The translations under genes were made by a program, and so were the position numbers. Under the pieces are notes generated by a model that ran no database searches, was not told the origin of the DNA, and was given only the letters and a program-made list of their open reading frames with translations. A stretch of DNA of 64,000 bases from Caulobacter sp. 602-2 (GTDB lineage: Bacteria; Pseudomonadota; Alphaproteobacteria; Caulobacterales; Caulobacteraceae): contig NZ_JAAKGT010000003.1 of assembly GCF_011043625.1 (NCBI RefSeq), positions 310,001-374,000 on the forward strand, in the 5' to 3' direction. Within the stretch, counting starts at the first letter, position 1. Every line of letters starts with the position of its first letter. Positions 1 through 64,000 of the stretch are shown piece by piece.

Positions 1-454
1 TCCAGGCGACCAGCGCCGCGACGCCGCACACCGCCGCCAGGTTCGTCCAGCGCAGCCGGCGCAATCCCTCGCGTTTCCCCTGGTCCTTGGGCAGCCCCTC
101 GGTCGCGGGCGTGCGATCGCTCAGCGCCCGGCGGGGCGCGTCCCAGGCCCGCTGGACCACCACCACGTTGACCAGCGTCAATCCGAACACCGTCATCGCG
201 ATCGGCACGTCCATCTTGCCGCCGAACGCCATGACCCAGGCGACGCCCGCCAATCCCAGGACCAGCATCAGGATGAACACCGTCCGGAGCGCGCGCTTCT
301 GGGTTCGCGCGAAATCGGCCACGAAGCGGTCACGCTCCTCCGCGCTGACGCGATAGCCCGGCGAGGTCAGGGCGTGGCGAAACAGGTAGCCGTCGCCCTC
401 GGGCTCGAAACGCCCTTCGAACGAAGCCTGCGCCGAAAAAAGACTGTTGGACAT
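1..454 (-). CDS. Membrane protein, hypothetical (3' end outside window)
   Basis: Open from an ATG at 454 to the left window edge, giving 151 residues with no stop. The first 50 residues are soluble and charged (start MSNSLFSAQASFEGRF). Hydrophobic segments follow at about residues 55-77 and 82-100, and a third begins near 139 and runs off the window. Between the second and third is a polar loop with Asp-Ala-Pro-Arg-Arg. Codon use is typical of the neighbours. I do not recognise the family. It looks like a small inner-membrane protein. The AraC gene downstream in the window is in the opposite reading order on the same strand, with about 50 bp between them. Confidence 0.6.
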   Translation of the reverse strand, partial: MSNSLFSAQASFEGRFEPEGDGYLFRHALTSPGYRVSAEERDRFVADFARTQKRALRTVFILMLVLGLAGVAWVMAFGGKMDVPIAMTVFGLTLVNVVVVQRAWDAPRRALSDRTPATEGLPKDQGKREGLRRLRWTNLAAVCGVAALVAW

Positions 455-505
455 GATCCCCCCGGATCGGTCGTCGACGCCGGCGCCAACGCCGGCCTGC
501 GCCGT

Positions 506-1246
506 CTAGCGCGAAGCGCGTCCCTTGCGCCAGACCGCCGGCGTCACGCCCAGCGCCGCCTTCATCCGCCGCGTCAGCGTGCTCTGGTCGCCGTGGCCGG
601 TGCGGGCGGCGATCTGGGCGATCGACAGGGTCGGATCGTCCAGCAGCCTCTGCGCCGCGCGCAGCCGCGCGTCGGTCAGCGCCGCGTGCGGGGTCGCGCC
701 GTAGGCGGCGGCGAAACGGTCGAAGAAGCGGCTCTGGCTCATGCCGGCCTCGGCCGCCAGGTCGCGCACGGTCAGGGGCTGGTGGTAGAGGGTCTCGATC
801 ATCGCCGCGGCGCGCGCCAGGCGAGGGTCGACGGCGATCGGGCCGCTCGACAGGCCTCGCAGCAGAAGCGGCGTCCACAGGCCCGCGACACCGTCGTCGA
901 TTCCACCCGGCGCCTCGCCCGACAGGAACGACAGCAGGCCGCGCACCGGACTGGTGACCGACGCGAACGGCTTTTCGCGCAGCCGCTCGAACGGCGCCAT
1001 CAAGGCCGAGCCGATGTCGGCCACCACGAACAGGTTCTCGCCATCGGCGGCGCAGACGTGACGCGTGCCCGGCGGGATCACCGCGGCGCTGCCCGGATCG
1101 ACCCGGCCGCCCTTGCCGTCGATCTCGATCTCCAGCACGCCGCGGCGCGGCAGCACGATCTGGTCGAAGTCGTGGGCGTGCGAGATCGCCTCGACGCTGT
1201 AGCGGCGGAAGGACAGCTCTGCGGGGGCGGTCAGGTCGTGGCCCAT
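506..1246 (-). CDS. AraC family transcriptional regulator
   Basis: 246-residue regulator. The N-terminal ~100 residues look like a cupin sensor domain (SHAHDFDQIVLPRRGVLEIE, then an IPPGTRH turn). The C-terminal ~100 residues carry the two helix-turn-helix units of AraC/XylS proteins (LTVRDLAAEAGMSQSRFFDRF, then SIAQIAARTGHGDQSTLTR). The architecture matches AraC proteins with an AraC_binding cupin, which usually respond to a small ligand. The effector cannot be read from sequence. Neighbours are a membrane protein and a hypothetical gene on the same strand, so the target is unknown; autoregulation is possible but not shown. Confidence 0.88.
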   Translation of the reverse strand: MGHDLTAPAELSFRRYSVEAISHAHDFDQIVLPRRGVLEIEIDGKGGRVDPGSAAVIPPGTRHVCAADGENLFVVADIGSALMAPFERLREKPFASVTSPVRGLLSFLSGEAPGGIDDGVAGLWTPLLLRGLSSGPIAVDPRLARAAAMIETLYHQPLTVRDLAAEAGMSQSRFFDRFAAAYGATPHAALTDARLRAAQRLLDDPTLSIAQIAARTGHGDQSTLTRRMKAALGVTPAVWRKGRASR

Positions 1247-1264
1247 GACCTCACTATAGCGAAC

Positions 1265-1729
1265 TCAGCCGTGTCCCGGCAGGGCCAGCGGCTCTTCGGC
1301 GTCCATGACCAGGCGCCGGGCCTGCTCCAGGGCGGCCTCGATGTCGGCCTCGATGAACTCGACCTGCAGGTCGGTCAGCGGATGGGGCGCGGCGACGACG
1401 TTGCGCAGATAGTCGCGCTTTTCCGGCTCGGTCATCGTCCACCAGCCGACGGTGTGGCCTTCCTCGATCACGGCGTCGCCCATGGCCAGCAGGTCGTCGG
1501 TGTCGAAGATCGGCTGGCCGGGCTTTTCGGGGAACCACTGGCCATCGTCCGGCAGGGCCTGGTCCAGCTGGCGCAGCAGGGCCGCCAGCCACGGGCTGAC
1601 CAGTAGCGGCTTTTCATAGCCGTCGCCGAACTTGGCGCGCAGCAGAAGGTCGTAGAGCAGGTCGAGCCCGGCGTCGCCCTGGAAGGTGACGGTCTTGGCG
1701 GCGGGATCGAACTTGAAGACGTCGGACAT
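1265..1729 (-). CDS. Hypothetical protein
   Basis: 154-residue acidic protein starting MSDVFKFDPAAKTV, without signal peptide or membrane segment. It is rich in Leu, Asp and Glu and contains a Trp-Trp pair (VGWWTMTEPEKRDYL). Codon use is native. It lies 18 bp upstream of the AraC gene's start on the same strand, so co-transcription is possible. No known motif was recognised and no function is proposed. Confidence 0.6.
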   Translation of the reverse strand: MSDVFKFDPAAKTVTFQGDAGLDLLYDLLLRAKFGDGYEKPLLVSPWLAALLRQLDQALPDDGQWFPEKPGQPIFDTDDLLAMGDAVIEEGHTVGWWTMTEPEKRDYLRNVVAAPHPLTDLQVEFIEADIEAALEQARRLVMDAEEPLALPGHG

Positions 1730-1790
1730 GGGACTCTCGAAGGCTGGTGCGCCTTCATAACGTCAGAGCACGACGTTTAGGCAACGACCG

Positions 1791-1895
1791 TGCGTCCTTC
1801 GAGGCCCGCTGACGCGGGCGCCTCAGGATGAGGGGATCAGCACGAGGCGTTCCTCATCCTGAGGTGCGAGCCGCAGGCGAGCCTCGAAGGACGCA
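1791..1895. repeat. Intergenic inverted repeat, TGCGTCC type
   Basis: A 105-bp element with perfect 15-bp ends (TGCGTCCTTCGAGGC at 1791-1805 and its complement at 1881-1895). An internal pair, CCTCAGGATGAGG / CCTCATCCTGAGG, also pairs. It can fold as one long hairpin and lies 16 bp past the stop of lysC. Similar palindromes are familiar from Caulobacter-type genomes, but copy number was not measured here. Confidence 0.8.
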
Positions 1896-1911
1896 CCGCG
1901 GCTCGGCGATC

Positions 1912-3159
1912 TTACAGCTGGTCCAGGCCGTACACGGCGTGCAGGGCGCGGACGGCCAGCTCGGTATAGGCCGCGTCGATCAGGACCGAGATCTTGATCT
2001 CCGAGGTCGAGATGACCTGGATGTTGATGTTCTTCTCGGCCAGGGCCGCGAACATCGACTGGGCGACGCCGGCGTGCGAACGCATGCCCACGCCGATCAC
2101 CGACACCTTGGCCACGTCCTCGTTGACGGCCACGTCCTCGAAGCCGATCTCGGCCTGGGCGGCGCGGACGATCTCGACGGCGCGGGCGGCGTCACGCTTG
2201 CCGACGGTGAACTCCATGTTGGCGGTCGCATTGGTGCGGGCGCGCGACTGCACGATCATGTCGACGTTCACGTTGGCGTCGGCCAGGCGGCCGAAGATCG
2301 CCGAGGACACGCCCGGATGGTCGGGCAGGCCCAGCAGGGTGATCTTGGCTTCGTCGCGGCTGTAGGCGACGCCCGAGACGATGCGCTTTTCCATGATTTC
2401 TTCCTCGTCGCAGACGATCGTACCTTGGCCGGGGGCTTCGCCCGGCTCGACGAAACTCGACAGCACCCGCACCGGCACGCGATGGGCCATGGCCATCTCG
2501 ACCGAACGGGTCTGCAGCACCTTGGCCCCCAGCGAGGCCATTTCCAGCATTTCTTCGTAGCTGATCTTGGCCAGGCGCTTGGCCTTGCTCTCGATCCGCG
2601 GGTCGGTGGTGTAGACCCCGTCCACGTCGGTGTAGATGTCGCAGGCGCCCTTCACGGCGGCGGCGATGGCCACGGCGCTGGTGTCCGAACCGCCACGGCC
2701 CAGCGTGGTGATGCGGCGCTTGGGCGTCACGCCCTGGAAGCCGGCGATGACGGCGATCTCGCCGGCCTCGAAGCACTCTTCCAGGTTTTCCGGCGGGATT
2801 TCCTCGATCCGGGCGCGGCCGTGGGCCTCGTCGGTGATGATCGGAACCTGCCAGCCCAGGAACGAACGGGCCTTGTGGCCCATGTTGCGCAGGGTCATGG
2901 CCAGGAGGCCGGCGGTCACCTGCTCGCCCGACGCCACGACGGCGTCGTACTCGTCGTCAGACTCCGGCAGGCCAGCGGCGGCGCGGCCGGCTCCGTCCGT
3001 CCAGGCGACCAGTTCGTTGGTCTTGCCCGACATGGCGGAAACGACGACGGCGACCTGCTTGCCCGTGGCGACTTCCGCGGCGACCAGGCGCGCCACCCGG
3101 CGGATGCGCTCCAGGTCGGCCACCGAGGTGCCGCCGAACTTCATCACCAGACGTGACAC
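1912..3159 (-). CDS. lysC: Aspartate kinase
   Basis: Phosphorylates L-aspartate with ATP, the first step of the Lys/Thr/Met/DAP pathway, in the cytoplasm. The N-terminal kinase domain opens with the family signature VMKFGGTSV and contains GRGGSDTSAVA. Two ACT domains occupy roughly residues 260-415 and are the usual site of lysine/threonine feedback. I chose GTG at 3159 (protein VSRLVMKFGG, 415 residues) because the family normally starts a few residues before KFGGTSV; a TTG seven codons upstream is possible. GAGGA lies about 10 nt before the chosen start. It is divergent from ubiG across about 170 bp. Length agrees with monofunctional aspartokinases of the ~405-420 residue class. Confidence 0.95.
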   Translation of the reverse strand: MSRLVMKFGGTSVADLERIRRVARLVAAEVATGKQVAVVVSAMSGKTNELVAWTDGAGRAAAGLPESDDEYDAVVASGEQVTAGLLAMTLRNMGHKARSFLGWQVPIITDEAHGRARIEEIPPENLEECFEAGEIAVIAGFQGVTPKRRITTLGRGGSDTSAVAIAAAVKGACDIYTDVDGVYTTDPRIESKAKRLAKISYEEMLEMASLGAKVLQTRSVEMAMAHRVPVRVLSSFVEPGEAPGQGTIVCDEEEIMEKRIVSGVAYSRDEAKITLLGLPDHPGVSSAIFGRLADANVNVDMIVQSRARTNATANMEFTVGKRDAARAVEIVRAAQAEIGFEDVAVNEDVAKVSVIGVGMRSHAGVAQSMFAALAEKNINIQVISTSEIKISVLIDAAYTELAVRALHAVYGLDQL

Positions 3160-3330
3160 GTCTCTAAATCCTCGAACCAAAGCGGTTTTTTCTTGCGCCT
3201 TCGCGGCTGGAACCCGTCCCCCCGCGCAAGCTCGCGCCTTCTAGCGGGGCCTCGGCGCAACGGCAATGTCGCCGATGTGTCTTTTTTCTCGCAGCATGGC
3301 GCGAAAAATTGGCCGTGCTAGATACCGGCC

Positions 3331-4107
3331 ATGACCAGCGCCGCCCCCGACCCCGCAGGAAGCACGCCCAACTGGAGCATCGACCCCGCCGACGTGGCGC
3401 GGTTCTCGGCCATCGCGGCCGAGTGGTGGGACCCGAAAGGCAAGTTCGCGCCGCTGCACGTGTTCAATCCCTGCCGGCTGGCCTTCATCCGCGAGCAGGC
3501 GCTGGAGCGCTTCGGCCGTGACGGCAATGACCGCGCGCCGTTCGAGGGCCTGTCCCTGATCGACATCGGCTGCGGCGGCGGCCTGCTGAGCGAGCCGATG
3601 GCGCGCCTGGGCTTTTCCGTCACCGCCATCGACGCCTCGGAAAACAACATCAAGACCGCCGCGGCCCACGCCGCCGAGCAGGGCCTATCGATCGGCTATC
3701 GCCCGGCCACCGCCGAGCAGCTGCTGGCCGAAGGCGCGGGCCCGTTCGACGTGGTGCTGACCATGGAGGTCATCGAGCACGTGGCCGACCCGGGCGCCTT
3801 CCTGCGCACCTGCTCGCAACTGCTCAAGCCCGGCGGCCTGATGATCGTGGCCACCCTGAACCGCACGCTGAAGGCCCTGGCGCTCGCCAAGATCGGCGCC
3901 GAGTACGTGCTGCGCTGGGTGCCGCCCGGCACCCACGAGTGGAAGCAGTTCCTCAAGCCCGAGGAGCTTCGCGCCTTCCTGGCCGGCGAGCCGGTTCAGA
4001 TGCACGGCCCGTTCGGCGTCGCCTACAATCCGCTGACCGGCCGCTGGAGCCGCTCCACCGACGTCGACATCAACTACATGATGACGGTCACCAAGCCGGC
4101 GGCGTGA
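3331..4107 (+). CDS. ubiG: Ubiquinone biosynthesis O-methyltransferase UbiG
   Basis: SAM-dependent methyltransferase catalysing both O-methylation steps of ubiquinone synthesis at the membrane surface. The 258-residue protein has the SAM-binding motif [17 protein letters not shown] near residue 77, the acidic motif II ([10 protein letters not shown]) and the UbiG-typical [10 protein letters not shown]-like segment ([14 protein letters not shown]). The C-terminal NYMMTVTKP is also typical. Length matches the family. It is divergent from lysC, and a small antitoxin-like ORF follows 31 bp downstream. Confidence 0.95.
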
Positions 4108-4138
4108 CGGCGAACTTGGTTCGCGGTAAAGTCGTATC

Positions 4139-4300
4139 ATGTCTGAGAGTGGACCGCTCATAATCAGCGACCAGAAGATACTGGCGAAGATCCACGAGTT
4201 GGCGCGTCTGCGTGGCTGCACGCCGCACGAGGCCGTCCGCATGGCAGTCGAAGAAACGCTCGAACGCGAGCGCCGCAAGGTCGCCCTGAAAGAGGCTTGA
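4139..4300 (+). CDS. Orphan VapB-like antitoxin (Rv0623/PSK-type)
   Basis: Small 53-residue ORF beginning MSESGPLIISDQK. The segment HELARLRGCTPHEAVRMAVE followed by ETLERERRK matches the pattern of Rv0623-like (PSK operon) VapB antitoxins: an N-terminal DNA-binding part, then a T-x-x-E-A-V-R-x-A-V-E-E helix. Such antitoxins normally precede a PIN-domain toxin. Here the next gene is a small secreted protein, so this copy is solitary. Codon use is somewhat less G/C-biased than its neighbours. No clear Shine-Dalgarno sequence is seen. Family assignment is by pattern only. Confidence 0.6.
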   Translation: MSESGPLIISDQKILAKIHELARLRGCTPHEAVRMAVEETLERERRKVALKEA

Positions 4301-4352
4301 CGGCGCGCCGTCGAAAGCCAACCTCAGGCTGTAACCCTCGGAGTACCCCCTC

Positions 4353-4730
4353 ATGTCCGCCCTGCTGATCGCCCTCGCCGCCGCCCTGCCCTCTCTGGCC
4401 GGGGATTTCGATGGGGACGGCAAGGCCGACCAGGCGCGGCTGGAGCCGCGCGGCGGGGCCCATGTGCTGGTGGTCGAGCGCGCCGCCGCGCCGGGCAAAC
4501 CCGAGACTGTGACGATGGTGGCCGACGCCAGCGGCTTCTTCATCGCCACCCAGCCGCCGGGCGCCTATCCCACCACCTGCGCCAAGGACGTGGGCGCGCC
4601 GTGCGCCGCCGACGAGCCGCGCAAGGTCGAGCTGAAGGCCCCCGCCCTGGCCTTCGGCGCCGAAGAGGCCTCGCTGGCCGTCGCCGTCTGGACCGGCGAA
4701 CGCTTCGCCGTGACCTGGCTGAACGACTGA
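4353..4730 (+). CDS. Small secreted hypothetical protein
   Basis: 125 residues. The first ~16 residues (MSALLIALAAALPSLAG) form a signal peptide with likely cleavage after LAG or nearby. The mature start has a calcium-like acidic stretch, DFDGDGKADQ, similar to the DxDGDG repeat of FG-GAP or dockerin-like loops. Two cysteines (TTCAKDVGAPCAADE) could form a disulfide in the periplasm. A hairpin follows the stop. Function unknown. Confidence 0.65.
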   Translation: MSALLIALAAALPSLAGDFDGDGKADQARLEPRGGAHVLVVERAAAPGKPETVTMVADASGFFIATQPPGAYPTTCAKDVGAPCAADEPRKVELKAPALAFGAEEASLAVAVWTGERFAVTWLND

Positions 4731-4748
4731 TCGGGCCCTTTCCGGGAA

Positions 4749-4771
4749 CCTTGGCCTTCGCCAAGGCTTAT
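4749..4771 (+). terminator. Possible weak terminator hairpin
   Basis: Perfect 7-bp stem CCTTGGC / GCCAAGG (4749-4755 and 4760-4766) with a CTTC loop, followed by CTTATT. It lies 18 bp past the stop of the preceding secreted protein. The T tract is poor, so this may only be an mRNA 3'-end hairpin. Confidence 0.35.
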
Positions 4772-4851
4772 TCCGCCGCAGGGACTTTGAACCCGAGCCG
4801 GCGTCTTGTGGGGCGGGATGTCGGTTCGTTCGTCGGAACGGAGACTTCCCC

Positions 4852-5904
4852 ATGACTTCCCGCCGCATGGCTTGGCTGATGGCCGGCGCCGTCGCCATCA
4901 GCACGGCCGCGCCCGCGCTGGCTCAGGACGCCGGCTACCAGCAGCAGCTGCGCACCTACGAGGAGCAGCGCTCGTCCTACGAGGCCCGCCGGGCCGACTA
5001 CGACAGCAGCCGCGCCCAGTACGACGCCGACCGCACCGCCTATGAGCGGGCCCGCAGCGACTATGACCGTCGCTACGGATCGGGCGCTTATGATCGTCGC
5101 TATCCCGAAGAGGCCCGCCGCTGGCGCACGCCCGCCTACCCGACCAGCAACGCCTATTACGGCGAGCAGCGCCAGTTCGAGGCCGACCGGGCCGCCTACG
5201 AGCGCGCCCGCGACCGCTATGACGCCCGCAACGGCCGCGGCGCCTACGACCGCCGCTATCCGGACGAGGCCCGCCGGTTCGACACCAGCGGCTACGACAA
5301 CCGCTACGCCGACGACTACGACGCCCAGCGCCGGCAGTGGGAGGCCGATCGCGCCGCCTACGAGCGGGCGCGCGACGACTACGACCGCCGCTATGGCCGC
5401 GGCTCCTATGATCGCCGCTACCCCAACGAGGCCGGACGCTGGGACGACGGCCCGCCGCCGCCCGCCTACGCCGGCGGCTCGGGCCTGTCGGGCGGCTATG
5501 ACGACCCCTGCCGTGACGACGCCAAGCGCAACGCCACCGCCGGCGGCGTGATCGGCGCCCTGGCCGGGGCGGTGATCGGCTCGAACGTCGCGGCCCGCAA
5601 CGCCAAGACCGAGGGCGCGGTGCTGGGGGCCCTGGCCGGCGCCGGCGTCGGCGCGGCGATCGGCAATTCGGCCGCCAAGGCCCGCTGCGACACCCGTGGC
5701 CAGTACTGGTCGTACGAGGACACCGTGCCCTATCGCGAAAGCGCCGAGTATCGCGACCGGGCCGGCGGCTATTCGGAATGGAACCGCTACAGCGAGCGCA
5801 AATGCCGCCTGGCGCCGGCCCAGACCGAGTACCAGGGCCGCAACGAGACCCGCTACGTCCGCGTCTGCCCCGACAGCGACAACCGCTATCGCCTGGAAGG
5901 CTGA
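4852..5904 (+). CDS. Secreted Tyr/Arg-repeat protein with glycine-zipper domain
   Basis: 350 residues with a signal peptide cleaved about residue 25 (PALAQ). Residues 57-91, 109-143 and 163-197 are three near-identical 35-residue repeats of the form EADRAAYERARDDYDRRY, then G-x-G-x-YDRRYP and a final aromatic residue, 52-54 residues apart. Residues ~228-274 form a glycine zipper (GGVIGALAGAVIGSNVAA, then GALAGAGVGAAIGNSAA) like the 2TM domain of the 17-kDa surface-antigen family. The C-terminal part has paired cysteines. The glycine zipper suggests membrane insertion or oligomerisation in the envelope. The Y/R repeats are of unknown role. The next gene encodes a second, shorter glycine-zipper protein, so the two may act together. 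Confidence 0.75.
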   Translation: MTSRRMAWLMAGAVAISTAAPALAQDAGYQQQLRTYEEQRSSYEARRADYDSSRAQYDADRTAYERARSDYDRRYGSGAYDRRYPEEARRWRTPAYPTSNAYYGEQRQFEADRAAYERARDRYDARNGRGAYDRRYPDEARRFDTSGYDNRYADDYDAQRRQWEADRAAYERARDDYDRRYGRGSYDRRYPNEAGRWDDGPPPPAYAGGSGLSGGYDDPCRDDAKRNATAGGVIGALAGAVIGSNVAARNAKTEGAVLGALAGAGVGAAIGNSAAKARCDTRGQYWSYEDTVPYRESAEYRDRAGGYSEWNRYSERKCRLAPAQTEYQGRNETRYVRVCPDSDNRYRLEG

Positions 5905-6010
5905 CCACAGGCCAAGCTCCGCGTCGGGCGTCCGACATAGAACCGACACGGAGCTTCGGCGTTATCTCCCCCAAGGGACATAGAACACACGCTCTCAAAC
6001 GGAGGTCGCC

Positions 6011-6322
6011 ATGCGCGTCCAGATGAAAACCTTGATCGTCGCGGTGAGCCTCGCCTTCACCGCCTCCACGCTCGCCGTCACCGCCGCCGAAGCCCAGCAG
6101 CGCCGCGAACGCGTGCTCGTCTGCAAGAGCACCAAGAAGGCGCGCAACAAGGGCACTGTGATCGGCGGCCTGACCGGCGGCACGCTCGGCGCGGCCGTGG
6201 CCGGCAACGGCGCCAAGACCGAGGGCGCGATCCTCGGCGGCGTCGTCGGCGCGGTGGCCGGCAACCAGATCGCCAAGAAGAACTCCAAGAAGAACTGCCA
6301 CTACGAGTACCGCTACCGCTAA
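6011..6322 (+). CDS. Small glycine-zipper (2TM) envelope protein
   Basis: 103 residues with a signal peptide ending about AEA-Q (residue ~28). Residues ~47-90 form a glycine zipper (GTVIGGLTGGTLGAAVAGN, then GAILGGVVGAVAGNQIAKK), the 17-kDa surface-antigen/Rick-like 2TM pattern. Between the two arms, AKTEGA is identical to a stretch in the preceding repeat protein, suggesting common ancestry. Two cysteines (VLVCK and KKNCHY) bracket the zipper. GGAGG at 6001-6005 sits 5 nt before the ATG. A strong terminator follows. Confidence 0.75.
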   Translation: MRVQMKTLIVAVSLAFTASTLAVTAAEAQQRRERVLVCKSTKKARNKGTVIGGLTGGTLGAAVAGNGAKTEGAILGGVVGAVAGNQIAKKNSKKNCHYEYRYR

Positions 6323-6343
6323 GCGGGCTCGCTGATCGGTCGG

Positions 6344-6374
6344 AAGGCCCGCCCCGCCTGGGGCGGGCCTTTTT
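6344..6374 (+). terminator. Rho-independent terminator
   Basis: Perfect 12-bp stem AAGGCCCGCCCC / GGGGCGGGCCTT with a GCCT loop, followed by TTT after the stem's own TT. It lies 21 bp past the glycine-zipper gene and separates it from the hydrolase gene. Confidence 0.9.
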
Positions 6375-6487
6375 CATGCGCGCTTGAACCAATCGGTCGC
6401 GCCGCCGCGCGGGCGAGGCCGCATCGTTCAAGCCCGACGGCGGTCCTCGCATCATGGTCTGGCGACCCTGCCGCGAGGAACACGACC

Positions 6488-7186
6488 ATGGCCGAGAGCC
6501 TGACCATCCAGACCGACGACGGAAGCTTCCAGGCCCTGGTCGTCCGCCCCGACACCAGCGGGCCCGCACCGGTCGTCGTGGTCGTGCAGGAGATCTTCGG
6601 CGTCAACGCCGGCATCCGCCTGATCGCCGCCGAATACGCCGTGCAGGGCTTCATCGCCGTCTGTCCCGACCTCTTCTGGCGGGCCGAGCCGGGCCTCTCG
6701 ATGTCGGAGAACAGCGAGGAGAACTGGAAGAAGGCCCTCGACATCTACGGCGCCTACGACTTCGACCAGGGCGCGGCCGACGTGCTCAAGACCGTCGAGG
6801 CCGCGCGCGGCATCGAAGGCGGCAACGGCAAGGTCGGCCTGACCGGCTACTGCCTGGGCGGGCTGATGACCTTCCTCGGCGCGGCCCGCGGCGCGCCCGA
6901 CGCGGCCGTGGCCTACTACGGCGGCGGCACCGAGCGCTATGTCGGCGAGGCGGACGGCGTGAAGGCCCCGCTGCTGATGCACCTGGCCGGCGACGACGAG
7001 TTCATCGGCCCCGAGGCCCGCGCGACCATCGTCGAGGCCCTGGCCGGCCGGCCCAACGTCGAGGTCCACGTCTATCCCGGCCGCAACCACGCCTTCGCCC
7101 GCCCCGGCGGCAATCACTACGACAAGGCCGACGCCGAGACGGCCAACGGCCGCACCCTGGCGTTCTTCAAGGAAAAGCTGGGCTAG
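6488..7186 (+). CDS. Dienelactone hydrolase family protein
   Basis: 232-residue alpha/beta hydrolase. The family triad is visible: nucleophile Cys in GYCLGG (about residue 123), Asp in GDDEF and His in GRNHAFA. VVVVQEIFGVN near residue 32 carries the conserved Glu that orients the cysteine. The length fits carboxymethylenebutenolidase (~235 aa). No chlorocatechol genes are nearby, so the substrate is open; many genomes carry such housekeeping homologues acting on lactones or esters. Cytoplasmic, no signal peptide. GAGGAA precedes the ATG. Confidence 0.9.
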   Translation: MAESLTIQTDDGSFQALVVRPDTSGPAPVVVVVQEIFGVNAGIRLIAAEYAVQGFIAVCPDLFWRAEPGLSMSENSEENWKKALDIYGAYDFDQGAADVLKTVEAARGIEGGNGKVGLTGYCLGGLMTFLGAARGAPDAAVAYYGGGTERYVGEADGVKAPLLMHLAGDDEFIGPEARATIVEALAGRPNVEVHVYPGRNHAFARPGGNHYDKADAETANGRTLAFFKEKLG

Positions 7187-7200
7187 GCGCCGCTCTTAGT

Positions 7201-7344
7201 CGTCATCCCGGAAAGCGCGCAGCGCTTATCCGGGACCCAGGGGACCGGGCGCAGCGCCTGGGTTATCCGCCCAGCAGTAGCCAGCGCATAGCGGCGGCCC
7301 CTGGGTCCCGGCTCTACGCGCTGCGCGCTCCGGCCGGGATGACG
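7201..7344. repeat. Intergenic inverted repeat, CGTCATCCCGG type
   Basis: A 144-bp imperfect palindrome between convergent genes. Ends are CGTCATCCCGG (7201-7211) and CCGGGATGACG (7334-7344). Inside, GGGACCCAGGGG pairs with CCCCTGGGTCCC, and GCGCGCAGCGC pairs with a GCGCTGCGCGC segment. It abuts the stop codons of both flanking genes. A related element is at 50763-50875. Confidence 0.8.
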
Positions 7345-7363
7345 AGCATTGGGCTGGCGAGGT

Positions 7364-7798
7364 TCAGTTCACGTCCGTCTTCTTCGGCGGCGCGGGCGGC
7401 AGGGCGGCGATCTTGACGCCGTCCTCCAGCAGGCTCTTGACCTCCTTGGGAGAGGCCTCGCCGTAGATGCCGCGCTCCTCGGACTTGCCCTCGTGGATGT
7501 CGCGGGCCTCCTTGGCGAAGCGGTCGCCGACATAGTCGAAGTTCTCCTCGACCTCGCGGCGCACCTCGCTCATGGCGGTCATCATCATCTCGCGCATGCG
7601 GGCGTCGGGCTCGGGGGACGCGCGCTGGGCTTTCGTCCCCGCCACGGCGGGCGCCATGATCTGCTTGCGCACGCCCGTCGAGCCGCACACGGGGCATTCG
7701 ACGAGCCCCCGGGCGGCCTGGTCGTCATAGTCGCTCGACGAGCCGAACCAGCCTTCGAACTCGTGCGCGTGGTCACAGGCGAGCGCGTACTTGATCAT
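7364..7798 (-). CDS. DUF1178 family protein
   Basis: 144 residues. The start MIKYALACDHAHEFEGWF with a later CPVCGS is the hallmark of the DUF1178 family, widespread in alpha- and betaproteobacteria. The Cys/His content suggests a small metal-binding N-terminal ribbon (C8, H10, C35, C38). The C-terminal half is helical and charged. Function is not established. It is 18 bp downstream of the nitrilase-type gene on the same strand, and this pairing with grxC upstream suggests one transcript. Confidence 0.88.
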   Translation of the reverse strand: MIKYALACDHAHEFEGWFGSSSDYDDQAARGLVECPVCGSTGVRKQIMAPAVAGTKAQRASPEPDARMREMMMTAMSEVRREVEENFDYVGDRFAKEARDIHEGKSEERGIYGEASPKEVKSLLEDGVKIAALPPAPPKKTDVN

Positions 7799-7816
7799 GG
7801 CCTTACAGATATGGGG

Positions 7817-8638
7817 TCAGGGGCCCGTGAATTCACGGGCGTTGGCCAGGACCGGGATGGCCGCGCGGGCCTTGTCGGCGGCGGCCAGGTCGAGATCGGC
7901 GATCAGCACGCCAGGCTCGTCGTGGTCGAGCTTGCCGATCACCTCGCCCCACGGGCCGATGGCGATCGAGCGGCCCCAGGTGCCGCGCCCGTCCTCGTGG
8001 AAGCCGCCTTGCGCGGCGGCGATGACGAACGAACCGGTCTCGATGGCCCGGGCGCGCAGCAGCACCTCCCAATGGGCCTCGCCGGTCGGACGGGTGAAGG
8101 CGGCCGGTGCGGTGATCACCTTGGCCCCCGCCAGCGCCAGGGCCCGGTGCAAGGCCGGAAAGCGCATGTCGTAGCAGATGGTCAGACCGGTCGGGCCAAG
8201 CGGCGTGTCGACAACCACCGCGCGATCGCCGGGGGTGTAGACGGCCGATTCTCGAGCCGTCTCGCCGGTGGGCAGCTGCACGTCGAACATGTGCAGCTTG
8301 TCGTAGGTCGCCACGATCGCGCCGGCCGGATCGATCACGGCCTGCCTGTTGGCGGCCTTGCCGTCCTCGCGCAGCACCAGGGCCGAGCCGACGTCGATCC
8401 AGACGCCGTACTCCCGCGCCAGGGCCTGCAGGCCGCGCACGACCACGTCGTCCTCCAGCGGGACCAGGGTCGGCAGCAGCCGCTCCTTGTCCTTCTGCAG
8501 CACGTTGACGCCCTCCGGCGTCAGGATGAACGCAGCGCCCGCCTCGGCGGCCTGCCGCACCAGCGGCGCGACATGCTCCAGGGCGGCGGCCTGGGTGGCC
8601 GGGGTGCGGGTCTGGACAAGACCGACCCGGACGCTCAT
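7817..8638 (-). CDS. Carbon-nitrogen hydrolase (Nit1/NitFhit-like amidase)
   Basis: 273-residue nitrilase-superfamily enzyme. The Glu-Lys-Cys triad is visible: E42 in TPEGVNVL, K114 in YDKLHMFDV and C155 in ICYDMRFP. KLHMFDV and CYDMRFP are characteristic of the Nit1 branch, whose members deaminate glutathione or related omega-amides; that activity is inferred. The start overlaps the stop of the glutaredoxin gene by 4 nt (ATGA at 8635-8638), so the two are translationally coupled. The coupling fits a glutathione-linked role. Confidence 0.88.
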   Translation of the reverse strand: MSVRVGLVQTRTPATQAAALEHVAPLVRQAAEAGAAFILTPEGVNVLQKDKERLLPTLVPLEDDVVVRGLQALAREYGVWIDVGSALVLREDGKAANRQAVIDPAGAIVATYDKLHMFDVQLPTGETARESAVYTPGDRAVVVDTPLGPTGLTICYDMRFPALHRALALAGAKVITAPAAFTRPTGEAHWEVLLRARAIETGSFVIAAAQGGFHEDGRGTWGRSIAIGPWGEVIGKLDHDEPGVLIADLDLAAADKARAAIPVLANAREFTGP

Positions 8639-8889
8639 GCGGCCAGCAGCGGGTCCAGCCGGCCCTCGCGCTCGAGCGCCATCATGTCGTCGCAGCCGCC
8701 GATGTGCTGCTCGCCCACGAAGATCTGCGGAAAGGTGTTGCGACCCGAGCGGTCCATCATTTCCTGGCGCAGCTTGGGGTCCATGCCGGCTTCGATCTCG
8801 GTGAAGTCGGCGCCCTTGTCGTTGAGCAGCTTCAGGGCGCGGGCGCAGTAGCCGCAGAACGGACGGGTGTAGATGGTGACCTTGGCCAT
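8635..8889 (-). CDS. grxC: Glutaredoxin 3
   Basis: 84-residue glutaredoxin, starting at the ATG at 8889 (MAKVTIYTRPFCGYC). The dithiol active site is C12-G-Y-C15. The glutathione-binding TFPQIFVG and GGCDD motifs follow in the expected order. Function: reduces protein disulfides and glutathione mixed disulfides in the cytoplasm. An in-frame start 11 codons upstream is less likely because the family begins just before the first strand. Overlaps the downstream amidohydrolase by 4 nt. Confidence 0.95.
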   Translation of the reverse strand: MAKVTIYTRPFCGYCARALKLLNDKGADFTEIEAGMDPKLRQEMMDRSGRNTFPQIFVGEQHIGGCDDMMALEREGRLDPLLAA

Positions 8890-8918
8890 TTCGGTTCCAA
8901 AGGGTTGGATTCCCGCCC

Positions 8919-9698
8919 TCATATAGGACGGCTTCGCATTTCTGTAACGCGCGCGACGACAGTCAGGTCGACAGCCGAGGCTCCGGCCGCCAGCAAGGCC
9001 CTCGCGCAGCCCTCGGCGGTGGCCCCGGTGGTCAGCACGTCGTCGACCAGCAGCACCCGTTTTCCCTCGATCAGGGGCCGCTTGGCGTCGGGCACGGCGA
9101 AGGCGGCGGCGACGTTGCGGCGGCGGCCGTCGGCCGACTTGCCGCCCTGGCTGGCGGTGTCGCGTTTCCTGACCAGCGCGTCGGCCAGGTAGGGCCGCCC
9201 CGCCGTCCTGGCCAGCGGCCGGGCGATCTCGGCGGCCTGGTTGTAGCGACGGCGCAGCAGGCGGGTGCGGTGCATCGGCACGGGAACCACCGCCTGGGCC
9301 TCGTCCAGCAGGTCGGGCGCGGCGCGCGAGATCCAGCGGGCGAACAGGCCCGACAAGTCCGTCCGGTCGGCGTGCTTGAGCTTCAGCACGAGATCGCGGG
9401 AGTGTTCGTCATAGAGGCAGGCCGCCCTGGCCCGCGCGAAGGCCCTTGGCCGGGCCAGGCACAGCGCGCACAGCGGCTCGCCCTGGTCGAACGGGAACGG
9501 CGCACTGCAGCCGTCGCAGACCGGACCGTCGAGAAAGGCGATGCGGCTCCAGGCCCCAGCCGAGAGGCCCGGCGTCAGGGCCGGCTCGCCGTCGAAGGCG
9601 CGCGGCGGCAGGATCAGGTCGAGCAGGCCCCTTCCCAGGCCCGACAGACGCGGACCGGGTTTCCATTGGAGGAAGGAATCGCCATGTTCCGCCCGCAT
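8919..9698 (-). CDS. comF: ComF family phosphoribosyltransferase
   Basis: 259 residues. The N-terminal part has four cysteines of a zinc ribbon (CDGCSAPF and CALCLARP). The C-terminal part is a phosphoribosyltransferase fold with VVPVPMHRTRLLRRRYNQ, typical of ComF/GntX, and the PRPP loop VLLVDDVLTTGAT (residues ~215-227). Role by family: DNA uptake or nucleotide-related; not settled in alphaproteobacteria. I chose the ATG at 9698 because GGAGGGG lies about 10 nt before it. The longer open frame upstream is antisense to the methyltransferase. The start codon shares the CATG tetramer with the divergent gene. Confidence 0.85.
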   Translation of the reverse strand: MRAEHGDSFLQWKPGPRLSGLGRGLLDLILPPRAFDGEPALTPGLSAGAWSRIAFLDGPVCDGCSAPFPFDQGEPLCALCLARPRAFARARAACLYDEHSRDLVLKLKHADRTDLSGLFARWISRAAPDLLDEAQAVVPVPMHRTRLLRRRYNQAAEIARPLARTAGRPYLADALVRKRDTASQGGKSADGRRRNVAAAFAVPDAKRPLIEGKRVLLVDDVLTTGATAEGCARALLAAGASAVDLTVVARVTEMRSRPI

Positions 9699-10605
9699 GA
9701 CCAGTTCGCCCCTCCTCTTCGACCGCGACCTCCTTCGAGCCCGCCTCGACCGCGCCGCGCCGCATTTCGGCCAGGCCGGTTTCCTCAAGGCGCGCGCCGC
9801 CGGTGACGCGGTCGTGCGGCTGGAGGCGATCCTGCGGGAGTTTCCGGTCGCCGTCGATCTCGGAAGCCGAGACGGCGCTTTCCGCCAGGCCCTGTCGGAA
9901 AGCGACGCCGCCGCCAAGATCGGCCTGTTGATCGACACCGACCTGTCGGCCCGGATGCTGGCCGGCCGCGGCGCCGCCGTGGTCGCCGACGAGGAGCGCC
10001 TGCCGTTCGGCGACGAGACGCTGGACCTGGTCGTCTCGACCCTGGCCCTGCACTGGACCAACGACCTGGTGGGCGCGCTGATCCAGATCCGCCGCGCACT
10101 GCGGCCCGACGGCCTCTTCATCGGCGCGCTGTTCGGCGGCGCCACCCTGACCGAGCTGCGCCAGTCGCTGATGGCGGCCGAGGACGAAATCTCGGGCGGC
10201 GTCTCGATGCGGGTCTCGCCCTTCGCCGACACGGTCGACGCCGCGGGCCTGCTGCAGCGCGCCGGCTTCACCCTGCCGGTCGCCGACATCGATCGCGTGA
10301 AGGTGCGCTACGCCCACCCGATCGCCCTGCTGCAGGACCTGCGCCGCATGGGCGAGACCAGCGTGCTGCTGGACCGCTCGCGCAAGCCCCTGACCCGCAA
10401 GCTGCTGTTCCGGGCGCTGGAGATCTACCAGGAGCGCTTCGCCGAGGCCGACGGCCGCGTGCCCGCCACCTTCGAGATCGTCACCGCCACCGGCTGGGCG
10501 CCGCACGACAACCAGCAGAAGCCCCTGCGTCCGGGCTCGGCCAAGATGCGCCTGGCGGATGCGCTGGGGGTCAAGGAACAGCCGGCCGGCGACAAGGCGG
10601 GCTGA
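9697..10605 (+). CDS. Class I SAM methyltransferase, NDUFAF5/BioC-like
   Basis: 302 residues starting MTSSPLLFDRDLLRARLDRA, an N-terminus typical of alphaproteobacterial homologues of NDUFAF5, the complex I assembly factor. The SAM motif is AVDLGSRDG, followed by IDTDLSARML and LALHWTNDLVGAL. BioC proteins share the HWTND-type motif; the start and C-terminus favour the NDUFAF5 group. A strong GGAGGAAGGA at 9669-9677 lies 20 nt upstream of this ATG and only 7 nt before an out-of-frame ATG (9684), so the start is not fully settled. Divergent from comF. Confidence 0.85.
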   Translation: MTSSPLLFDRDLLRARLDRAAPHFGQAGFLKARAAGDAVVRLEAILREFPVAVDLGSRDGAFRQALSESDAAAKIGLLIDTDLSARMLAGRGAAVVADEERLPFGDETLDLVVSTLALHWTNDLVGALIQIRRALRPDGLFIGALFGGATLTELRQSLMAAEDEISGGVSMRVSPFADTVDAAGLLQRAGFTLPVADIDRVKVRYAHPIALLQDLRRMGETSVLLDRSRKPLTRKLLFRALEIYQERFAEADGRVPATFEIVTATGWAPHDNQQKPLRPGSAKMRLADALGVKEQPAGDKAG

Positions 10606-10617
10606 GGCGGCGACCGT

Positions 10618-10755
10618 AAGGAACCTCCCCCTGTGGGGGAGGCGGCCGAAGGCCGGTGGGGGGCCGTGTTCAGCTTCCGCGACCTCCGCCGGTGTCGCGT
10701 TCACTCCCCCCACCGATCGCTTCGCGATCACCTCCCCCACAGGGGGAGGTTCCTT
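10618..10755. repeat. Repeat family A, copy 1 (AAGGAACCTCCCCC type)
   Basis: 138-bp element between convergent genes. Ends AAGGAACCTCCCCCTGTGGG and its inverted counterpart at 10734-10755 pair. Internal marks are GGCGGCCGAAGGCCGG and GATCGCTTCGCGATC. The middle ~40 bp differs between copies. Other copies: 17651-17787 (inverted orientation) and 41657-41791. Confidence 0.88.
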
Positions 10756-10775
10756 GAGGGGCGAGACGTCCCGCC

Positions 10776-12176
10776 TCAGCTCACCACGAACGTCGCCGCC
10801 GCGCGCGCCTTCGCGTCCTTCGCCGCCCCAACCACCACCGCGCCGTCGCGGTGCATCAGATACCCGCCGTCCGGCGCCTGGAACGACACGCCCTTGCCGG
10901 CCAGCCCCTTCACGCGCCTGAAGGCCGTCGCCGGGTCAGCCGCGACCGCCACCGCTCCGCCTTCGACGCGCAGCCCATGGCCCGGCCGCAGGATCGGCTC
11001 CAGCGTCACCACGCCGCCCGGACCCGCCTTCTGCCGCAGCTGGGTCGTCGCCAGCGCGCCCGCGCCCACGTTTACCGCATCGCCCTCGACCCGCAGGAAC
11101 GCCCCCGGGCGATCAACGGGCGAGAAGCGGTCTGGGATCTCGCCCGCCCCGGCCGGCACGCCGAAGTCGGGCGTTCCGTCAGGCTTGTAGTAGAGCCGCT
11201 GCACCCGGGTGTGGCGGTTGGGATCGAACAGCGGATTGCCCTTGATCGCCTTGTAGTCACGGCCGTGGAAAACGAGGACGTCGCGCCCCTGCTCGTCCAC
11301 CGTGAACGAGTTGTGGCCCGGGCCCCAGACGCCGGTTTCCTCCGACGAGACCAGCACAGGAACGGGCGACTTCGTCCACGAGCCCTCGGCCATCAGGTCG
11401 GCGTCCGCATCGGCGGACAAAAGGCCCAGGCAGTAGCGGTCGTCGGTGGCGCTGGCCGAATAGGCGATGAACACGCGGCCGTTGCGGACCAGCACCGCCG
11501 GCGCCTCAGCCACCTTGAAGCCTCGCACCTCCCAGTCCAGCGTCGGCACGGTCAGGCGCACCGGCGGGCGGGCCAGCGTCAGGGGCGTGGCCATCGGGGC
11601 GAGGTAGAGGTTGCTGTTGGTCTCGATCCCCGGCTCCTTCTGCGCCCAGCAGAACCAGCGCACGCCCTTGTGGTGGAAGATCGTGGAGTCGAGGTTGAAG
11701 CTGTCCCAGGGGGTCGCAACCTCTCCCAGCAGGCTCCAGGTCCCGGTCAGGGCGTTCCGGCCCTGGCAGCGCAGCACGTAGGTGCGGATGCGGAACGGCT
11801 GGCCCTTGTCGCCGGCGGCGAAATACATGTGCCAGGCGCCGTCCAGCCAATGCAGCTCCGGCGCCCAGATGTAGCCGCCCAGCTTGCCCTCGGTCGGCCG
11901 CCGCCAGATCACCGCCTCTTGCGCGGTCGCCAGGCCCGCCAGGGTGCGCGAACGGCGCACGATCAGCCGGTCGTACTCGGGCACCGAGCCGGTCAGGTAG
12001 TAATAACCGTCCGTGTGCCTGAAGACCTGGGCGTCGGCGCGCTGGCGCACCACGGGATTGAGCAGCGGCGCGGCCGCCGGCGCGGCCAGGGCCTCGCCCG
12101 CCAGCCCGCCCAGACCCACGGCCCCCGCGCCGGCCAGCAGGATGCGTCGCGAAGGCTGCGGGTCGAAACTGGTCAC
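10776..12176 (-). CDS. GH43 family exo-arabinofuranosidase-like enzyme
   Basis: 466 residues with a Tat-like signal (SRRILLAGAGAVG, residues 9-21), so probably exported folded to the periplasm. The GH43 catalytic residues are placed as expected: base D48 in RADAQVF, pKa-modulating D162 in NLDSTIFHH and acid E223 in EAPAVL. GYYYLTGSVPEYDR resembles the GH43_26 exo-1,5-alpha-L-arabinofuranosidases. The C-terminal ~130 residues (PGAFLRVEGDAVNVGAG, RPGHGLRVEGGAVAV) look like an AbfB/CBM42-type arabinose-binding trefoil. Role: arabinan trimming, inferred. It stands alone, without other arabinose genes. Confidence 0.85.
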   Translation of the reverse strand: MTSFDPQPSRRILLAGAGAVGLGGLAGEALAAPAAAPLLNPVVRQRADAQVFRHTDGYYYLTGSVPEYDRLIVRRSRTLAGLATAQEAVIWRRPTEGKLGGYIWAPELHWLDGAWHMYFAAGDKGQPFRIRTYVLRCQGRNALTGTWSLLGEVATPWDSFNLDSTIFHHKGVRWFCWAQKEPGIETNSNLYLAPMATPLTLARPPVRLTVPTLDWEVRGFKVAEAPAVLVRNGRVFIAYSASATDDRYCLGLLSADADADLMAEGSWTKSPVPVLVSSEETGVWGPGHNSFTVDEQGRDVLVFHGRDYKAIKGNPLFDPNRHTRVQRLYYKPDGTPDFGVPAGAGEIPDRFSPVDRPGAFLRVEGDAVNVGAGALATTQLRQKAGPGGVVTLEPILRPGHGLRVEGGAVAVAADPATAFRRVKGLAGKGVSFQAPDGGYLMHRDGAVVVGAAKDAKARAAATFVVS

Positions 12177-12221
12177 GGTCGTTTCCTCAAACGCTTCGCG
12201 CCTTCGCGCGATTTGTCTGAG

Positions 12222-12647
12222 TTAAAGCACGTCCCGCAGCCAGGCCACCAGGGGAATGTCGGCCGGCGGCATCTCGTAGTCGGCCAATTTGTCGGGCTTC
12301 ACCCAGGCCATGGCCTTGTGCTCCTTGGCCGTCACCAGTCCCTCCCAGCGCCGCAGCAGATAGAGCGGCATCAAGAGGTGGAACTTCTCGTAGGTGTGCG
12401 AGGCGAAGACGAAGGGCGCCAGGCACGCCTGGGCCACCGTGATGCCCAGCTCTTCGTGCAGTTCGCGGATCAGGCACTCTTCGGGCGTCTCGCCCTTCTC
12501 GACCTTGCCGCCCGGAAACTCCCATAGGCCCGCCAGCGACTTGCCCTCGGGGCGCTGGCAGATCAGCACCCGCCCGTCGACGTCGATCAGGGCGGCGGCG
12601 GCGACCAGGACGATGGGGCGGTCGGTGGGCGGTGCGGCGATGCTCAT
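12222..12647 (-). CDS. mutT: 8-oxo-dGTP diphosphatase MutT
   Basis: 141-residue Nudix hydrolase. The Nudix box is complete at residues 47-69 (GGKVEKGETPEECLIRELHE, then ELGI). Preceding motifs VLICQRPEGKSLAGLWEFPG are typical of MutT, which removes 8-oxo-dGTP to prevent transversions. The C-terminal LRRWEGLVTAKEHKAMAWV fits the MutT substrate-specificity region. Upstream is the divergent PRC-barrel gene. Confidence 0.92.
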   Translation of the reverse strand: MSIAAPPTDRPIVLVAAAALIDVDGRVLICQRPEGKSLAGLWEFPGGKVEKGETPEECLIRELHEELGITVAQACLAPFVFASHTYEKFHLLMPLYLLRRWEGLVTAKEHKAMAWVKPDKLADYEMPPADIPLVAWLRDVL

Positions 12648-12733
12648 GCCCGATCCATCGCGGGCTTTGCCGGCGCTGGCAACTCCCCCGACGCGACAGG
12701 CGTTGCCGAAGAGAGCTTCAAAGGAGGAACGCC

Positions 12734-13069
12734 ATGTCGCTGGACGATCGGCTGGTGAAGAGCGGCGACCTGATCGGGGTCGCGGTCACCGATCCCAAGG
12801 GCCACAAGCTGGGCGTCATCCGCGAGGTCTTCGTCGACCGCGACGCCGGCATCGGCCGCTATGTCGCCGTCGAGCCGGCGGGCCTGTTCACCGGCGGCAA
12901 GTACCACCCCCTGCCCTGGCGCATCCTGGCCTTCGACGACAAGGCTAAGGCCTACGCCACCGACCTGTCGAAGGACCGCTTCAAGGACAGCCCCGCCTAC
13001 GACCGCGACCAGCTTTCGAAGACCTCCTACGGCTGGGCCGAACAGGTGGAGCGGTACTTCGAGGGGTAG
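12734..13069 (+). CDS. PRC-barrel domain protein
   Basis: 111 residues. Residues ~10-75 form a PRC-barrel (SGDLIGVAVTDPKGHKLGVI, then REVFVDRDAGIGRYVAVE), the fold of photosynthetic reaction-centre H subunit and RimM. The C-terminal tail DRDQLSKTSYGWAEQVERYF is typical of stand-alone bacterial PRC-barrel proteins, often stress-induced. AAGGAGGA at 12721-12728 precedes the ATG by 5 nt. A degenerate EcfG-like pair (GCAAC at 12679-12683, CGTT at 12701-12704, N17) lies just upstream; the -35 differs from consensus by one base. Confidence 0.85.
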   Translation: MSLDDRLVKSGDLIGVAVTDPKGHKLGVIREVFVDRDAGIGRYVAVEPAGLFTGGKYHPLPWRILAFDDKAKAYATDLSKDRFKDSPAYDRDQLSKTSYGWAEQVERYFEG

Positions 13070-13075
13070 CGCGGG

Positions 13076-13179
13076 GACCCCCTCCGGCCCTCCGGGCCAC
13101 CTCCCCCAGAGGGGGAGGATCTAGTCAGCAAGATGCTCCCCCTCCGGGGGAGCTGTCGGCGAAGCCGACTGAGGGGGTC
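13076..13179. repeat. Repeat family B, copy 1 (GACCCCCTC type)
   Basis: About 104 bp between convergent genes; it ends inside the stop codon of the threonine aldolase-like gene. It contains two hairpins, one at CCTCCGGCCCTCCGG / CCTCCCCCAGAGGGGGAGG and one at CTCCCCCTCCGGGGGAG, and ends in GCCGACTGAGGGGGTC. A reverse-oriented copy is at 24490-24594. Confidence 0.8.
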
Positions 13180-14212
13180 ACACCCCCTCCACCGCCGCCA
13201 CCCGCTTCAGCGCAGCCCCCAAGTCCTCGACCATCTCGCTCGTCGTCGCCCACGAGCACATGAAGCGGGCCGAGCCGTCGAGGAAGCGGTAGACGAACCA
13301 GCCCTCGCCGCGCAGCAGATCGAGCGCCGCGTCGCTCATGGTCACGAACACGCCGTTGGCCTCGACCGGATGGGCGATTGGATAGGGCATCAGCTCGGCC
13401 AGCTTGCGGGCCATGGCGTTGGCGTGGGCGGCGCGGGCGGCCCAGGGGCCGGTCCCGCCATCCTCGCCCAGCAGCCCCAACCAAGGGGCGGCCAGGAACC
13501 GGCCCTTGGAGACCAGCTGGCCGGCGTGCTTGATCCGTGCGTCCAGGCGGCGGCGATGGGCGGGGTCGAGGAACACCACCGCCTCGGTCGGGGTCGAGCC
13601 GGCCTTGGTGCCGCCCATCACCAGAATGTCGACGCCCAGGCGCTTCACCGCCTTGAGGTCGAAGCCCGCCGCCACGGCGTTGGCCAGCCGCGCGCCGTCC
13701 AGATGCACGCCGTAGCCCTTGGCCTTGGCCGGATCGATCAGCGCCTTGAGGGCCGCCTCCGAATAGACCGTGCCGTACTCGGTGGCCGTGGTCAGCGACA
13801 GGGCCGCGGCCGGCTGGCGGTAGGAGACGTCGGGCTCAGCCAGGGCCGCCTGCAGCGCCGCGACCTCAATCTTGCCAGACGCGCCCGGCAGGCCGATCAG
13901 CCCCACGCCCTGGCCGAAGAAGCCCGGCGCGCCGGTCTCGTCGGTGCAGATGTGGGCGTGCTCGTGGGCCAGAACCGCCTCGTGCGGCGAAGCCAGCAGG
14001 GTCAGGGCGAAGGCGTTGGCCGCCGTGCCCGACGGCATGAACTTGACCTCGGCGTCGGCGTCCAGGGCGGCGCGGATCCGGTCGCCGGCCGCCTGGCTGA
14101 CATGGTCGGTCCCATAGCCCGACGCCGTGCCGGCGTTGGCCGCCAGCAGCGCCTCCATCACCTCGGGCATGGCGCCGGCGACGTTGTCGGAGGCGAAGTC
14201 GTAGCGGGCCAT
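13178..14212 (-). CDS. Low-specificity L-threonine aldolase / beta-eliminating lyase
   Basis: 344-residue PLP enzyme, fold type I, cleaving L-threonine or allo-threonine to glycine and acetaldehyde. The start MARYDFASDNVAGAMPEV is the family N-terminus. SGTAANAFAL binds PLP phosphate, HICTDETGAP holds the ring-stacking His, HLDGARLANA holds the Asp, and the PLP lysine is K203 in GGTKAGS. The ATG at 14212 is preferred over a TTG six codons upstream. Function assigned by family pattern; substrate range is inferred. Confidence 0.88.
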   Translation of the reverse strand: MARYDFASDNVAGAMPEVMEALLAANAGTASGYGTDHVSQAAGDRIRAALDADAEVKFMPSGTAANAFALTLLASPHEAVLAHEHAHICTDETGAPGFFGQGVGLIGLPGASGKIEVAALQAALAEPDVSYRQPAAALSLTTATEYGTVYSEAALKALIDPAKAKGYGVHLDGARLANAVAAGFDLKAVKRLGVDILVMGGTKAGSTPTEAVVFLDPAHRRRLDARIKHAGQLVSKGRFLAAPWLGLLGEDGGTGPWAARAAHANAMARKLAELMPYPIAHPVEANGVFVTMSDAALDLLRGEGWFVYRFLDGSARFMCSWATTSEMVEDLGAALKRVAAVEGV

Positions 14213-14270
14213 GGGCGGATCACTCGGCAAGGAAGACAGGTCGCCTCGATGCCGGGCTTTCGCCCCGCGA

Positions 14271-15158
14271 TCAAGCCGCTCGCAGCGCCCGGATCCTCGG
14301 CCACAGCATGTTGACCGCCAGGCCGGCCAGAACGAGGCCCGCCGCCATCAGCTTCCAGGCCGGCAGGCCCTCGCCCAGCAGCAGGGCCGAGGCGCTCATG
14401 CCGAACACCGGCACCAGCAGGGCCATCGGCGTGATGGTCGCGGCCGGGTGGCGGGCCAAGAGCCAGCCCCAGGCGCCGTAGCCGAACATGGTGTTGCCCA
14501 CCGCCTGCCAGACCACCGCCAGCCAGGTGCCGAGATCCGCGCCGACCACGCCCTTGACCATGGCCGGCCAGCCTTCCAGCCACAGGGCCATGCCCAGCAG
14601 CGGCGGGATCGAGAACAGGCTGGCCCAGACCACATAACCCAGCATGTTCACCGGGCCGGCCTGGCGCGCGACGATGTTGCCGCAGCCCCAGCTCAGCGCC
14701 GCCAGCAGGCCCAGCGCCACGCCCAGCGGCGTGGCCGAGCCGCCGCCGTGCAGGGCGATGATCGCGATGCCGGCGACGGCCAGCAGCAGGGCTACGACCT
14801 GGAAGCCCTTCACCCGCTCGCGGTTGATCTGCATGGCCAGGGCGATGGTGAAGAACACCTGGGTCTGCAGGATCAGCGAGGCCAGGCCCGGCGAGATGTG
14901 GCCCTTCATGGCCACGAACAGCAGTCCGAACTGCCCCGCCCCGATCAGCAGGCCGTAGCCGGCCAGATTGAGCCACGACACCGCCGGCTTCTTCACGAAG
15001 AACACCAGCGGCAGCAGCACCAGGGTGAAGCGCAGCGTCGCGAAGGTCAGCGGCGGCAGATGGTTCAGCGCCTGACGGATGACCACGAAGTTGGTGCCCC
15101 ACACCGCCACCACCGCCAGGGCCAGCAGAAAATGGCGAAGCGGCAGGGAACTGGGCAT
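14271..15158 (-). CDS. EamA/DMT family transporter
   Basis: 295 residues with about ten hydrophobic segments arranged as two EamA repeats (first near residues 8-135, second near 148-285). Typical pieces are WGTNFVVIRQALNHLPPLTF in the first repeat and LGVALGLLAALSWGCGNIVARQ at the start of the second. Drug/metabolite exporters of this type move amino acids or other metabolites across the inner membrane; the substrate is unknown. The ATG at 15158 is favoured by GGAG 8 nt upstream; a GTG three codons earlier is possible. Confidence 0.88.
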   Translation of the reverse strand: MPSSLPLRHFLLALAVVAVWGTNFVVIRQALNHLPPLTFATLRFTLVLLPLVFFVKKPAVSWLNLAGYGLLIGAGQFGLLFVAMKGHISPGLASLILQTQVFFTIALAMQINRERVKGFQVVALLLAVAGIAIIALHGGGSATPLGVALGLLAALSWGCGNIVARQAGPVNMLGYVVWASLFSIPPLLGMALWLEGWPAMVKGVVGADLGTWLAVVWQAVGNTMFGYGAWGWLLARHPAATITPMALLVPVFGMSASALLLGEGLPAWKLMAAGLVLAGLAVNMLWPRIRALRAA

Positions 15159-15455
15159 GACGGGCACTCCTCGAACGGCGCCCTAACTAGGCCTTGGGGA
15201 TGCCTGGGGGAACCGTCTTACGGCCCATTTTTGTCCGGACGCCCGCGCCCTGACGGGCGATGTCGCGGCAGGGAGCCCGTAAGTCCGCCTCATCCGCCCA
15301 CTGAGTATTCGCCCTTAGCGACCACAGTAAACGCGGCCGAAATCACTGTGACGCGGGCGTGAAGTTTTCGCGAAACCCGACGTCCGCACGGTCAAGTTTA
15401 GCACCTCGTTAGGTGTGAAACCGCCATTCACCCTCGCGAGTGGAGGCGTATTCCG

Positions 15456-17645
15456 ATGTTCACCTTGCGCGACACGGTTTCTTCCCTGGCCCCGGCCAGG
15501 GCGGAAGACCTGGGCAAGACCTTGTACGAGCGGTTCCGTGAGGAGCCCGACACCCTGATCATCCCGGTGCTCGACGCCGACGACCGCCCCGTGGGCCTGG
15601 TCGAGCGCAACGCCTTCTTCCTGCGCATGGCCGCCGAGTACGGCCGCGCCCTCTACGCCAATCGCCCGATCGAAGTGCTGATGGACAACCAGCCGCTGGT
15701 CGTCGAGGCCGACGTCGAGCTGGCCGCCTTCACCAACGACAGCCTGTCCTACCGGGCCAGCGACCTGCTGCGCGGCTTCATCGTCACCGACGGCGGGCGC
15801 TATCTGGGCGTGGGCACGGTGATCGGCCTGCTGCAGGCCGCCAGCGAGACCAACCGCCGCAACCTCGACGCCCTGGCCGCCGCCAAGGCCGACGAGGAGC
15901 GCGCGCGCACCTTCATGACCGCCGTCGTCGAGTCCATCCCGTCGATGGTGTTCGTCAAGCGCGCTTCGGACCAGAGCTACGTGCTGCTCAACCGCGCGGG
16001 CGAGAAGATCCTGGGCTATTCGCGCCAGGAGATGATCGGCCGCACCGACGCCGAGTTCTTCGATCCCGTGCAGGCGGCGATCTATCACGCCCGCGACGCC
16101 GAAGTGGTGCGCTCGGGCGAGGTCAAGGTCATCGAAGAGGACCTGATCCCCCGCAAGGACGGCACGACCGCCATCCTGCGCACCAAGAAGATCGCCATCC
16201 TCGACGCCGAGGGCCGCCCCGAATACCTGCTGGGCGTCTCCGAAGACATCGCCGAGCGCAAGCGGGCCGAGGCCCAGATCGCGCGCCTGGCGCACTACGA
16301 CCCGCTGACCGAGCTGCCCAACCGGTTGCTGTTCCACAAGGACCTTTCCGACGCCCTGGCCCGCGCCGCGCGGCGCGAGGACCTGGTGGCCGTGCACTGC
16401 GTCGACCTGGACCGCTTCAAGGTGGTCAACGACACCCTGGGCCATCCGGTCGGCGATGCTTTGCTGAAGGCCGCCGCCGAGCGCCTGCGGGCCTGCGTGC
16501 GCGAGGGCGACACCGTGGCCCGCCTGGGCGGCGACGAGTTCGCCGTCGTGCAGATGGGCCTGACCGACCTGTCGGGCGCCACGCGCCTGGCCGCCCGCAT
16601 CGTCGAGGCCCTGGAAGCGCCGTTCGACCTTCTGGGCCACCAGGTGGTGATCGGCGGCAGCGTCGGCGTCGCCGTCTCGCCCGACGACGGCCTGGACTGC
16701 GACGAGCTGCTGAAGAAGGCCGACATGGCCCTCTACCGCGCCAAGGCCGACGGCAAGGGCACCTTCCACTTCTTCGAGCGGGCCATGGACGAACAGCTGC
16801 AGGCCCGCCGGGCCCTGGAGCTCGACCTGCGCAAGGCGCTCAGCGAGGGCCAGTTCGAACTGTTCTACCAGCCGCTGTTCGACCTGGAGGCCGACCGCGT
16901 CACCGGCTGCGAGGCCCTGCTGCGCTGGTTCCACCCCGAGCGGGGCATGGTCTCGCCCGGCGAGTTCATCCCGCTGGCCGAGGAGATCGGCCTGATCGGC
17001 GCCCTGGGCGACTGGGTGCTGCGCGCCGCCTGCGACGAGGCCGCCCGCTGGCCGCAGCACGTGCGCCTGGCGGTGAACCTCTCGCCCGCCCAGTTCCGCG
17101 ACCGGCGCCTGGCGGCCACCGTCGTCCAGGCCCTGGCCGCCTCGGGCCTGGCCGCCGAGCGCCTGGAGCTCGAGATCACCGAAAGCGTGCTGCTGCAGGA
17201 CAGCGCCTCGAACATGGCCATCCTGCACGACCTGAAGGCGCTGGGCGTGCGCATCTCGATGGACGACTTCGGCACGGGCTATTCGTCGCTGAGCTATCTG
17301 CGCAGCTTCCCGTTCGACAAGATCAAGATCGACCAGACCTTCGTGCGCGACATCCTCGACGACGCCGACGCCCTGGCGATCATCAAGGCCGTGCTCGACC
17401 TGGGCGCCAGCCTGGGCATCACCACCACCGCCGAGGGGGTGGAGTCCGAGGAACAGCTGCACGAACTGCGTCGCCAGGGCTGCGGCGAGATCCAGGGCTA
17501 CTTCATCAGCCGCCCCAAGCCCGCGGTCGAGATCGCGGCTTTGCTGGGGGTGGAGACGGCGCCGCGCGGGCTGTCGGACGTGGTGGCGTTTTCGACGAAG
17601 ATGTCCGCCGAAACGACCAGCGCGCCCCACAGGGCCGTGGGCTGA
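15456..17645 (+). CDS. CBS-like, PAS, GGDEF and EAL domain cyclic-di-GMP protein
   Basis: 729 residues. Residues ~30-130 resemble a CBS pair (TLIIPVLDADDRPVGLV). A PAS domain follows (~150-270, ending in the SEDIAERKRAEAQIARLAHY linker). The GGDEF domain has an intact LGGDEF and an inhibitory RxxD site (REGD) five residues before it. The EAL domain keeps EAL (GCEALLRW), VNLSP, ITES, DDFGTGYSSL, KIDQTFV and AEGVE. Both synthase and phosphodiesterase residues are therefore present; which activity dominates cannot be told. Cytosolic, with no membrane segment. A family A repeat follows the stop by 5 bp. Confidence 0.92.
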   Translation: MFTLRDTVSSLAPARAEDLGKTLYERFREEPDTLIIPVLDADDRPVGLVERNAFFLRMAAEYGRALYANRPIEVLMDNQPLVVEADVELAAFTNDSLSYRASDLLRGFIVTDGGRYLGVGTVIGLLQAASETNRRNLDALAAAKADEERARTFMTAVVESIPSMVFVKRASDQSYVLLNRAGEKILGYSRQEMIGRTDAEFFDPVQAAIYHARDAEVVRSGEVKVIEEDLIPRKDGTTAILRTKKIAILDAEGRPEYLLGVSEDIAERKRAEAQIARLAHYDPLTELPNRLLFHKDLSDALARAARREDLVAVHCVDLDRFKVVNDTLGHPVGDALLKAAAERLRACVREGDTVARLGGDEFAVVQMGLTDLSGATRLAARIVEALEAPFDLLGHQVVIGGSVGVAVSPDDGLDCDELLKKADMALYRAKADGKGTFHFFERAMDEQLQARRALELDLRKALSEGQFELFYQPLFDLEADRVTGCEALLRWFHPERGMVSPGEFIPLAEEIGLIGALGDWVLRAACDEAARWPQHVRLAVNLSPAQFRDRRLAATVVQALAASGLAAERLELEITESVLLQDSASNMAILHDLKALGVRISMDDFGTGYSSLSYLRSFPFDKIKIDQTFVRDILDDADALAIIKAVLDLGASLGITTTAEGVESEEQLHELRRQGCGEIQGYFISRPKPAVEIAALLGVETAPRGLSDVVAFSTKMSAETTSAPHRAVG

Positions 17646-17650
17646 CCCTG

Positions 17651-17787
17651 AAGGAACCTCCCCCTCTGGGGGAGGTGATCGCGAAGCGATCGGTGGGGGG
17701 AGTGATTGCGAGATCGGCGACGTCTGCGGCAGCTGAGAACGTCCCCCCACCGGCCTCCGGCCGCCTCCCCCAGAGGGGGAGGTTCCT
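17651..17787. repeat. Repeat family A, copy 2
   Basis: 137 bp, inverted relative to the copy at 10618. It starts AAGGAACCTCCCCCTCTGGG, then GGAGGTGATCGCGAAGCGATC, and ends CCGGCCTCCGGCCGCC and CCCAGAGGGGGAGGTTCCT. The middle region differs. It begins 5 bp after the GGDEF-EAL stop codon. Confidence 0.88.
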
Positions 17788-18062
17788 CATGCTTCAGCCG
17801 CATCACCCTCCGCAAACCCTTGCCCCTCAAGGCCCGGCCCTTGACTTCGCACTTGCGATATACGATATGAGCCTCGCGCCAGTCGGCGCTATCGGTGCTC
17901 CAGCCGCGTGACGGACCCTTTTCGGTTCAGCCTGTCGAGCGCCTTGAAAGCTTCTCATAGACCGCCCGTATCACGCGGGGCGCTCCCCACCGACCCGCCG
18001 CCAGGCGAGCCGTGCGAGGACCGCGCGCGCCGTCTCGCGACCGTTTGAAAGATACGTCCGCA

Positions 18063-19520
18063 GTGACTCAATTCACCGACCTTGGCCTGGCCAAGCCGAT
18101 CCTCAAGGCCCTGGCCGACAAGGGCTACACCCAGCCCACCCCGATCCAGGCCCAGGCCATCCCGATCGTCATGAAGGGCCGCGACCTGCTGGGCATCGCC
18201 CAGACCGGCACCGGCAAGACCGCCGCCTTCGCCCTGCCGATCCTGCACCGCCTGGCCGAGGACCGCCGTCCGGCTCCGCGCCGCGGCTTCCGCTGCCTGG
18301 TGCTCTCGCCGACCCGCGAACTGGCGACCCAGATCGCCGACAACTTCAAGGCCTACGCCGCGCACCTGGGCCTTTCGGTCGCCACCATCTTCGGCGGCGT
18401 TAAGTATGGCCCGCAGATGCGCGCCCTCGCCGCCGGCGTCGACGTCGTCGTCGCCACCCCGGGCCGCCTGATGGACCACCTGGGCGAGAAGAGCGCCACC
18501 CTGGGCGGCGTCGAGATCTTCGTCCTGGACGAGGCCGACCAGATGCTCGACCTCGGCTTCGTGGTGCCGATCCGCAAGATCGCCAGCCAGCTGCCCAAGG
18601 ACCGCCAGAACCTGTTCTTCTCGGCCACCATGCCGGGCGAGATCGGCAAGCTGGCCGGCGAACTGCTGAAGAACCCGGCCTCGGTCTCGATCACCCCGCA
18701 GGCGACCACGGTCGAGCGCATCGACCAGTCGCTGATCTACGTCGAAGCCCAGCGCAAGCGTCCGCTGCTGGCCGAACTGCTGGCCGACAAGAGCGTCGAG
18801 CGCTCGATCGTCTTCACCCGCACCAAGCGCGGCGCCGACCGCGTGGCCAAGTATCTGACCGCCGCCGGCATCGAGAGCGCCTCGATCCACGGCGACAAGA
18901 CGCAGGGCCAGCGCGAGCGCGCCCTCGCCGCGTTCAAGGCCGGCGAGGTCAAGGCCCTGGTGGCGACCGACATCGCCGCCCGCGGCATCGACGTCAACGA
19001 CATCAGCCACGTCTTCAACTACGAGCTGCCCAACGTGCCGGAGGCCTATGTCCACCGGATCGGCCGCACCGCCCGCAAGGGCAAGGACGGCGTGGCCATC
19101 AGCTTCTGCTGCGACGACGAGCGCAGCCTGCTGAAGGACATCGAGAAGGCCACCCGCCAGAAGATCCCGTCCTTCGACCGTCGCAACGACAAGGCCCTGG
19201 CGGCCGCGGCGGCCGTCGCCGACAAGCTGGCCCCGGCCGAGAAGTACGTCGACCCGCGCAAGGCCGACCCGCGCAACAACGTCCCCTCGGAACTGCGCCG
19301 CAAGCGCAACCGTAACGGCGGCGGCCAAGGCAAGAGCGCCCAGGGCAAGGGTGGTCAAGGCGGCGGCCAGCAGGCCCAGGGTCGTGGCGAGGGCCGCAAC
19401 GGCGGTCGCGGCAAGGGCGGCGGTCAAGGCCAGGGCAAGGCGGCCGCCGGCGGCGGCGACTTCCGCGGCCCCAAGCGCGGCGTGCAGCAGGTCGAGACCC
19501 GCTGGAGCCCCATCGACTAG
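18063..19520 (+). CDS. rhlE: DEAD-box RNA helicase, RhlE type
   Basis: 485-residue ATP-dependent RNA helicase. Visible motifs: Q motif (TPIQAQAIP), I AQTGTGKT, Ia PTRELATQ, II VLDEADQ, III SAT, and in the C-terminal RecA domain IATDIAARGIDV and HRIGRTARKG. The last ~75 residues are a Gly/Gln/Lys-rich basic tail (e.g. GGGQGKSAQGKGGQ), typical of RhlE proteins. The start is taken as GTG 18063 (VTQFTDLGLAKPIL), where the family begins; an in-frame GTG at 18012 is possible. Role in rRNA maturation and mRNA decay is inferred from the family. A strong terminator follows. Confidence 0.9.
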   Translation: MTQFTDLGLAKPILKALADKGYTQPTPIQAQAIPIVMKGRDLLGIAQTGTGKTAAFALPILHRLAEDRRPAPRRGFRCLVLSPTRELATQIADNFKAYAAHLGLSVATIFGGVKYGPQMRALAAGVDVVVATPGRLMDHLGEKSATLGGVEIFVLDEADQMLDLGFVVPIRKIASQLPKDRQNLFFSATMPGEIGKLAGELLKNPASVSITPQATTVERIDQSLIYVEAQRKRPLLAELLADKSVERSIVFTRTKRGADRVAKYLTAAGIESASIHGDKTQGQRERALAAFKAGEVKALVATDIAARGIDVNDISHVFNYELPNVPEAYVHRIGRTARKGKDGVAISFCCDDERSLLKDIEKATRQKIPSFDRRNDKALAAAAAVADKLAPAEKYVDPRKADPRNNVPSELRRKRNRNGGGQGKSAQGKGGQGGGQQAQGRGEGRNGGRGKGGGQGQGKAAAGGGDFRGPKRGVQQVETRWSPID

Positions 19521-19542
19521 GGAGCCCCTGCTCCAACCAAGG

Positions 19543-19575
19543 AAAGGCCGCCTCACCCGAGGCGGCCTTTTTTTC
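19543..19575 (+). terminator. Rho-independent terminator of the helicase gene
   Basis: 12-bp stem AAAGGCCGCCTC / GAGGCGGCCTTT (19543-19554 and 19559-19570) with a loop of four bases, followed by a run of T's. Located 23 bp past the stop codon. Confidence 0.92.
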
Positions 19576-19771
19576 TGCGCCGGCCCGCGGAACCGACGCC
19601 GCCTCAGGGTCGAGCCGGCTCGCCCCGGCGGCGAAAACCGCAGCCCTGGGCCGAGCGAACTGCGACGCTTGCGCACAGGGGTGGCGCTGCGCCCTTGCAA
19701 CCGCTTTGGCCCTCGGATCATTGTTCGCCCGGACCCGGCTTTAGGGGAGCCGGTGGGAGGGACAAAACGCC

Positions 19772-22036
19772 ATGCCGCAGGGCGAAGGGCGGAGCTTGCC
19801 TGCGTTCACGCGCCTGGCCGGCGGGGAAATGGCCGCGCGCTTGAAGGCTTTCGATTGGTCGAAGACCCCGCTGGGTCCGCGCGATGCGTGGTCGCCAAGC
19901 CTGCGCCTGGCCGTCGACATGCTGATGGCCACCAACTTCCCCATGGCCCTGCGCTGGGGGCAGGACCTGATCCTGATCTACAACGACGCCTACGCGCCCT
20001 CGCTGCGCGAGCGTCATCCCGACGCGCTGGGCCGGCCGTTCACCCAGCATTCCGACGCCTTCCGCGCCACCCTGCTGGGCATCCACCAGGACATCCTGTC
20101 GGGCCAGAGCGGCGGCTACGCCCTGGAGCGCATGCCGCTGCAGGTCGAGCGCGAGGCCGGCGACGCGCGGCTGGCCCACTTCGCCGTCAGCTACAGCCCC
20201 GTGCCCGACGAGACCGCCCCCACCGGCGTCGGCGGGGTGCTGATCTCGGCCGTCGAGGTCACCGGCGCGGTCGAGACCGAGAAGGAACTGCGCGACACCC
20301 AGGCCCGCTACAACATGGCCCTGGAGGCCGCCGGCGGCGTCGGCGCCTGGGAGTGGGACATCAAGGCCAACAAGGTCTATTGCGACGCCCGCTACGCCAG
20401 CCTGCACCAGGTGGACCCGGCCTTCGCCTCCCTGGGCCTGCCGGCCCAGCGCTTCACGCCGGCCGTGCACGACGAGGACCGCGAGCGGGTGCGCGACATC
20501 GCCCTCGCGGCGATGCAGACCGGCGGCGCGTTCGCCGACGAGTATCGCCTGGTCCAGGCCGACGGCTCCGTGCGCTGGGTCGCGGCCAGCGGCCATTGCT
20601 ATCTCGACGCGGCCGGCCAGGCCGACCGCAACGCCGGCGTCGTCTTCGACATCACCGAGCGCAAGCGGATGGAGAGCGAGCTCCTGGAAGCCCGCCTCGA
20701 CCGCGACATCGCCATGGAAGCCGCCGGCATGGGCCGCTGGGACCACAATCCCAGCACCGGCCAGCGCTACTGGGACCAGCGCTCGTGCCAGATGTTCGGC
20801 GTGCCCGAGCCCGGCCCGCAGGACTTCCAGGGCTTCATCGACCTGCTGCATCCCGACGATGTGGACGGCGTGCTGGCCGCCGTGACCGCCGCCACCGACC
20901 CCGCCGGCGACGGGCTGATCAACATCGAGTACCGCATCGTGCGCCCGTCGGACGGCGCGCTGCGCTGGATCGAGGTGTTCGGGCGCGCCTACTTCGAACG
21001 CGGCGCCTGCGTGCGCTTCGTCGGCGTCGGCTCGGACGTCACCGAGCGCAAGGAGGCCGCCCGCAAGCTGGTCTCGCAGGAAGAAACCCTGCGCCTGGCC
21101 ATCGAGGCCGCCGACGTCGGCACCTGGGACCTCGACATCCGCAACGACGTGCTGACCTGGTCGGACCGCTGCTACGCCATGTTCGGCGTCGCCCCGGGCA
21201 CGCCGGTCGTGCGCGACGACTTCTACACCAACCTGCACCGCGCCGACCGCGACGAGGTGCGCGAGGCCCTGCGCCGCACCCTGGATGGCCGCATCCGCGC
21301 CGACTACGACGTCGAGTTCCGGGTGATCGGCCGCGAGGACGGGGTCGAGCGCTGGCTGGCGGCCAAGGGCAAGGCCTTCTTCGACGCCGACGGCAAGCCG
21401 GTGCGGATGATCGGCACCACCGTCAACATCACCGATCGCAAGCGCGCCGAACTGCATCTGCGGCTGCTGGTCAACGAGCTGAACCACCGGGTGAAGAACT
21501 CGCTGGCCACCATCCAGGCCATCGCCGGCCAGACCTTCCACGCCGCCCGCTCGCTGCCGGCCGCGCAGGAGGCCTTCACCGCCCGGATCATCGCCCTGTC
21601 CGAGGCCCACGACGTGCTGACCCGCGAGAACTGGGAAGGCGCCGACCTGCTGGACGTGGTCGACCGGCTGGTGGCCCTGCACGGCGGCGAGGGCCGCTTC
21701 GTGCTGGACGGTCCGTCGGTGCGGTTGTCGCCGCGCCCGGCCCTGTCGCTGTCGATGGCCCTGCACGAACTGGCCACCAACGCGGTGAAGTACGGGGCCC
21801 TGTCGCGCCAGGGCGGCCAGGTGACGATCAGCTGGAGCGTCGACTACAGCGGCGTGCCGCGCCTGGCGCTGCGCTGGAGCGAAAGCGGCGGCCCGCCGGT
21901 GGTCGCCCCCACGCGGCGCGGCTTCGGTTCGCGCCTGATCGAGCGCGGCCTGGCCTCGGAGCTTTCCGGCGAGGCCCGCATCGACTTCCGCCCCGAGGGC
22001 GTGGAGTGCTCGATCACCGCGCTGCTGGACTGCTGA
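19772..22036 (+). CDS. Multi-PAS HWE-family sensor histidine kinase
   Basis: 754-residue soluble kinase. The N-terminal ~170 residues are a PAS-like domain (LKAFDWSKTPLGPRDAW, ALRWGQDLILIYNDAY) characteristic of multi-PAS HWE kinases. Three further PAS/PAC units follow at roughly 180-310, 315-440 and 440-560, each ending with a DITERK- or DVTERK-like linker. The kinase domain has H572 in VNELNHRVKNSL, the HWE/HisKA_2 signature, with ALHELATNAVKYGAL as the N box and RRGFGSRLIERGL as the ATP lid region. HWE kinases commonly feed general stress or light signalling; input unknown. No response regulator is adjacent. GGGAGGG precedes the ATG. Confidence 0.9.
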   Translation: MPQGEGRSLPAFTRLAGGEMAARLKAFDWSKTPLGPRDAWSPSLRLAVDMLMATNFPMALRWGQDLILIYNDAYAPSLRERHPDALGRPFTQHSDAFRATLLGIHQDILSGQSGGYALERMPLQVEREAGDARLAHFAVSYSPVPDETAPTGVGGVLISAVEVTGAVETEKELRDTQARYNMALEAAGGVGAWEWDIKANKVYCDARYASLHQVDPAFASLGLPAQRFTPAVHDEDRERVRDIALAAMQTGGAFADEYRLVQADGSVRWVAASGHCYLDAAGQADRNAGVVFDITERKRMESELLEARLDRDIAMEAAGMGRWDHNPSTGQRYWDQRSCQMFGVPEPGPQDFQGFIDLLHPDDVDGVLAAVTAATDPAGDGLINIEYRIVRPSDGALRWIEVFGRAYFERGACVRFVGVGSDVTERKEAARKLVSQEETLRLAIEAADVGTWDLDIRNDVLTWSDRCYAMFGVAPGTPVVRDDFYTNLHRADRDEVREALRRTLDGRIRADYDVEFRVIGREDGVERWLAAKGKAFFDADGKPVRMIGTTVNITDRKRAELHLRLLVNELNHRVKNSLATIQAIAGQTFHAARSLPAAQEAFTARIIALSEAHDVLTRENWEGADLLDVVDRLVALHGGEGRFVLDGPSVRLSPRPALSLSMALHELATNAVKYGALSRQGGQVTISWSVDYSGVPRLALRWSESGGPPVVAPTRRGFGSRLIERGLASELSGEARIDFRPEGVECSITALLDC

Positions 22037-22058
22037 CTTCGCCTCTTCCTCTACAGTC

Positions 22059-22089
22059 CGTCATTCCCGCCCTTGTGGCGGGAATGACG
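22059..22089. repeat. Perfect 13-bp inverted repeat between convergent genes
   Basis: CGTCATTCCCGCC and its complement (22059-22071, 22077-22089) enclose CTTGT. It sits between the convergent HWE kinase and ABC permease stops. No T tract is present; it may act as a bidirectional 3'-end hairpin. The GTCATTCCCG motif recalls the ends of the element at 7201-7344. Confidence 0.6.
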
Positions 22090-22106
22090 GGCGGACAATC
22101 AAGTCC

Positions 22107-23657
22107 TCAAGCCATCCGCAGCACCTTGGCGATCTGGGCGTCGCTGCGGCGCAGGGCCAGCATGGCCAGGCCCGCGAAGGCCAGCGGGATCGTCGCCCAG
22201 GGCGAAAGACCCGCCACCGCCAGGCCCGTCGCACCCGCCAGCAGGGCCGACACCACCACCTCGGCCAGGGTGGCGAACCACGAGGCGCCGCGGCGGCGCT
22301 TGAAGTCCGCCCGCTTGCCCGGCTTCTGGTGCCAGACGTTGATCAGGCCGCAGGCCCAGGCCGACAGGCCCGCCCCGAGGGCCGTCCACAGGGCGGTGAT
22401 CGGCGCCAGCCACAGCAGCACCGCCAGCGGTACGGCCAGCAGCAGGGCCACCGGCAGCAGGGCGGCCGCCAGCTTGGCCCGGCGCAGGCTGCGCGTGGCG
22501 GCGGGCGAGACGGCCAGCAGGTCGGGGCTTTCCTCGGCCGACAGGGTGATCCAGGCCAGGCTGCCGGCCACCTGACCGGCCAGGAACACGACCACGCCCG
22601 CGCCGCCCGCCAGGGCCGCCCCGCCGTCGCCATGGCCGGCGTTGCGGCTGAGGATCACGGCCGTCGGCACCAGGTAGAGCACCCGCAGCAGCACCTGCGA
22701 CAGTAGGCTGGCGTCGCGCAGGATCAGCCGAAGCTCCTTGGCCAGGGTGGCGGCGAACACGCCGCGGGCGAAGGCCCGATCGCGGCCCTTCACCGGCCGG
22801 GCGGCCGAGGCCTCGGCGCCCTGCGTGGCCGCCGCCGCGTCGGCGAAGCGCTTGCCCAGCGACAGCGCGGCCAGGGCGAAGGCGCCCGCGCCGATCGCCA
22901 GCATGACCACCAGCGGCAGGGGCTCGCCCAGCATCGCCTTGAGCGGCCAGTAGCCGATCGGCGGGATCTTCACCCGCCCTTCGGCGGCCTCGCGCGCCAG
23001 CGACTGGAACAGGCTCTCGCTGGCCCGCTCGCCCATCAGCGTGCGGATCTGGCTGACCAGGAAGAAGGCCGCGCCGGTCAGGGCGGCCAGCACCTGGGCC
23101 ACGGTGCGGGTGCGGCGGGGGCCGATCAGCCGGAACAGCGTCATGGCCAGGGTCAGCCCCGTGGCCGTCGCCAGCAGGGCCAGCGCCGCCAGCACGCCGA
23201 ACAGGCCCAGCCAATGGGGATGGCCCAGGATGATCGCCGGCCCGAGCAGCGGCGTGACGAAGATCAGGAACACCGTCAGCACGCCGGTCGCCACGCCCAG
23301 GGCGCGCACGAACAGCACCGTGCGCGGCGGGATCGGCGAGGAGAACAGCAGGTCCAGGTCCCCGCGCTCGTAAAGCGCCTCGCTGGCCGCCGCCAGGGTC
23401 TGGGACAGCATCAGGGTGAAGGCGGTGGCGCAGCAGGCCAGCGCGATGGCGGCCGACAGCGGGACCACCGGCACGTTCAGCCCGCGCAGGGCCAGCCCGA
23501 TGATCACCCCGCCGGTCAGCATCAGCAGGGCCAGAAGCGAGAGGCCGATCATCGCCCCGACGCCGCCCATGGCCCGCTTGCCGGTCAACGCGCGGAAGTT
23601 CAGCCGCACCTCATGGGCCAGCAGCCAGGCGACGCCGCCGGGACGCAGCAGGCTCAC
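22107..23657 (-). CDS. ABC transporter permease (large, exporter type)
   Basis: 516-residue membrane protein, start GTG 23657 (VSLLRPGGVAWLLAHEVRL), overlapping the ATPase stop by 4 nt (GTGA). About twelve hydrophobic segments: roughly residues 30-75, 90-110, 140-195, 200-235, 265-290 and 345-510. A cytoplasmic loop near 300-330 is charged (RPVKGRDRAFARG, then TLAKELRLILRDASLL), typical of ABC-2 type exporters. Together with the ATPase it forms a two-gene exporter; substrate unknown. Confidence 0.85.
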   Translation of the reverse strand: MSLLRPGGVAWLLAHEVRLNFRALTGKRAMGGVGAMIGLSLLALLMLTGGVIIGLALRGLNVPVVPLSAAIALACCATAFTLMLSQTLAAASEALYERGDLDLLFSSPIPPRTVLFVRALGVATGVLTVFLIFVTPLLGPAIILGHPHWLGLFGVLAALALLATATGLTLAMTLFRLIGPRRTRTVAQVLAALTGAAFFLVSQIRTLMGERASESLFQSLAREAAEGRVKIPPIGYWPLKAMLGEPLPLVVMLAIGAGAFALAALSLGKRFADAAAATQGAEASAARPVKGRDRAFARGVFAATLAKELRLILRDASLLSQVLLRVLYLVPTAVILSRNAGHGDGGAALAGGAGVVVFLAGQVAGSLAWITLSAEESPDLLAVSPAATRSLRRAKLAAALLPVALLLAVPLAVLLWLAPITALWTALGAGLSAWACGLINVWHQKPGKRADFKRRRGASWFATLAEVVVSALLAGATGLAVAGLSPWATIPLAFAGLAMLALRRSDAQIAKVLRMA

Positions 23658-24397
23658 GCGGGGGCTCCCTCGGCGGTCAGTTGCAGGAAGACGTCCTCCA
23701 GGGTGTCGCCGCCGCCCTGCCCGGCCTGCGAGCGAAGGGTGTCGAGCGTGCCCTCGGCCAGCAGCCGCCCGCCGGCGATGATGCCGATGCGGTCGGCCAT
23801 GCGCTCGGCCACCTCCAGGATGTGGGTGGTCAGGATCACCGTGCCGCCGGCGTCGACGCGGGCCTGCAGCATGTCCTTGACCAGGCGCGCCGAGGCCGCG
23901 TCCAGGCCCGTCAGCGGCTCGTCCAGGATCAGCAGCTTGGGATCGTGGATCAGGGCGCCGGCCAGGGCGACCTTCTGCTTCATGCCGCGCGAGAAGCCCT
24001 CGCACCGCCGCCTCGCCTCCGACGCCAGGCCCAGGGTCTCCAGCAGCTCCACCGCCCGCGCCTTGGCGTGGCGGGGCTCGACGTTCCACAGTCCGGCGAC
24101 GAACTCCAGGTACTCCAGCGGCGTGAGGCGGTCGTAGATCATCGCCTCGTCGGGCGCCCAGGCGGTGACCGCCTTGGCCGCGGCCGGATCGGCCAGGGCG
24201 TCGACGCCGAAGATGCTGATCGATCCCTTGTCGGGCTTGGTCAGGCCCGCGACCATCCGCAGGGTGGTGGTCTTGCCCGCGCCGTTGGGGCCCAGCAGCG
24301 CATAGAGCTCGCCCGGGTGCACCGTCAGGTCCAGCTCGCGCACGGCGGGCTTTGAGAAGGTCTTGTCCAGCCCCCGGACGATCAAGGCTTCGGTCAC
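23654..24397 (-). CDS. ABC transporter ATP-binding protein
   Basis: 247 residues. Walker A LLGPNGAGKTTT, signature FSRGMKQKVALAGAL (an SRGMK variant of LSGGQ), Walker B LLILDEPLTGLD and switch His in LTTHILEV are all present. The Q loop (AWAPDEAM) lacks a plain glutamine, which is usual in the CcmA/ABC-2 exporter group. It powers the permease encoded just downstream. Start is GTG 24397. The protein resembles the YhaQ/NatA class by architecture; the transported molecule cannot be told. Confidence 0.9.
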   Translation of the reverse strand: MTEALIVRGLDKTFSKPAVRELDLTVHPGELYALLGPNGAGKTTTLRMVAGLTKPDKGSISIFGVDALADPAAAKAVTAWAPDEAMIYDRLTPLEYLEFVAGLWNVEPRHAKARAVELLETLGLASEARRRCEGFSRGMKQKVALAGALIHDPKLLILDEPLTGLDAASARLVKDMLQARVDAGGTVILTTHILEVAERMADRIGIIAGGRLLAEGTLDTLRSQAGQGGGDTLEDVFLQLTAEGAPA

Positions 24398-24489
24398 GCT
24401 GGCTGCCCCCGTGCAATCACAGCGGGCATGTGATCTCGATTGGGTCGGCCGTGCAAGGCGCGGGGCAGGTTGAGCGGGCCGACGCGCAA

Positions 24490-24594
24490 AATCCTCCCCC
24501 TCTGGGGGAGGTGGCCCAGAGGGCCGGAGGGGGCCGGCGCGGCCTCGGCCGCTACCCCCTCAGTCGCTCCGCGACAGCTCCCCCAAAGGGGGAG
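24490..24594. repeat. Repeat family B, copy 2
   Basis: Reverse-oriented counterpart of 13076-13179: AATCCTCCCCCTCTGGGGGA, then GGTGGCCCAGAGGGCCGGAG, then CCCCCTCAGTCGCTCCGCGA and CTCCCCCAAAGGGGGAG. It is 30 bp beyond the OsmC stop on the minus strand. The central segment differs from copy 1. Confidence 0.8.
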
Positions 24595-24624
24595 CAGCTG
24601 ACGGCGGGCGTTCTACCGCCCGCC

Positions 24625-25038
24625 CTACGCCACCCGCGTCTCGACCTTGACCCCGGCGGTCAGCATCTTGTGCACCGGGCAGGCCTCGGCGATCTCCAGC
24701 AGGCGCTGGCGCTGCTCGGCGTCGAGGTCGCCGGAAAGGCTGATCACGCGGTCGAACACGTCGGCCGGAACCTGGCCGGGCAGGCGCCGCCAGGTGGTCT
24801 CGACCCGCACCGCGCCCAGGGCCCAGCCCTTGCGCTTGGCGTAGAGGCGCAGCGTCTGGGTCGTGCAGGCCGCTAGGCCCGCGGCGACCAGGTCGTGGGG
24901 GTTGGGGCCCGTATCCAGGCCGCCCTCGGAGGGCTTCAGATCACCGGCCAGCCGCGAGGGGCCGGCCGTGACCAGGATCTGCACGCCGCCGTGGCCGCTG
25001 TCCTCGGCGATGGCGGAAGGGCGGGCGATGTCGGTCAT
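24625..25038 (-). CDS. OsmC family peroxiredoxin-like protein
   Basis: 137 residues starting MTDIARPSAIAED. The two OsmC cysteines are seen in AACTTQTLRLYAKRKG and in AEACPVHKML. LKPSEGGLDTGPNPHDLVAAGL is the conserved family stretch. The family reduces organic hydroperoxides in the cytoplasm; specific substrates are inferred. The ATG at 25038 was chosen as the true start; the longer open frame upstream lacks family similarity. Confidence 0.9.
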   Translation of the reverse strand: MTDIARPSAIAEDSGHGGVQILVTAGPSRLAGDLKPSEGGLDTGPNPHDLVAAGLAACTTQTLRLYAKRKGWALGAVRVETTWRRLPGQVPADVFDRVISLSGDLDAEQRQRLLEIAEACPVHKMLTAGVKVETRVA

Positions 25039-25123
25039 GGCGAGGATCCTGCGTCTGTCGAGAACGCCAATGTGGCGCCTTGCCCGATCATGCGCTTGGT
25101 TGAATCCGCGCGAACGTGAAGGT

Positions 25124-25318
25124 TCAGGCGGCCGCGCCGGCCCCGACCTTGAACAGGTGCGTGGCGCCGCGCCAGACCTCGACCTCGTTGCAGCCGCGAT
25201 GCATGTCGAACAGCTCGTTGGCCCGCAGGCGCGCGGCATGGTCGTCGGCGCAGGCCGTGACGTCGAAACGGGGAACCGAGCCGTCGCGCTCGACACAGAA
25301 GAAGGTGAACACCTGCAT
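25124..25318 (-). CDS. Small hypothetical protein
   Basis: 64 residues, starting MQVFTFFCVERDGSVPRFDV and ending GATHLFKVGAGAAA. It contains three Cys and a Trp, and has strong G/C at third positions. Such short conserved proteins of similar form occur in Caulobacter-type genomes, but I cannot name the family. It stands 85 bp from the OsmC gene on the same strand. Confidence 0.55.
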   Translation of the reverse strand: MQVFTFFCVERDGSVPRFDVTACADDHAARLRANELFDMHRGCNEVEVWRGATHLFKVGAGAAA

Positions 25319-25602
25319 GGGAACGATGCGTCCTCATCAGGCGGGCCGTGTCCATGTTCGATGGGCGGGGCCGCAGCGCCAGCTGACTTCCGCAGCCGGC
25401 TCTTGAGAACCCAATATAATGATCGGCGTTCGATTCACCATAGGGGTTCGGTTTCTTAACAGGACTCAGTTGGGGACGAATCCCGCAACCAGGGAATCCG
25501 TCGCCGAGACGGTGGTTCCAATTCCGCGTGAATGCGCTTTCCCTGGGCGTCATCACGCACTAGGTTCGCCAACCTTTCGCAAACGGCGACGTTAAGAGAC
25601 TC
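25319..25602. other. Intergenic region upstream of accA
   Basis: 284 bp between the divergent small hypothetical gene and accA. A perfect TATAAT is present at 25415-25420 on the plus strand, but no convincing -35 lies 16-18 bp before it. Nothing else was recognised. It is AT-richer than the flanks. Confidence 0.4.
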
Positions 25603-26565
25603 ATGGCCGCGCACTATCTCGATTTCGAGCGACCCATCGCCGACCTGGAAGCCAAGATCGAAGAGCTTTCAAAGCTTTCCGAGACGGCTGGCCCTGGCGC
25701 GTTCGACAGCGAGATCGGCGCCCTGCGCGAGCGCGTGCAGGTGCTGCGCAAGGAGGCCTATGCCGGCCTCGACGCCTGGCAGAAGACGATGGTCGCCCGC
25801 CACCCGCAGCGCCCTCACCTGCGTGATTATGTCGCGGGCCTGATCGACGAGTTCGTCGAGCTGCGCGGCGACCGCAAGTTCGCCGACGACCAGGCGATCG
25901 TCGGGGGCCTGGGCCGCTTCCGCGGCATGCCCGTGGTCGTGATGGGCCACGAGAAGGGCTACGACACCACCACCCGCCTCAAGCACAACTTCGGCATGGC
26001 CCGCCCCGAAGGCTACCGCAAGGCCGTGCGCCTGATGGACATGGCCGAGCGCTTCAACCTGCCGGTCGTCACCTTCGTCGACACCGCCGGCGCCTATCCG
26101 GGCCTGGGCGCCGAAGAGCGCGGCCAGGCCGAGGCCATCGCCCGCTCGACCGAGCGCTGCCTGACCCTGGGCACCCCGATGGTGGCCACCGTCACCGGCG
26201 AAGGCGGCTCGGGCGGCGCCATCGCGCTGGCCGGCGCCAACCGCGTGCTGATCCTCGAGCACTCGATCTATTCGGTGATCTCGCCGGAAGGCGCGGCCTC
26301 GATCCTGTGGCGCGACGGCGCCCGGGCCAAGGACGCGGCCACCAACATGAAGATCACGGCGCAAGACCTGATCAAGCTGCGCATCGTCGACCGCATCGTC
26401 GAGGAACCGGCCGGCGGCGCCCATTCGGATCCGGAAGCCGCCATCAAGGCCGTCGGCGACGCGGTCGAGGACGAGCTGAAGAAGCTGTCGCTCCTGACCC
26501 CCGCCGAACTCAAGCGCCAGCGCGCCGAACGCTTCTACGCCATCGGCCGCGAAGGGCTGCAGTAG
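25603..26565 (+). CDS. accA: Acetyl-CoA carboxylase carboxyltransferase subunit alpha
   Basis: 320 residues. Together with AccD it transfers the carboxyl group from biotin to acetyl-CoA, the committed step of fatty-acid synthesis. The N-terminal helical region (DFERPIADLEAKIEELSKL) is typical, and the crotonase-like core holds DTAGAYPGLGAEERGQAEAI and VTGEGGSGGAIALAGANRV, with SVISPEGAASILWRD near residue 230. The length equals that of other AccA proteins (~320). AccD is not in the window. Confidence 0.97.
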   Translation: MAAHYLDFERPIADLEAKIEELSKLSETAGPGAFDSEIGALRERVQVLRKEAYAGLDAWQKTMVARHPQRPHLRDYVAGLIDEFVELRGDRKFADDQAIVGGLGRFRGMPVVVMGHEKGYDTTTRLKHNFGMARPEGYRKAVRLMDMAERFNLPVVTFVDTAGAYPGLGAEERGQAEAIARSTERCLTLGTPMVATVTGEGGSGGAIALAGANRVLILEHSIYSVISPEGAASILWRDGARAKDAATNMKITAQDLIKLRIVDRIVEEPAGGAHSDPEAAIKAVGDAVEDELKKLSLLTPAELKRQRAERFYAIGREGLQ

Positions 26566-26581
26566 CAAGCGGGCGCTCGCG

Positions 26582-26641
26582 TTGACGATCATCGATCGAC
26601 GCATCATCTTTCGTTCCAGGCCATCAAACTGGCCTGGAACG
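26582..26641 (+). promoter_or_regulatory. Putative promoter and 12-bp palindromic operator of the toxin-antitoxin operon
   Basis: TTGACG at 26582-26587 is followed by 17 bp and CATCTT at 26605-26610, a plausible -35/-10 pair. Immediately after comes a perfect inverted repeat, CGTTCCAGGCCA (26612-26623) / TGGCCTGGAACG (26630-26641) with a TCAAAC spacer, ending 8 bp before the antitoxin ATG. The position fits an operator for autoregulation, but the element could also be an accA mRNA-end hairpin. Confidence 0.55.
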
Positions 26642-26649
26642 AGCGCTTC

Positions 26650-26919
26650 ATGGAAATCTCGGTCGCCGACGCCGAAGGCCAACTGACCGACCTCGTCCTC
26701 AAGGCCGAGGCGGGTGACGAGGTCGTGCTGACCAGACATGGCCAGCCCACCGTCCGCTTGGTCCCCATACGGGCCAAGGCGAACGCCGGCAAGTTCGACC
26801 CCGCCAAGCGCCGCGCCTTGATGGAAGCCATCGCCAAGGAAGGCGCGGCGCGGGCCACACCCGGCCCTTCGGCCGCCCGCAGTCAGGACTTCCTCTACGA
26901 CGACGGCATGCCGGGGTGA
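26650..26919 (+). CDS. Phd/YefM family antitoxin
   Basis: 89 residues. The N-terminal MEISVADAEGQLTDLVLKAE, then GDEVVLTRHGQPTVRLVPI, follows the Phd/YefM pattern (DNA-binding fold, prevent-host-death). The C-terminal part is flexible and ends SQDFLYDDGMPG, the toxin-neutralising segment in VapB proteins of this type. It overlaps the PIN toxin by 4 nt (GTGA), so the two are coupled. Likely represses its own promoter through the palindrome just upstream. Confidence 0.9.
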   Translation: MEISVADAEGQLTDLVLKAEAGDEVVLTRHGQPTVRLVPIRAKANAGKFDPAKRRALMEAIAKEGAARATPGPSAARSQDFLYDDGMPG

Positions 26920-27296
26920 TCGCAGTCGACACCTCCGCCTTGATGGCGATTGCTCTGGGCGAGCCGGAAGGGCGACGATGCATCACCGCCCTTGCCGAAG
27001 AGCCCGACCTCGTCATATCCGCCGGCACGCTCGCCGAAACCCTGATCGTCGCCGCGCGCCGCAATGTGACGCCGCAGGTGCGTCAGCTGCTCGACGATCT
27101 TGGGATGACCATCGCGCCTGTCTCCGAGGCCGTCGCCGAGCGCGTGGCGCAGGCCTACCAGAGTTGGGGCAAGGGTTTTCATCCCGCAGGCCTGAACTGG
27201 GGCGACTGCTTCGCCTATGTGACGGCTTCCGATTGCGGCGGACGCTTGCTGTTCGTCGGCGATGACTTCGCCCGCACGGATCTGATCTCTCGATAG
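26916..27296 (+). CDS. PIN-domain ribonuclease toxin, VapC family
   Basis: 126 residues, start GTG 26916. The four acidic residues that bind Mg/Mn are in place: D5 in AVDTSAL, E41 in GTLAETLI, D97 in NWGDCFAYV and D116/D117 in VGDDFARTD. The family cleaves tRNA or rRNA when unneutralised. The preceding Phd-type antitoxin is the cognate partner. Residues LNWGDCFAY match VapC proteins that pair with Phd-type antitoxins. The target RNA is not known. Confidence 0.9.
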   Translation: MIAVDTSALMAIALGEPEGRRCITALAEEPDLVISAGTLAETLIVAARRNVTPQVRQLLDDLGMTIAPVSEAVAERVAQAYQSWGKGFHPAGLNWGDCFAYVTASDCGGRLLFVGDDFARTDLISR

Positions 27297-27385
27297 AAAT
27301 CTGAGAGGGCCATGTCACAAGGCCCGCGCTCGTCTCGTCCTGATCCCGAAGGCCCCATGCCGGGGCCATGCCGAGGATCACGACC

Positions 27386-27475
27386 ATGAGCGACGACACC
27401 GCCGCCTTCCGCCACGACGAGAAGGACCTTAGTCGATACGCGATCGAGACGGCGAAGATTGACGAGGGTAGATAG
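27386..27475 (+). pseudogene. Possible N-terminal remnant of a lost gene
   Basis: A 29-codon frame with GAGGATC upstream of the ATG (start MSDDTAAFRHDEKD, ending KIDEGR then TAG). Its beginning has native G/C-rich codons, then the sequence turns AT-richer after about 27455. This fits the 5' end of a native gene whose remainder was replaced by the islet. No paralogue is in view, so the origin is unknown. Confidence 0.35.
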
Positions 27476-27527
27476 CTACCACATCCTCATTATCTACAAT
27501 GACAATGGGCACGGTGGCTTGATCCTA

Positions 27528-27848
27528 ATGCTACTCATCTCCATTGCCCTCCTGTTTGCGGTGGAGAACGTGGAGCGGGGCACGACGGAGGCCGCAGATT
27601 GGCAATGTGCAACGCCCCTCATTGAGAAGAATTATCGCCAGAACGTTGATCGCGAACAGCTTGCGCTACGGATCGCAGATGAGTGCGCCCGAACATACTC
27701 GCCTCGTCGGATAACGACTGAATCTGACAGACTTCTTGAGGCAACGGAACGAACGACATTCTCTTACAGTCGCCAAGCATTCGCCCTCGAGATCGAAAAC
27801 CTTATTGCCCGAGCTCAACGCAAAGATCGCATAAGATTGAAGCGTTGA
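27528..27848 (+). CDS. Small membrane-anchored hypothetical protein
   Basis: 106 residues from the ATG at 27528. An N-terminal hydrophobic segment (MLLISIALLFAVENVERG) is followed by a soluble charged part, with Cys in DWQCATPL and ADECARTY. GGTGG lies about 9 nt before the start. A TTG 23 codons upstream (27459) could extend it. Codon use has clearly more A/T at third positions than neighbours, suggesting acquisition. No family recognised. Confidence 0.45.
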   Translation: MLLISIALLFAVENVERGTTEAADWQCATPLIEKNYRQNVDREQLALRIADECARTYSPRRITTESDRLLEATERTTFSYSRQAFALEIENLIARAQRKDRIRLKR

Positions 27849-27927
27849 ACCTGAAATAGCCCGAAATTGTTGAACAACACGCCATGCGAGGCGTTGCCCA
27901 AGCTCCCCCGCTAGAGGAGACGCCCGC

Positions 27928-28230
27928 ATGGCCCAGACCTTCGAAGACGCGCTCGAGACCGTGCTGGCCTGGCTGGACGCGCCGCCGCCGTCGGGCTCTC
28001 CCGAGGAGGCCCGCTTCCTGGCGGCGATCGAGCGGGTGCTGGCCGAACCCGACGGATCGGAGGCCAGCGCCGAGCAGGCCGCCGCCATCGACGACATCGT
28101 CCACGTCGACGACGACCTGCGAGATCGTCTCGCCAAGCTGGCCGGCGCCCGCCGCAATCCCTTCGGCGACCACCCCGACGGCATCGGCCCGACGCTGGGC
28201 ATGGATCTGGGGGTGAAGAAAGGCGGCTAA
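27928..28230 (+). CDS. Hypothetical protein
   Basis: 100 residues, start MAQTFEDALETVLAWLD, acidic and mostly helical, rich in Ala/Glu/Asp, with a C-terminal FGDHPDGIGPTLGMDLGVKK. GAGGAGA precedes the ATG. Codon use is G/C-rich and native, although AT-richer segments lie on both sides. No signal peptide or membrane segment and no recognised family. Confidence 0.6.
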   Translation: MAQTFEDALETVLAWLDAPPPSGSPEEARFLAAIERVLAEPDGSEASAEQAAAIDDIVHVDDDLRDRLAKLAGARRNPFGDHPDGIGPTLGMDLGVKKGG

Positions 28231-28378
28231 CATGCACTCACATACTCTGAATGGTATTCAGAGAAATACCTTCACGCTCAGAATTTATTATTCACATAAA
28301 TCAAATATGATCAGATTGTCCGGGCATGCATTAACAAAAATAACCGACCGCACTTCACTAAAAAATTATCCTGGAATT
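28231..28378. other. AT-rich intergenic segment with hairpin
   Basis: About 150 bp markedly AT-rich. It holds a perfect 8-bp inverted repeat, CTCTGAAT / ATTCAGAG, at 28245-28252 and 28256-28263. No T tract follows in either direction. It is downstream of the interrupted Abi-like gene on the minus strand. Confidence 0.5.
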
Positions 28379-29167
28379 TCACACAGCGGCAGTATCTATG
28401 CGCACCAACCACCGCACCCACGAAAATCCCTGACTTATCATCAAAATAGCTAAATCCAGGGGTGGCGATGGTGCATCAGGCGTCCCTTCAATATGTCGGT
28501 ATTGATGGGCAGCATTCGTCCACTCTGAGAATGATTTCAACATCAGCTTACCAGCATCAAGACTCGCACCAGCCTGAGTAGTTTCTAAATATTTTCACAT
28601 ATCTCTACCAATCTCAGAAGCACCCAATCTCGACGCTCCAAATTTAACTTTGAAGACATTTTCGGCGGCATCATAAACAGCTCTAATCGCATCACGCGTG
28701 TTATCAACATCCAAGGCGGGCTGGACACGCTCAAGAGCCTCTCTTGCAGCGATAAAGTCCGCCGCTGATAGACCAGCTATGCTTGATTGCAGAGATGAAT
28801 GAAACTCCGCATCGACCAGATAATGAACTCCACCATACTCACCTAAAGAGTATGACAGATTTTCCTCCCGAAACACCCTCTCAACCCGAGCAACGGGATC
28901 ATCAATATAACTGGAGGACATTTGACAAAATATTGTCACTATATCTAAAAAGTCTACCAAACTTACCCTTACAAAATCACCACCTAAATAAGAGAAATCA
29001 ACCCCAATCTCTGAAGATATGTGCCTCGCAATTTCAACACGCGGGGTATAGGCCATCATCATAAAAAGACTTGAAACCCTCTTTCTCGCCCTTTTGCTGT
29101 CGGATATAGGCTCACCTTTATCCACGTAAACGTGCGAAAATCTTTTACCAATTGGCCTATTAGTCAT
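28379..29167 (-). pseudogene. Abi_C/HEPN-like gene interrupted by an in-frame TGA
   Basis: From the ATG at 29167 (MTNRPIGKRFSHVYVDKG) the frame runs 190 codons to TGA at 28595-28597. It then continues in the same frame for 71 codons with coding-like sequence (KYLETTQAGASLDAGKLMLK, SEWTNAAHQYRH, PSPPLDLAILMISQGFSW) to TGA at 28379. The upstream part contains ALERVQPALDVDNTRDAIRA and YDAAENVFKVKF, a pattern like the C-terminal HEPN-type domain of abortive-infection proteins. Without the TGA the protein would be 262 residues. Base composition is AT-rich compared with neighbours, so likely transferred. It may be a nonsense-mutated gene or be read through. Family assignment is by pattern only. Confidence 0.5.
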
Positions 29168-29169
29168 CC

Positions 29170-29226
29170 TTACCAAGCCCCGATAAGCGAGAAGTCGCTA
29201 CGAATTTGATCAGCAGTATTCGCCAT
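29170..29226 (-). CDS. Possible 18-codon leader peptide
   Basis: ATG at 29226, preceded by AGAGAGG 6 nt upstream, encodes MANTADQIRSDFSLIGAW and stops at TAA; the Abi-like ATG follows after two bases (TAAGGATG). It is in another frame. The strong ribosome site and tight spacing suggest translational coupling. It might instead be the broken 5' end of an older gene. Confidence 0.35.
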   Translation of the reverse strand: MANTADQIRSDFSLIGAW

Positions 29227-29291
29227 GCCCTACCTCTCTTAACGAATTCAGCTTAAGGGCGATCAGGATACATCACACCCCACCGCCCACG

Positions 29292-29324
29292 AAAAAGCCC
29301 GCCCCGGTCTCCCGGGGCGGGCTT
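29292..29324 (-). terminator. Rho-independent terminator of secA
   Basis: On the minus strand, stem AAGCCCGCCCCGG / CCGGGGCGGGCTT with a GAGA loop is followed by TTTTT. Located 34 bp past the secA stop. It separates secA from the AT-rich islet. Confidence 0.92.
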
Positions 29325-29357
29325 CGTCGTTTCAGGCTCTGTCGAACCCGCCGGTCG

Positions 29358-32123
<2,766 letters not shown>

Positions 32124-32494
32124 GCAGAAAGGATCCGGAGCGAGAACTTAGTGTGGCCGGCGCTAAGGCTTTATCGGCCTTCACTACGGTAATGACGGTG
32201 CGCCGAGATCGTAGAACCCCTGAAAACGGCGCGCGCGCGAGACTTAAGCACCGCCCCTCCCAGTGTCAACGCGAGGCCAGGCCCGCCGGGGCGTCGAAAA
32301 GCCCGATAGGCCAAGCTTTCACCCGCTGCGCGAAACCCGTTCGGCGGCGATGCAAACCCTCATTGCGCCGCGCGGTTCCGAGAACCGTATCCTCGCGCGC
32401 GAAGTTTAGAGGGCCAAGCCTTCCGAAACGGCTTTCCCTTTGGCCTGACGCGCTCTAGAGCGCATTTCATATGACCAGCGGAGATCCGCGCCCG
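32124..32494. other. Divergent promoter region between secA and the parvulin gene
   Basis: 371 bp. On the minus strand a convincing housekeeping-type promoter for secA is seen (annotated separately). On the plus strand no clear -35/-10 pair was found. No ORF with coding character is present; the plus-strand shadow frames lack a ribosome site. Confidence 0.5.
32241..32269 (-). promoter_or_regulatory. Putative secA promoter
   Basis: Read on the minus strand: TTGACA (complement of 32264-32269), a 17-bp spacer, then TAAGTC (complement of 32241-32246). The -35 is perfect; the -10 matches the TA...  pattern only partly. The start of transcription would be near 32233, giving a 5' leader of about 110 nt before the secA ATG. 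Confidence 0.55.
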
Positions 32495-33481
32495 ATGAAC
32501 CCCGTCCGTAATCCTCGCTCGCTCCTGACGGCCGCCGTGCTCGGCCTGGCGCTGCTGGTCGCCGCCTGCGGCCGCGGCGGCGTCGACGAGCGCCCGCCAG
32601 AGCCGGGCGACACGGCCGTCGCGCGGGTCGACGGCCACGCCGTCTGGGCCTCGGACGTCAAGCGCGAGGCGGTGGCCCAGGGCCTGATCGGCGAGGGCGA
32701 GCCGCTGGACGTCTCGTCCGACCTGTTCCGCCGCGTCCTCGACGAGGTCATCGACCAGAAGCTGCTGGCCGCCGAGGCCATCGAGCGCAAGCTCGACAAG
32801 GATCCCGTGGCCCAGCGCCGCCTGGCCGCCGCCCGCGAGCGCATCCTGGGCGACATGCTGGTCGAGGGCATGGTCGAGAAGGCCGTCACCGAGGACAACA
32901 TCCGCGGCCTCTACGGCGAGCAGCAGAAGCTGACCAAGCAGTCAGAGGAGATCCGCGCCCGCCAGATCCTGGTGCCCACCCAGGCCGAAGCCGAAAGCGT
33001 CAAGAAGCTGCTGGCGACCGGCGCCTCGTTCGACGCCCTGGCCATGGAGCGCTCCAAGGACGAGGCCACCCGCTTCAAGGGCGGCGACCTCGACTACTTC
33101 ACCGTCGACATCATGCCCGATCCCTACGCCGTGGCCCTGAAGGACGCCAAGAAGGGCGACCTCGTCGGCCCGTTCGCCATCAACGGCGGCTGGGTGGTGA
33201 TGCGCGTCGAGGACAAGCGCCAGGAAGCGCCGATGAGCCTGGAGGAAGCCCGTCCGCAGATCGTGCGTTTCCTCACCTACGACCAGGTCCGCGACCTGCT
33301 GGAGAAACTGCGCGGCGGCGCCAAGGTGGAGATGCTGGTCGGCAAGGGCCAGGAGATCCCCGGCGCCCCGCAGGAGCCGGCCTCCGCGCCGCCGGGCGGC
33401 GGCGAGCCCGCTCCCAGCTCCGACCTCGACAACGCCCCGCCCGCCTCGGCTCCGGCCCAGAACTCGGTCCAGAAGAAATGA
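32495..33481 (+). CDS. Parvulin-type peptidyl-prolyl isomerase lipoprotein
   Basis: 328 residues from the ATG at 32495 (MNPVRNPRSLL). A lipoprotein signal ends in LLVAAC with lipobox cysteine near residue 25. The N-terminal SurA-like part (residues ~35-140) is followed by the parvulin domain (ARQILVPTQAEAESVKKLL, FKGGDLDYFTVDIM). The C-terminal ~40 residues are Pro/Ala-rich. It probably folds outer-membrane proteins in the periplasm. GGAG lies about 11 nt upstream; an ATG at 32471 is possible but spoils the signal. Stop overlaps argJ start by 4 nt. Confidence 0.85.
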   Translation: MNPVRNPRSLLTAAVLGLALLVAACGRGGVDERPPEPGDTAVARVDGHAVWASDVKREAVAQGLIGEGEPLDVSSDLFRRVLDEVIDQKLLAAEAIERKLDKDPVAQRRLAAARERILGDMLVEGMVEKAVTEDNIRGLYGEQQKLTKQSEEIRARQILVPTQAEAESVKKLLATGASFDALAMERSKDEATRFKGGDLDYFTVDIMPDPYAVALKDAKKGDLVGPFAINGGWVVMRVEDKRQEAPMSLEEARPQIVRFLTYDQVRDLLEKLRGGAKVEMLVGKGQEIPGAPQEPASAPPGGGEPAPSSDLDNAPPASAPAQNSVQKK

Positions 33482-35007
33482 CCCGCAAGCCCACCACGAC
33501 CTCGACCGACAAGGCCGCCCAGAACGCCAAGGCCCCGACCAAGGCCAAGGCCGCGCCGAAAGCCGCCGAGAAGGCGCCGACCACCGCCACCCCCGCCGAG
33601 ATCGTCGGCCAGGTCGGCGCCACGGTCGGCCACGCGCTGGACCGCGCCCTCGACCCGCTGGCCTCGGCCCTGAAGCGCGCCGGCCTGCGCCGCGCCCAGA
33701 AGTCGGCCGGCGAGACGCCCGCTCAGGCCGCGCCCGTCGTCGCCCCGCCGCCGGTCGCCCCGGGCAAGCCGGGCCTGGCCGTCTCGCCGCTGGCCGTGCC
33801 GTTCCCGGTCATCCCGCCGATCGCCGGGGTCGAGATCGCCACCGGCCGCGCCGGCTTCTACAAGCACGAGCGCCCCGACCTGCTGCTGATGCGCTTCGCC
33901 GAGGGCACCTCGGGCGCGGGCGTCTTCACCCGCCACGGCGTCGGATCGGCCCCGGTCGACTGGTGCAAGCGCCAGTTGGCCGCCAGCGGCGGCGCCGACG
34001 TGCGCGCCCTGGTGGTCAACGCCGGCTGCGCCAACAGCTTCACCGGCAAGCCCGGCGCCGACGCCGTGCGTCGCGTGGCCACGGCTGTGGGCAAGCGCTT
34101 CGACTGCCGCCAGCGCGACGTGATGATGGCCTCGACCGGCGTCATCGGCGTGATCCTCGACGACAGCAAGATCACCTCGAACCTGCGCGAGGTGGAAACC
34201 CGCCTCACCGCCGACGGCTGGGCCCAGGCGGCCTCGGCCATCATGACCACCGACACCTTCCCAAAGGGCGCCTACGCGACCGCGATGATCGACGGCCACG
34301 AGGTCAAGATCGCCGGCATCGCCAAGGGCTCGGGCATGATCGCGCCCGACATGGCCACCATGCTGGCCTTCGTGGCCACCGACGCGGCCATCGCGCCCGC
34401 CGCCCTGCAGACCCTGGTCTCGCTCTATACCCGCACCACCTTCAACTGCGTGACGGTGGACGGCGACCGCTCGACCAACGACACGCTGCTGCTGTTCGCG
34501 ACCGGGCAGTCGTCGGCGCCGAAGATCGCGCGGGCCGGCGACAAGCGCCTGGCCGACTTCCGCGAAAAGCTGGAAGGCGTGCTGCTGGATCTCGCCATGC
34601 AGCTGGTCCGCGACGGCGAAGGCGCCACCAAGTTCGTCAAGATCACCGTCAACGGCGCCGAGAGCCCGCTGTCGGCCCGCAAGATCGCCCGCACCATCGC
34701 CGAGAGCCCGCTGGTCAAGACCGCCTTCGCCGGCGAGGACGCCAACTGGGGCCGCATCGTCATGGCCGTCGGCCGCGCCGACGAGCCGGTCAACCGCGAA
34801 AAGATCAGCGTCCGCTTCGGCGAGCTCTACGCCGCCCGCGACGGCCTGGTCTCGGCCGAGTACGACGAGGCGGCCATGAGCGCCTACATGAAGAACCAGG
34901 AGCTCGAGGTCACCGTCGAGGTCGGCGTCGGCAAGGGCAGCTCCACGGTGTGGACCTGCGACCTGACCAAGCAGTACGTGGCCATCAACGGGGATTATCG
35001 GTCTTAA
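33478..35007 (+). CDS. argJ: Glutamate N-acetyltransferase / amino-acid acetyltransferase ArgJ
   Basis: 509 residues. ArgJ transfers the acetyl group from N-acetylornithine to glutamate in arginine synthesis and can acetylate glutamate with acetyl-CoA. The enzyme core begins near residue 110 (LAVSPLAVPFPVIPPIAGVE). The self-cleavage site KGSGMIAPDMATML places the nucleophile at T294; typical ArgJ has it near 180-200, because the family is ~400 residues long. The additional ~100 N-terminal residues are Lys/Ala/Pro-rich and low in complexity. The ATG overlaps the parvulin stop, so an internal start is possible but the frame stays open. Hairpin GCGAGGCG / CGCCTCGC at 35013-35035 follows, without a T tract. 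Confidence 0.92.
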   Translation: MTRKPTTTSTDKAAQNAKAPTKAKAAPKAAEKAPTTATPAEIVGQVGATVGHALDRALDPLASALKRAGLRRAQKSAGETPAQAAPVVAPPPVAPGKPGLAVSPLAVPFPVIPPIAGVEIATGRAGFYKHERPDLLLMRFAEGTSGAGVFTRHGVGSAPVDWCKRQLAASGGADVRALVVNAGCANSFTGKPGADAVRRVATAVGKRFDCRQRDVMMASTGVIGVILDDSKITSNLREVETRLTADGWAQAASAIMTTDTFPKGAYATAMIDGHEVKIAGIAKGSGMIAPDMATMLAFVATDAAIAPAALQTLVSLYTRTTFNCVTVDGDRSTNDTLLLFATGQSSAPKIARAGDKRLADFREKLEGVLLDLAMQLVRDGEGATKFVKITVNGAESPLSARKIARTIAESPLVKTAFAGEDANWGRIVMAVGRADEPVNREKISVRFGELYAARDGLVSAEYDEAAMSAYMKNQELEVTVEVGVGKGSSTVWTCDLTKQYVAINGDYRS

Positions 35008-35048
35008 GGGCCGCGAGGCGGGGCAAACGCCTCGCCCACTGGAGCTCC

Positions 35049-35846
35049 ATGAGCAGCCTGATCCAATCCTTGTCGGTCGACGCCGCCGGTAACGCCTCGC
35101 GGCTCGACTTCTCGACCACGGGCGGCGTCAACTGGCCCGAATGGTATCGCTTCCTGACGATCGACGGCCAGCCGGCCTACCTGATCGGCAATGTCTGCAA
35201 CACCTGCACCTTCTTCTTCGAGCGCAAGGAAGGCGCCAAGGGGGGACTGGGCGTAGAGGCCCTGGCCGAGACCCTTGAAGCGGGCGTCTCAGAACTTGCG
35301 GCCGGGCTGACAGAGCAGATGGCCGCGGCGATGCCGAGCGGCCGATACGACGCCCTGCTGCTGCGCGTCGAACCCCAAGCGACAATCCATGGCGGGCCGG
35401 GCGACTACTTCACCAGTGAGCAGCTCAAGGCCTGGGGCCCCTGCGGCGCCTGGAACCCGAAAAATGAACCGGCGGCGCCCTACTACCGCGCCGGCGTGCG
35501 ACCCGTTGCTTCGACCGAGCAATTGTTCGAGTTCATCATGCCGATGTTCCCGCCCGGCGACCTCGCGCCTTCGCGCATTGACCATTACCGTGCGCTCATC
35601 GAAGACGGCCAGGAACCCACGGCGCTCGCCATCTCTGTGCTCGACGTAAAGTACACCGATGAGGAGACCCATTGGTGCCTGGCGCACTACCTGCTCGACG
35701 GTCACCACAAGGTCGAGGCGGCCGCCCGCAACGGCCGGCCGATCACGCTCGTCTCGTTCCTGGCCCATGAAAAAGGCACGTCCTCCAGCGACCAGATCGC
35801 CAAGGCGCTCTCCATCTTGGGTGGCCGCCGCACGCTGCTTACCTAG
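35049..35846 (+). CDS. Hypothetical protein with ParB-like DGHHK motif
   Basis: 265 residues starting MSSLIQSLSVDAAGNASRL; GGAG is 4 nt upstream. An early GNVCNTCTFFFERK carries a CxxC pair. Near residue 215 the stretch HYLLDGHHKVEAAARNGRPI resembles the D-G-H-H-K segment of ParB-like N-terminal/sulfiredoxin-fold domains, and SSSDQIAKALSIL follows. No signal peptide. The true start was set by the ribosome site; a much longer frame upstream is antisense-like shadow of argJ. Its stop overlaps the convergent lipoprotein gene by 4 nt. Function unknown. Confidence 0.6.
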   Translation: MSSLIQSLSVDAAGNASRLDFSTTGGVNWPEWYRFLTIDGQPAYLIGNVCNTCTFFFERKEGAKGGLGVEALAETLEAGVSELAAGLTEQMAAAMPSGRYDALLLRVEPQATIHGGPGDYFTSEQLKAWGPCGAWNPKNEPAAPYYRAGVRPVASTEQLFEFIMPMFPPGDLAPSRIDHYRALIEDGQEPTALAISVLDVKYTDEETHWCLAHYLLDGHHKVEAAARNGRPITLVSFLAHEKGTSSSDQIAKALSILGGRRTLLT

Positions 35847-36157
35847 ACCACCGCCTCGCAGCGGCCGTCGCGGACGATGAAGTCGAAGACCTGGTCCAAG
35901 CCGGGCGTGACGTAGCCGATGTGGCAGGAGGCGGTCTGGCGATCGGCGAACGACACCAGGATCTCGCCATGTCCTTCGCACTTGGCGGGCTGGACGCCGG
36001 TGAAGCGGTCCCCCGACCTGGAAAGCGGAACCTGCCGGTCGCACAGCCGAAGCTCGGCGCCGACGACCTCGCCGTCGGCGACACGCACGTCGAAGCGGTT
36101 CCACGCCGTATCGCAGGCGGTCAGGGCGAGAAGCCCAAGCAGGACGATCTTCTTCAT
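35843..36157 (-). CDS. Small lipoprotein
   Basis: 104 residues. A short signal MKKIVLLGLLALTAC ends in lipobox LTAC with the lipidated cysteine at 15. The mature part has two further Cys pairs (LRLCDRQV, AKCEGHG, ASCHIGY, GRCEAVV), probably disulfides. The family is unknown. Convergent with and overlapping the previous gene. Confidence 0.75.
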   Translation of the reverse strand: MKKIVLLGLLALTACDTAWNRFDVRVADGEVVGAELRLCDRQVPLSRSGDRFTGVQPAKCEGHGEILVSFADRQTASCHIGYVTPGLDQVFDFIVRDGRCEAVV

Positions 36158-36196
36158 GGCGTCACCTTGGCTGACGTTTCGGATCCGAGAGCACGC

Positions 36197-36547
36197 CTAG
36201 AGCCGATCCAGCCTGGCGCTGTGCATCGTCTCGTGCGGCTTCGACGGCCGGCCGCGGGTCATGCGCAGCGTCGCCATCGTCGCCAGCAAGGCCAGACCGA
36301 CGCCGCCGGCCGCGGCGCAGGCCAGCGCGATCAACACGGCGTCGCCGCGCGGCTCCTGGCTCCAGTAGGCCCAGTGGGCGTGGTTCTGGTCGAGCACATA
36401 GATCCGGCCGTGGATCAGATGCTGCGCCAGGTTCCAGCCGTTCCAGCCCAGGGTCAGCAGCGCGACCCCGGCAAGCGCGAACCACTCCATGGCGTCGCGA
36501 TCGGAGATCGCGTGCAGTTGGTCCAGCAACTTCCTTCGCACCGCCAT
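36197..36547 (-). CDS. Small two-TM membrane protein
   Basis: 116 residues from the ATG at 36547 (MAVRRKLLDQLHAISD); GGGGGTGAGA lies just before it. Two membrane segments: about residues 20-45 (AMEWFALAGVALLTLGWNGW) and 71-95 (AVLIALACAAAGGVGLALLA). The loop between is polar (HGRIYVLDQNHAHWAYWSQE). No family recognised. Longer frame upstream is shadow of the NAMPT gene region. Confidence 0.6.
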   Translation of the reverse strand: MAVRRKLLDQLHAISDRDAMEWFALAGVALLTLGWNGWNLAQHLIHGRIYVLDQNHAHWAYWSQEPRGDAVLIALACAAAGGVGLALLATMATLRMTRGRPSKPHETMHSARLDRL

Positions 36548-36641
36548 TCTCACCCCCGCTGACCAGACCCGCGATGGCGGCCACGCCCAGCCACCCCATA
36601 TGCCGGAAAGATCGACGCCCCCAAACGCCATCCTCGCCCGC

Positions 36642-36686
36642 CCGATCTTCGCAGCCCCGATCCTCACAGCCCCGATCTTCACAGCA
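36642..36686. repeat. Three 15-bp tandem repeats before the DJ-1 gene
   Basis: Units CCGATCTTCGCAGCC, CCGATCCTCACAGCC and CCGATCTTCACAGCA follow one another at 36642-36656, 36657-36671 and 36672-36686, ending 11 bp before the ATG of the PfpI/DJ-1 gene. The direct repeats may be an operator or simple slippage. Confidence 0.7.
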
Positions 36687-36697
36687 AAGAGCCCGCC

Positions 36698-37384
36698 ATG
36701 AAAATCCTCATCGTCCTGACCTCGCACGACACCCTCGGCGACACCGGCAAGAAGACCGGCTTCTGGCTGGAGGAGCTGGCCGCGCCGTACTACGTGTTCA
36801 AGGACGCCGGCGCCGACCTCGTCCTGGCCTCGCCGGCGGGCGGCCAGCCGCCGCTCGATCCCAAGAGCGACCTGCCCGACTTCCAGACCGACGCGACCCG
36901 CCGGTTCCAGGCCGACGAGGCCGCGCTGGAGGCCCTGGCCCAGACCGTTCCGCTGGCCGACGTGAAGGCCGCCGACTTCGACGCCGTCTTCTATCCCGGC
37001 GGCCATGGCCCGCTGTGGGATCTTGCCGAGTCCCCCGTCTCGGTCGCCCTGATCGAGGCGTTCGACCGCGCCGGCAAGCCCCAGGCCCTGGTCTGCCACG
37101 CCCCCGGCGCCCTGCGCCACGTCAAGGCCGCCGACGGCCGCCCGCTGGTGGCCGGCCGCAAGGTCACCGGCTTCACCAACGGCGAGGAGGACGCCGTCGA
37201 GCTGACCGACATCGTGCCGTTCCTGGTCGAGGACATGCTGAAGGCGAACGGCGGCCTCTATGAGAAGGGTCCCGACTGGGCGCCCCACGTCGTCGAGGAC
37301 GGCGACCTGATCACCGGCCAGAACCCCGCCAGCAGCGACGCCGTCGCCCACGCCCTGGTCAAGCGCCTGGCGGCGCGGGCCTGA
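36698..37384 (+). CDS. DJ-1/PfpI family protein (class I glutamine amidotransferase-like)
   Basis: 228 residues. The nucleophile cysteine sits in ALVCHAPGAL; the nucleophile-elbow acid may be the Glu of LEELAAPYY near residue 26. GFWLEELAAPYYVFKDAG resembles the Hsp31/YajL-type glyoxalase III and deglycase branch, for which methylglyoxal detoxification is known. Activity here is inferred. Length fits the ~230-residue class. No signal peptide. Convergent with nadV. Confidence 0.88.
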   Translation: MKILIVLTSHDTLGDTGKKTGFWLEELAAPYYVFKDAGADLVLASPAGGQPPLDPKSDLPDFQTDATRRFQADEAALEALAQTVPLADVKAADFDAVFYPGGHGPLWDLAESPVSVALIEAFDRAGKPQALVCHAPGALRHVKAADGRPLVAGRKVTGFTNGEEDAVELTDIVPFLVEDMLKANGGLYEKGPDWAPHVVEDGDLITGQNPASSDAVAHALVKRLAARA

Positions 37385-37390
37385 CCTCGT

Positions 37391-37436
37391 CCCCTCCCGT
37401 AGAACCCCCGCTTCCGCGGGGATCTTACGGGAGGGG
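37391..37436. repeat. Hairpin between convergent DJ-1 and nadV genes
   Basis: CCCCTCCCGTA (37391-37401) pairs with TACGGGAGGGG (37426-37436), with an inner CCCCGC/GCGGGG hairpin. It lies between the two stop codons and could serve both transcripts as a 3'-end structure. No T tract. Confidence 0.6.
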
Positions 37437-37437
37437 G

Positions 37438-38832
37438 TCACACCCTCAGTTCGCTGCGCGCTCGCACGTCGGCCAGCGCGTGGTCGACCAGCAGCGCGCC
37501 GTCCTCCCACACCGTGACCATGGCGTCGGTCCAGCCCTGCGGCGCGGTCTCGCCCTCGGCCACCGCGACCGTGCGATACTCGCCCGCCGCGTTTCGCTGC
37601 AGCATCAGCCGCCCGGCCTTGGAGCGCTTGCCCGGATCGGTGACCGGGTTCTTGCTGACGTCGATCCACGCCCCGTCGACCTTGGCCGCCGAGCACTTCA
37701 GCGCGAAGCGCTGGGTGTCGCGGTCCAGTTGCTGCAAGAGGCCGCCGCCCATGCCGAAGGCCAGGTTCTCGGCGGAGAAGCCGTCGGCGATCACGCGGTC
37801 GAGGATGGCGGCGATGCTGACCGGATTGACCCCGTCGCCCTGGATCACCCGCACGTGGCTTAGCACCTTGTAGCCCTTGGCGTTCACCGTGCTGCCGAAG
37901 GCTTCGTCCAGGCGCCTCAGGGTCTCGGCGACGATGGTGACCGGGTCGCCGGAGTCGGGGCGGATCACCACCGTCGCGCCGCTGGCGATCACCGCCTCGC
38001 GCAGCTCCTGCCCCCAGATGCGGCTGACCGCGTCGAACAGGTCGTAGCTGTCGGACACCACCGAGAACAGGCCGCCCGGCTTGCCGAAGCTCTTCAGCAT
38101 GTTGCGATAGGCGTCGGCCTCGCGATCGCGGCCCCAGCTGGTGATGGTGCTGTGCTCGGCGGCCGGGATTGAGAAGGCCGCCATCGGCTCGTTGTACCAG
38201 GCCCGCCCCGCCTGCACGGCGGCCAGGGTGTCGCTGCCCAGGAAGTTGACGAGGTGAGCCAGGCCCCCGATCGCCGCGCTTTCCCTGCTGGAGACGCCCC
38301 GCGCCCCGAAGTCGTGCAGCTTGAACGGCAGCTGGCCCTCGGGATCGTCGCAGGTCTTTTCCAGCGCCGCCCGGAGGGTCTGCTTTACGCTCCAGCTGAT
38401 GGTCGCGACGGTGACCGGATACCAGACCCGCAGCAGCAGGGTCTCCAGGTAGGACGGCAGCCAGAAGCACTCCGGGTCGGTGTTCTCGATGGTCATCAGC
38501 GCCTGGTGCGTGGGAACCACCGCCCCCTCGGGCACGGCGCGGATGCGCACCGGCAGGCGGCCGCCGTGCACGTCGACGATCCGCCGCCAGCCGGCCTCGT
38601 TGAAGGGCTCGCCGTGCGCGGCCAGCAGCTGCGCGGCCTCGTCGACCATGGCGTGGGTGACGGGGGTGACCAGCGCCGTCTTCAGGATCGCCTGCAGACC
38701 GAAGAAGACCGTGCGGTCATAGCGCCCGCCGCGGCTCTCGACATAGAAGAAGGCGCCCGTGGTCCTGGGCGGATACTGCAGCCAGTGGCTGGCCTTGTAG
38801 CTGTCGGTGTCGAGGATCAGGTTGTCGAACAT
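37438..38832 (-). CDS. nadV: Nicotinamide phosphoribosyltransferase (NAMPT/NadV-like)
   Basis: 464 residues. Joins nicotinamide and PRPP to form NMN in the NAD salvage pathway. Start MFDNLILDTDSYKASHWLQYP is typical of NAMPT. FGARGVSSRESAAIGG, the catalytic His in PAAEHSTITSWG and the PRPP-binding VVIRPDSGDPV agree with NAMPT rather than bacterial PncB. Length matches (about 460-490). Bacterial nadV is usually next to a Nudix or NMN-processing gene; none is here. Cytoplasmic. Confidence 0.88.
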   Translation of the reverse strand: MFDNLILDTDSYKASHWLQYPPRTTGAFFYVESRGGRYDRTVFFGLQAILKTALVTPVTHAMVDEAAQLLAAHGEPFNEAGWRRIVDVHGGRLPVRIRAVPEGAVVPTHQALMTIENTDPECFWLPSYLETLLLRVWYPVTVATISWSVKQTLRAALEKTCDDPEGQLPFKLHDFGARGVSSRESAAIGGLAHLVNFLGSDTLAAVQAGRAWYNEPMAAFSIPAAEHSTITSWGRDREADAYRNMLKSFGKPGGLFSVVSDSYDLFDAVSRIWGQELREAVIASGATVVIRPDSGDPVTIVAETLRRLDEAFGSTVNAKGYKVLSHVRVIQGDGVNPVSIAAILDRVIADGFSAENLAFGMGGGLLQQLDRDTQRFALKCSAAKVDGAWIDVSKNPVTDPGKRSKAGRLMLQRNAAGEYRTVAVAEGETAPQGWTDAMVTVWEDGALLVDHALADVRARSELRV

Positions 38833-39019
38833 CAGGGGGCGCCTCGCACCGTCGGCGCACGCCCGACCACGCCCATGCTAGTGGCGCGCGTCCTGCGTTG
38901 TCAGCCCCCGCGTGCAGGCCGGGTGCAGGACCCGAGGATTGTCGGCGCACGCCCCCTTGCGCCCCTGGACCGACGCGCGGGACCAGCCCAGCCTCGGGCG
39001 CGTGTTCGGGGGAGCGTTC

Positions 39020-39466
39020 ATGGGCAGACGAAGCTACATGCTGGTGCAGGGCGGCGCGGCGGTCGTGACCGGCCTGCAGACGGCGGCGGGCGTCGCCTCG
39101 TGCATCGCGCCCTACTTCGACGAGTTCGAGGAGGATCCGAGCGAAATGACCAGCGCCCTTGGCCCGGTGCTGGTCATCCTCGGCGCGCTGACCCTGGGCT
39201 ACGTCCTCAACGCCTTCTCCCGGCGCGACAAGAACCGCCCGCTGCGCATCGCCGCAAACCTCGCCAGCGGCTTGGGCCTGCTGCTGGCCCTATGGTTCCT
39301 GCTCATGCTGTTTCGGTTCACGTACGAGCCCGGCCTCCTCGCGCCGCTCGTGATCCTCGGGACCCTGACGGCGCACGGCGTGCTGGGCCGTCCCGTTTCG
39401 CGCGAGGGCGAGCGGCGGATGGCGCGCCGGCCGCCCCTCAGCCTGGCCGATCCTCAGAACCCGTAG
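39020..39466 (+). CDS. Hypothetical membrane protein
   Basis: 148 residues from the ATG at 39020, with GGGGGAG 7 nt upstream. Hydrophobic segments at about residues 10-30 ([20 protein letters not shown]), 45-64 ([20 protein letters not shown]) and 75-120 ([19 protein letters not shown] and [15 protein letters not shown]). A short acidic stretch ([11 protein letters not shown]) lies between the first two. No family recognised. Overlaps the convergent aldolase by 13 nt. Confidence 0.55.
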
Positions 39467-40503
39467 AGCGCCGCGTACTCGGCGTCCTTGGCGGCGATCT
39501 GGCGGGCACAGTCGACCATCACCTTGGCCTGTTTCCAGGTGGCGTCGTCCTGCATCTTGCCGTCGATCATCGCCACGCCCGAGCCGTCGGGCATGGCCTC
39601 CAGGATGCGCTTGGCGAAGGCCACCTCGGCGGGGTCGGGACTGAACACGCTCTTGGCGATGGCGATCTGGCTGGGGTGCAGGCTCCAGGCCCCGGCGCAG
39701 CCCATCAGGAAGGCGTTGCGGAACTGCTGCTCGCAGGCGACGGGATCGTCGATGGCCCCGAACGGACCATAGAACGGCTTGATGCCGTGGGCCGCGCAGG
39801 CGTCGACCATCTTGGCGAAGGTGTAGTGCCAGAGGTCCTGCTGGACCGAGACGCGGGGCGAACCGTCCGCATGCGGATCTTCTATGACGCGATAGCCCGG
39901 ATGGCCGCCGCCGACCCGCGTCGTCTTCATCGCCCGGCTGGCGGCCAGGTCGGCCGGGCCCAGCGAAATCCCCTGCATGCGCGGACTGGCGCCGGCGATC
40001 TGCTCGACGTTCATAACCCCTTCGGCCGTCTCCAGGATGGCGTGCAGCAGGATAGGCCGGGTCACCCCGTGCTTGGCCTCCAGCGAGGCCAGCAGCTGGT
40101 CGATGTAGAAGATGTCCCAAGGCCCCTCGACCTTGGGGACCATGATGACGTCGATCTTGTCGCCGGCCTTCTCGACCAGGGTCGCCACCTCGTCGAGATG
40201 CCAGGGCGAGTTGAGGCAGTTGATCCGCACCCACAGGCCAACGCCCAGGGCCGCAAAGTCGACCTCGCGCGACATCGCGATGGTCCCGGCCAGGGCCGCG
40301 CCCTTGGCGTCGGCGGGGATGGCGTCTTCCAGATTGGCCAGGATCACGTCGACCGTGGGGGCGATCTCGCCGACCTTGGCCCGCACCTTCTCCAGGTGCG
40401 GCGGCACGAAGTGGATCATCCGCTCGACGCGGGCGGGAAGCTCCCGCCACGGCGCCGGGGCGCCGATGGCCAGGGGTTTGAAGAAGCCTCGGGCGGTCTT
40501 CAT
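39454..40503 (-). CDS. HpcH/HpaI aldolase, malyl-CoA lyase-like
   Basis: 349 residues with the citrate-lyase-beta/malyl-CoA-lyase fold. Typical pieces: [19 protein letters not shown] near residue 53, [26 protein letters not shown] and [20 protein letters not shown], which carries the Mg-binding Glu, plus [11 protein letters not shown] with the Asp. The pattern fits L-malyl-CoA/beta-methylmalyl-CoA lyases that split malyl-CoA into glyoxylate and acetyl-CoA; the exact substrate is inferred. No ethylmalonyl-CoA genes are near. Cytoplasmic. Confidence 0.85.
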
Positions 40504-40583
40504 GCGCGTCTTCCCTAGGTGCTTATTTCGCAGTTGCGAGAAGACTGCGGCGCTAGCGCCAGGGGGTCAAGGGCGACGCAGGG

Positions 40584-41600
40584 TCAGCCCTGCGCCGGTC
40601 TCGGCGGCGCATCATCGGGATCTTCCCGCCCCAGCTCGTCGGCGGCGTCGTTCTGCGAGACGTGAGCGGCCGCCTTGCCTCGGGCCTTGCGCGCCGCGCG
40701 CGGCTCCAGGCGCAGGGCGGCGCGGGCGTCCTCGCCCTCCTCGCCGAACAGGCCGCGCAGTCGCACGTCGCGCTGCGGATAGGGGATTTCGATCCCGGCC
40801 CCGCGCAGGGCGTCGTCGATGGCCCAGGTATAGGCCGCGAAGATCGCCGCCGGCCGACGCACGGCCTCGACCGTCGGCCAGACGATCAGCTCGAACTTCA
40901 GGGCGTGCTCGCCATAACCGACCAGCCACACCTGGGTGCGGCGCACCGCGTCGTCGGCGCTGGTGAAGGGCACGCTGCGGGCCGCCTTCAGCACCGCCTC
41001 GCGCACCGCTTCCTTGTCGACCCCGAAGGCGGTGACGAACGGCACCCGAATGCGCCGCGTGGTGTTGCGCAGGGTCCAGTTGATCACCTGGTCGTTGACC
41101 AGCACCGAGTTGGGCACGATCACGTCGGTGGCGTCGTTGGTGCGGATGCGCGTGGCGCGCGGCCCGATCTCGTGCACGACGCCTCGCGCGCCGTTCGACA
41201 GCTCGACGAAGTCGCCCACCGCCACCAGCCGCTCGAACACCAGGCTGACGCCCGAGGCGAAGTCCTTGATCACGCCCTGAAGGCCCAGGCCGACGCCCAC
41301 GCCGACGGCGCCGGCGAAGACGGTCAGCGAGGTCAGGTCGATGCCCATGGTCGACAGGCCGGCCAGCAGGCCCACCAGCACCAGGCCGTAGGTGGTCAGC
41401 TTCTCGACCACATAGAGCGAGGGTCCGCTGTCGGCCGCCCGCGCCCGCAGGCGCCGAAGGCCCGCCGCCGCCAGCCGCGCGGCCAGCAGGGCGGCGATGA
41501 CGATGACGATCCCCGCACCCAGCCCGCCCACCGTGATCGCCGACTTGCCGAGCTTGACCAGCTCGAGGGCGTCCAGGCGCTGCAGGGGATTGTCGCTCAT
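40584..41600 (-). CDS. MscS family mechanosensitive channel
   Basis: 338 residues. Hydrophobic segments near residues 23-47, 65-86 and 90-118, the last being the pore helix AGAVGVGVGLGLQGVIKDFA. SGVSLVFERLVAVGDFVELS begins the beta domain, and RIRTNDATDVIVPNSVLV, then DQVINWTLRNTTRRIRVPF, is typical of MscS. The C-terminal tail (~residues 285-338) is charged and Ala-rich, longer than E. coli MscS. Role: pressure release on osmotic downshift, inner membrane. Confidence 0.92.
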   Translation of the reverse strand: MSDNPLQRLDALELVKLGKSAITVGGLGAGIVIVIAALLAARLAAAGLRRLRARAADSGPSLYVVEKLTTYGLVLVGLLAGLSTMGIDLTSLTVFAGAVGVGVGLGLQGVIKDFASGVSLVFERLVAVGDFVELSNGARGVVHEIGPRATRIRTNDATDVIVPNSVLVNDQVINWTLRNTTRRIRVPFVTAFGVDKEAVREAVLKAARSVPFTSADDAVRRTQVWLVGYGEHALKFELIVWPTVEAVRRPAAIFAAYTWAIDDALRGAGIEIPYPQRDVRLRGLFGEEGEDARAALRLEPRAARKARGKAAAHVSQNDAADELGREDPDDAPPRPAQG

Positions 41601-41656
41601 GGGGCGGAGTTTGAGCGCGGGCGGGCGACGGGTTCAAGACCCGCGGACCGGATGGC

Positions 41657-41791
41657 AAGGGACCTCCCCCCGTGGGGGAGGCGGCCGAAGGCCGGTGGGG
41701 GGAAGTTTTCAGCTTCCGATGCCCTGGCCTATCTCACAATCACGCCCCCCACCGATCGCTACGCGATCGCCTCCCCCACGGGGGGAGGTTC
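41657..41791. repeat. Repeat family A, copy 3
   Basis: About 135 bp, same orientation as 10618-10755: AAGGGACCTCCCCCCGTGGG, then GGAGGCGGCCGAAGGCCGG at the left, GATCGCTACGCGATCGCCTC near the right and CCCCACGGGGGGAGGTTC at the end. The central ~40 bp differ. It ends 25 bp from the aldo/keto reductase stop. Confidence 0.85.
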
Positions 41792-41815
41792 TCGCAAGTG
41801 CGGGCTCGGTCTGGA

Positions 41816-42907
<1,092 letters not shown>

Positions 42908-42935
42908 TCAACGCACTCCTGAGCATCTCTCAGCA

Positions 42936-43823
42936 ATGTCCACGCGCCCCCTGCCCGACCTCGCCGTCTTCGCCCTGGTCGCCGAGCGCCGCAGCTTCCG
43001 CGCCGCCGCCCAGGCCCTAGGCGTCACCGCCTCGGCCCTCAGCCACTCGATCCGGAATCTCGAGGCCCGCCTCGACGTGCGCCTGCTCAACCGCACCACC
43101 CGCAGCGTCGCCCCCACCGAGGCCGGCGAGCGGCTTCTGGCGAGGCTCGGCCCGGCCCTGGCCGACATCGACGCGGCGCTGGACGAGGTGGCGATGTTCC
43201 GCGACCGCCCTGCAGGGCGCCTGCGCGTCAACGTCGCCAGCACGGCCGCCCGCATGCTGCTGGCCCCGCGCCTGGGCGGCTTCATGAACGCCTATCCCGA
43301 CGTGCGGGTCGAGATCGTCTGCGAGGACGCCCTGGCCGACATCGTCGCCGGCGGCTTCGACTGCGGGGTGCGGCTGGGCGAGCGGCTGCAGGCCGACATG
43401 ATCGCCGTGCCGCTGGGCGGCGAGCTCTCCCAGGCCCTGGTCGCCACGCCCGACTACATCGAACGCCACGGCGCCCCCACCAAGCCCGAAGACCTGATGA
43501 GCGGCCATCGCTGCCTGCTGGTGCGGCGCGCCTCGGGCCAGCCCTATCCGTGGGAGTTCGAGTGCAAGGGCCGCCTCGTCGTCGTCACCCCGCCGCCGGC
43601 CCTGCTGACCGACAACGGCGTCGTCATGCTGGAGGCCTGCCGCGCCGGCGCGGGCCTGGCCTTCCCCTTCCGCGAGGCCGTCGCCGACGACATCGCCGCC
43701 GGCCGCCTCGTGGCCCTGCTGGAAGACTGGTGCGAGCCCTTCCCCGGCTTCTTCCTCTACTACCCCAGCCGCCGCCAGCTCTCGCCGGCCCTGCGGGCGT
43801 TCATCGACTGGATGCGGGGCTAG
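42936..43823 (+). CDS. LysR family transcriptional regulator
   Basis: 295 residues from the ATG at 42936 (MSTRPLPDLAVFALVAERRS). The winged helix reads FRAAAQALGVTASALSHSIR, then NLEARLDVRLLNRTTRSVAPT, the LysR signature. The C-terminal substrate-binding domain is like other CrgA/YafC-type LysR proteins. It is divergent from the aldo/keto reductase, the common arrangement of a LysR and its target. Effector unknown. Confidence 0.92.
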   Translation: MSTRPLPDLAVFALVAERRSFRAAAQALGVTASALSHSIRNLEARLDVRLLNRTTRSVAPTEAGERLLARLGPALADIDAALDEVAMFRDRPAGRLRVNVASTAARMLLAPRLGGFMNAYPDVRVEIVCEDALADIVAGGFDCGVRLGERLQADMIAVPLGGELSQALVATPDYIERHGAPTKPEDLMSGHRCLLVRRASGQPYPWEFECKGRLVVVTPPPALLTDNGVVMLEACRAGAGLAFPFREAVADDIAAGRLVALLEDWCEPFPGFFLYYPSRRQLSPALRAFIDWMRG

Positions 43824-44059
43824 GCCCCCTCTCTCTTTGAGAGAGGGAGGGGCCCGCCGCGAAGCGGTGGGAGGGTGCTTGCAGGCGAACCCCGGCGCGC
43901 CCGGCTGTGCTGATCGGCGAATTGAACACGAACGGCCTCACGCCAGCCCTGTCGGCCAAAGCCCAAACCCGCCCTCGCTTGCCCTGTTCGGATAGTCTGT
44001 AACCTCTCACCCTCCCACGCCTCCGGCGTGGGCCCCTCCCTCTCTCCATGAGAGAGGGA
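43823..44059. repeat. Long intergenic inverted repeat, CCCTCTCTC type
   Basis: 237-bp element directly after the LysR stop. Left part: a hairpin CCCTCTCTCTTTGAGAGAGG then GAGGGGCCCGCCGCGAAGCG, and CGGTGGGAGGGTG. Right part: CACCCTCCCACGCCTCCGGC, then GTGGGCCCCTCCC and a mirror CTCTCTCCATGAGAGAGGG. The outer ends pair, and a ~140-bp non-paired centre has no convincing ORF. It differs in sequence from families A and B. Confidence 0.75.
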
Positions 44060-44166
44060 TTTGGAACGCGCCCCCAAAAATTCTCCTCGACCCTGTCGGC
44101 ATGGCGGGCGTTCCTTCGTCCTCGGGAAGACGCGGCGGTCCGTCGCGAAGGAGGAGGAGCAACGCC

Positions 44167-44652
44167 ATGCCGAAGATCTCGCCGTTCCTGTGGTTCGATA
44201 CGCAGGCCGAAGAAGCCGCGAACTTCTACGTCTCGATCTTTCCCAATTCGAGGATCGTGTCGGTGAACCGCTATCCCGACGACGTGCCGCCGCCGGCCGG
44301 GCCGGGCGGTTCGGTGTCGACGGTCTATTTCGAACTCGACGGCCAGCCGCACGTGGCGCTGAACGGCGGGCCGCACTTCAAGTTCACCGAGGCGATCTCG
44401 CTGTCGATCGACTGCGACGGCCAGGCGCAGGTCGACCACTACTGGGACAGCCTGCTGGCCGGCGGCGGCCAGCCCTCGGCCTGCGGCTGGCTGAAGGACA
44501 GGTACGGCCTGTCCTGGCAGGTCACCCCGCGCCAGTTGATCGAGCTGACCACCGGCCCCGACAAGGCCGTGGCCGGCCGGGTGTTCGCCGCGATGATGCA
44601 GATGGTGAAGATCGACGTGCCGACACTGGAGAAGGCCGCGCGCGGCGAATGA
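44167..44652 (+). CDS. VOC family protein (PhnB/3-dmu-9_3-mt-like)
   Basis: 161 residues starting MPKISPFLWFDTQAEEAANF; GGAGGAGGAG lies 9 nt upstream. FYVSIFPNSRIVSVNRYPDD, PHVALNGGPHFKFTEAISLS and DHYWDSLLAGGGQPSACGWL match the 3-demethylubiquinone-9 3-methyltransferase-like VOC (glyoxalase fold) family, despite the family name not methyltransferases. YGLSWQVTP follows in the expected place. Role uncertain. A longer frame upstream is not supported by a ribosome site. Confidence 0.9.
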   Translation: MPKISPFLWFDTQAEEAANFYVSIFPNSRIVSVNRYPDDVPPPAGPGGSVSTVYFELDGQPHVALNGGPHFKFTEAISLSIDCDGQAQVDHYWDSLLAGGGQPSACGWLKDRYGLSWQVTPRQLIELTTGPDKAVAGRVFAAMMQMVKIDVPTLEKAARGE

Positions 44653-44662
44653 TGCAGATTTA

Positions 44663-44701
44663 ATCCGGGTAATATTGACTCACCTTTTTATCCGGGTGAA
44701 T
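44663..44701 (+). promoter_or_regulatory. Putative promoter with ATCCGGGT direct repeats
   Basis: Two direct repeats, ATCCGGGTAAT at 44663-44673 and ATCCGGGTGAAT at 44690-44701, are 27 bp apart. TTGACT at 44675-44680 lies between, and GAATTT is 17 bp further on. The repeats surround the putative promoter of the phosphotransferase gene. They probably are a regulator site; the regulator is unknown. Confidence 0.5.
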
Positions 44702-44729
44702 TTGGCGACCGCTTTCGAGAGGCCGTCCG

Positions 44730-45677
44730 ATGTCCGTCGCCCAGATCCCCGCCGTCGCCCGCGCCCTGCGGGCGACCTTCGCCACCGACGTCGTCGACGC
44801 CGAGACCCGCCTGACCGGCGGGCTCTCGGGCGCGGGCAGCTGGCGCGTCCGCGTCGGCGGGATCGCCTATGCGCTGCGGGTCGACGCCGCCCGCGACGCG
44901 GTGCGCGATCCGGCCCGCGCCCAGGCCTGCCAGCGCATCGCCGCCGACGCCCTGCTCTCGCCGCGCCTGCGCCATGCCGACCCGGCCGGCGGGGTCACCA
45001 TCGTCGAGTGGATCGACGCCCGGCCCCTTTCCGACTTCCCCGGCGGCGGGCCGGCCTTGCTGGACGAGCTGGCCCGCACCGTGCGCCTACTGCACGAGAC
45101 CCCGGCCTTCCCGCCGCTGATGGACTATGTCGACGCCCTGGACGGCCTGATGAAAGGCCTGCTGGCCAGGCCGCTGCTGGCGCCCGAGACCCGCGGGCGG
45201 CTGGCGGCGCTGTGGGCCGAACTGGCCACGGCCAGCCGGGCGGCGGGCGCCGAGCCGGTCTCCAGCCACAACGACCTCAATCCCCGCAACATCCTCAGCG
45301 ACGGCGCCCGCCTGTGGCTGGTGGACTGGGAGGCCGCGTTCCAGGCCGACCGCTATGTCGACCTGGCGGCCGTCGCCAACCTGTTCGCCCCCTCGCCCCA
45401 GGCCGCCGACCGACTGCTGACCGTCTATTTCGGCGCCCCGCCGGGCGATCGCCAACGGGCTCGCCTGGCCCTGGCCCGGCGCGTCAGCCACCTGTTCTAC
45501 GCCGTGATGTTCCTGACCCTGGCGTCGGACGAACGCCCGGGCGCCCGCCTGCCCTGCGATCCCTCCGCCTGGCCGCTGCAGCAGTTGCACGCGGCCATGG
45601 GCGAGGGCCAGCCCCTGCTGGAAACCTGGGAGGGACGCCTCGAATACGGCCTCGCGCGGCTCGACGCGGCGACATGA
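44730..45677 (+). CDS. Choline/aminoglycoside-type phosphotransferase
   Basis: 315 residues, protein-kinase-like fold. The catalytic loop is SSHNDLNPRNIL (H-x-D-x-x-x-x-N) and the metal Asp is in LWLVDWEAAF. The N-lobe starts TRLTGGLSGAGSWRVRVGG with a nucleotide loop. Architecture is closest to choline kinase or phosphotransferases of LicA type; the substrate is not known. GAGAGG precedes the ATG at a plausible distance. The direct repeats just upstream suggest regulated expression. Confidence 0.82.
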   Translation: MSVAQIPAVARALRATFATDVVDAETRLTGGLSGAGSWRVRVGGIAYALRVDAARDAVRDPARAQACQRIAADALLSPRLRHADPAGGVTIVEWIDARPLSDFPGGGPALLDELARTVRLLHETPAFPPLMDYVDALDGLMKGLLARPLLAPETRGRLAALWAELATASRAAGAEPVSSHNDLNPRNILSDGARLWLVDWEAAFQADRYVDLAAVANLFAPSPQAADRLLTVYFGAPPGDRQRARLALARRVSHLFYAVMFLTLASDERPGARLPCDPSAWPLQQLHAAMGEGQPLLETWEGRLEYGLARLDAAT

Positions 45678-45710
45678 AGACGGTCTGAAAGAACGTCGTT
45701 ACAAAGCCGC

Positions 45711-45743
45711 TTGACTCAAACTCTACATATATCGCTAATAGCG
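45711..45743 (+). promoter_or_regulatory. padR promoter with palindromic operator over the -10
   Basis: TTGACT (45711-45716), 17-bp spacer and GCTAAT (45734-45739), fitting the Caulobacter-type -10 GCTANA. The palindrome TCGCTAATAGCGA (45731-45743) covers the -10, and ATATATC precedes it. The ATG follows at 45746, so the mRNA may be leaderless. The position is right for repression by PadR itself. Confidence 0.6.
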
Positions 45744-45745
45744 AC

Positions 45746-46057
45746 ATGACCCGCGCACCCAACATCTCGCGCCAGACGGTCGGCGTGCTCGCCGCCCTGC
45801 TGGCCCAGCCCCAGGCCTGGCGCTACGGCTACGACCTCTCCAAGGAGACGGGCCTGAAGTCGGGCACGCTCTATCCGCTGCTGATGCGGCTGTCCGACCA
45901 GGGCTACCTGGAGGCCGAGTGGCGCCAGCCGCTCCAGCCCGGCCGCCCGGCGCGCCACGCCTATCGCCTGACCGCCGCCGGCGTCGCCCTGGCGCGCCAG
46001 CGCGCGGAGGCCCAGCCCGGCGCCGTCTCGCTCCAGCCCTCGGTGGTCCGGCCATGA
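45746..46057 (+). CDS. PadR family transcriptional regulator
   Basis: 103 residues. The winged helix reads QTVGVLAALLAQPQAWRYGY, DLSKETGLKSGTLYPLLMRL and LEAEWRQPLQ. This is the PadR N-terminal domain; the short length shows the family's small type, which dimerises by the last helix. Likely controls its own operon, as the downstream membrane protein gene overlaps by ATGA. The ligand is unknown. Confidence 0.92.
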   Translation: MTRAPNISRQTVGVLAALLAQPQAWRYGYDLSKETGLKSGTLYPLLMRLSDQGYLEAEWRQPLQPGRPARHAYRLTAAGVALARQRAEAQPGAVSLQPSVVRP

Positions 46058-46700
46058 GCCTCGCCAAGCGCCTGCTCGACCACGCCGCCGCCGTCCTGCC
46101 GGCCGCCCAGCGCGACTGGGCCGCGGGCATGAAGGCCGAACTTTCCGCCATCGACGCGCCGGACGAGGCCCTGGCCTTCGCCGCCGGCTGCGTGCTCGCC
46201 GCCTATCGCCGAAGGATCAACCCCATGCGCATCGCCCTGACCTCAGCTCGCCTGTTCGTCGCCGCCCTGGCCATGCTGGCCGCCGCCTTCCACGTACTCC
46301 CGACCGGCTACTGGCTGCTCGTCCTGGCCGACCTGAAACTCAGCGGGATGGAAGGATGGGCCGGCCGGCTGGGGATGTTCCGCGGCGCTTCCGCCGAGCA
46401 GGCGATCGGCAGCCTGATGCAGTTCCAACCGTGGAACTTCATGCTGACGCTCGTCATGGGCTTCAGCTTCGCGGCCGCGGCCTGGTTCGTGGTCAAGGGC
46501 CGGATGCGCGGCCTGTTCGTCGCCGTCCTGGTCGGCGCCCTGACCCATACGGCCCGAAGCGCCATGCTGATGGCGTTCTGGCCCGCCCCGTCGCATCTGG
46601 GCTTCGCCTGGCTGAACATCGCCGCCTTCGGCCTGCTGCTGGCGGCCGGACTGTCGCTCCACGGCCTGGACCGCTGGACGCGGCCCAAGCTCGCCGCCGC

Positions 46701-46704
<4 letters not shown>
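46054..46704 (+). CDS. PadR-linked membrane protein, hypothetical
   Basis: 216 residues from the ATG at 46054 (MSLAKRLLDHAAAVLPAAQRD), which overlaps the PadR stop by 4 nt. The N-terminal ~35 residues are soluble (WAAGMKAELSAIDAPDEALAF), followed by membrane segments at about 38-52, 64-82, 83-97, 125-148, 152-180 and 185-207. Such proteins next to PadR regulators are common partners in Caulobacter-type genomes; function unknown. Overlaps the convergent kinase by 4 nt. Confidence 0.75.
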
Positions 46705-48770
<2,066 letters not shown>

Positions 48771-48877
48771 ACGCGTACTCGCGATCCCCTCGTCCCCCGA
48801 CGAAATCGCCGGCAGGATCGCGCCTAACCCCGCCTATAAGGTTAAGACGAAACGGGAATTTCTCACGACGGGCGCGA

Positions 48878-49099
48878 TCAGGCCTTCTTGACGAACTCGG
48901 TGCGCAGCACCAGGCCCTTCACCTTGTCGACATTGGCCTCGATCTCGTCGGGATCGCCGGTCAGGCGGATCTTCTTGACCAGCGTCCCGCGCTTGAGGGT
49001 CACCCCGCCCGAGCCCTTGACCTTCAGGTCCTTGATCAGGGTGACGTTGTCGCCGTCGGCCAGGATCGCGCCGTTGGAATCGCGGGTTTCGTCGGACAT
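48878..49099 (-). CDS. PhnA-type protein (YjdM C-terminal domain)
   Basis: 73 residues from the ATG at 49099; GAGGAG lies 8 nt before. DSNGAILADGDNVTLIKDLK, then VKGSGGVTLKRGTLVKKIRL, is the PhnA/YjdM C-terminal signature. The usual N-terminal zinc ribbon is missing; short versions like this are frequent in alphaproteobacteria. The name phosphonate utilisation is historical and the function is not established. A stand-alone gene. Confidence 0.85.
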   Translation of the reverse strand: MSDETRDSNGAILADGDNVTLIKDLKVKGSGGVTLKRGTLVKKIRLTGDPDEIEANVDKVKGLVLRTEFVKKA

Positions 49100-49196
49100 G
49101 GAAAGACTCCTCGGCCTCGCCGCTGCGAAGCCCACACATAAAGTATGGGCTTCTTAGAGCGCGTCGGAGGCAAAGTCTAAGCGGTTTCCGCCGCGC

Positions 49197-50615
49197 CTAC
49201 TTGGCCCGGCCCAGGCACGGCGCGCCGTCCGGCCCGACGGCGCCGTTGCAGATCCGCTGGGCCAGCATCGACTCCTTGCTTTCGACCAGGGTCTTGGAGC
49301 CGTCCCTGGCCCGTTTCAGCGTGAAGGCGTCATAGAGCTTGCCGCTGGCGGTGTAGGCGGAAAAGCCCAGCTTGTCGGCGTCGACGTCGATCACCTGGTA
49401 GAACTCGGTGTCGGCGGCGACCTTGTCGGGCTGGGTCAGGGCGCGGTCGTTCAGCGCGTACATCTTCGAGCCGACCACCGAGACCACGTAGACCGGCCCT
49501 TGCGGCTGGCCGGCGGCGTGGCGACGGGCGGCGTCGACCTTGCCGGCCTCGCTGGTCAGGCGAGCGTAGCAGTGGTCGTGGCCCTGCAGCACCAGATCGA
49601 CCTTGCGGGCCTCGAACACCGGCTTCCAGGCGGCCTTCAGCTTTTCGGTGTCGTTCGGACGCGCGCAGGTGAAGATCGGCTGGTGGAAGGTGACGATGTT
49701 CCACTTGGCCTTGCTGGCCGCCAGGGTCTGGTCCAGCCAGCGGGTCTGGGCCTCCAGCGCGCCGAGGTCGAGGGCGGCCGTGCCGTCCAGGATGATGAAC
49801 CGCACGCCCTGGTAATCGACATAGTAGGTCGTCTGCTTCACCGGCTCGGCGCCGTTGGTCGGCAGCACGAACTGCAGCGGCCAGTAGGGGCCGAGCTTGC
49901 GGCTCTCGGTCCCGTCCGGCCTGGCCACGTCCACGTACTCGTGGTTGCCCGTGGCCGGCAGCTGCGGAACGGTCGAGAAGTTGTAGGCGCCGGCCGCGGT
50001 CCACTCGCCCCACTCGTCGTCGTGGTCGAGGTCGTCGCGCTGGGCCACCAGGTCGCCGGCGTGCAGCACCAGGGCCGGCGCGGCCGTCGACTGGAAGCCC
50101 TGGCGGATCACCCGCGAGCCGATCGGCAGGATGCCGTTCTGGGTGTCGCCCAGATAGAGGAAGCGGAACGGGCGGAACGTCGCCGCGGCGGTGTGGAACT
50201 GCAGCCACTCGCTCCAGCCGTCGGCGCCCTTCACGCGGTAGACATAGGCCGTATCCGGCGACAGGCCCGTCAGGCGGGCCTGATGATAGAGGGCCGGACC
50301 GTTGGCGCTGTCGATCGCCTGGGTGGTTCCCGACAGCGTCTTGGCGTGGAACGCCAGGCTGGGGCCGTCGATGGCCGGCGCCAGCTGGAGCTCGGCGCCC
50401 GCCTGGCGCGGATCGGTGCGCCAGGCCACCGCCATCTCGCGCGCGGGATCAGCGCCCGCGGTCAGCACGATGCGGTCGGGCAGGCCCTTGGGTTTGAACG
50501 GCAGGCCGGGCGAGCGCGGGATCGGCTGGGGCGCCTCCTGGGCCAGGACCGGCGCCGTCGCCAGCACCGCCAGCCCGATGGCCGCCGCGCCGACCAGAAG
50601 TTTCCGCAGCCCCAT
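49197..50615 (-). CDS. Purple acid phosphatase-like metallophosphoesterase
   Basis: 472 residues from the ATG at 50615 (MGLRKLLVGAAAIGLAVLAT), with a signal peptide cleaved about VLAQ. Residues ~60-155 are a fibronectin-like N-terminal domain of purple acid phosphatases. The metal ligands follow in order: GDTQNG, HAGDLVAQRDDL, GNHEY, TFHQPIF and QGHDHCY. The enzyme most likely removes phosphate from organic esters in the periplasm. A perfect pho box was not found upstream. A longer in-frame start (50642) lacks a signal. Confidence 0.9.
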   Translation of the reverse strand: MGLRKLLVGAAAIGLAVLATAPVLAQEAPQPIPRSPGLPFKPKGLPDRIVLTAGADPAREMAVAWRTDPRQAGAELQLAPAIDGPSLAFHAKTLSGTTQAIDSANGPALYHQARLTGLSPDTAYVYRVKGADGWSEWLQFHTAAATFRPFRFLYLGDTQNGILPIGSRVIRQGFQSTAAPALVLHAGDLVAQRDDLDHDDEWGEWTAAGAYNFSTVPQLPATGNHEYVDVARPDGTESRKLGPYWPLQFVLPTNGAEPVKQTTYYVDYQGVRFIILDGTAALDLGALEAQTRWLDQTLAASKAKWNIVTFHQPIFTCARPNDTEKLKAAWKPVFEARKVDLVLQGHDHCYARLTSEAGKVDAARRHAAGQPQGPVYVVSVVGSKMYALNDRALTQPDKVAADTEFYQVIDVDADKLGFSAYTASGKLYDAFTLKRARDGSKTLVESKESMLAQRICNGAVGPDGAPCLGRAK

Positions 50616-50934
50616 GATTTCCCTCCGTCGACTGACGACCAACGCGTCCCGAACCGTCGCCGCGGTTCCTGCCCGGGTTCCGTGACAGATTGACGAAGGT
50701 CGCTCGCCTTTTCGGCCGCGGACGGCCTAGGGTGCGGACTCAGTTGGCGTGCAAAGAAACGTGTCTTCCCGGCCGGCGGAGCGCGTCAGCGATCCGTAGA
50801 GCCGGGATCTCCCACGTTGGCAGGTTCTGAACTGTGGGAGATCCCGGCGCTCCGCTGCGCTGCGGCCGGGATGACAACTGCTATAAGCTATTGAAACAGA
50901 TAACTCATTGCCCTCGGTCAATTGAGTACCGACC
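50616..50934. other. Intergenic region holding an inverted repeat
   Basis: 319 bp between the phosphatase start and the next gene's stop, both minus strand. It contains the element at 50763-50875 and, nearer the phosphatase, sequence that should hold its promoter. Only the repeat was recognised. Confidence 0.5.
50763..50875. repeat. Intergenic inverted repeat, related to 7201-7344
   Basis: 113-bp element. Ends GTCTTCCCGGCCG (50763-50775) and CGGCCGGGATGAC (50863-50875) pair with one mismatch. Inside, GCCGGGATCTCCCAC (50801-50815) and GTGGGAGATCCCGGC (50834-50848) form a perfect 15-bp stem. The outer CCGGGATGAC motif is shared with 7201-7344. Confidence 0.8.
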
Positions 50935-52068
50935 CTAGGGGGCGGCGGTCCCGTACCAGTCGCGCCCGTCGCCGTCGGCGCTCAGCACCGCGGCGATGGC
51001 CTGGTCCTGGCGGGTGATCGTCAGGCGATGGGTCCACAGCGGCACCACCAGGCGCCCCTCGGCGTCGAAATTGCCGCCGCCCACCCAGACCCGCACGGCC
51101 TTGCCGTCGCGCTCGCCCACGGCCGACAGCCGCACGCCCTTCTTGGTGATCTTGTCCAGCTTGATGGCCACCGTCACCGGGCCGATCAGATCCTCGGCGC
51201 TGGCCTCCAGCCTGGGGCCGTCGTCGACCGGGAAGCCGCCCACGAACAGGTCTCCGGCCAGCCAGGACTCGCCGCCGACATTGATGACCTTGAAGCCGTC
51301 GCCCGCCGTCTCGACGCAGCCCATCTGCGTGACCTTGCCCTGCACCGAGCCGTTGACGAACGGTCCGCACCACTGCGCCACGTACGGCCCGCGCGCCACG
51401 GCGTGGAACACCGCCCCGGCCTCGCCGCGCTTGTTGATGCCCAGCATGTTCGACACCGGGTACTCGGTGGTCAGCCGCGCCGTCGCCAGGTGGCTGGCCG
51501 GCAGGGTCGCCAGCGCGCCGCCCTCGCCCACCGCGCCCTCGGCCGCCTTGGCCTGCGACAGGTCGAAGACCAGGCCCGCCGCGCCGATCTTGGCGTCGGG
51601 AACCGGCGGCAGATCCAGGATGTCGGCGCGCGCGGCCTCGATGCGCTGGGCGAGGTCGGGCCGGGCCAGCAGGGCGGCGAACCAGGCCTCGCGCTCGGGC
51701 TGCTTCTTGGCCGCCTTCAGGGCCGCCTCCTCCTCGGCCGTCAGGCTCACCTTGGTGTAGCCGCGGGCGCGCATGCAGCGCTCGTAGCTGGCGCGGCGGG
51801 CCTTGGCCTCTTCCAGGCCGGCCAGGAAGCCGGTGGCCAAGGCCGCGCCCGCCGAGGCGGCCACGCCGCCACCGGTCACCACGGGCGGCGGCAGGCCGGG
51901 CGTCGGCACGCCCTTGGCGTAGTCGGTGCAGACGGTCTCGTCGGCCATCTGGCCGGGCAGGTCCTTGCCGAGCTGGGTGAACACGCGGATCGGCTTGGCC
52001 GCGTGCGCCAGTCCGGGCGCGACGACGAGCAGGCCGACGACAGCGGCGACGATCGATTTCTTGGACAT
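50935..52068 (-). CDS. Secreted hypothetical protein
   Basis: 377 residues from the ATG at 52068 (MSKKSIVAAVVGLLVVAPGL), with a signal peptide ending AHA-A. A short glycine/alanine-rich segment (GGGVAASAGAALATGFLAGL) follows near residues 66-86, then a Cys-rich helix (YERCMRARGYTKVSLTAEEE). The C-terminal half is rich in beta structure (e.g. VRVWVGGGNFDAEGRLVVPL). No known family was identified. GGGGG is located 5 nt before the ATG. Confidence 0.65.
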   Translation of the reverse strand: MSKKSIVAAVVGLLVVAPGLAHAAKPIRVFTQLGKDLPGQMADETVCTDYAKGVPTPGLPPPVVTGGGVAASAGAALATGFLAGLEEAKARRASYERCMRARGYTKVSLTAEEEAALKAAKKQPEREAWFAALLARPDLAQRIEAARADILDLPPVPDAKIGAAGLVFDLSQAKAAEGAVGEGGALATLPASHLATARLTTEYPVSNMLGINKRGEAGAVFHAVARGPYVAQWCGPFVNGSVQGKVTQMGCVETAGDGFKVINVGGESWLAGDLFVGGFPVDDGPRLEASAEDLIGPVTVAIKLDKITKKGVRLSAVGERDGKAVRVWVGGGNFDAEGRLVVPLWTHRLTITRQDQAIAAVLSADGDGRDWYGTAAP

Positions 52069-52170
52069 GGAACCCCCGTTTCCAGGGGCCGATCTATGGC
52101 AAGCGTCACCGCACGCCACAACCCGGAGTTTGTGACAGCCGCGCTTTTCGCGCCCGAAACCCTTTCGCTC

Positions 52171-53088
52171 TCAGTCCTTGCGCCCCAGCGGGTGCTTGGT
52201 GCGCACCACCTCGGCCAAGTGCTCGCCGGCCACGTGGGTGTAGATCTGGGTGGTGCCGATGTCGGCGTGGCCCAGCAGGGTCTGGATGACCCGCAGGTCG
52301 GCTCCGCCCTCCAGCAGATGGGTGGCGAAGGCGTGGCGCAGCACGTGGGGGCTGACCTTCTCGCGGTCGATGCCGGCGGCGATCGCCGCGTCCTCCAGCA
52401 GTTGCGACACTCGCCGCGCCGTCAGCCGCCCGCCCTTGCCGCGCGAGGGATAGAGCCACGGGCTGTCCTTCTGGCCCTTTGGCAGAAATTGCAGCCTTCC
52501 CTCCAGATAGGCCTTCACCGCCGCACGGGCCGCATCGTTCAGCGGGGCCAGCCGCTCCTTGCCGCCCTTGCCCTTGACCATCAGGAAGGCCGGGTCGCGG
52601 GCCAGGGCCGACAGCGGCAGGGCCAGAAGCTCGCTGATCCGCAGGCCCGAGGCGTAGAGCAGCTCGATGATGCACGACAGGCGCAGGCCCTGGGCGCCGT
52701 CCTTCTCCGCGGCGGCGGCCAGCAGGGCGTCGATCTCGGCCCGCGACAGCACCTTGGGCAGCGGCCGGCCGGCCTTGGGCGCGACGACGCGGCGCGAGGG
52801 ATCGTCGGCGCGCCACCCCTCGCCCAGGGCGAAGCGATAGAACTGCCGTACGGCCGAGCGCCGCCGCGCCGCCGTGGCCGGCGACAGGCCGCGCGCCCCC
52901 AGGTCCTGGAAATAGGCCTCGATCGCCTCCGCGTCGGCCGCGTCCAGGTCGTTACCCGAGCGGCCCAGAAAGCCCCGGGCGTCCTCCAGGTCCTTCTCGT
53001 AGGCGCGCAGGGTGTTGGCGGCGGCCGCCCGCTCGACGGCCATCATCTCCAGGAAGGCCTCGACCCAGCCCTCTGCCTTTGCGCTCAT
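52171..53088 (-). CDS. xerD: Site-specific tyrosine recombinase XerD
   Basis: 305 residues. With XerC it resolves chromosome dimers at dif. Catalytic residues: R150 (YASGLRISELL), K174 (VKGKGGKERL), H248 and R251 (HVLRHAFATHLL), H274 (LLGHADIGTTQ) and Y283. Core-binding domain at residues 5-95. The ATGA overlap with the upstream gene's stop suggests an operon. Confidence 0.93.
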   Translation of the reverse strand: MSAKAEGWVEAFLEMMAVERAAAANTLRAYEKDLEDARGFLGRSGNDLDAADAEAIEAYFQDLGARGLSPATAARRRSAVRQFYRFALGEGWRADDPSRRVVAPKAGRPLPKVLSRAEIDALLAAAAEKDGAQGLRLSCIIELLYASGLRISELLALPLSALARDPAFLMVKGKGGKERLAPLNDAARAAVKAYLEGRLQFLPKGQKDSPWLYPSRGKGGRLTARRVSQLLEDAAIAAGIDREKVSPHVLRHAFATHLLEGGADLRVIQTLLGHADIGTTQIYTHVAGEHLAEVVRTKHPLGRKD

Positions 53089-54566
53089 TTCTTCTTCGCC
53101 GCCGGCTTGGCGGCGGGCTTCGGCGCGAGGGGAGCCGGCGGCGCGGGCAGCAGGCCCTCCACGGCCAGGGCCCGTGCGTCGGCGGAAAGACCGGCGCGGT
53201 TCAGGGCGGCGACGATGCGGGCGCGATCGGCGGCCGAAGGTCCGGCGACGCCGGCGTCGGCGGCGACCGACAGGGCCAGCACCGCGGCCTCGCCCTTGCG
53301 GCCGGCCGCGGCCGCCGCGTCCAGCAGCGCCAGGCGTGCGGCCGAAGCGTTCGACTTGCCGCCCTCGAAGCCGGCGAAGGTCGCGCGGTCCTCGGTGCTC
53401 AGCGTCCCGCCCAGCGCCTGCAGCACCACGGCGGCCGGCTGGACCGGCGACTTGGCGCCGCCGCTCGCGCCCAGCTCCACCAGCCGGTCCAGCGCCTGGT
53501 CGGTCGAACCGCCCGAACTGGCGGCCAGGGCCGCGTCGAACAGCGCCAGGTCCTGGTTGCCGACGCCAGGGATGGCGTCGCCGGTCATCTTGCCCCGGAT
53601 CGCCTGGGCGGTCTTCACGTCGCCCGCGGTCAGGGCCGCGCGCAGGAACAGGCCCGGATCGGTCAGCGGCGCGTCGGCGGCCACCATGGCCGCGATCAGC
53701 GGCGCGGCGCCGCGGGCGGCTGCGGCGAAGTCCGCTCCCGGCTTGGCCGACTTCAGGAACGCCCAGTCGGCGGCTTGCGCGGCGGCCAGATCCGTGGCCG
53801 GCGGCGCCAGCAGCGGCCGGGTGGCCGGGGTCGCGGTGGCCGCGGCGGCCTGGATGTCGAGCCCCAGTTTCTTCGACAGGGCGTAGTTGATCCCGGTGCG
53901 CAGGTTGGCGCCGCCCGTCGGCGCCGCGCCCGACAGCAGGGCCGGCATCAGCCGGGCGTAGTCGGCGTCCTTGCCCTGCTGCTGGGCCAGGTTGAAGGTC
54001 AGCTGGGCCTCGGCCGTCTGGCCGGCCCGCGCCTGGCAGAAGGCCCGCAGCCGCAGCCAGTAGCCCGTCCCGCGATCGGCGCTCAGCGCGTCGGCCACGG
54101 CGCAGGCGCGGTCGTCGTCGCCGGCGATCAGATTGGCCTCGGCCGCGGCCATGGCCAGGGCGGCGTTCTGGTCCAGGCCCGGGGTGCGGTCCATCACCCG
54201 CTTGGCGCCGGCCGCCTCGCCCAGGGCGATCAGGGCCAGGGCCCGCGCCCCGCCCATCTCTGGATCATCGCCAACGCCCGCCGGCGCCCGCGCCCCGGTG
54301 GCCAGCACCCGCCGCGCGAAGTCGGCGAAGGCCGGCGACAGCGGCTTGGCCCCCAGCTTGGGCAGCGTCTCGCGCATCAGGCCCGGCGAGGCGTCCTTCC
54401 ACAGGTCGCCCGGCAGGCCGGTGTCGGCGGCGGGGTTCGAGAACAGGTCCGGCGGCGCCAGCGTGCTGACGGCCACCGCCGGGTCCTGGGCGTGGGCGTG
54501 CGCCGCGACGGCGAGGACGGAAACGGCGGCGGCGAGCGCCAGCGGGGAACGCGAGGGAAAAGCCAT
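53085..54566 (-). CDS. Secreted Ala-rich hypothetical protein
   Basis: 493 residues from the ATG at 54566 (MAFPSRSPLALAAAVSVLAV), a signal peptide ending near HAQ. The mature protein is very Ala-rich, with TPR-like helical repeats inferred from pairs such as RALALIALGEAAGAKRVMDR and AALAMAAAEANLIAG. The C-terminal tail is Ala/Pro/Lys-rich (PAAKPAAKKK). Envelope location likely; function unknown. It overlaps xerD by 4 nt, an arrangement perhaps conserved in Caulobacterales. An open frame extends upstream to 54917 but is not part of it. Confidence 0.65.
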   Translation of the reverse strand: MAFPSRSPLALAAAVSVLAVAAHAHAQDPAVAVSTLAPPDLFSNPAADTGLPGDLWKDASPGLMRETLPKLGAKPLSPAFADFARRVLATGARAPAGVGDDPEMGGARALALIALGEAAGAKRVMDRTPGLDQNAALAMAAAEANLIAGDDDRACAVADALSADRGTGYWLRLRAFCQARAGQTAEAQLTFNLAQQQGKDADYARLMPALLSGAAPTGGANLRTGINYALSKKLGLDIQAAAATATPATRPLLAPPATDLAAAQAADWAFLKSAKPGADFAAAARGAAPLIAAMVAADAPLTDPGLFLRAALTAGDVKTAQAIRGKMTGDAIPGVGNQDLALFDAALAASSGGSTDQALDRLVELGASGGAKSPVQPAAVVLQALGGTLSTEDRATFAGFEGGKSNASAARLALLDAAAAAGRKGEAAVLALSVAADAGVAGPSAADRARIVAALNRAGLSADARALAVEGLLPAPPAPLAPKPAAKPAAKKK

Positions 54567-54798
54567 GGTCCCTACTATGGCAAGGAAGCGCGGCAGGCAG
54601 AAGACGGTGCGGCGGCCGAACCGGGGCGCGAGCGCGTAACCCCGGTCGGCCATAAAAGCTTGCAGGCCGGCCGCGTTCGGGTTCACTGCCCGAACGTACA
54701 GCTTGCCTTTCGCGAGCTTGAGCCCGTGGGGGGCTCCATGCGCCCAGCCGGGCGGGAGTGGTCGAGCCGCGTCGATCATCCATGGGAGACCCCTCCGC
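54567..54798. other. Divergent region between the secreted protein and gcd
   Basis: 232 bp. On the minus strand an open frame continues in phase from the 493-residue gene, with peptide-like text such as LQAFMADRGYALAPRFGRRT, but there is no ribosome site or stop to define a gene. Promoters for both flanking genes should lie here; I saw no clear pair of boxes. Confidence 0.4.
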
Positions 54799-57237
54799 AT
54801 GCCCACCACCCTGTCCGCCGCTCGCACCGCCCTTGGCCCCCTGGCCCGACTCTGGCTGGGACTGCTCGGGGCGGTCATCCTGGCCGCGGGCCTGTTCTTC
54901 CTGATCGGCGGCGGCAAGCTGCTGGCGCTGGGCGGCAGCCCCTACTTCCTGGCCGCCGGCGCGGCGCTGGCCGTGTCGGGCGCGCTGATCTTCCGGGCCA
55001 GGACCACGGGGGCGTTGCTGTTCGGCGCGGTCTTCGTGCTGACCATCGTCTGGGCGCTGTGGGAGACAGGCCCGTCGTTCTGGCCGCTGATCTCGCGCCT
55101 GCTGGCGCTGAGCGTCGGCGCGGCCGTGGTCGCCTTCTCCTATCCGCTGATGGCGCGGGCCAGCGGCAGGCCGCCGGCCCTGGTTCCCGCCCTGGCGACC
55201 GGCGCGGTGCTGGCCCTGGGCGCAGGCGCCGGCTTCGCCGCCATGTTCTTTCCCCACCCCACCGTGGCCTTCACCGGCGCGGCCGCCGCCCTCGTCCCCG
55301 TCGATCCGGCCAAGGCCCAGAAGAACTGGGAGGCCTATGGCAACACCGCCGGCGCCAGCCGCTTCGTGGCGCTAAACGAGATCACCCGTGACAATGTGAA
55401 GGGCCTGAAGGTCGCCTGGACCTACCGCACCGGCGACGTCGCGGTCAGCGACGGCAACGGCGCCGAGGACCAGGACACACCGCTGCAGGTGGGCGACACG
55501 GTCTACATCTGCACGCCGCACAACAACGTCGTCGCGCTGGACGCCGACACCGGCGCCGAGAAGTGGAAGGCCGTCGTCGACGCCCGCGCCTCGGTCTGGA
55601 TGCGCTGCCGGGGCCTGGCCTATTTCGACGCCGGGGCGCCGCTGCTTCAGCCCACCGCCGCCGGCTCGACACCCGTCCCGGCCGCGACGGTGCCCGAGGG
55701 CGCGCCGTGCCGCCGCCGCATCCTGATGAACACCATCAACGCCGCGCTGATGGCCTTCGACGCCGACACCGGCAAGGCCTGCCAGGACTTCGGAACCGCC
55801 GGCCGCGTCGACCTGAAGGCCGGCCTCGGCGACGCGCCCGACCCGCAGTACCAGCTGACCGCCGCCCCGACCCTGGCCGGCACGACCGTCGTCGTCGGCG
55901 GCCGCATCGCCGACAACGTCCAGGTCGACATGCCCGGCGGCGTGGTGCGCGGCTTCGACGTGATCACCGGCGCCCTGCGCTGGGCCTTCGATCCGGGCGA
56001 TCCGTCGATCACCGGCGCCCCGCCGGCCGGCAAGACCTACGCCCGCTCGACCCCCAACGTCTGGTCCTCGATGTCGTACGACGCCGCCTCCAACACCGTG
56101 TTCATGCCGGTGGGCAGCGCCTCGGTCGATCTCTACGGCAAGACCCGCAGCGCGCTCGACCACCGCTACGGCGCCTCGATGCTGGCGCTGGACGCCACGA
56201 CGGGCCGCGAGAAGTGGGTGTTCCAGACCGTCCGCAACGACCTGTGGGACTTCGACGTGCCGATGCAGCCCAGCTTCATCGACTTCCCCAAGGCCGGCGG
56301 CGGCAGCGTTCCGGCTCTGGTCTTCGGCACCAAGGCTGGCCAGCTCTATGTGCTCGACCGCGCCACGGGCCAGCCCCTGACCAAGGTCGAGAATGTGCCG
56401 GTCAAGGCCGCCGACATCCCCGGCGAGCCCTACGCCCTGACCCAGCCCCGCTCGACCGGCATGCCCCAGATCGGGGCCCAGACCCTGAGCGAGGCCGACA
56501 TGTGGGGCGCCACGCCCTTCGACCAGCTGCTGTGCCGCATCGCCTTCAAGGGCATGCGCTACGAGGGGCTCTACACCGCCCCCGGCACGGACAAGTCGCT
56601 GAGCTTCCCCGGCTCGCTGGGCGGCATGAACTGGGGCGGCCTGTCGACCGACCCGACCACCAACACCCTCTTCGTCAACGACATGCGCCTTGGCCTGTGG
56701 GTGCGGATGATCCCGCAGGACACCAGCAAGGCGGCGGCCTCGGGCGGCGGCGAGGCGGTCAACACCGGCATGGGCGCCGTGCCGCTGAAGGGCACGCCCT
56801 ATTCGGTCGACAAGAACCGCTTCCTGTCGGTGCTGGGCATCCCCTGCCAGGCCCCGCCCTACGGCACCATGACCGCCGTCGACATGACCACCCGGAAGAT
56901 CAAGTGGCAGGTCCCGGTCGGCACGGTGCGCGACACCGGCCCCCTGGGGATCAAGATGGGCCTGCCCATGCCGATCGGCCTGCCCACCCTGGGCGGCAGC
57001 CTGGCCACGCAGGGCGGCCTCGTCTTCTTCGCCGGCACGCAGGACTACTACCTGCGGGCCTTCGACTCGGCGACGGGCAAGGAGGTCTGGAAGGCCCGCC
57101 TGCCGGTGGGCAGCCAGGGCGGCCCGATGAGCTACCGCTCGCCCAGGACCGGCAAGCAATACGTGGTGATCACCGCCGGCGGCGCGCGCCAGTCGCCCGA
57201 CCGCGGCGACTACGTCATCGCCTACGCCCTGAAGTAG
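54799..57237 (+). CDS. gcd: Membrane-bound PQQ-dependent glucose dehydrogenase
   Basis: 812 residues from the ATG at 54799. Five membrane segments in the first ~155 residues (e.g. LWLGLLGAVILAAGLFFLIG), then an eight-bladed PQQ propeller. Family stretches: NWEAYGNTAGASRFVALNEI, TPLQVGDTVYICTPHNNVVA, DLWDFDVPMQPSFIDFPKAG and MNWGGLSTDPTTNTLFVN. It oxidises glucose to gluconolactone in the periplasm and gives electrons to ubiquinone. PQQ biosynthesis genes are not in the window. GGGAG lies upstream of the start. A TonB receptor gene follows. Confidence 0.9.
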   Translation: MPTTLSAARTALGPLARLWLGLLGAVILAAGLFFLIGGGKLLALGGSPYFLAAGAALAVSGALIFRARTTGALLFGAVFVLTIVWALWETGPSFWPLISRLLALSVGAAVVAFSYPLMARASGRPPALVPALATGAVLALGAGAGFAAMFFPHPTVAFTGAAAALVPVDPAKAQKNWEAYGNTAGASRFVALNEITRDNVKGLKVAWTYRTGDVAVSDGNGAEDQDTPLQVGDTVYICTPHNNVVALDADTGAEKWKAVVDARASVWMRCRGLAYFDAGAPLLQPTAAGSTPVPAATVPEGAPCRRRILMNTINAALMAFDADTGKACQDFGTAGRVDLKAGLGDAPDPQYQLTAAPTLAGTTVVVGGRIADNVQVDMPGGVVRGFDVITGALRWAFDPGDPSITGAPPAGKTYARSTPNVWSSMSYDAASNTVFMPVGSASVDLYGKTRSALDHRYGASMLALDATTGREKWVFQTVRNDLWDFDVPMQPSFIDFPKAGGGSVPALVFGTKAGQLYVLDRATGQPLTKVENVPVKAADIPGEPYALTQPRSTGMPQIGAQTLSEADMWGATPFDQLLCRIAFKGMRYEGLYTAPGTDKSLSFPGSLGGMNWGGLSTDPTTNTLFVNDMRLGLWVRMIPQDTSKAAASGGGEAVNTGMGAVPLKGTPYSVDKNRFLSVLGIPCQAPPYGTMTAVDMTTRKIKWQVPVGTVRDTGPLGIKMGLPMPIGLPTLGGSLATQGGLVFFAGTQDYYLRAFDSATGKEVWKARLPVGSQGGPMSYRSPRTGKQYVVITAGGARQSPDRGDYVIAYALK

Positions 57238-57441
57238 GCACGCCCCGGCCGCCCCGCCTCCCGCACCATAGTTGTCGTTCGTCGAATGCTCGGACTTCGA
57301 CGGACGACAACGGCGCGACGGGCGCCGAATGCTGTTGCGGAAAAACTGTCATCAACCTGTGAAATAGACGCGGCGCTGAAAACAAACGGCGCCGTGGGCA
57401 ACAGTTCCCTGTGGCGTTTCCGTCTCGGGGGATGCCTTAAG

Positions 57442-59784
57442 ATGCTGCAACGGTCCGCCAGCGCGATCGCGATCGCCGCCTGCCTCATGATCGCCGCCCA
57501 GGCCAAGGCGGCCGACACCGCCGCGACGACCTCGACCGCGGCCGCCGAAGAGCTCGACGGCGTCGTCGTGGTCGGCAGCGGCCAGACCCGCTCGGTCTCG
57601 ACCCTCACGCCGGCCAGCCTCGAAGTGCTGCCCCCGGGCACGAGCGTGCAGAAGGCCCTGAACTTCCTGCCGGGCGTCAGCGCCCAGTCGATCGACGCCC
57701 TGGGCGTCAACGAGCAGTCGCTGTCGCTGCAGGTGCGCGGCTTCAACACCACCCACCTCGGCTACACGCTCGACGGCATGCCGCTCGGCGACGGCGCCTA
57801 CAACAACTACAACGGCCTGACGATCAGCCGCGCGCTGATCTCCGAGAACCTCGGCCGCGCGGACCTGGCCACCGGCATCGCCGGCCTGTCGATCCCCTCG
57901 ACCAGCAACCTCGGCGGCGCGCTGATCTACGTCTCGGCCGATCCCAAGAAGGAGATGGGTCTGTCGCTCAGCCAGAGCTACGGCAGCGAAGACACCTGGC
58001 GCACCTTTGCGCGCTTCGACACCGGCGAGCACAACGGCTGGTCGGCCTACCTGTCGGGCCACTACGCCCAGCAGGACCTGTTCGTGAACCAGCCGGTCTA
58101 CAACAAGTCGACCGGCAAGCAGTTCAACGGCAAGCTGACCTACAAGGGCGAGCGCGGCCAGGTGACGGCCTTCGCCGACATCTCGCGCACCAACCAGGCC
58201 GACGACGCCTACCTGTCGAAGGACATGCAAAGCCGCCTGGGTTGGGACTGGGGCGGCTACGCGCCCGACTGGAACGCCTACGTGTCGCGCGCCGCCTGTT
58301 CGGTGGCCTCGCTGGCCTCCAAGTGCGTGACCTCGACGGCGCCGGAAAAGCTCAGCGACGTCACCTTCACCAACGGCCAGATCCTGCGCAACGACGACCT
58401 GTTCTACATCGCGGCCGACTTCGACATCACCCCGACGCTGAAGGCCCACGGTCAGGTCTACAAGCACGAGAACAAGGGCGCCGGGAACAACTTCATCACC
58501 GGCCTGTCCAACCAGGGCACGGCGTCGACGGCCGACGACCTGCCGGTGCAGATCCGCGACACCCGCTACACCATCGACCGTGACGGCGTGATCGCGAGCC
58601 TGGCCTGGACCGCCGGCTTCAACCATCTGCAGGCCGGCCTCTGGCTGGAGCAGAACACCAGCAGCGCCGCCCGCTACATCTGGACCAACGTCACCGGCCC
58701 GTTCAGCCTGGCGCAGTACCTGAAGGGCCGTCCCGACACCGCCCAGTGGGTGCAGAAGACCGACTGGACCACCCAGCAGTTCTACGTGCAGGACACCATC
58801 ACCCTGCTGGACGACGCGCTGAGCATCGACTTCGGCTTCAAGAGCACCAACGCCAAGTCGACCGCCACGGCCCTGCCCGGTATCGCCAAGGCGCCGGCGG
58901 CCGCCTCGACCCAGTTCGCCAGCGGCTCGCTGAAGGCGTCCGACAGCTTCCTGCCGGAAGCCGGCGCGCGCTGGCGCATCGCGCCCGGCCACGAGGTGTT
59001 CGCCAGCTACGCCGAGAACATGGCCATGTTCCAGGGCGGCTTCAAACTGGGCCCGCAGTCGGTCAGCCAGGCCGTCTGGGACGCCCAGGGCAAGTACCTG
59101 GAGCCGGAGACCTCCAAGAGCTTCGACGCCGGCTACCGCTATGTGGGTGAAAGCCTGCAGGTCTCGATCTCGGCCTACGAGGTCGATTTCGACAACCGCC
59201 TGCTGCAGTACAACCCCTGCCCGACCAACCAGCAGCAGAACCCCGGCTGCGGCAACTCCTTCCACAACGCCGGCAGCGTCACCAGCAAGGGCGCCGAGCT
59301 TGGCGTTCTGTGGAAACCGCTGTCGTGGCTGAACTGGTACAACTCGGCCTCGTACAACAAGTCGACCTACGACGAGGACCTCAACTGGTGCTCGGGCGCG
59401 ACCTGCGTGATCAAGAAGACGGCCGGCAAGCAGCAGGTCGACACGCCCAAGGAGATGTTCGCCAGCGTGGTCAGCGTCAAGCGCGGACCGTTCTCCGCCT
59501 CGCTGCAGGGCAAGTACACCGGCCGTCGCTACTACACCTACACCAACGACCAGAGCTTCGGCGGCTACACCACCTTCGACCTGGGCCTGGCCTACCGGTT
59601 CGACCAGGTCGGCGTCATGAAGGGCGCCAAGGCCTCGCTGAACATCACCAACCTGACCGACAAGCGCTACGCGTCGAACTTCGACAGCAGCGTGTTCGCG
59701 CCCGACGACGCGACCGGCTCCATCCTGGTGTTCCATTCCTCGGCGCCGCGGCAGATCTTCGCCACCATCGGCTTCGACTTCTAA
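57442..59784 (+). CDS. TonB-dependent receptor
   Basis: 780 residues from the ATG at 57442 (MLQRSASAIAIAACLMIAAQ), a signal peptide ending at AKA. A TonB-box-like DGVVVVGSG precedes the plug domain, which has LNFLPGVSAQSIDALGVNEQ, LQVRGFNTT and TLDGMPLGDGAYNNYNGL. The rest is the 22-strand barrel, ending with Phe (ATIGFDF). FDAGYRYVGESLQVSISAYE and NITNLTDKRYAS are typical. Ligand unknown; next to gcd it may import a sugar or a PQQ-like cofactor, which is inference. Confidence 0.92.
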   Translation: MLQRSASAIAIAACLMIAAQAKAADTAATTSTAAAEELDGVVVVGSGQTRSVSTLTPASLEVLPPGTSVQKALNFLPGVSAQSIDALGVNEQSLSLQVRGFNTTHLGYTLDGMPLGDGAYNNYNGLTISRALISENLGRADLATGIAGLSIPSTSNLGGALIYVSADPKKEMGLSLSQSYGSEDTWRTFARFDTGEHNGWSAYLSGHYAQQDLFVNQPVYNKSTGKQFNGKLTYKGERGQVTAFADISRTNQADDAYLSKDMQSRLGWDWGGYAPDWNAYVSRAACSVASLASKCVTSTAPEKLSDVTFTNGQILRNDDLFYIAADFDITPTLKAHGQVYKHENKGAGNNFITGLSNQGTASTADDLPVQIRDTRYTIDRDGVIASLAWTAGFNHLQAGLWLEQNTSSAARYIWTNVTGPFSLAQYLKGRPDTAQWVQKTDWTTQQFYVQDTITLLDDALSIDFGFKSTNAKSTATALPGIAKAPAAASTQFASGSLKASDSFLPEAGARWRIAPGHEVFASYAENMAMFQGGFKLGPQSVSQAVWDAQGKYLEPETSKSFDAGYRYVGESLQVSISAYEVDFDNRLLQYNPCPTNQQQNPGCGNSFHNAGSVTSKGAELGVLWKPLSWLNWYNSASYNKSTYDEDLNWCSGATCVIKKTAGKQQVDTPKEMFASVVSVKRGPFSASLQGKYTGRRYYTYTNDQSFGGYTTFDLGLAYRFDQVGVMKGAKASLNITNLTDKRYASNFDSSVFAPDDATGSILVFHSSAPRQIFATIGFDF

Positions 59785-59798
59785 GCACGGAAGCCTGC

Positions 59799-59831
59799 GC
59801 CTCCCCGCCGTCACGGGCGGGGAGGCTCTTT
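59799..59831 (+). terminator. Terminator after the TonB receptor gene
   Basis: Stem GCCTCCCCGCC / GGCGGGGAGGC at 59799-59809 and 59816-59826 with a 6-base loop, followed by TCTTT. It lies 15 bp past the stop. Confidence 0.75.
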
Positions 59832-59916
59832 CACGAAACATGGCGCCCGCCCCAGGAATAAGCGGAACCCAGGGCGTGGCGGCGGGGGCGCGGGTCGTGT
59901 ATCGGGGGAACCGACC

Positions 59917-60492
59917 ATGACCGCCGATCTCGTTCCGCCCCGCTATCCAGACCTCCGTGACCGGACCATCGTGCTGGTCGGGTTGATGGGCGTTGGCAAG
60001 TCCAGCGTCGGGCGCCGCCTGGCCAACACCCTCGACCTGCCGTTCCGTGACGCCGACAACGAGGTCGAGCGCGCCGCCGGCCGCTCGATCCCCGAGATCT
60101 TCGCCGAGATGGGCGAGGAAGCTTTCCGCGACGGCGAGCGCCGGGTCATCGCCCGCCTGCTGGACGAGCCGCCGCACGTGCTGGCCACCGGCGGCGGCGC
60201 CTTCGTCAACGCCGAGACCCGCGCCCTGATCAAGGACAAGGCCATCGCCGTCTGGCTGAAGGCGGACCTGGAGCTTCTGGCCCGCCGCGTCGGCCGCAAG
60301 GACGGCCGGCCGCTGCTGAAGAACCGCGACCCCATGGACGTCCTGCGCGAGCAGGCCGTGACCCGCTACCCCGCCTACGGCGAGGCCCACCTGACCGTCG
60401 AGACCGGCGACACGCCCCACATGGTGGCCGTCGAGGCCGTCATCGCCGCCCTGCAGGGCCGCCTCGCCGCCGCGTCCGCTACCGGAGAGTAA
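59917..60492 (+). CDS. aroK: Shikimate kinase
   Basis: 191 residues. Phosphorylates shikimate in aromatic amino-acid synthesis. Walker [15 protein letters not shown] near residue 20, [14 protein letters not shown], and [12 protein letters not shown] with the shikimate-binding Gly triad, followed by the lid GRKDGRPLL. Length is usual. It lies 4 bp upstream of aroB, forming the common aroK-aroB pair. Confidence 0.96.
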
Positions 60493-60496
60493 GACC

Positions 60497-61612
60497 GTGA
60501 TCAGCACCGTTCCCGTGGGCCTGGGCGATCGCGCCTACGACGTCGTCATCGGCACGGGCCTGATCGACAAGGCCGGCGAGCACGTCCTGCCGTTCCTGGC
60601 CAAGCGCAAGCGCTGCGCCGTGGTCACCGACGCCAATGTCGGCGAGCACCATGTCGAGCGCCTGTCGGTGTCGCTGGAGAAGGCCGGCGCCTCGGTCGAC
60701 GTCATCGTGCTGCCGCCGGGCGAGGAGACCAAGAGCTTCGAGGGCCTGGCGCACCTGTCGGACCAGTTGCTGGCGCTGGGCCTGGAGCGCGGCGACATGA
60801 TCGTGGCCTTCGGCGGCGGCGTGATCGGCGACCTCGCCGGCTTCGCCGCGGCGATCTACAAGCGCGGCGTCGACTTCATCCAGATCCCGACCTCGCTGCT
60901 GGCCCAGGTCGACAGCTCGGTCGGCGGCAAGACCGCCATCGACACCCCGCGCGGCAAGAACCTGATCGGCGCCTTCCATCAGCCGCGCCTCGTCCTGGCC
61001 GACCTCGACGTGCTGGCCACCCTGCCCGCCCGCGAGCTGGCCTGCGGCTATGCCGAGGTCATCAAGTACGGGCTGCTGGGCGACTTCGACTTCTTCGAAT
61101 GGCTGGAAAAGAACGTCCACGCCGTGCTCGAGCGCGACACCCAGGCCCTGGTCCGCGCCGTCGGCCGCAGCGTCGAGATGAAGGCCGAGATCGTCGCCGA
61201 GGACGAGAAGGAGGCCGGCCGCCGCGCGCTGCTGAACCTCGGCCACACCTTCGGCCACGCCATCGAGGCCGAGATGGGTTTCGGCGACGCGCTCAAGCAC
61301 GGCGAGGCCGTCGGCGTGGGCATGGCCCAGGCCTTCCGCTTCTCGGCCGCCCAGGGGCTGTGCCCCGCGCAGGACGCCGTCCGTGCCGTGGCCGCGATCA
61401 AGGCCGCCGGCCTGCCGACCACCCTGGCCGAGGTGCGGCCCGAGCCGTTCGACGCCGACGCCCTGATCGCCCACATGGGCCAGGACAAGAAGGCCGAGGG
61501 CGGCGCCCTGACCTTCGTGCTGGTGCGCGCCATCGGCGACGCGTTCGTCGCCAAGGGCGTCGATCCGGCCCCGCTTCGCGCCTTCCTGGTGAGCGAAGGC
61601 GCCGCGGGCTGA
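60497..61612 (+). CDS. aroB: 3-dehydroquinate synthase
   Basis: 371 residues, start GTG 60497, GGAGAG 7 nt before it. Converts DAHP to 3-dehydroquinate with NAD and a divalent metal. Visible: NAD-binding [14 protein letters not shown] near residue 107, [18 protein letters not shown], metal ligands in [21 protein letters not shown] and [11 protein letters not shown]. Follows aroK in the same operon. Confidence 0.97.
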
Positions 61613-61687
61613 AGCGGTTGCAAGACGGGCGTTTCTGCTCGTCCGCAATCCCGCTTCCCTAAAGGCCAAGCTTGTTTACGATCGAGC

Positions 61688-61712
61688 GGAACCGCCGTGG
61701 TTGCGGCGCGTT
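61688..61712 (+). promoter_or_regulatory. EcfG/SigT-type general stress promoter
   Basis: GGAAC at 61688-61692, 16-bp spacer, then CGTT at 61709-61712. This matches the alphaproteobacterial EcfG (Caulobacter SigT) consensus GGAAC-N16/17-CGTT exactly. It lies 50 bp before the HWE kinase start, so transcription would begin about 61720. Confidence 0.8.
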
Positions 61713-61761
61713 CAAGTCGACGCGCCGGAGTGTCGGCGATGGGGTCTAGGGGGGAGCCTAG

Positions 61762-63384
61762 GTGACCGTTTTGGAGGCCGACGCGGTGTCAGCGACGGAG
61801 GAGATTGCCGATCTCCGCCGACGGCTGGCCGAAGCGCAGGCTGCTCACACCGACGAGGTGCGCCGGAACCAGGCGTTCAGCCGCATCGCCGCGGCCATCG
61901 GCGCGCACCAGAGCCTGGGCGAGACCGTCCAGGCGGTGATCGACGGCGGCGTCGAGCTGATCGGCGCCCAGTTCGGAGCCTTCTTCTACAACGTCGTCGA
62001 CAAGGCCGGAGAGAGCTACATGCTCTACGGCCTGGCCGGGGCGCCGCCCGAGGCGTTCGCCGACTTTCCGATGCCGCGCAAGACCGCGATCTTCGCCCCC
62101 ACCTTCGACGGCGTGGGCGTGGTGCGTTCCGACGACATCCTGGCCGATCCCCGCTACGGCCTCAGCGGCCCCTACAAGGGCATGCCCGAGGGCCACCTGC
62201 CGGTGCGCAGCTATCTGGCCGCGCCGGTCAAGACCGTCGACGGCCTGGTGCTGGGCGGCCTGTTCTTCGGCCATCGCGAGCCGGGCCGCTTCGACGCGCG
62301 GGCCGAGACCGTGATCGTGGGCCTGGCCGCCCAGGCCGCCGTCGCCATCGAATGGAGCCGCGCCGGCGAGGCCGGCGACCGCGAGCTCACCGAGCGCCGC
62401 CGCACCGAGGAGCGCCTGAAGTTCGCCCTCGATTCCGGCCGCCTGGGCTCCTGGGAACTCGACGTCGAGACCCGCGCCTACGACGCCTCCGACATCTGCA
62501 AGTCGAACTACGGCCGCACCTCCGACGAGACCTTCGGCTTCGACGACCTGGTCGCCACCATCCACGCCAGCGACCGCGAGCGGATGCTGGCGGCGATGGA
62601 CGAGGCGATCCGCACCGGGGGCGACTACGACATCGAGTACCGCGTGGTGATCCCCAGCGGCGAGACGCGCTGGGTGCACGCCCGCGGCCGCGCCGCCGTG
62701 CGCGACGAGACGCCGGTGATCGGCGGCGGCGTGCGGCGCATGGCCGGGGTGTCGCTGGACATCACCGAGCGCAAGCGCGCCGAGGAGCGCCAGCGCCTTC
62801 TGCTCAACGAACTGAACCACCGCGTGAAGAACACCCTGGTCACCGTCCAGTCGATGGCCGCCCAGACCCTGCGCGCCGCCGACGACCTGCCTGCCTTCCG
62901 CGAGGCCTTCGAGGCCCGGCTGATCGCCCTGTCGCAGACCCACAACCTGCTGACCGAACAGAACTGGGAAAGCGCCAGCCTGCGCGAGATCGTCGACGCC
63001 GAGCTGGAGGCCTTCGCCGGCCGCGAGCGCCTGGATTTCGACTACGCCCGCGACCTGCGGCTCAATCCCAAGGCCACCGTGGCCATCGGCATGGCCGTGC
63101 ACGAGCTGGCCACCAACGCCGCCAAGTACGGCGCGCTGTCGACGCCGGAAGGCCGGGTCACCGTGGCCTGGGCCATCGAGCCGCCGGAAGCCCCCGCCCG
63201 TCTCGTCCTGCGCTGGACCGAGCGCGGCGGCCCCGCCGTCACCACGCCGAGCCGTCGCGGCTTCGGCGCCCGCCTTCTGGAGAAGGGCCTCGCCGGCGAG
63301 TTGTCCGGCGTGGTCCGTCTCGCCTATGATCAATCAGGCTTGGGCTGCGCCATGACGCTGCCCCTCGCCGCCCTGGAGCCGTGA
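61762..63384 (+). CDS. GAF-PAS HWE-family sensor histidine kinase
   Basis: 540 residues, start GTG 61762 with GGGGGGAG upstream. A GAF domain at about 40-195 (GAHQSLGETVQAVIDGGVEL, APVKTVDGLVLGGLFFGHRE), a PAS domain at ~215-335 (FALDSGRLGSWELDV, then DITERKRAEERQ), and an HWE kinase with H353 in LNELNHRVKNTL, the N box VHELATNAAKYGALS and RRGFGARLLEKGL. Soluble. The next gene encodes a receiver protein with 4-nt overlap. The EcfG-type promoter upstream places it under the general stress regulon. The signal bound by GAF and PAS is not known. Confidence 0.9.
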   Translation: MTVLEADAVSATEEIADLRRRLAEAQAAHTDEVRRNQAFSRIAAAIGAHQSLGETVQAVIDGGVELIGAQFGAFFYNVVDKAGESYMLYGLAGAPPEAFADFPMPRKTAIFAPTFDGVGVVRSDDILADPRYGLSGPYKGMPEGHLPVRSYLAAPVKTVDGLVLGGLFFGHREPGRFDARAETVIVGLAAQAAVAIEWSRAGEAGDRELTERRRTEERLKFALDSGRLGSWELDVETRAYDASDICKSNYGRTSDETFGFDDLVATIHASDRERMLAAMDEAIRTGGDYDIEYRVVIPSGETRWVHARGRAAVRDETPVIGGGVRRMAGVSLDITERKRAEERQRLLLNELNHRVKNTLVTVQSMAAQTLRAADDLPAFREAFEARLIALSQTHNLLTEQNWESASLREIVDAELEAFAGRERLDFDYARDLRLNPKATVAIGMAVHELATNAAKYGALSTPEGRVTVAWAIEPPEAPARLVLRWTERGGPAVTTPSRRGFGARLLEKGLAGELSGVVRLAYDQSGLGCAMTLPLAALEP

Positions 63385-63758
63385 AACAGATGAAGACCCT
63401 CGCCGCCCTGAAGGTACTGGTGGTCGAAGACGAAGCCCTCGTCTCGATGCTGGTCGAGGACATGCTCGGCGATCTCGGCTGCGAGGTCGTGGGTCCGGCC
63501 GCCGAGATCGAGGAGGCCCTGCGCCTGGCCGGCTCGGCCGAGATCGACGCGGCCCTGCTCGACGTCAACCTGGGCGGACGTCCGATCTTCCCGGTCGCCG
63601 ACGCCCTGAAGGCGCGCGGCGTGCCCTTCGCCTTCGCCAGCGGCTACGGCGAGGCGGGCCTGACCGAACCGCACAAGGGCTCGCCGGTGCTGCAGAAGCC
63701 GTTCCGCGAAGCCGACCTGCGCCGGGTGCTCGAAGGCCTCGCCGCCCAGGTCGTCTGA
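63381..63758 (+). CDS. Single-domain response regulator
   Basis: 125 residues, start GTG 63381, overlapping the kinase stop by 4 nt (GTGA). Receiver domain only: acidic pocket E16 and D17 (VVEDEALV), phosphoacceptor D61 (ALLDVNLGG), and K106 in LQKPFRE. The FAFASGYGE segment is typical of receivers paired with HWE kinases, such as LovR in Caulobacter. It likely relays or drains phosphate from the kinase upstream, being translationally coupled. Confidence 0.93.
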   Translation: MKQMKTLAALKVLVVEDEALVSMLVEDMLGDLGCEVVGPAAEIEEALRLAGSAEIDAALLDVNLGGRPIFPVADALKARGVPFAFASGYGEAGLTEPHKGSPVLQKPFREADLRRVLEGLAAQVV

Positions 63759-63785
63759 GGCTTCCAGACCCTCTGAGAAACAAAG

Positions 63786-63816
63786 AACGGGCGGCCTTGC
63801 GGCGCGCCCGTTTTTT
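63786..63816 (+). terminator. Terminator after the response regulator gene
   Basis: Stem AACGGGC...GCCCGTT (63786-63792, 63806-63812) with an inner GCC-TTGC-GGC hairpin, followed by a T run (TTTTTT). 27 bp past the stop. Confidence 0.85.
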
Positions 63817-63845
63817 CATGCCCGCGCGCTTGCCCGGCGCGCACG

Positions 63846-63876
63846 AAAAAGGGCGGCGGAGAAACTCCGCCGCCCT
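63846..63876 (-). terminator. Terminator of the outer-membrane receptor gene
   Basis: On the minus strand AGGGCGGCGGAG / CTCCGCCGCCCT with a TTT loop is followed by TTTTT. It serves the gene whose stop is at 63901. Confidence 0.9.
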
Positions 63877-63900
63877 CGATCGAGCAAGCTCGCGTCGGGA

Positions 63901-64000
63901 TTAGAAGGTCTTGGTGACCGAAATCCAGCCGCGACGGCCCAGCAGATCGTAGAGGTTCAGAGCCGCGGTGCCCTTGCGGTACAGACCGCTGCCGGCAAGC
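63901..64000 (-). CDS. TonB-dependent receptor, C-terminal fragment
   Basis: Only the last 32 residues are in the window, ending in ALNLYDLLGRRGWISVTKTF and a stop. A final Phe after alternating beta-strand residues is the outer-membrane barrel end, and the NLYDLLGRRGWISV stretch is typical of TonB-dependent receptors. The rest is beyond 64000. Confidence 0.7.
   Translation of the reverse strand, partial: LAGSGLYRKGTAALNLYDLLGRRGWISVTKTF

Follow-up and report, generated by a model that had tools for sequence, protein, structure and literature searches.

Does the sensor kinase and single-domain receiver pair located near the end of the 64,000-nucleotide stretch of Caulobacter DNA analyzed here (the window) take part in the general stress response, and if so, does it damp this response or amplify it? 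The first-pass annotation likened the pair to LovK-LovR of Caulobacter crescentus. The data presented below lead to a different answer: we consider it probable (roughly 0.8) that the locus is a two-gene unit in which an HWE sensor kinase and the hub receiver MrrA stand behind a SigT-type promoter and exert positive feedback on stress signalling. What is new is this predicted kinase-hub unit, of which the model species would have lost both the kinase and the promoter. In a limited search of the open literature, no account of a kinase gene beside mrrA was found.

The unit, all the features of which lie on the plus strand, opens with the -35 element GGAAC (61688..61692), followed 16 bases further on by the -10 element CGTT (61709..61712). 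Both boxes are exact matches, and the whole element (61688-61712) lies 74 nt ahead of the kinase start codon. The spacing and the distance agree with the definition of EcfG-type promoters given in the part of PMC5869019 consulted, namely GGAAC and CGTT with 15-17 bases between them, at most 200 nt upstream. By itself the motif carries no meaning, since exact matches occur in the genome at the level of the control (57, vs 62 for the reversed motif; spacing 16-17); in the window, 2 matches were found vs 1.54 expected (spacing 15-18). These counts suit the view that the promoter match is due to chance and that the pair is unrelated to SigT, and the genome-wide figures alone could not exclude it. 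Conservation led us to reject this view, which we regard as extremely improbable: in 38 of the 39 other Caulobacter kinase loci (L155-L193), both boxes are present exactly at the start of the unit, with a spacing of 16 in 36 of them and 17 in two. The sole miss, L192, belongs to a genome that is 61% complete, and its reading frame contains a stop. The motif also persists at mrrA loci that have no kinase: among 25 hand-picked loci of this kind (16 from Caulobacter, seven from the Phenylobacterium genus g7 and two from genus g22), 12 carry it exactly within 250 bp of mrrA (8/16, 4/7, and 0/2, respectively), whereas chance would give about 0.0014 per locus, or about 0.03 over the 25. The promoter therefore goes with mrrA.

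Further comparisons were made with the upstream regions of relatives. The reversed control motif gave one match in the 45 upstream regions scanned. The exact motif was present in all nine named or isolate Caulobacter records and both Phenylobacterium records having upstream sequence, a set which partly overlaps the genomes of the previous count; L074, which lies at a contig edge, was not part of the promoter test. The motif can be regarded as real because it is kept in 38 of the 39 orthologous loci around a weakly conserved spacer: among 32 distinct cores with a spacing of 16 (31 from Caulobacter and one from Phenylobacterium, the boxes being constant by selection), positions 7-19 do not exceed 0.78 bits. 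Among the bases left free by the pattern used for the search, position 6 is C in 31/32 and position 21 is G in 28/32 of these cores. The motif precedes five of the six distinct Phenylobacterium kinase loci (L012, identical to L217, and L013, L214, L215, and L216); the exact form is absent from the sixth, L220. It is also retained ahead of the shorter reading frames of three Caulobacter kinases lacking the GAF domain (L190, L191, and L193). Two Microvirga kinases (47-51% identity) have neither the motif nor the receiver. Two genes of the own genome served as positive controls: the exact motif is found upstream of lovK, 74 nt from its first start codon, and 78-103 nt ahead of phyR. The exact EcfG-type promoter proposed in the first-pass annotation was thus confirmed as a conserved element, and its dependence on SigT is predicted from these patterns.

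The gene that follows (61762..63384) starts with GTG and encodes a histidine kinase of 540 amino acids. The GAF-PAS-HWE architecture initially proposed was recovered with Pfam: GAF_2 at residues 50-197 (61909..62352), PAS_3 at residues 242-317 (62485..62712), and HWE_HK, the phosphoacceptor domain, at residues 350-423 (62809..63030). The score obtained with HWE_HK is 94.8 bits vs 26.8 with HisKA_2. The defining marks of HWE kinases are an HRxxN H-box, a histidine in the N-box, and a WxE motif. The window kinase shows all three, in the form of HRVKN with His353 (positioned in the alignment of relatives), of HELATNAAKYGALS with its His, starting at residue 447, and of WTE within LRWTERGG, starting at residue 483; the latter two ATPase-domain motifs span 63100..63231. 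The own genome contains 18 HWE/HisKA_2 matches, 14 of which, including the window kinase, score higher with HWE_HK, and four of which score far higher with HisKA_2. PhyR is encoded as well, together with a NepR domain, an ECF sigma factor, and a HisKA_2 kinase resembling PhyK. Two of the four HisKA_2-type kinases were named: the one resembling PhyK was assigned as PhyK by its position beside the ECF sigma factor and NepR, and another was assigned as LovK on the basis of its similarity to blue-light kinase models, at scores below their cut-offs, and of the receiver located downstream. In a tree of 32 kinase domains, which includes several long branches, the HWE and HisKA_2 types were separated with a support of 99, the window kinase falling on the HWE side. 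This split agrees with the placing of LovK and PhyK in the HisKA2 family in the portion of PMC5964349 consulted. Membership of the LovK/PhyK clade was ruled out on these grounds, since its members are HisKA_2 kinases and the window kinase is an HWE kinase; a position outside this clade had been named beforehand as the outcome that would speak against the LovK analogy.

The receiver gene (63390..63758) encodes 122 residues when read from the ATG at 63390, which is the start common to most relatives and lies 5 nt past the kinase stop. The mechanically defined reading frame starts at GTG 63381, which overlaps the kinase stop and is confined to the close clade of the window; this start was dropped in favor of the conserved ATG. 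The kinase-receiver pair described in the first-pass annotation therefore stands, but the overlap between the two genes, which requires the GTG, does not. Response_reg was detected at 35.7 bits (residues 12-115 of the 125 amino acids of the longer frame), and no other Pfam family was found in the receiver at E ≤ 0.001, hence no output domain. The predicted phosphoacceptor is Asp58 (codon 63561..63563), and the motif PFAFASGY (63624..63647, counted by hand) is FATGUY-like, with Ser replacing Thr. The unit ends with a terminator-like sequence read by eye, ACGGGCG...CGCCCGT followed by a T run (63787..63816). The genes aroK (59917-60492; Pfam SKI) and aroB (60497-61612; DHQ_synthase) lie upstream on the same strand (59917..61612) and outside the unit, and are found near mrrA in many loci. 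In many relatives, corC is located between aroB and the kinase; it is missing there in the window. The aroK-aroB-kinase-receiver block is flanked by TonB-receptor-like genes at 57286-59784 and from about 63901 onward (minus strand; L134:4402-7557; by eye).

The receiver is much more widely distributed than the kinase. It was detected at E ≤ 1e-35 in 70 of 75 Caulobacter genomes, including all 60 of good quality; in a family-wide sample of 299 genomes, a search at E ≤ 1e-32 recovered it from 209, which represent 12 of 22 genera. Its ortholog in the C. crescentus clade is 91-92% identical. Two genomes, G069 and G045, represent this clade: the PhyR of G069 is identical over 266 residues to PDB 3n0r, which we take to be C. 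crescentus PhyR, and that of G045 is 99% identical. In a one-directional search with a 112-residue stretch of SdrG from Sphingomonas melonis, the window receiver's ortholog ranked first in G069 and G045, at 70.4 and 72.2 bits, ahead of the next matches at 60.9 and 62.6 bits; in the own genome, SdrG matched a second receiver nearly as well (70.5 vs 69.9 bits). In G045, the distances among mrrA, phyR, and another kinase-receiver pair (533, 997, and 2416 kb) compare with 493, 980, and 2544 kb derived from the locus numbers CC3015 (MrrA), CC3477, and CC0629, on the assumption that CC3477 is the phyR locus number and with the CB15 gene count and size that we assume; we infer that the other pair is CC0629/CC0630. 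Numbered from the conserved ATG, the window receiver and those of G069 and G045 have Asp at both 53 and 58, whereas Ala53 and Asn58 are found in the only other single-domain FATGUY-like candidate in G069 and G045, the gene of which adjoins that of an HWE kinase. According to the erratum on MrrA, Asp58 is the phosphorylated residue, primers for Asp53 having been listed (PMC6123447). SdrG and MrrA are reported to be best bidirectional hits, and the MrrA-type motif is given as PFXFATG(G/Y) (PMC5964349, in part); PFAFASGY differs from it by one conservative change (S for T), which speaks against identifying the receiver with MrrA, as does the near tie in the own genome, although the C. crescentus ortholog is also FASGY. 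The FxSGY of CckA is treated as FATGUY in the part of PMC9981736 consulted.

Because SdrG finds this receiver first in G069 and G045, and because of the two aspartates and the genomic distances, we conclude from sequence comparison that the window receiver is the MrrA ortholog, sharing with MrrA (CC3015) 91% identity (to the G069 gene), Asp53 and Asp58, and FASGY. It resembles SdrG, a FATGUY receiver to which HWE/HisKA2 kinases deliver phosphate during the stress response (PMC5964349 and PMC6599016, as far as consulted), in its FATGUY-like motif, but the identity between the two is 44% over 103 residues. In the receiver tree, the window receiver groups with the mrrA-locus receivers, apart from LovR and the PhyR receiver (support 99). 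The analogy with LovK-LovR consequently fails, because the kinase is HWE and not HisKA_2 and the receiver separates from LovR. The likeness is restricted to the layout, a kinase and a single receiver behind an EcfG-type promoter, with the motif at the same distance in the own-genome copy; LovK-LovR differs in having a blue-light/PAS-type sensor, a HisKA_2 kinase, and a LovR-type receiver, where the window kinase has GAF_2, PAS_3, and HWE_HK. The link with the stress response is retained on another footing, namely the orthology with MrrA and not LovK-like descent.

That the pair might nevertheless act as a LovK-LovR-like negative adjuster, a SigT-induced phosphate sink draining the stress pathway, is improbable in our estimation. 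The identical layout, in which an exact motif stands at the same 74-nt distance from the first start codon of both units, would fit such a role, as would the reports that LovK-LovR serves as a sink for MrrA and that the HWE kinase CC2554 dephosphorylates MrrA on ATP depletion (PMC5964349, in part). The family of the kinase and the company of the receiver in the tree, away from LovR, argue against it, and MrrA is described as a positive factor in C. crescentus in the same partial source.

The closest solved relative of the receiver is PDB 2lpm, presumably Sma0114 of Sinorhizobium meliloti (109.2 bits vs 72.6 for SdrG). In keeping with this similarity, the pair might have a separate output like that of Sma0113-Sma0114, with little effect on SigT. 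Sma0113-Sma0114 also combines an HWE kinase with a FATGUY receiver, and differs in its reported output, succinate-mediated catabolite repression; Sma0114 is accordingly credited with a catabolic role in the portion of PMC5964349 consulted. Such an output is highly improbable here: the EcfG-type promoter is conserved, and the receiver has MrrA as its ortholog in the C. crescentus clade, where SigT-dependent expression requires MrrA (PMC5964349, in part). Moreover, the catabolic and the stress role may not be distinct, since both Sma0114 and SdrG fall within the MrrA profile in the part of PMC9981736 consulted.

The favored reading, a SigT-driven kinase-hub unit, would work as follows. A signal sensed by the GAF/PAS module would cause the kinase to autophosphorylate on His353 and to phosphorylate MrrA on Asp58; MrrA~P would hand the phosphate through PhyK to PhyR, which would remove NepR and free SigT. 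SigT would then transcribe more kinase and more MrrA from what is predicted to be a single transcript, giving positive feedback at the hub. This feedback would operate beside the LovK-LovR drain, which has its own SigT-type promoter and acts with the opposite sign. In C. crescentus, HWE, HisKA2, and other kinases supply MrrA with phosphate, which then goes to PhyK and LovK; among the kinases listed with MrrA in the portion of PMC5964349 consulted, none adjoins mrrA by locus number. Since FATGUY receivers are promiscuous (same source), the main donor to MrrA could be a kinase other than its neighbor. A comparable association of a stress-activating kinase with a single-domain receiver is that of PakB and PkrB in Sphingomonas melonis, PkrB being among the genes regulated under a mix of stresses (PMC6599016, in part).

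Of the 75 Caulobacter genomes, 40 (counting the own one) contain a match to the kinase at E ≤ 1e-90. Caulobacter endophyticus, C. radicis, and C. zeae are examples of species with the full unit. At E ≤ 1e-110, the kinase is found in 42 of the 299 sampled family genomes, in two genera; the latter threshold misses some kinases, since the kinase locus L220 comes from a genome outside the 42. Among the 31 Caulobacter genomes with the receiver and no kinase match, 16 were examined (L200-L211 and L234-L237). In the first 12, aroB is followed directly by the receiver in four (L205, L208, L209, and L211) and by corC and then the receiver in five (L203, L204, L206, L207, and L210). In the remaining three (L200, L201, and L202, from G045, G069, and G023), corC precedes mrrA, and the 4.5-5.3 kb upstream revealed no aroB; the aroB linkage therefore does not reach C. 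crescentus. What is left of the kinase in these three genomes, directly before mrrA, is its C-terminal end (58, 42, and 41 amino acids, respectively), which by its sequence is to be read as the scar of a deletion. The exact motif is absent from 13 of the 25 kinase-less loci, namely those of both C. crescentus-clade genomes and 11 others.

A DNA tree of 55 mrrA genes (39 with and 16 without the kinase) calls for at least seven changes in the presence of the kinase, four of which are forced by well-supported branches. In this tree, G069 and G045 nest next to the kinase-bearing G072 and G070. Where G072 has GGAACCGAGCGCCAATCCGTGCGTT, G069 has GCAACCGAGCGCCGGGCGGTGCGCC at the corresponding place (aligned by eye), a decay of the promoter that accompanied the loss of the kinase. 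The mrrA loci of G069 and G045 differ from that of the window in carrying a scar of 42-58 codons instead of a kinase gene and in the decay of the EcfG motif. A recent insertion of the kinase in the window's clade was ruled out: Phenylobacterium has the kinase, each of the two main branches of the midpoint-rooted mrrA tree includes carriers, and three genomes without it retain scars. The kinase is an old gene, repeatedly lost from between the promoter and the hub, and C. crescentus seems to have deleted it and lost the promoter as well.

Two further observations concern this distribution. L002, recorded as Caulobacter vibrioides strain T5M6, has a full-length kinase that is 94% identical to that of the window, unlike G069 and G045; its species label is probably wrong. 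In genus g3 (L226-L231, outside the count of 25 loci), six relatives of the receiver (55-62%) mostly follow a different HWE kinase, 48-52% identical in the kinase domain. No such kinase was found before the receiver in L229, and no aroB near any of the six loci or motif within 250 bp of these receivers.

The nature of the input was approached through the GAF domain, the AlphaFold2 model of which has a mean pLDDT of 85.7. His145 is invariant, occurring in 120 of 120 relatives with a GAF domain; three of the 123 loci scanned have none. Among solved sequences, the domain is best matched by DosT and DosS of Mycobacterium tuberculosis, in their heme GAF domains (2.7e-6 at best), and His145 aligns with DosS His149 (numbering counted by hand in the alignment), which is the proximal heme ligand according to the section of PMC4082495 consulted. 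The model fits the DosS and DosT folds with a Z of about 17-18 (17.9). The identity is about 24%, however, and GAF domains of ptsP fit the model equally well (Z 18.3-18.8), leaving the domain as a candidate heme sensor. The surrounding module (61882-62385), which contains GMPxGHLPVxSYL, is a strongly conserved and widely shuffled sensor: copies about 52-65% identical occur in kinases of alphaproteobacterial, gammaproteobacterial, cyanobacterial, and other records.

We advance with considerable doubt a broader proposal: in about half of the Caulobacter species, MrrA would be co-expressed with a SigT-driven kinase, nearly always bearing a heme-type gas/redox GAF domain, forming a self-amplifying input for oxygen, NO, or redox state, and C. 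crescentus would be secondarily reduced, having lost the kinase, the promoter, and the feedback. Even without this extension, the comparisons suggest that a partner kinase of MrrA was deleted in the model species, and much of the genus may depart from the textbook wiring of the C. crescentus stress response. If the main reading is true, SigT controls the hub, and positive feedback acts on it, across much of the genus but not in C. crescentus; from this follows a prediction on switching or memory in the general stress response that can be put to the test. The loci also form a graded series of natural losses, running from the full kinase through a GAF-less kinase and a scar to no kinase at all, in which one can ask how a receiver served by its own kinase turns into a promiscuous hub.

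Other HWE kinases of the own genome show related arrangements. Two further HWE kinase and single-receiver pairs, L130 (C12:421200) and L135 (C22:291506), have receivers with FATGYG and FVTGYG, respectively, and no exact EcfG motif within the 6 kb stretches around them. In another HWE kinase (C12:514917), the motif falls within the open frame itself, upstream of the first start. At L131 (C4:43177), an HWE kinase with no receiver downstream has the exact motif, with a spacing of 17, near its start, and is possibly another SigT-regulated input.
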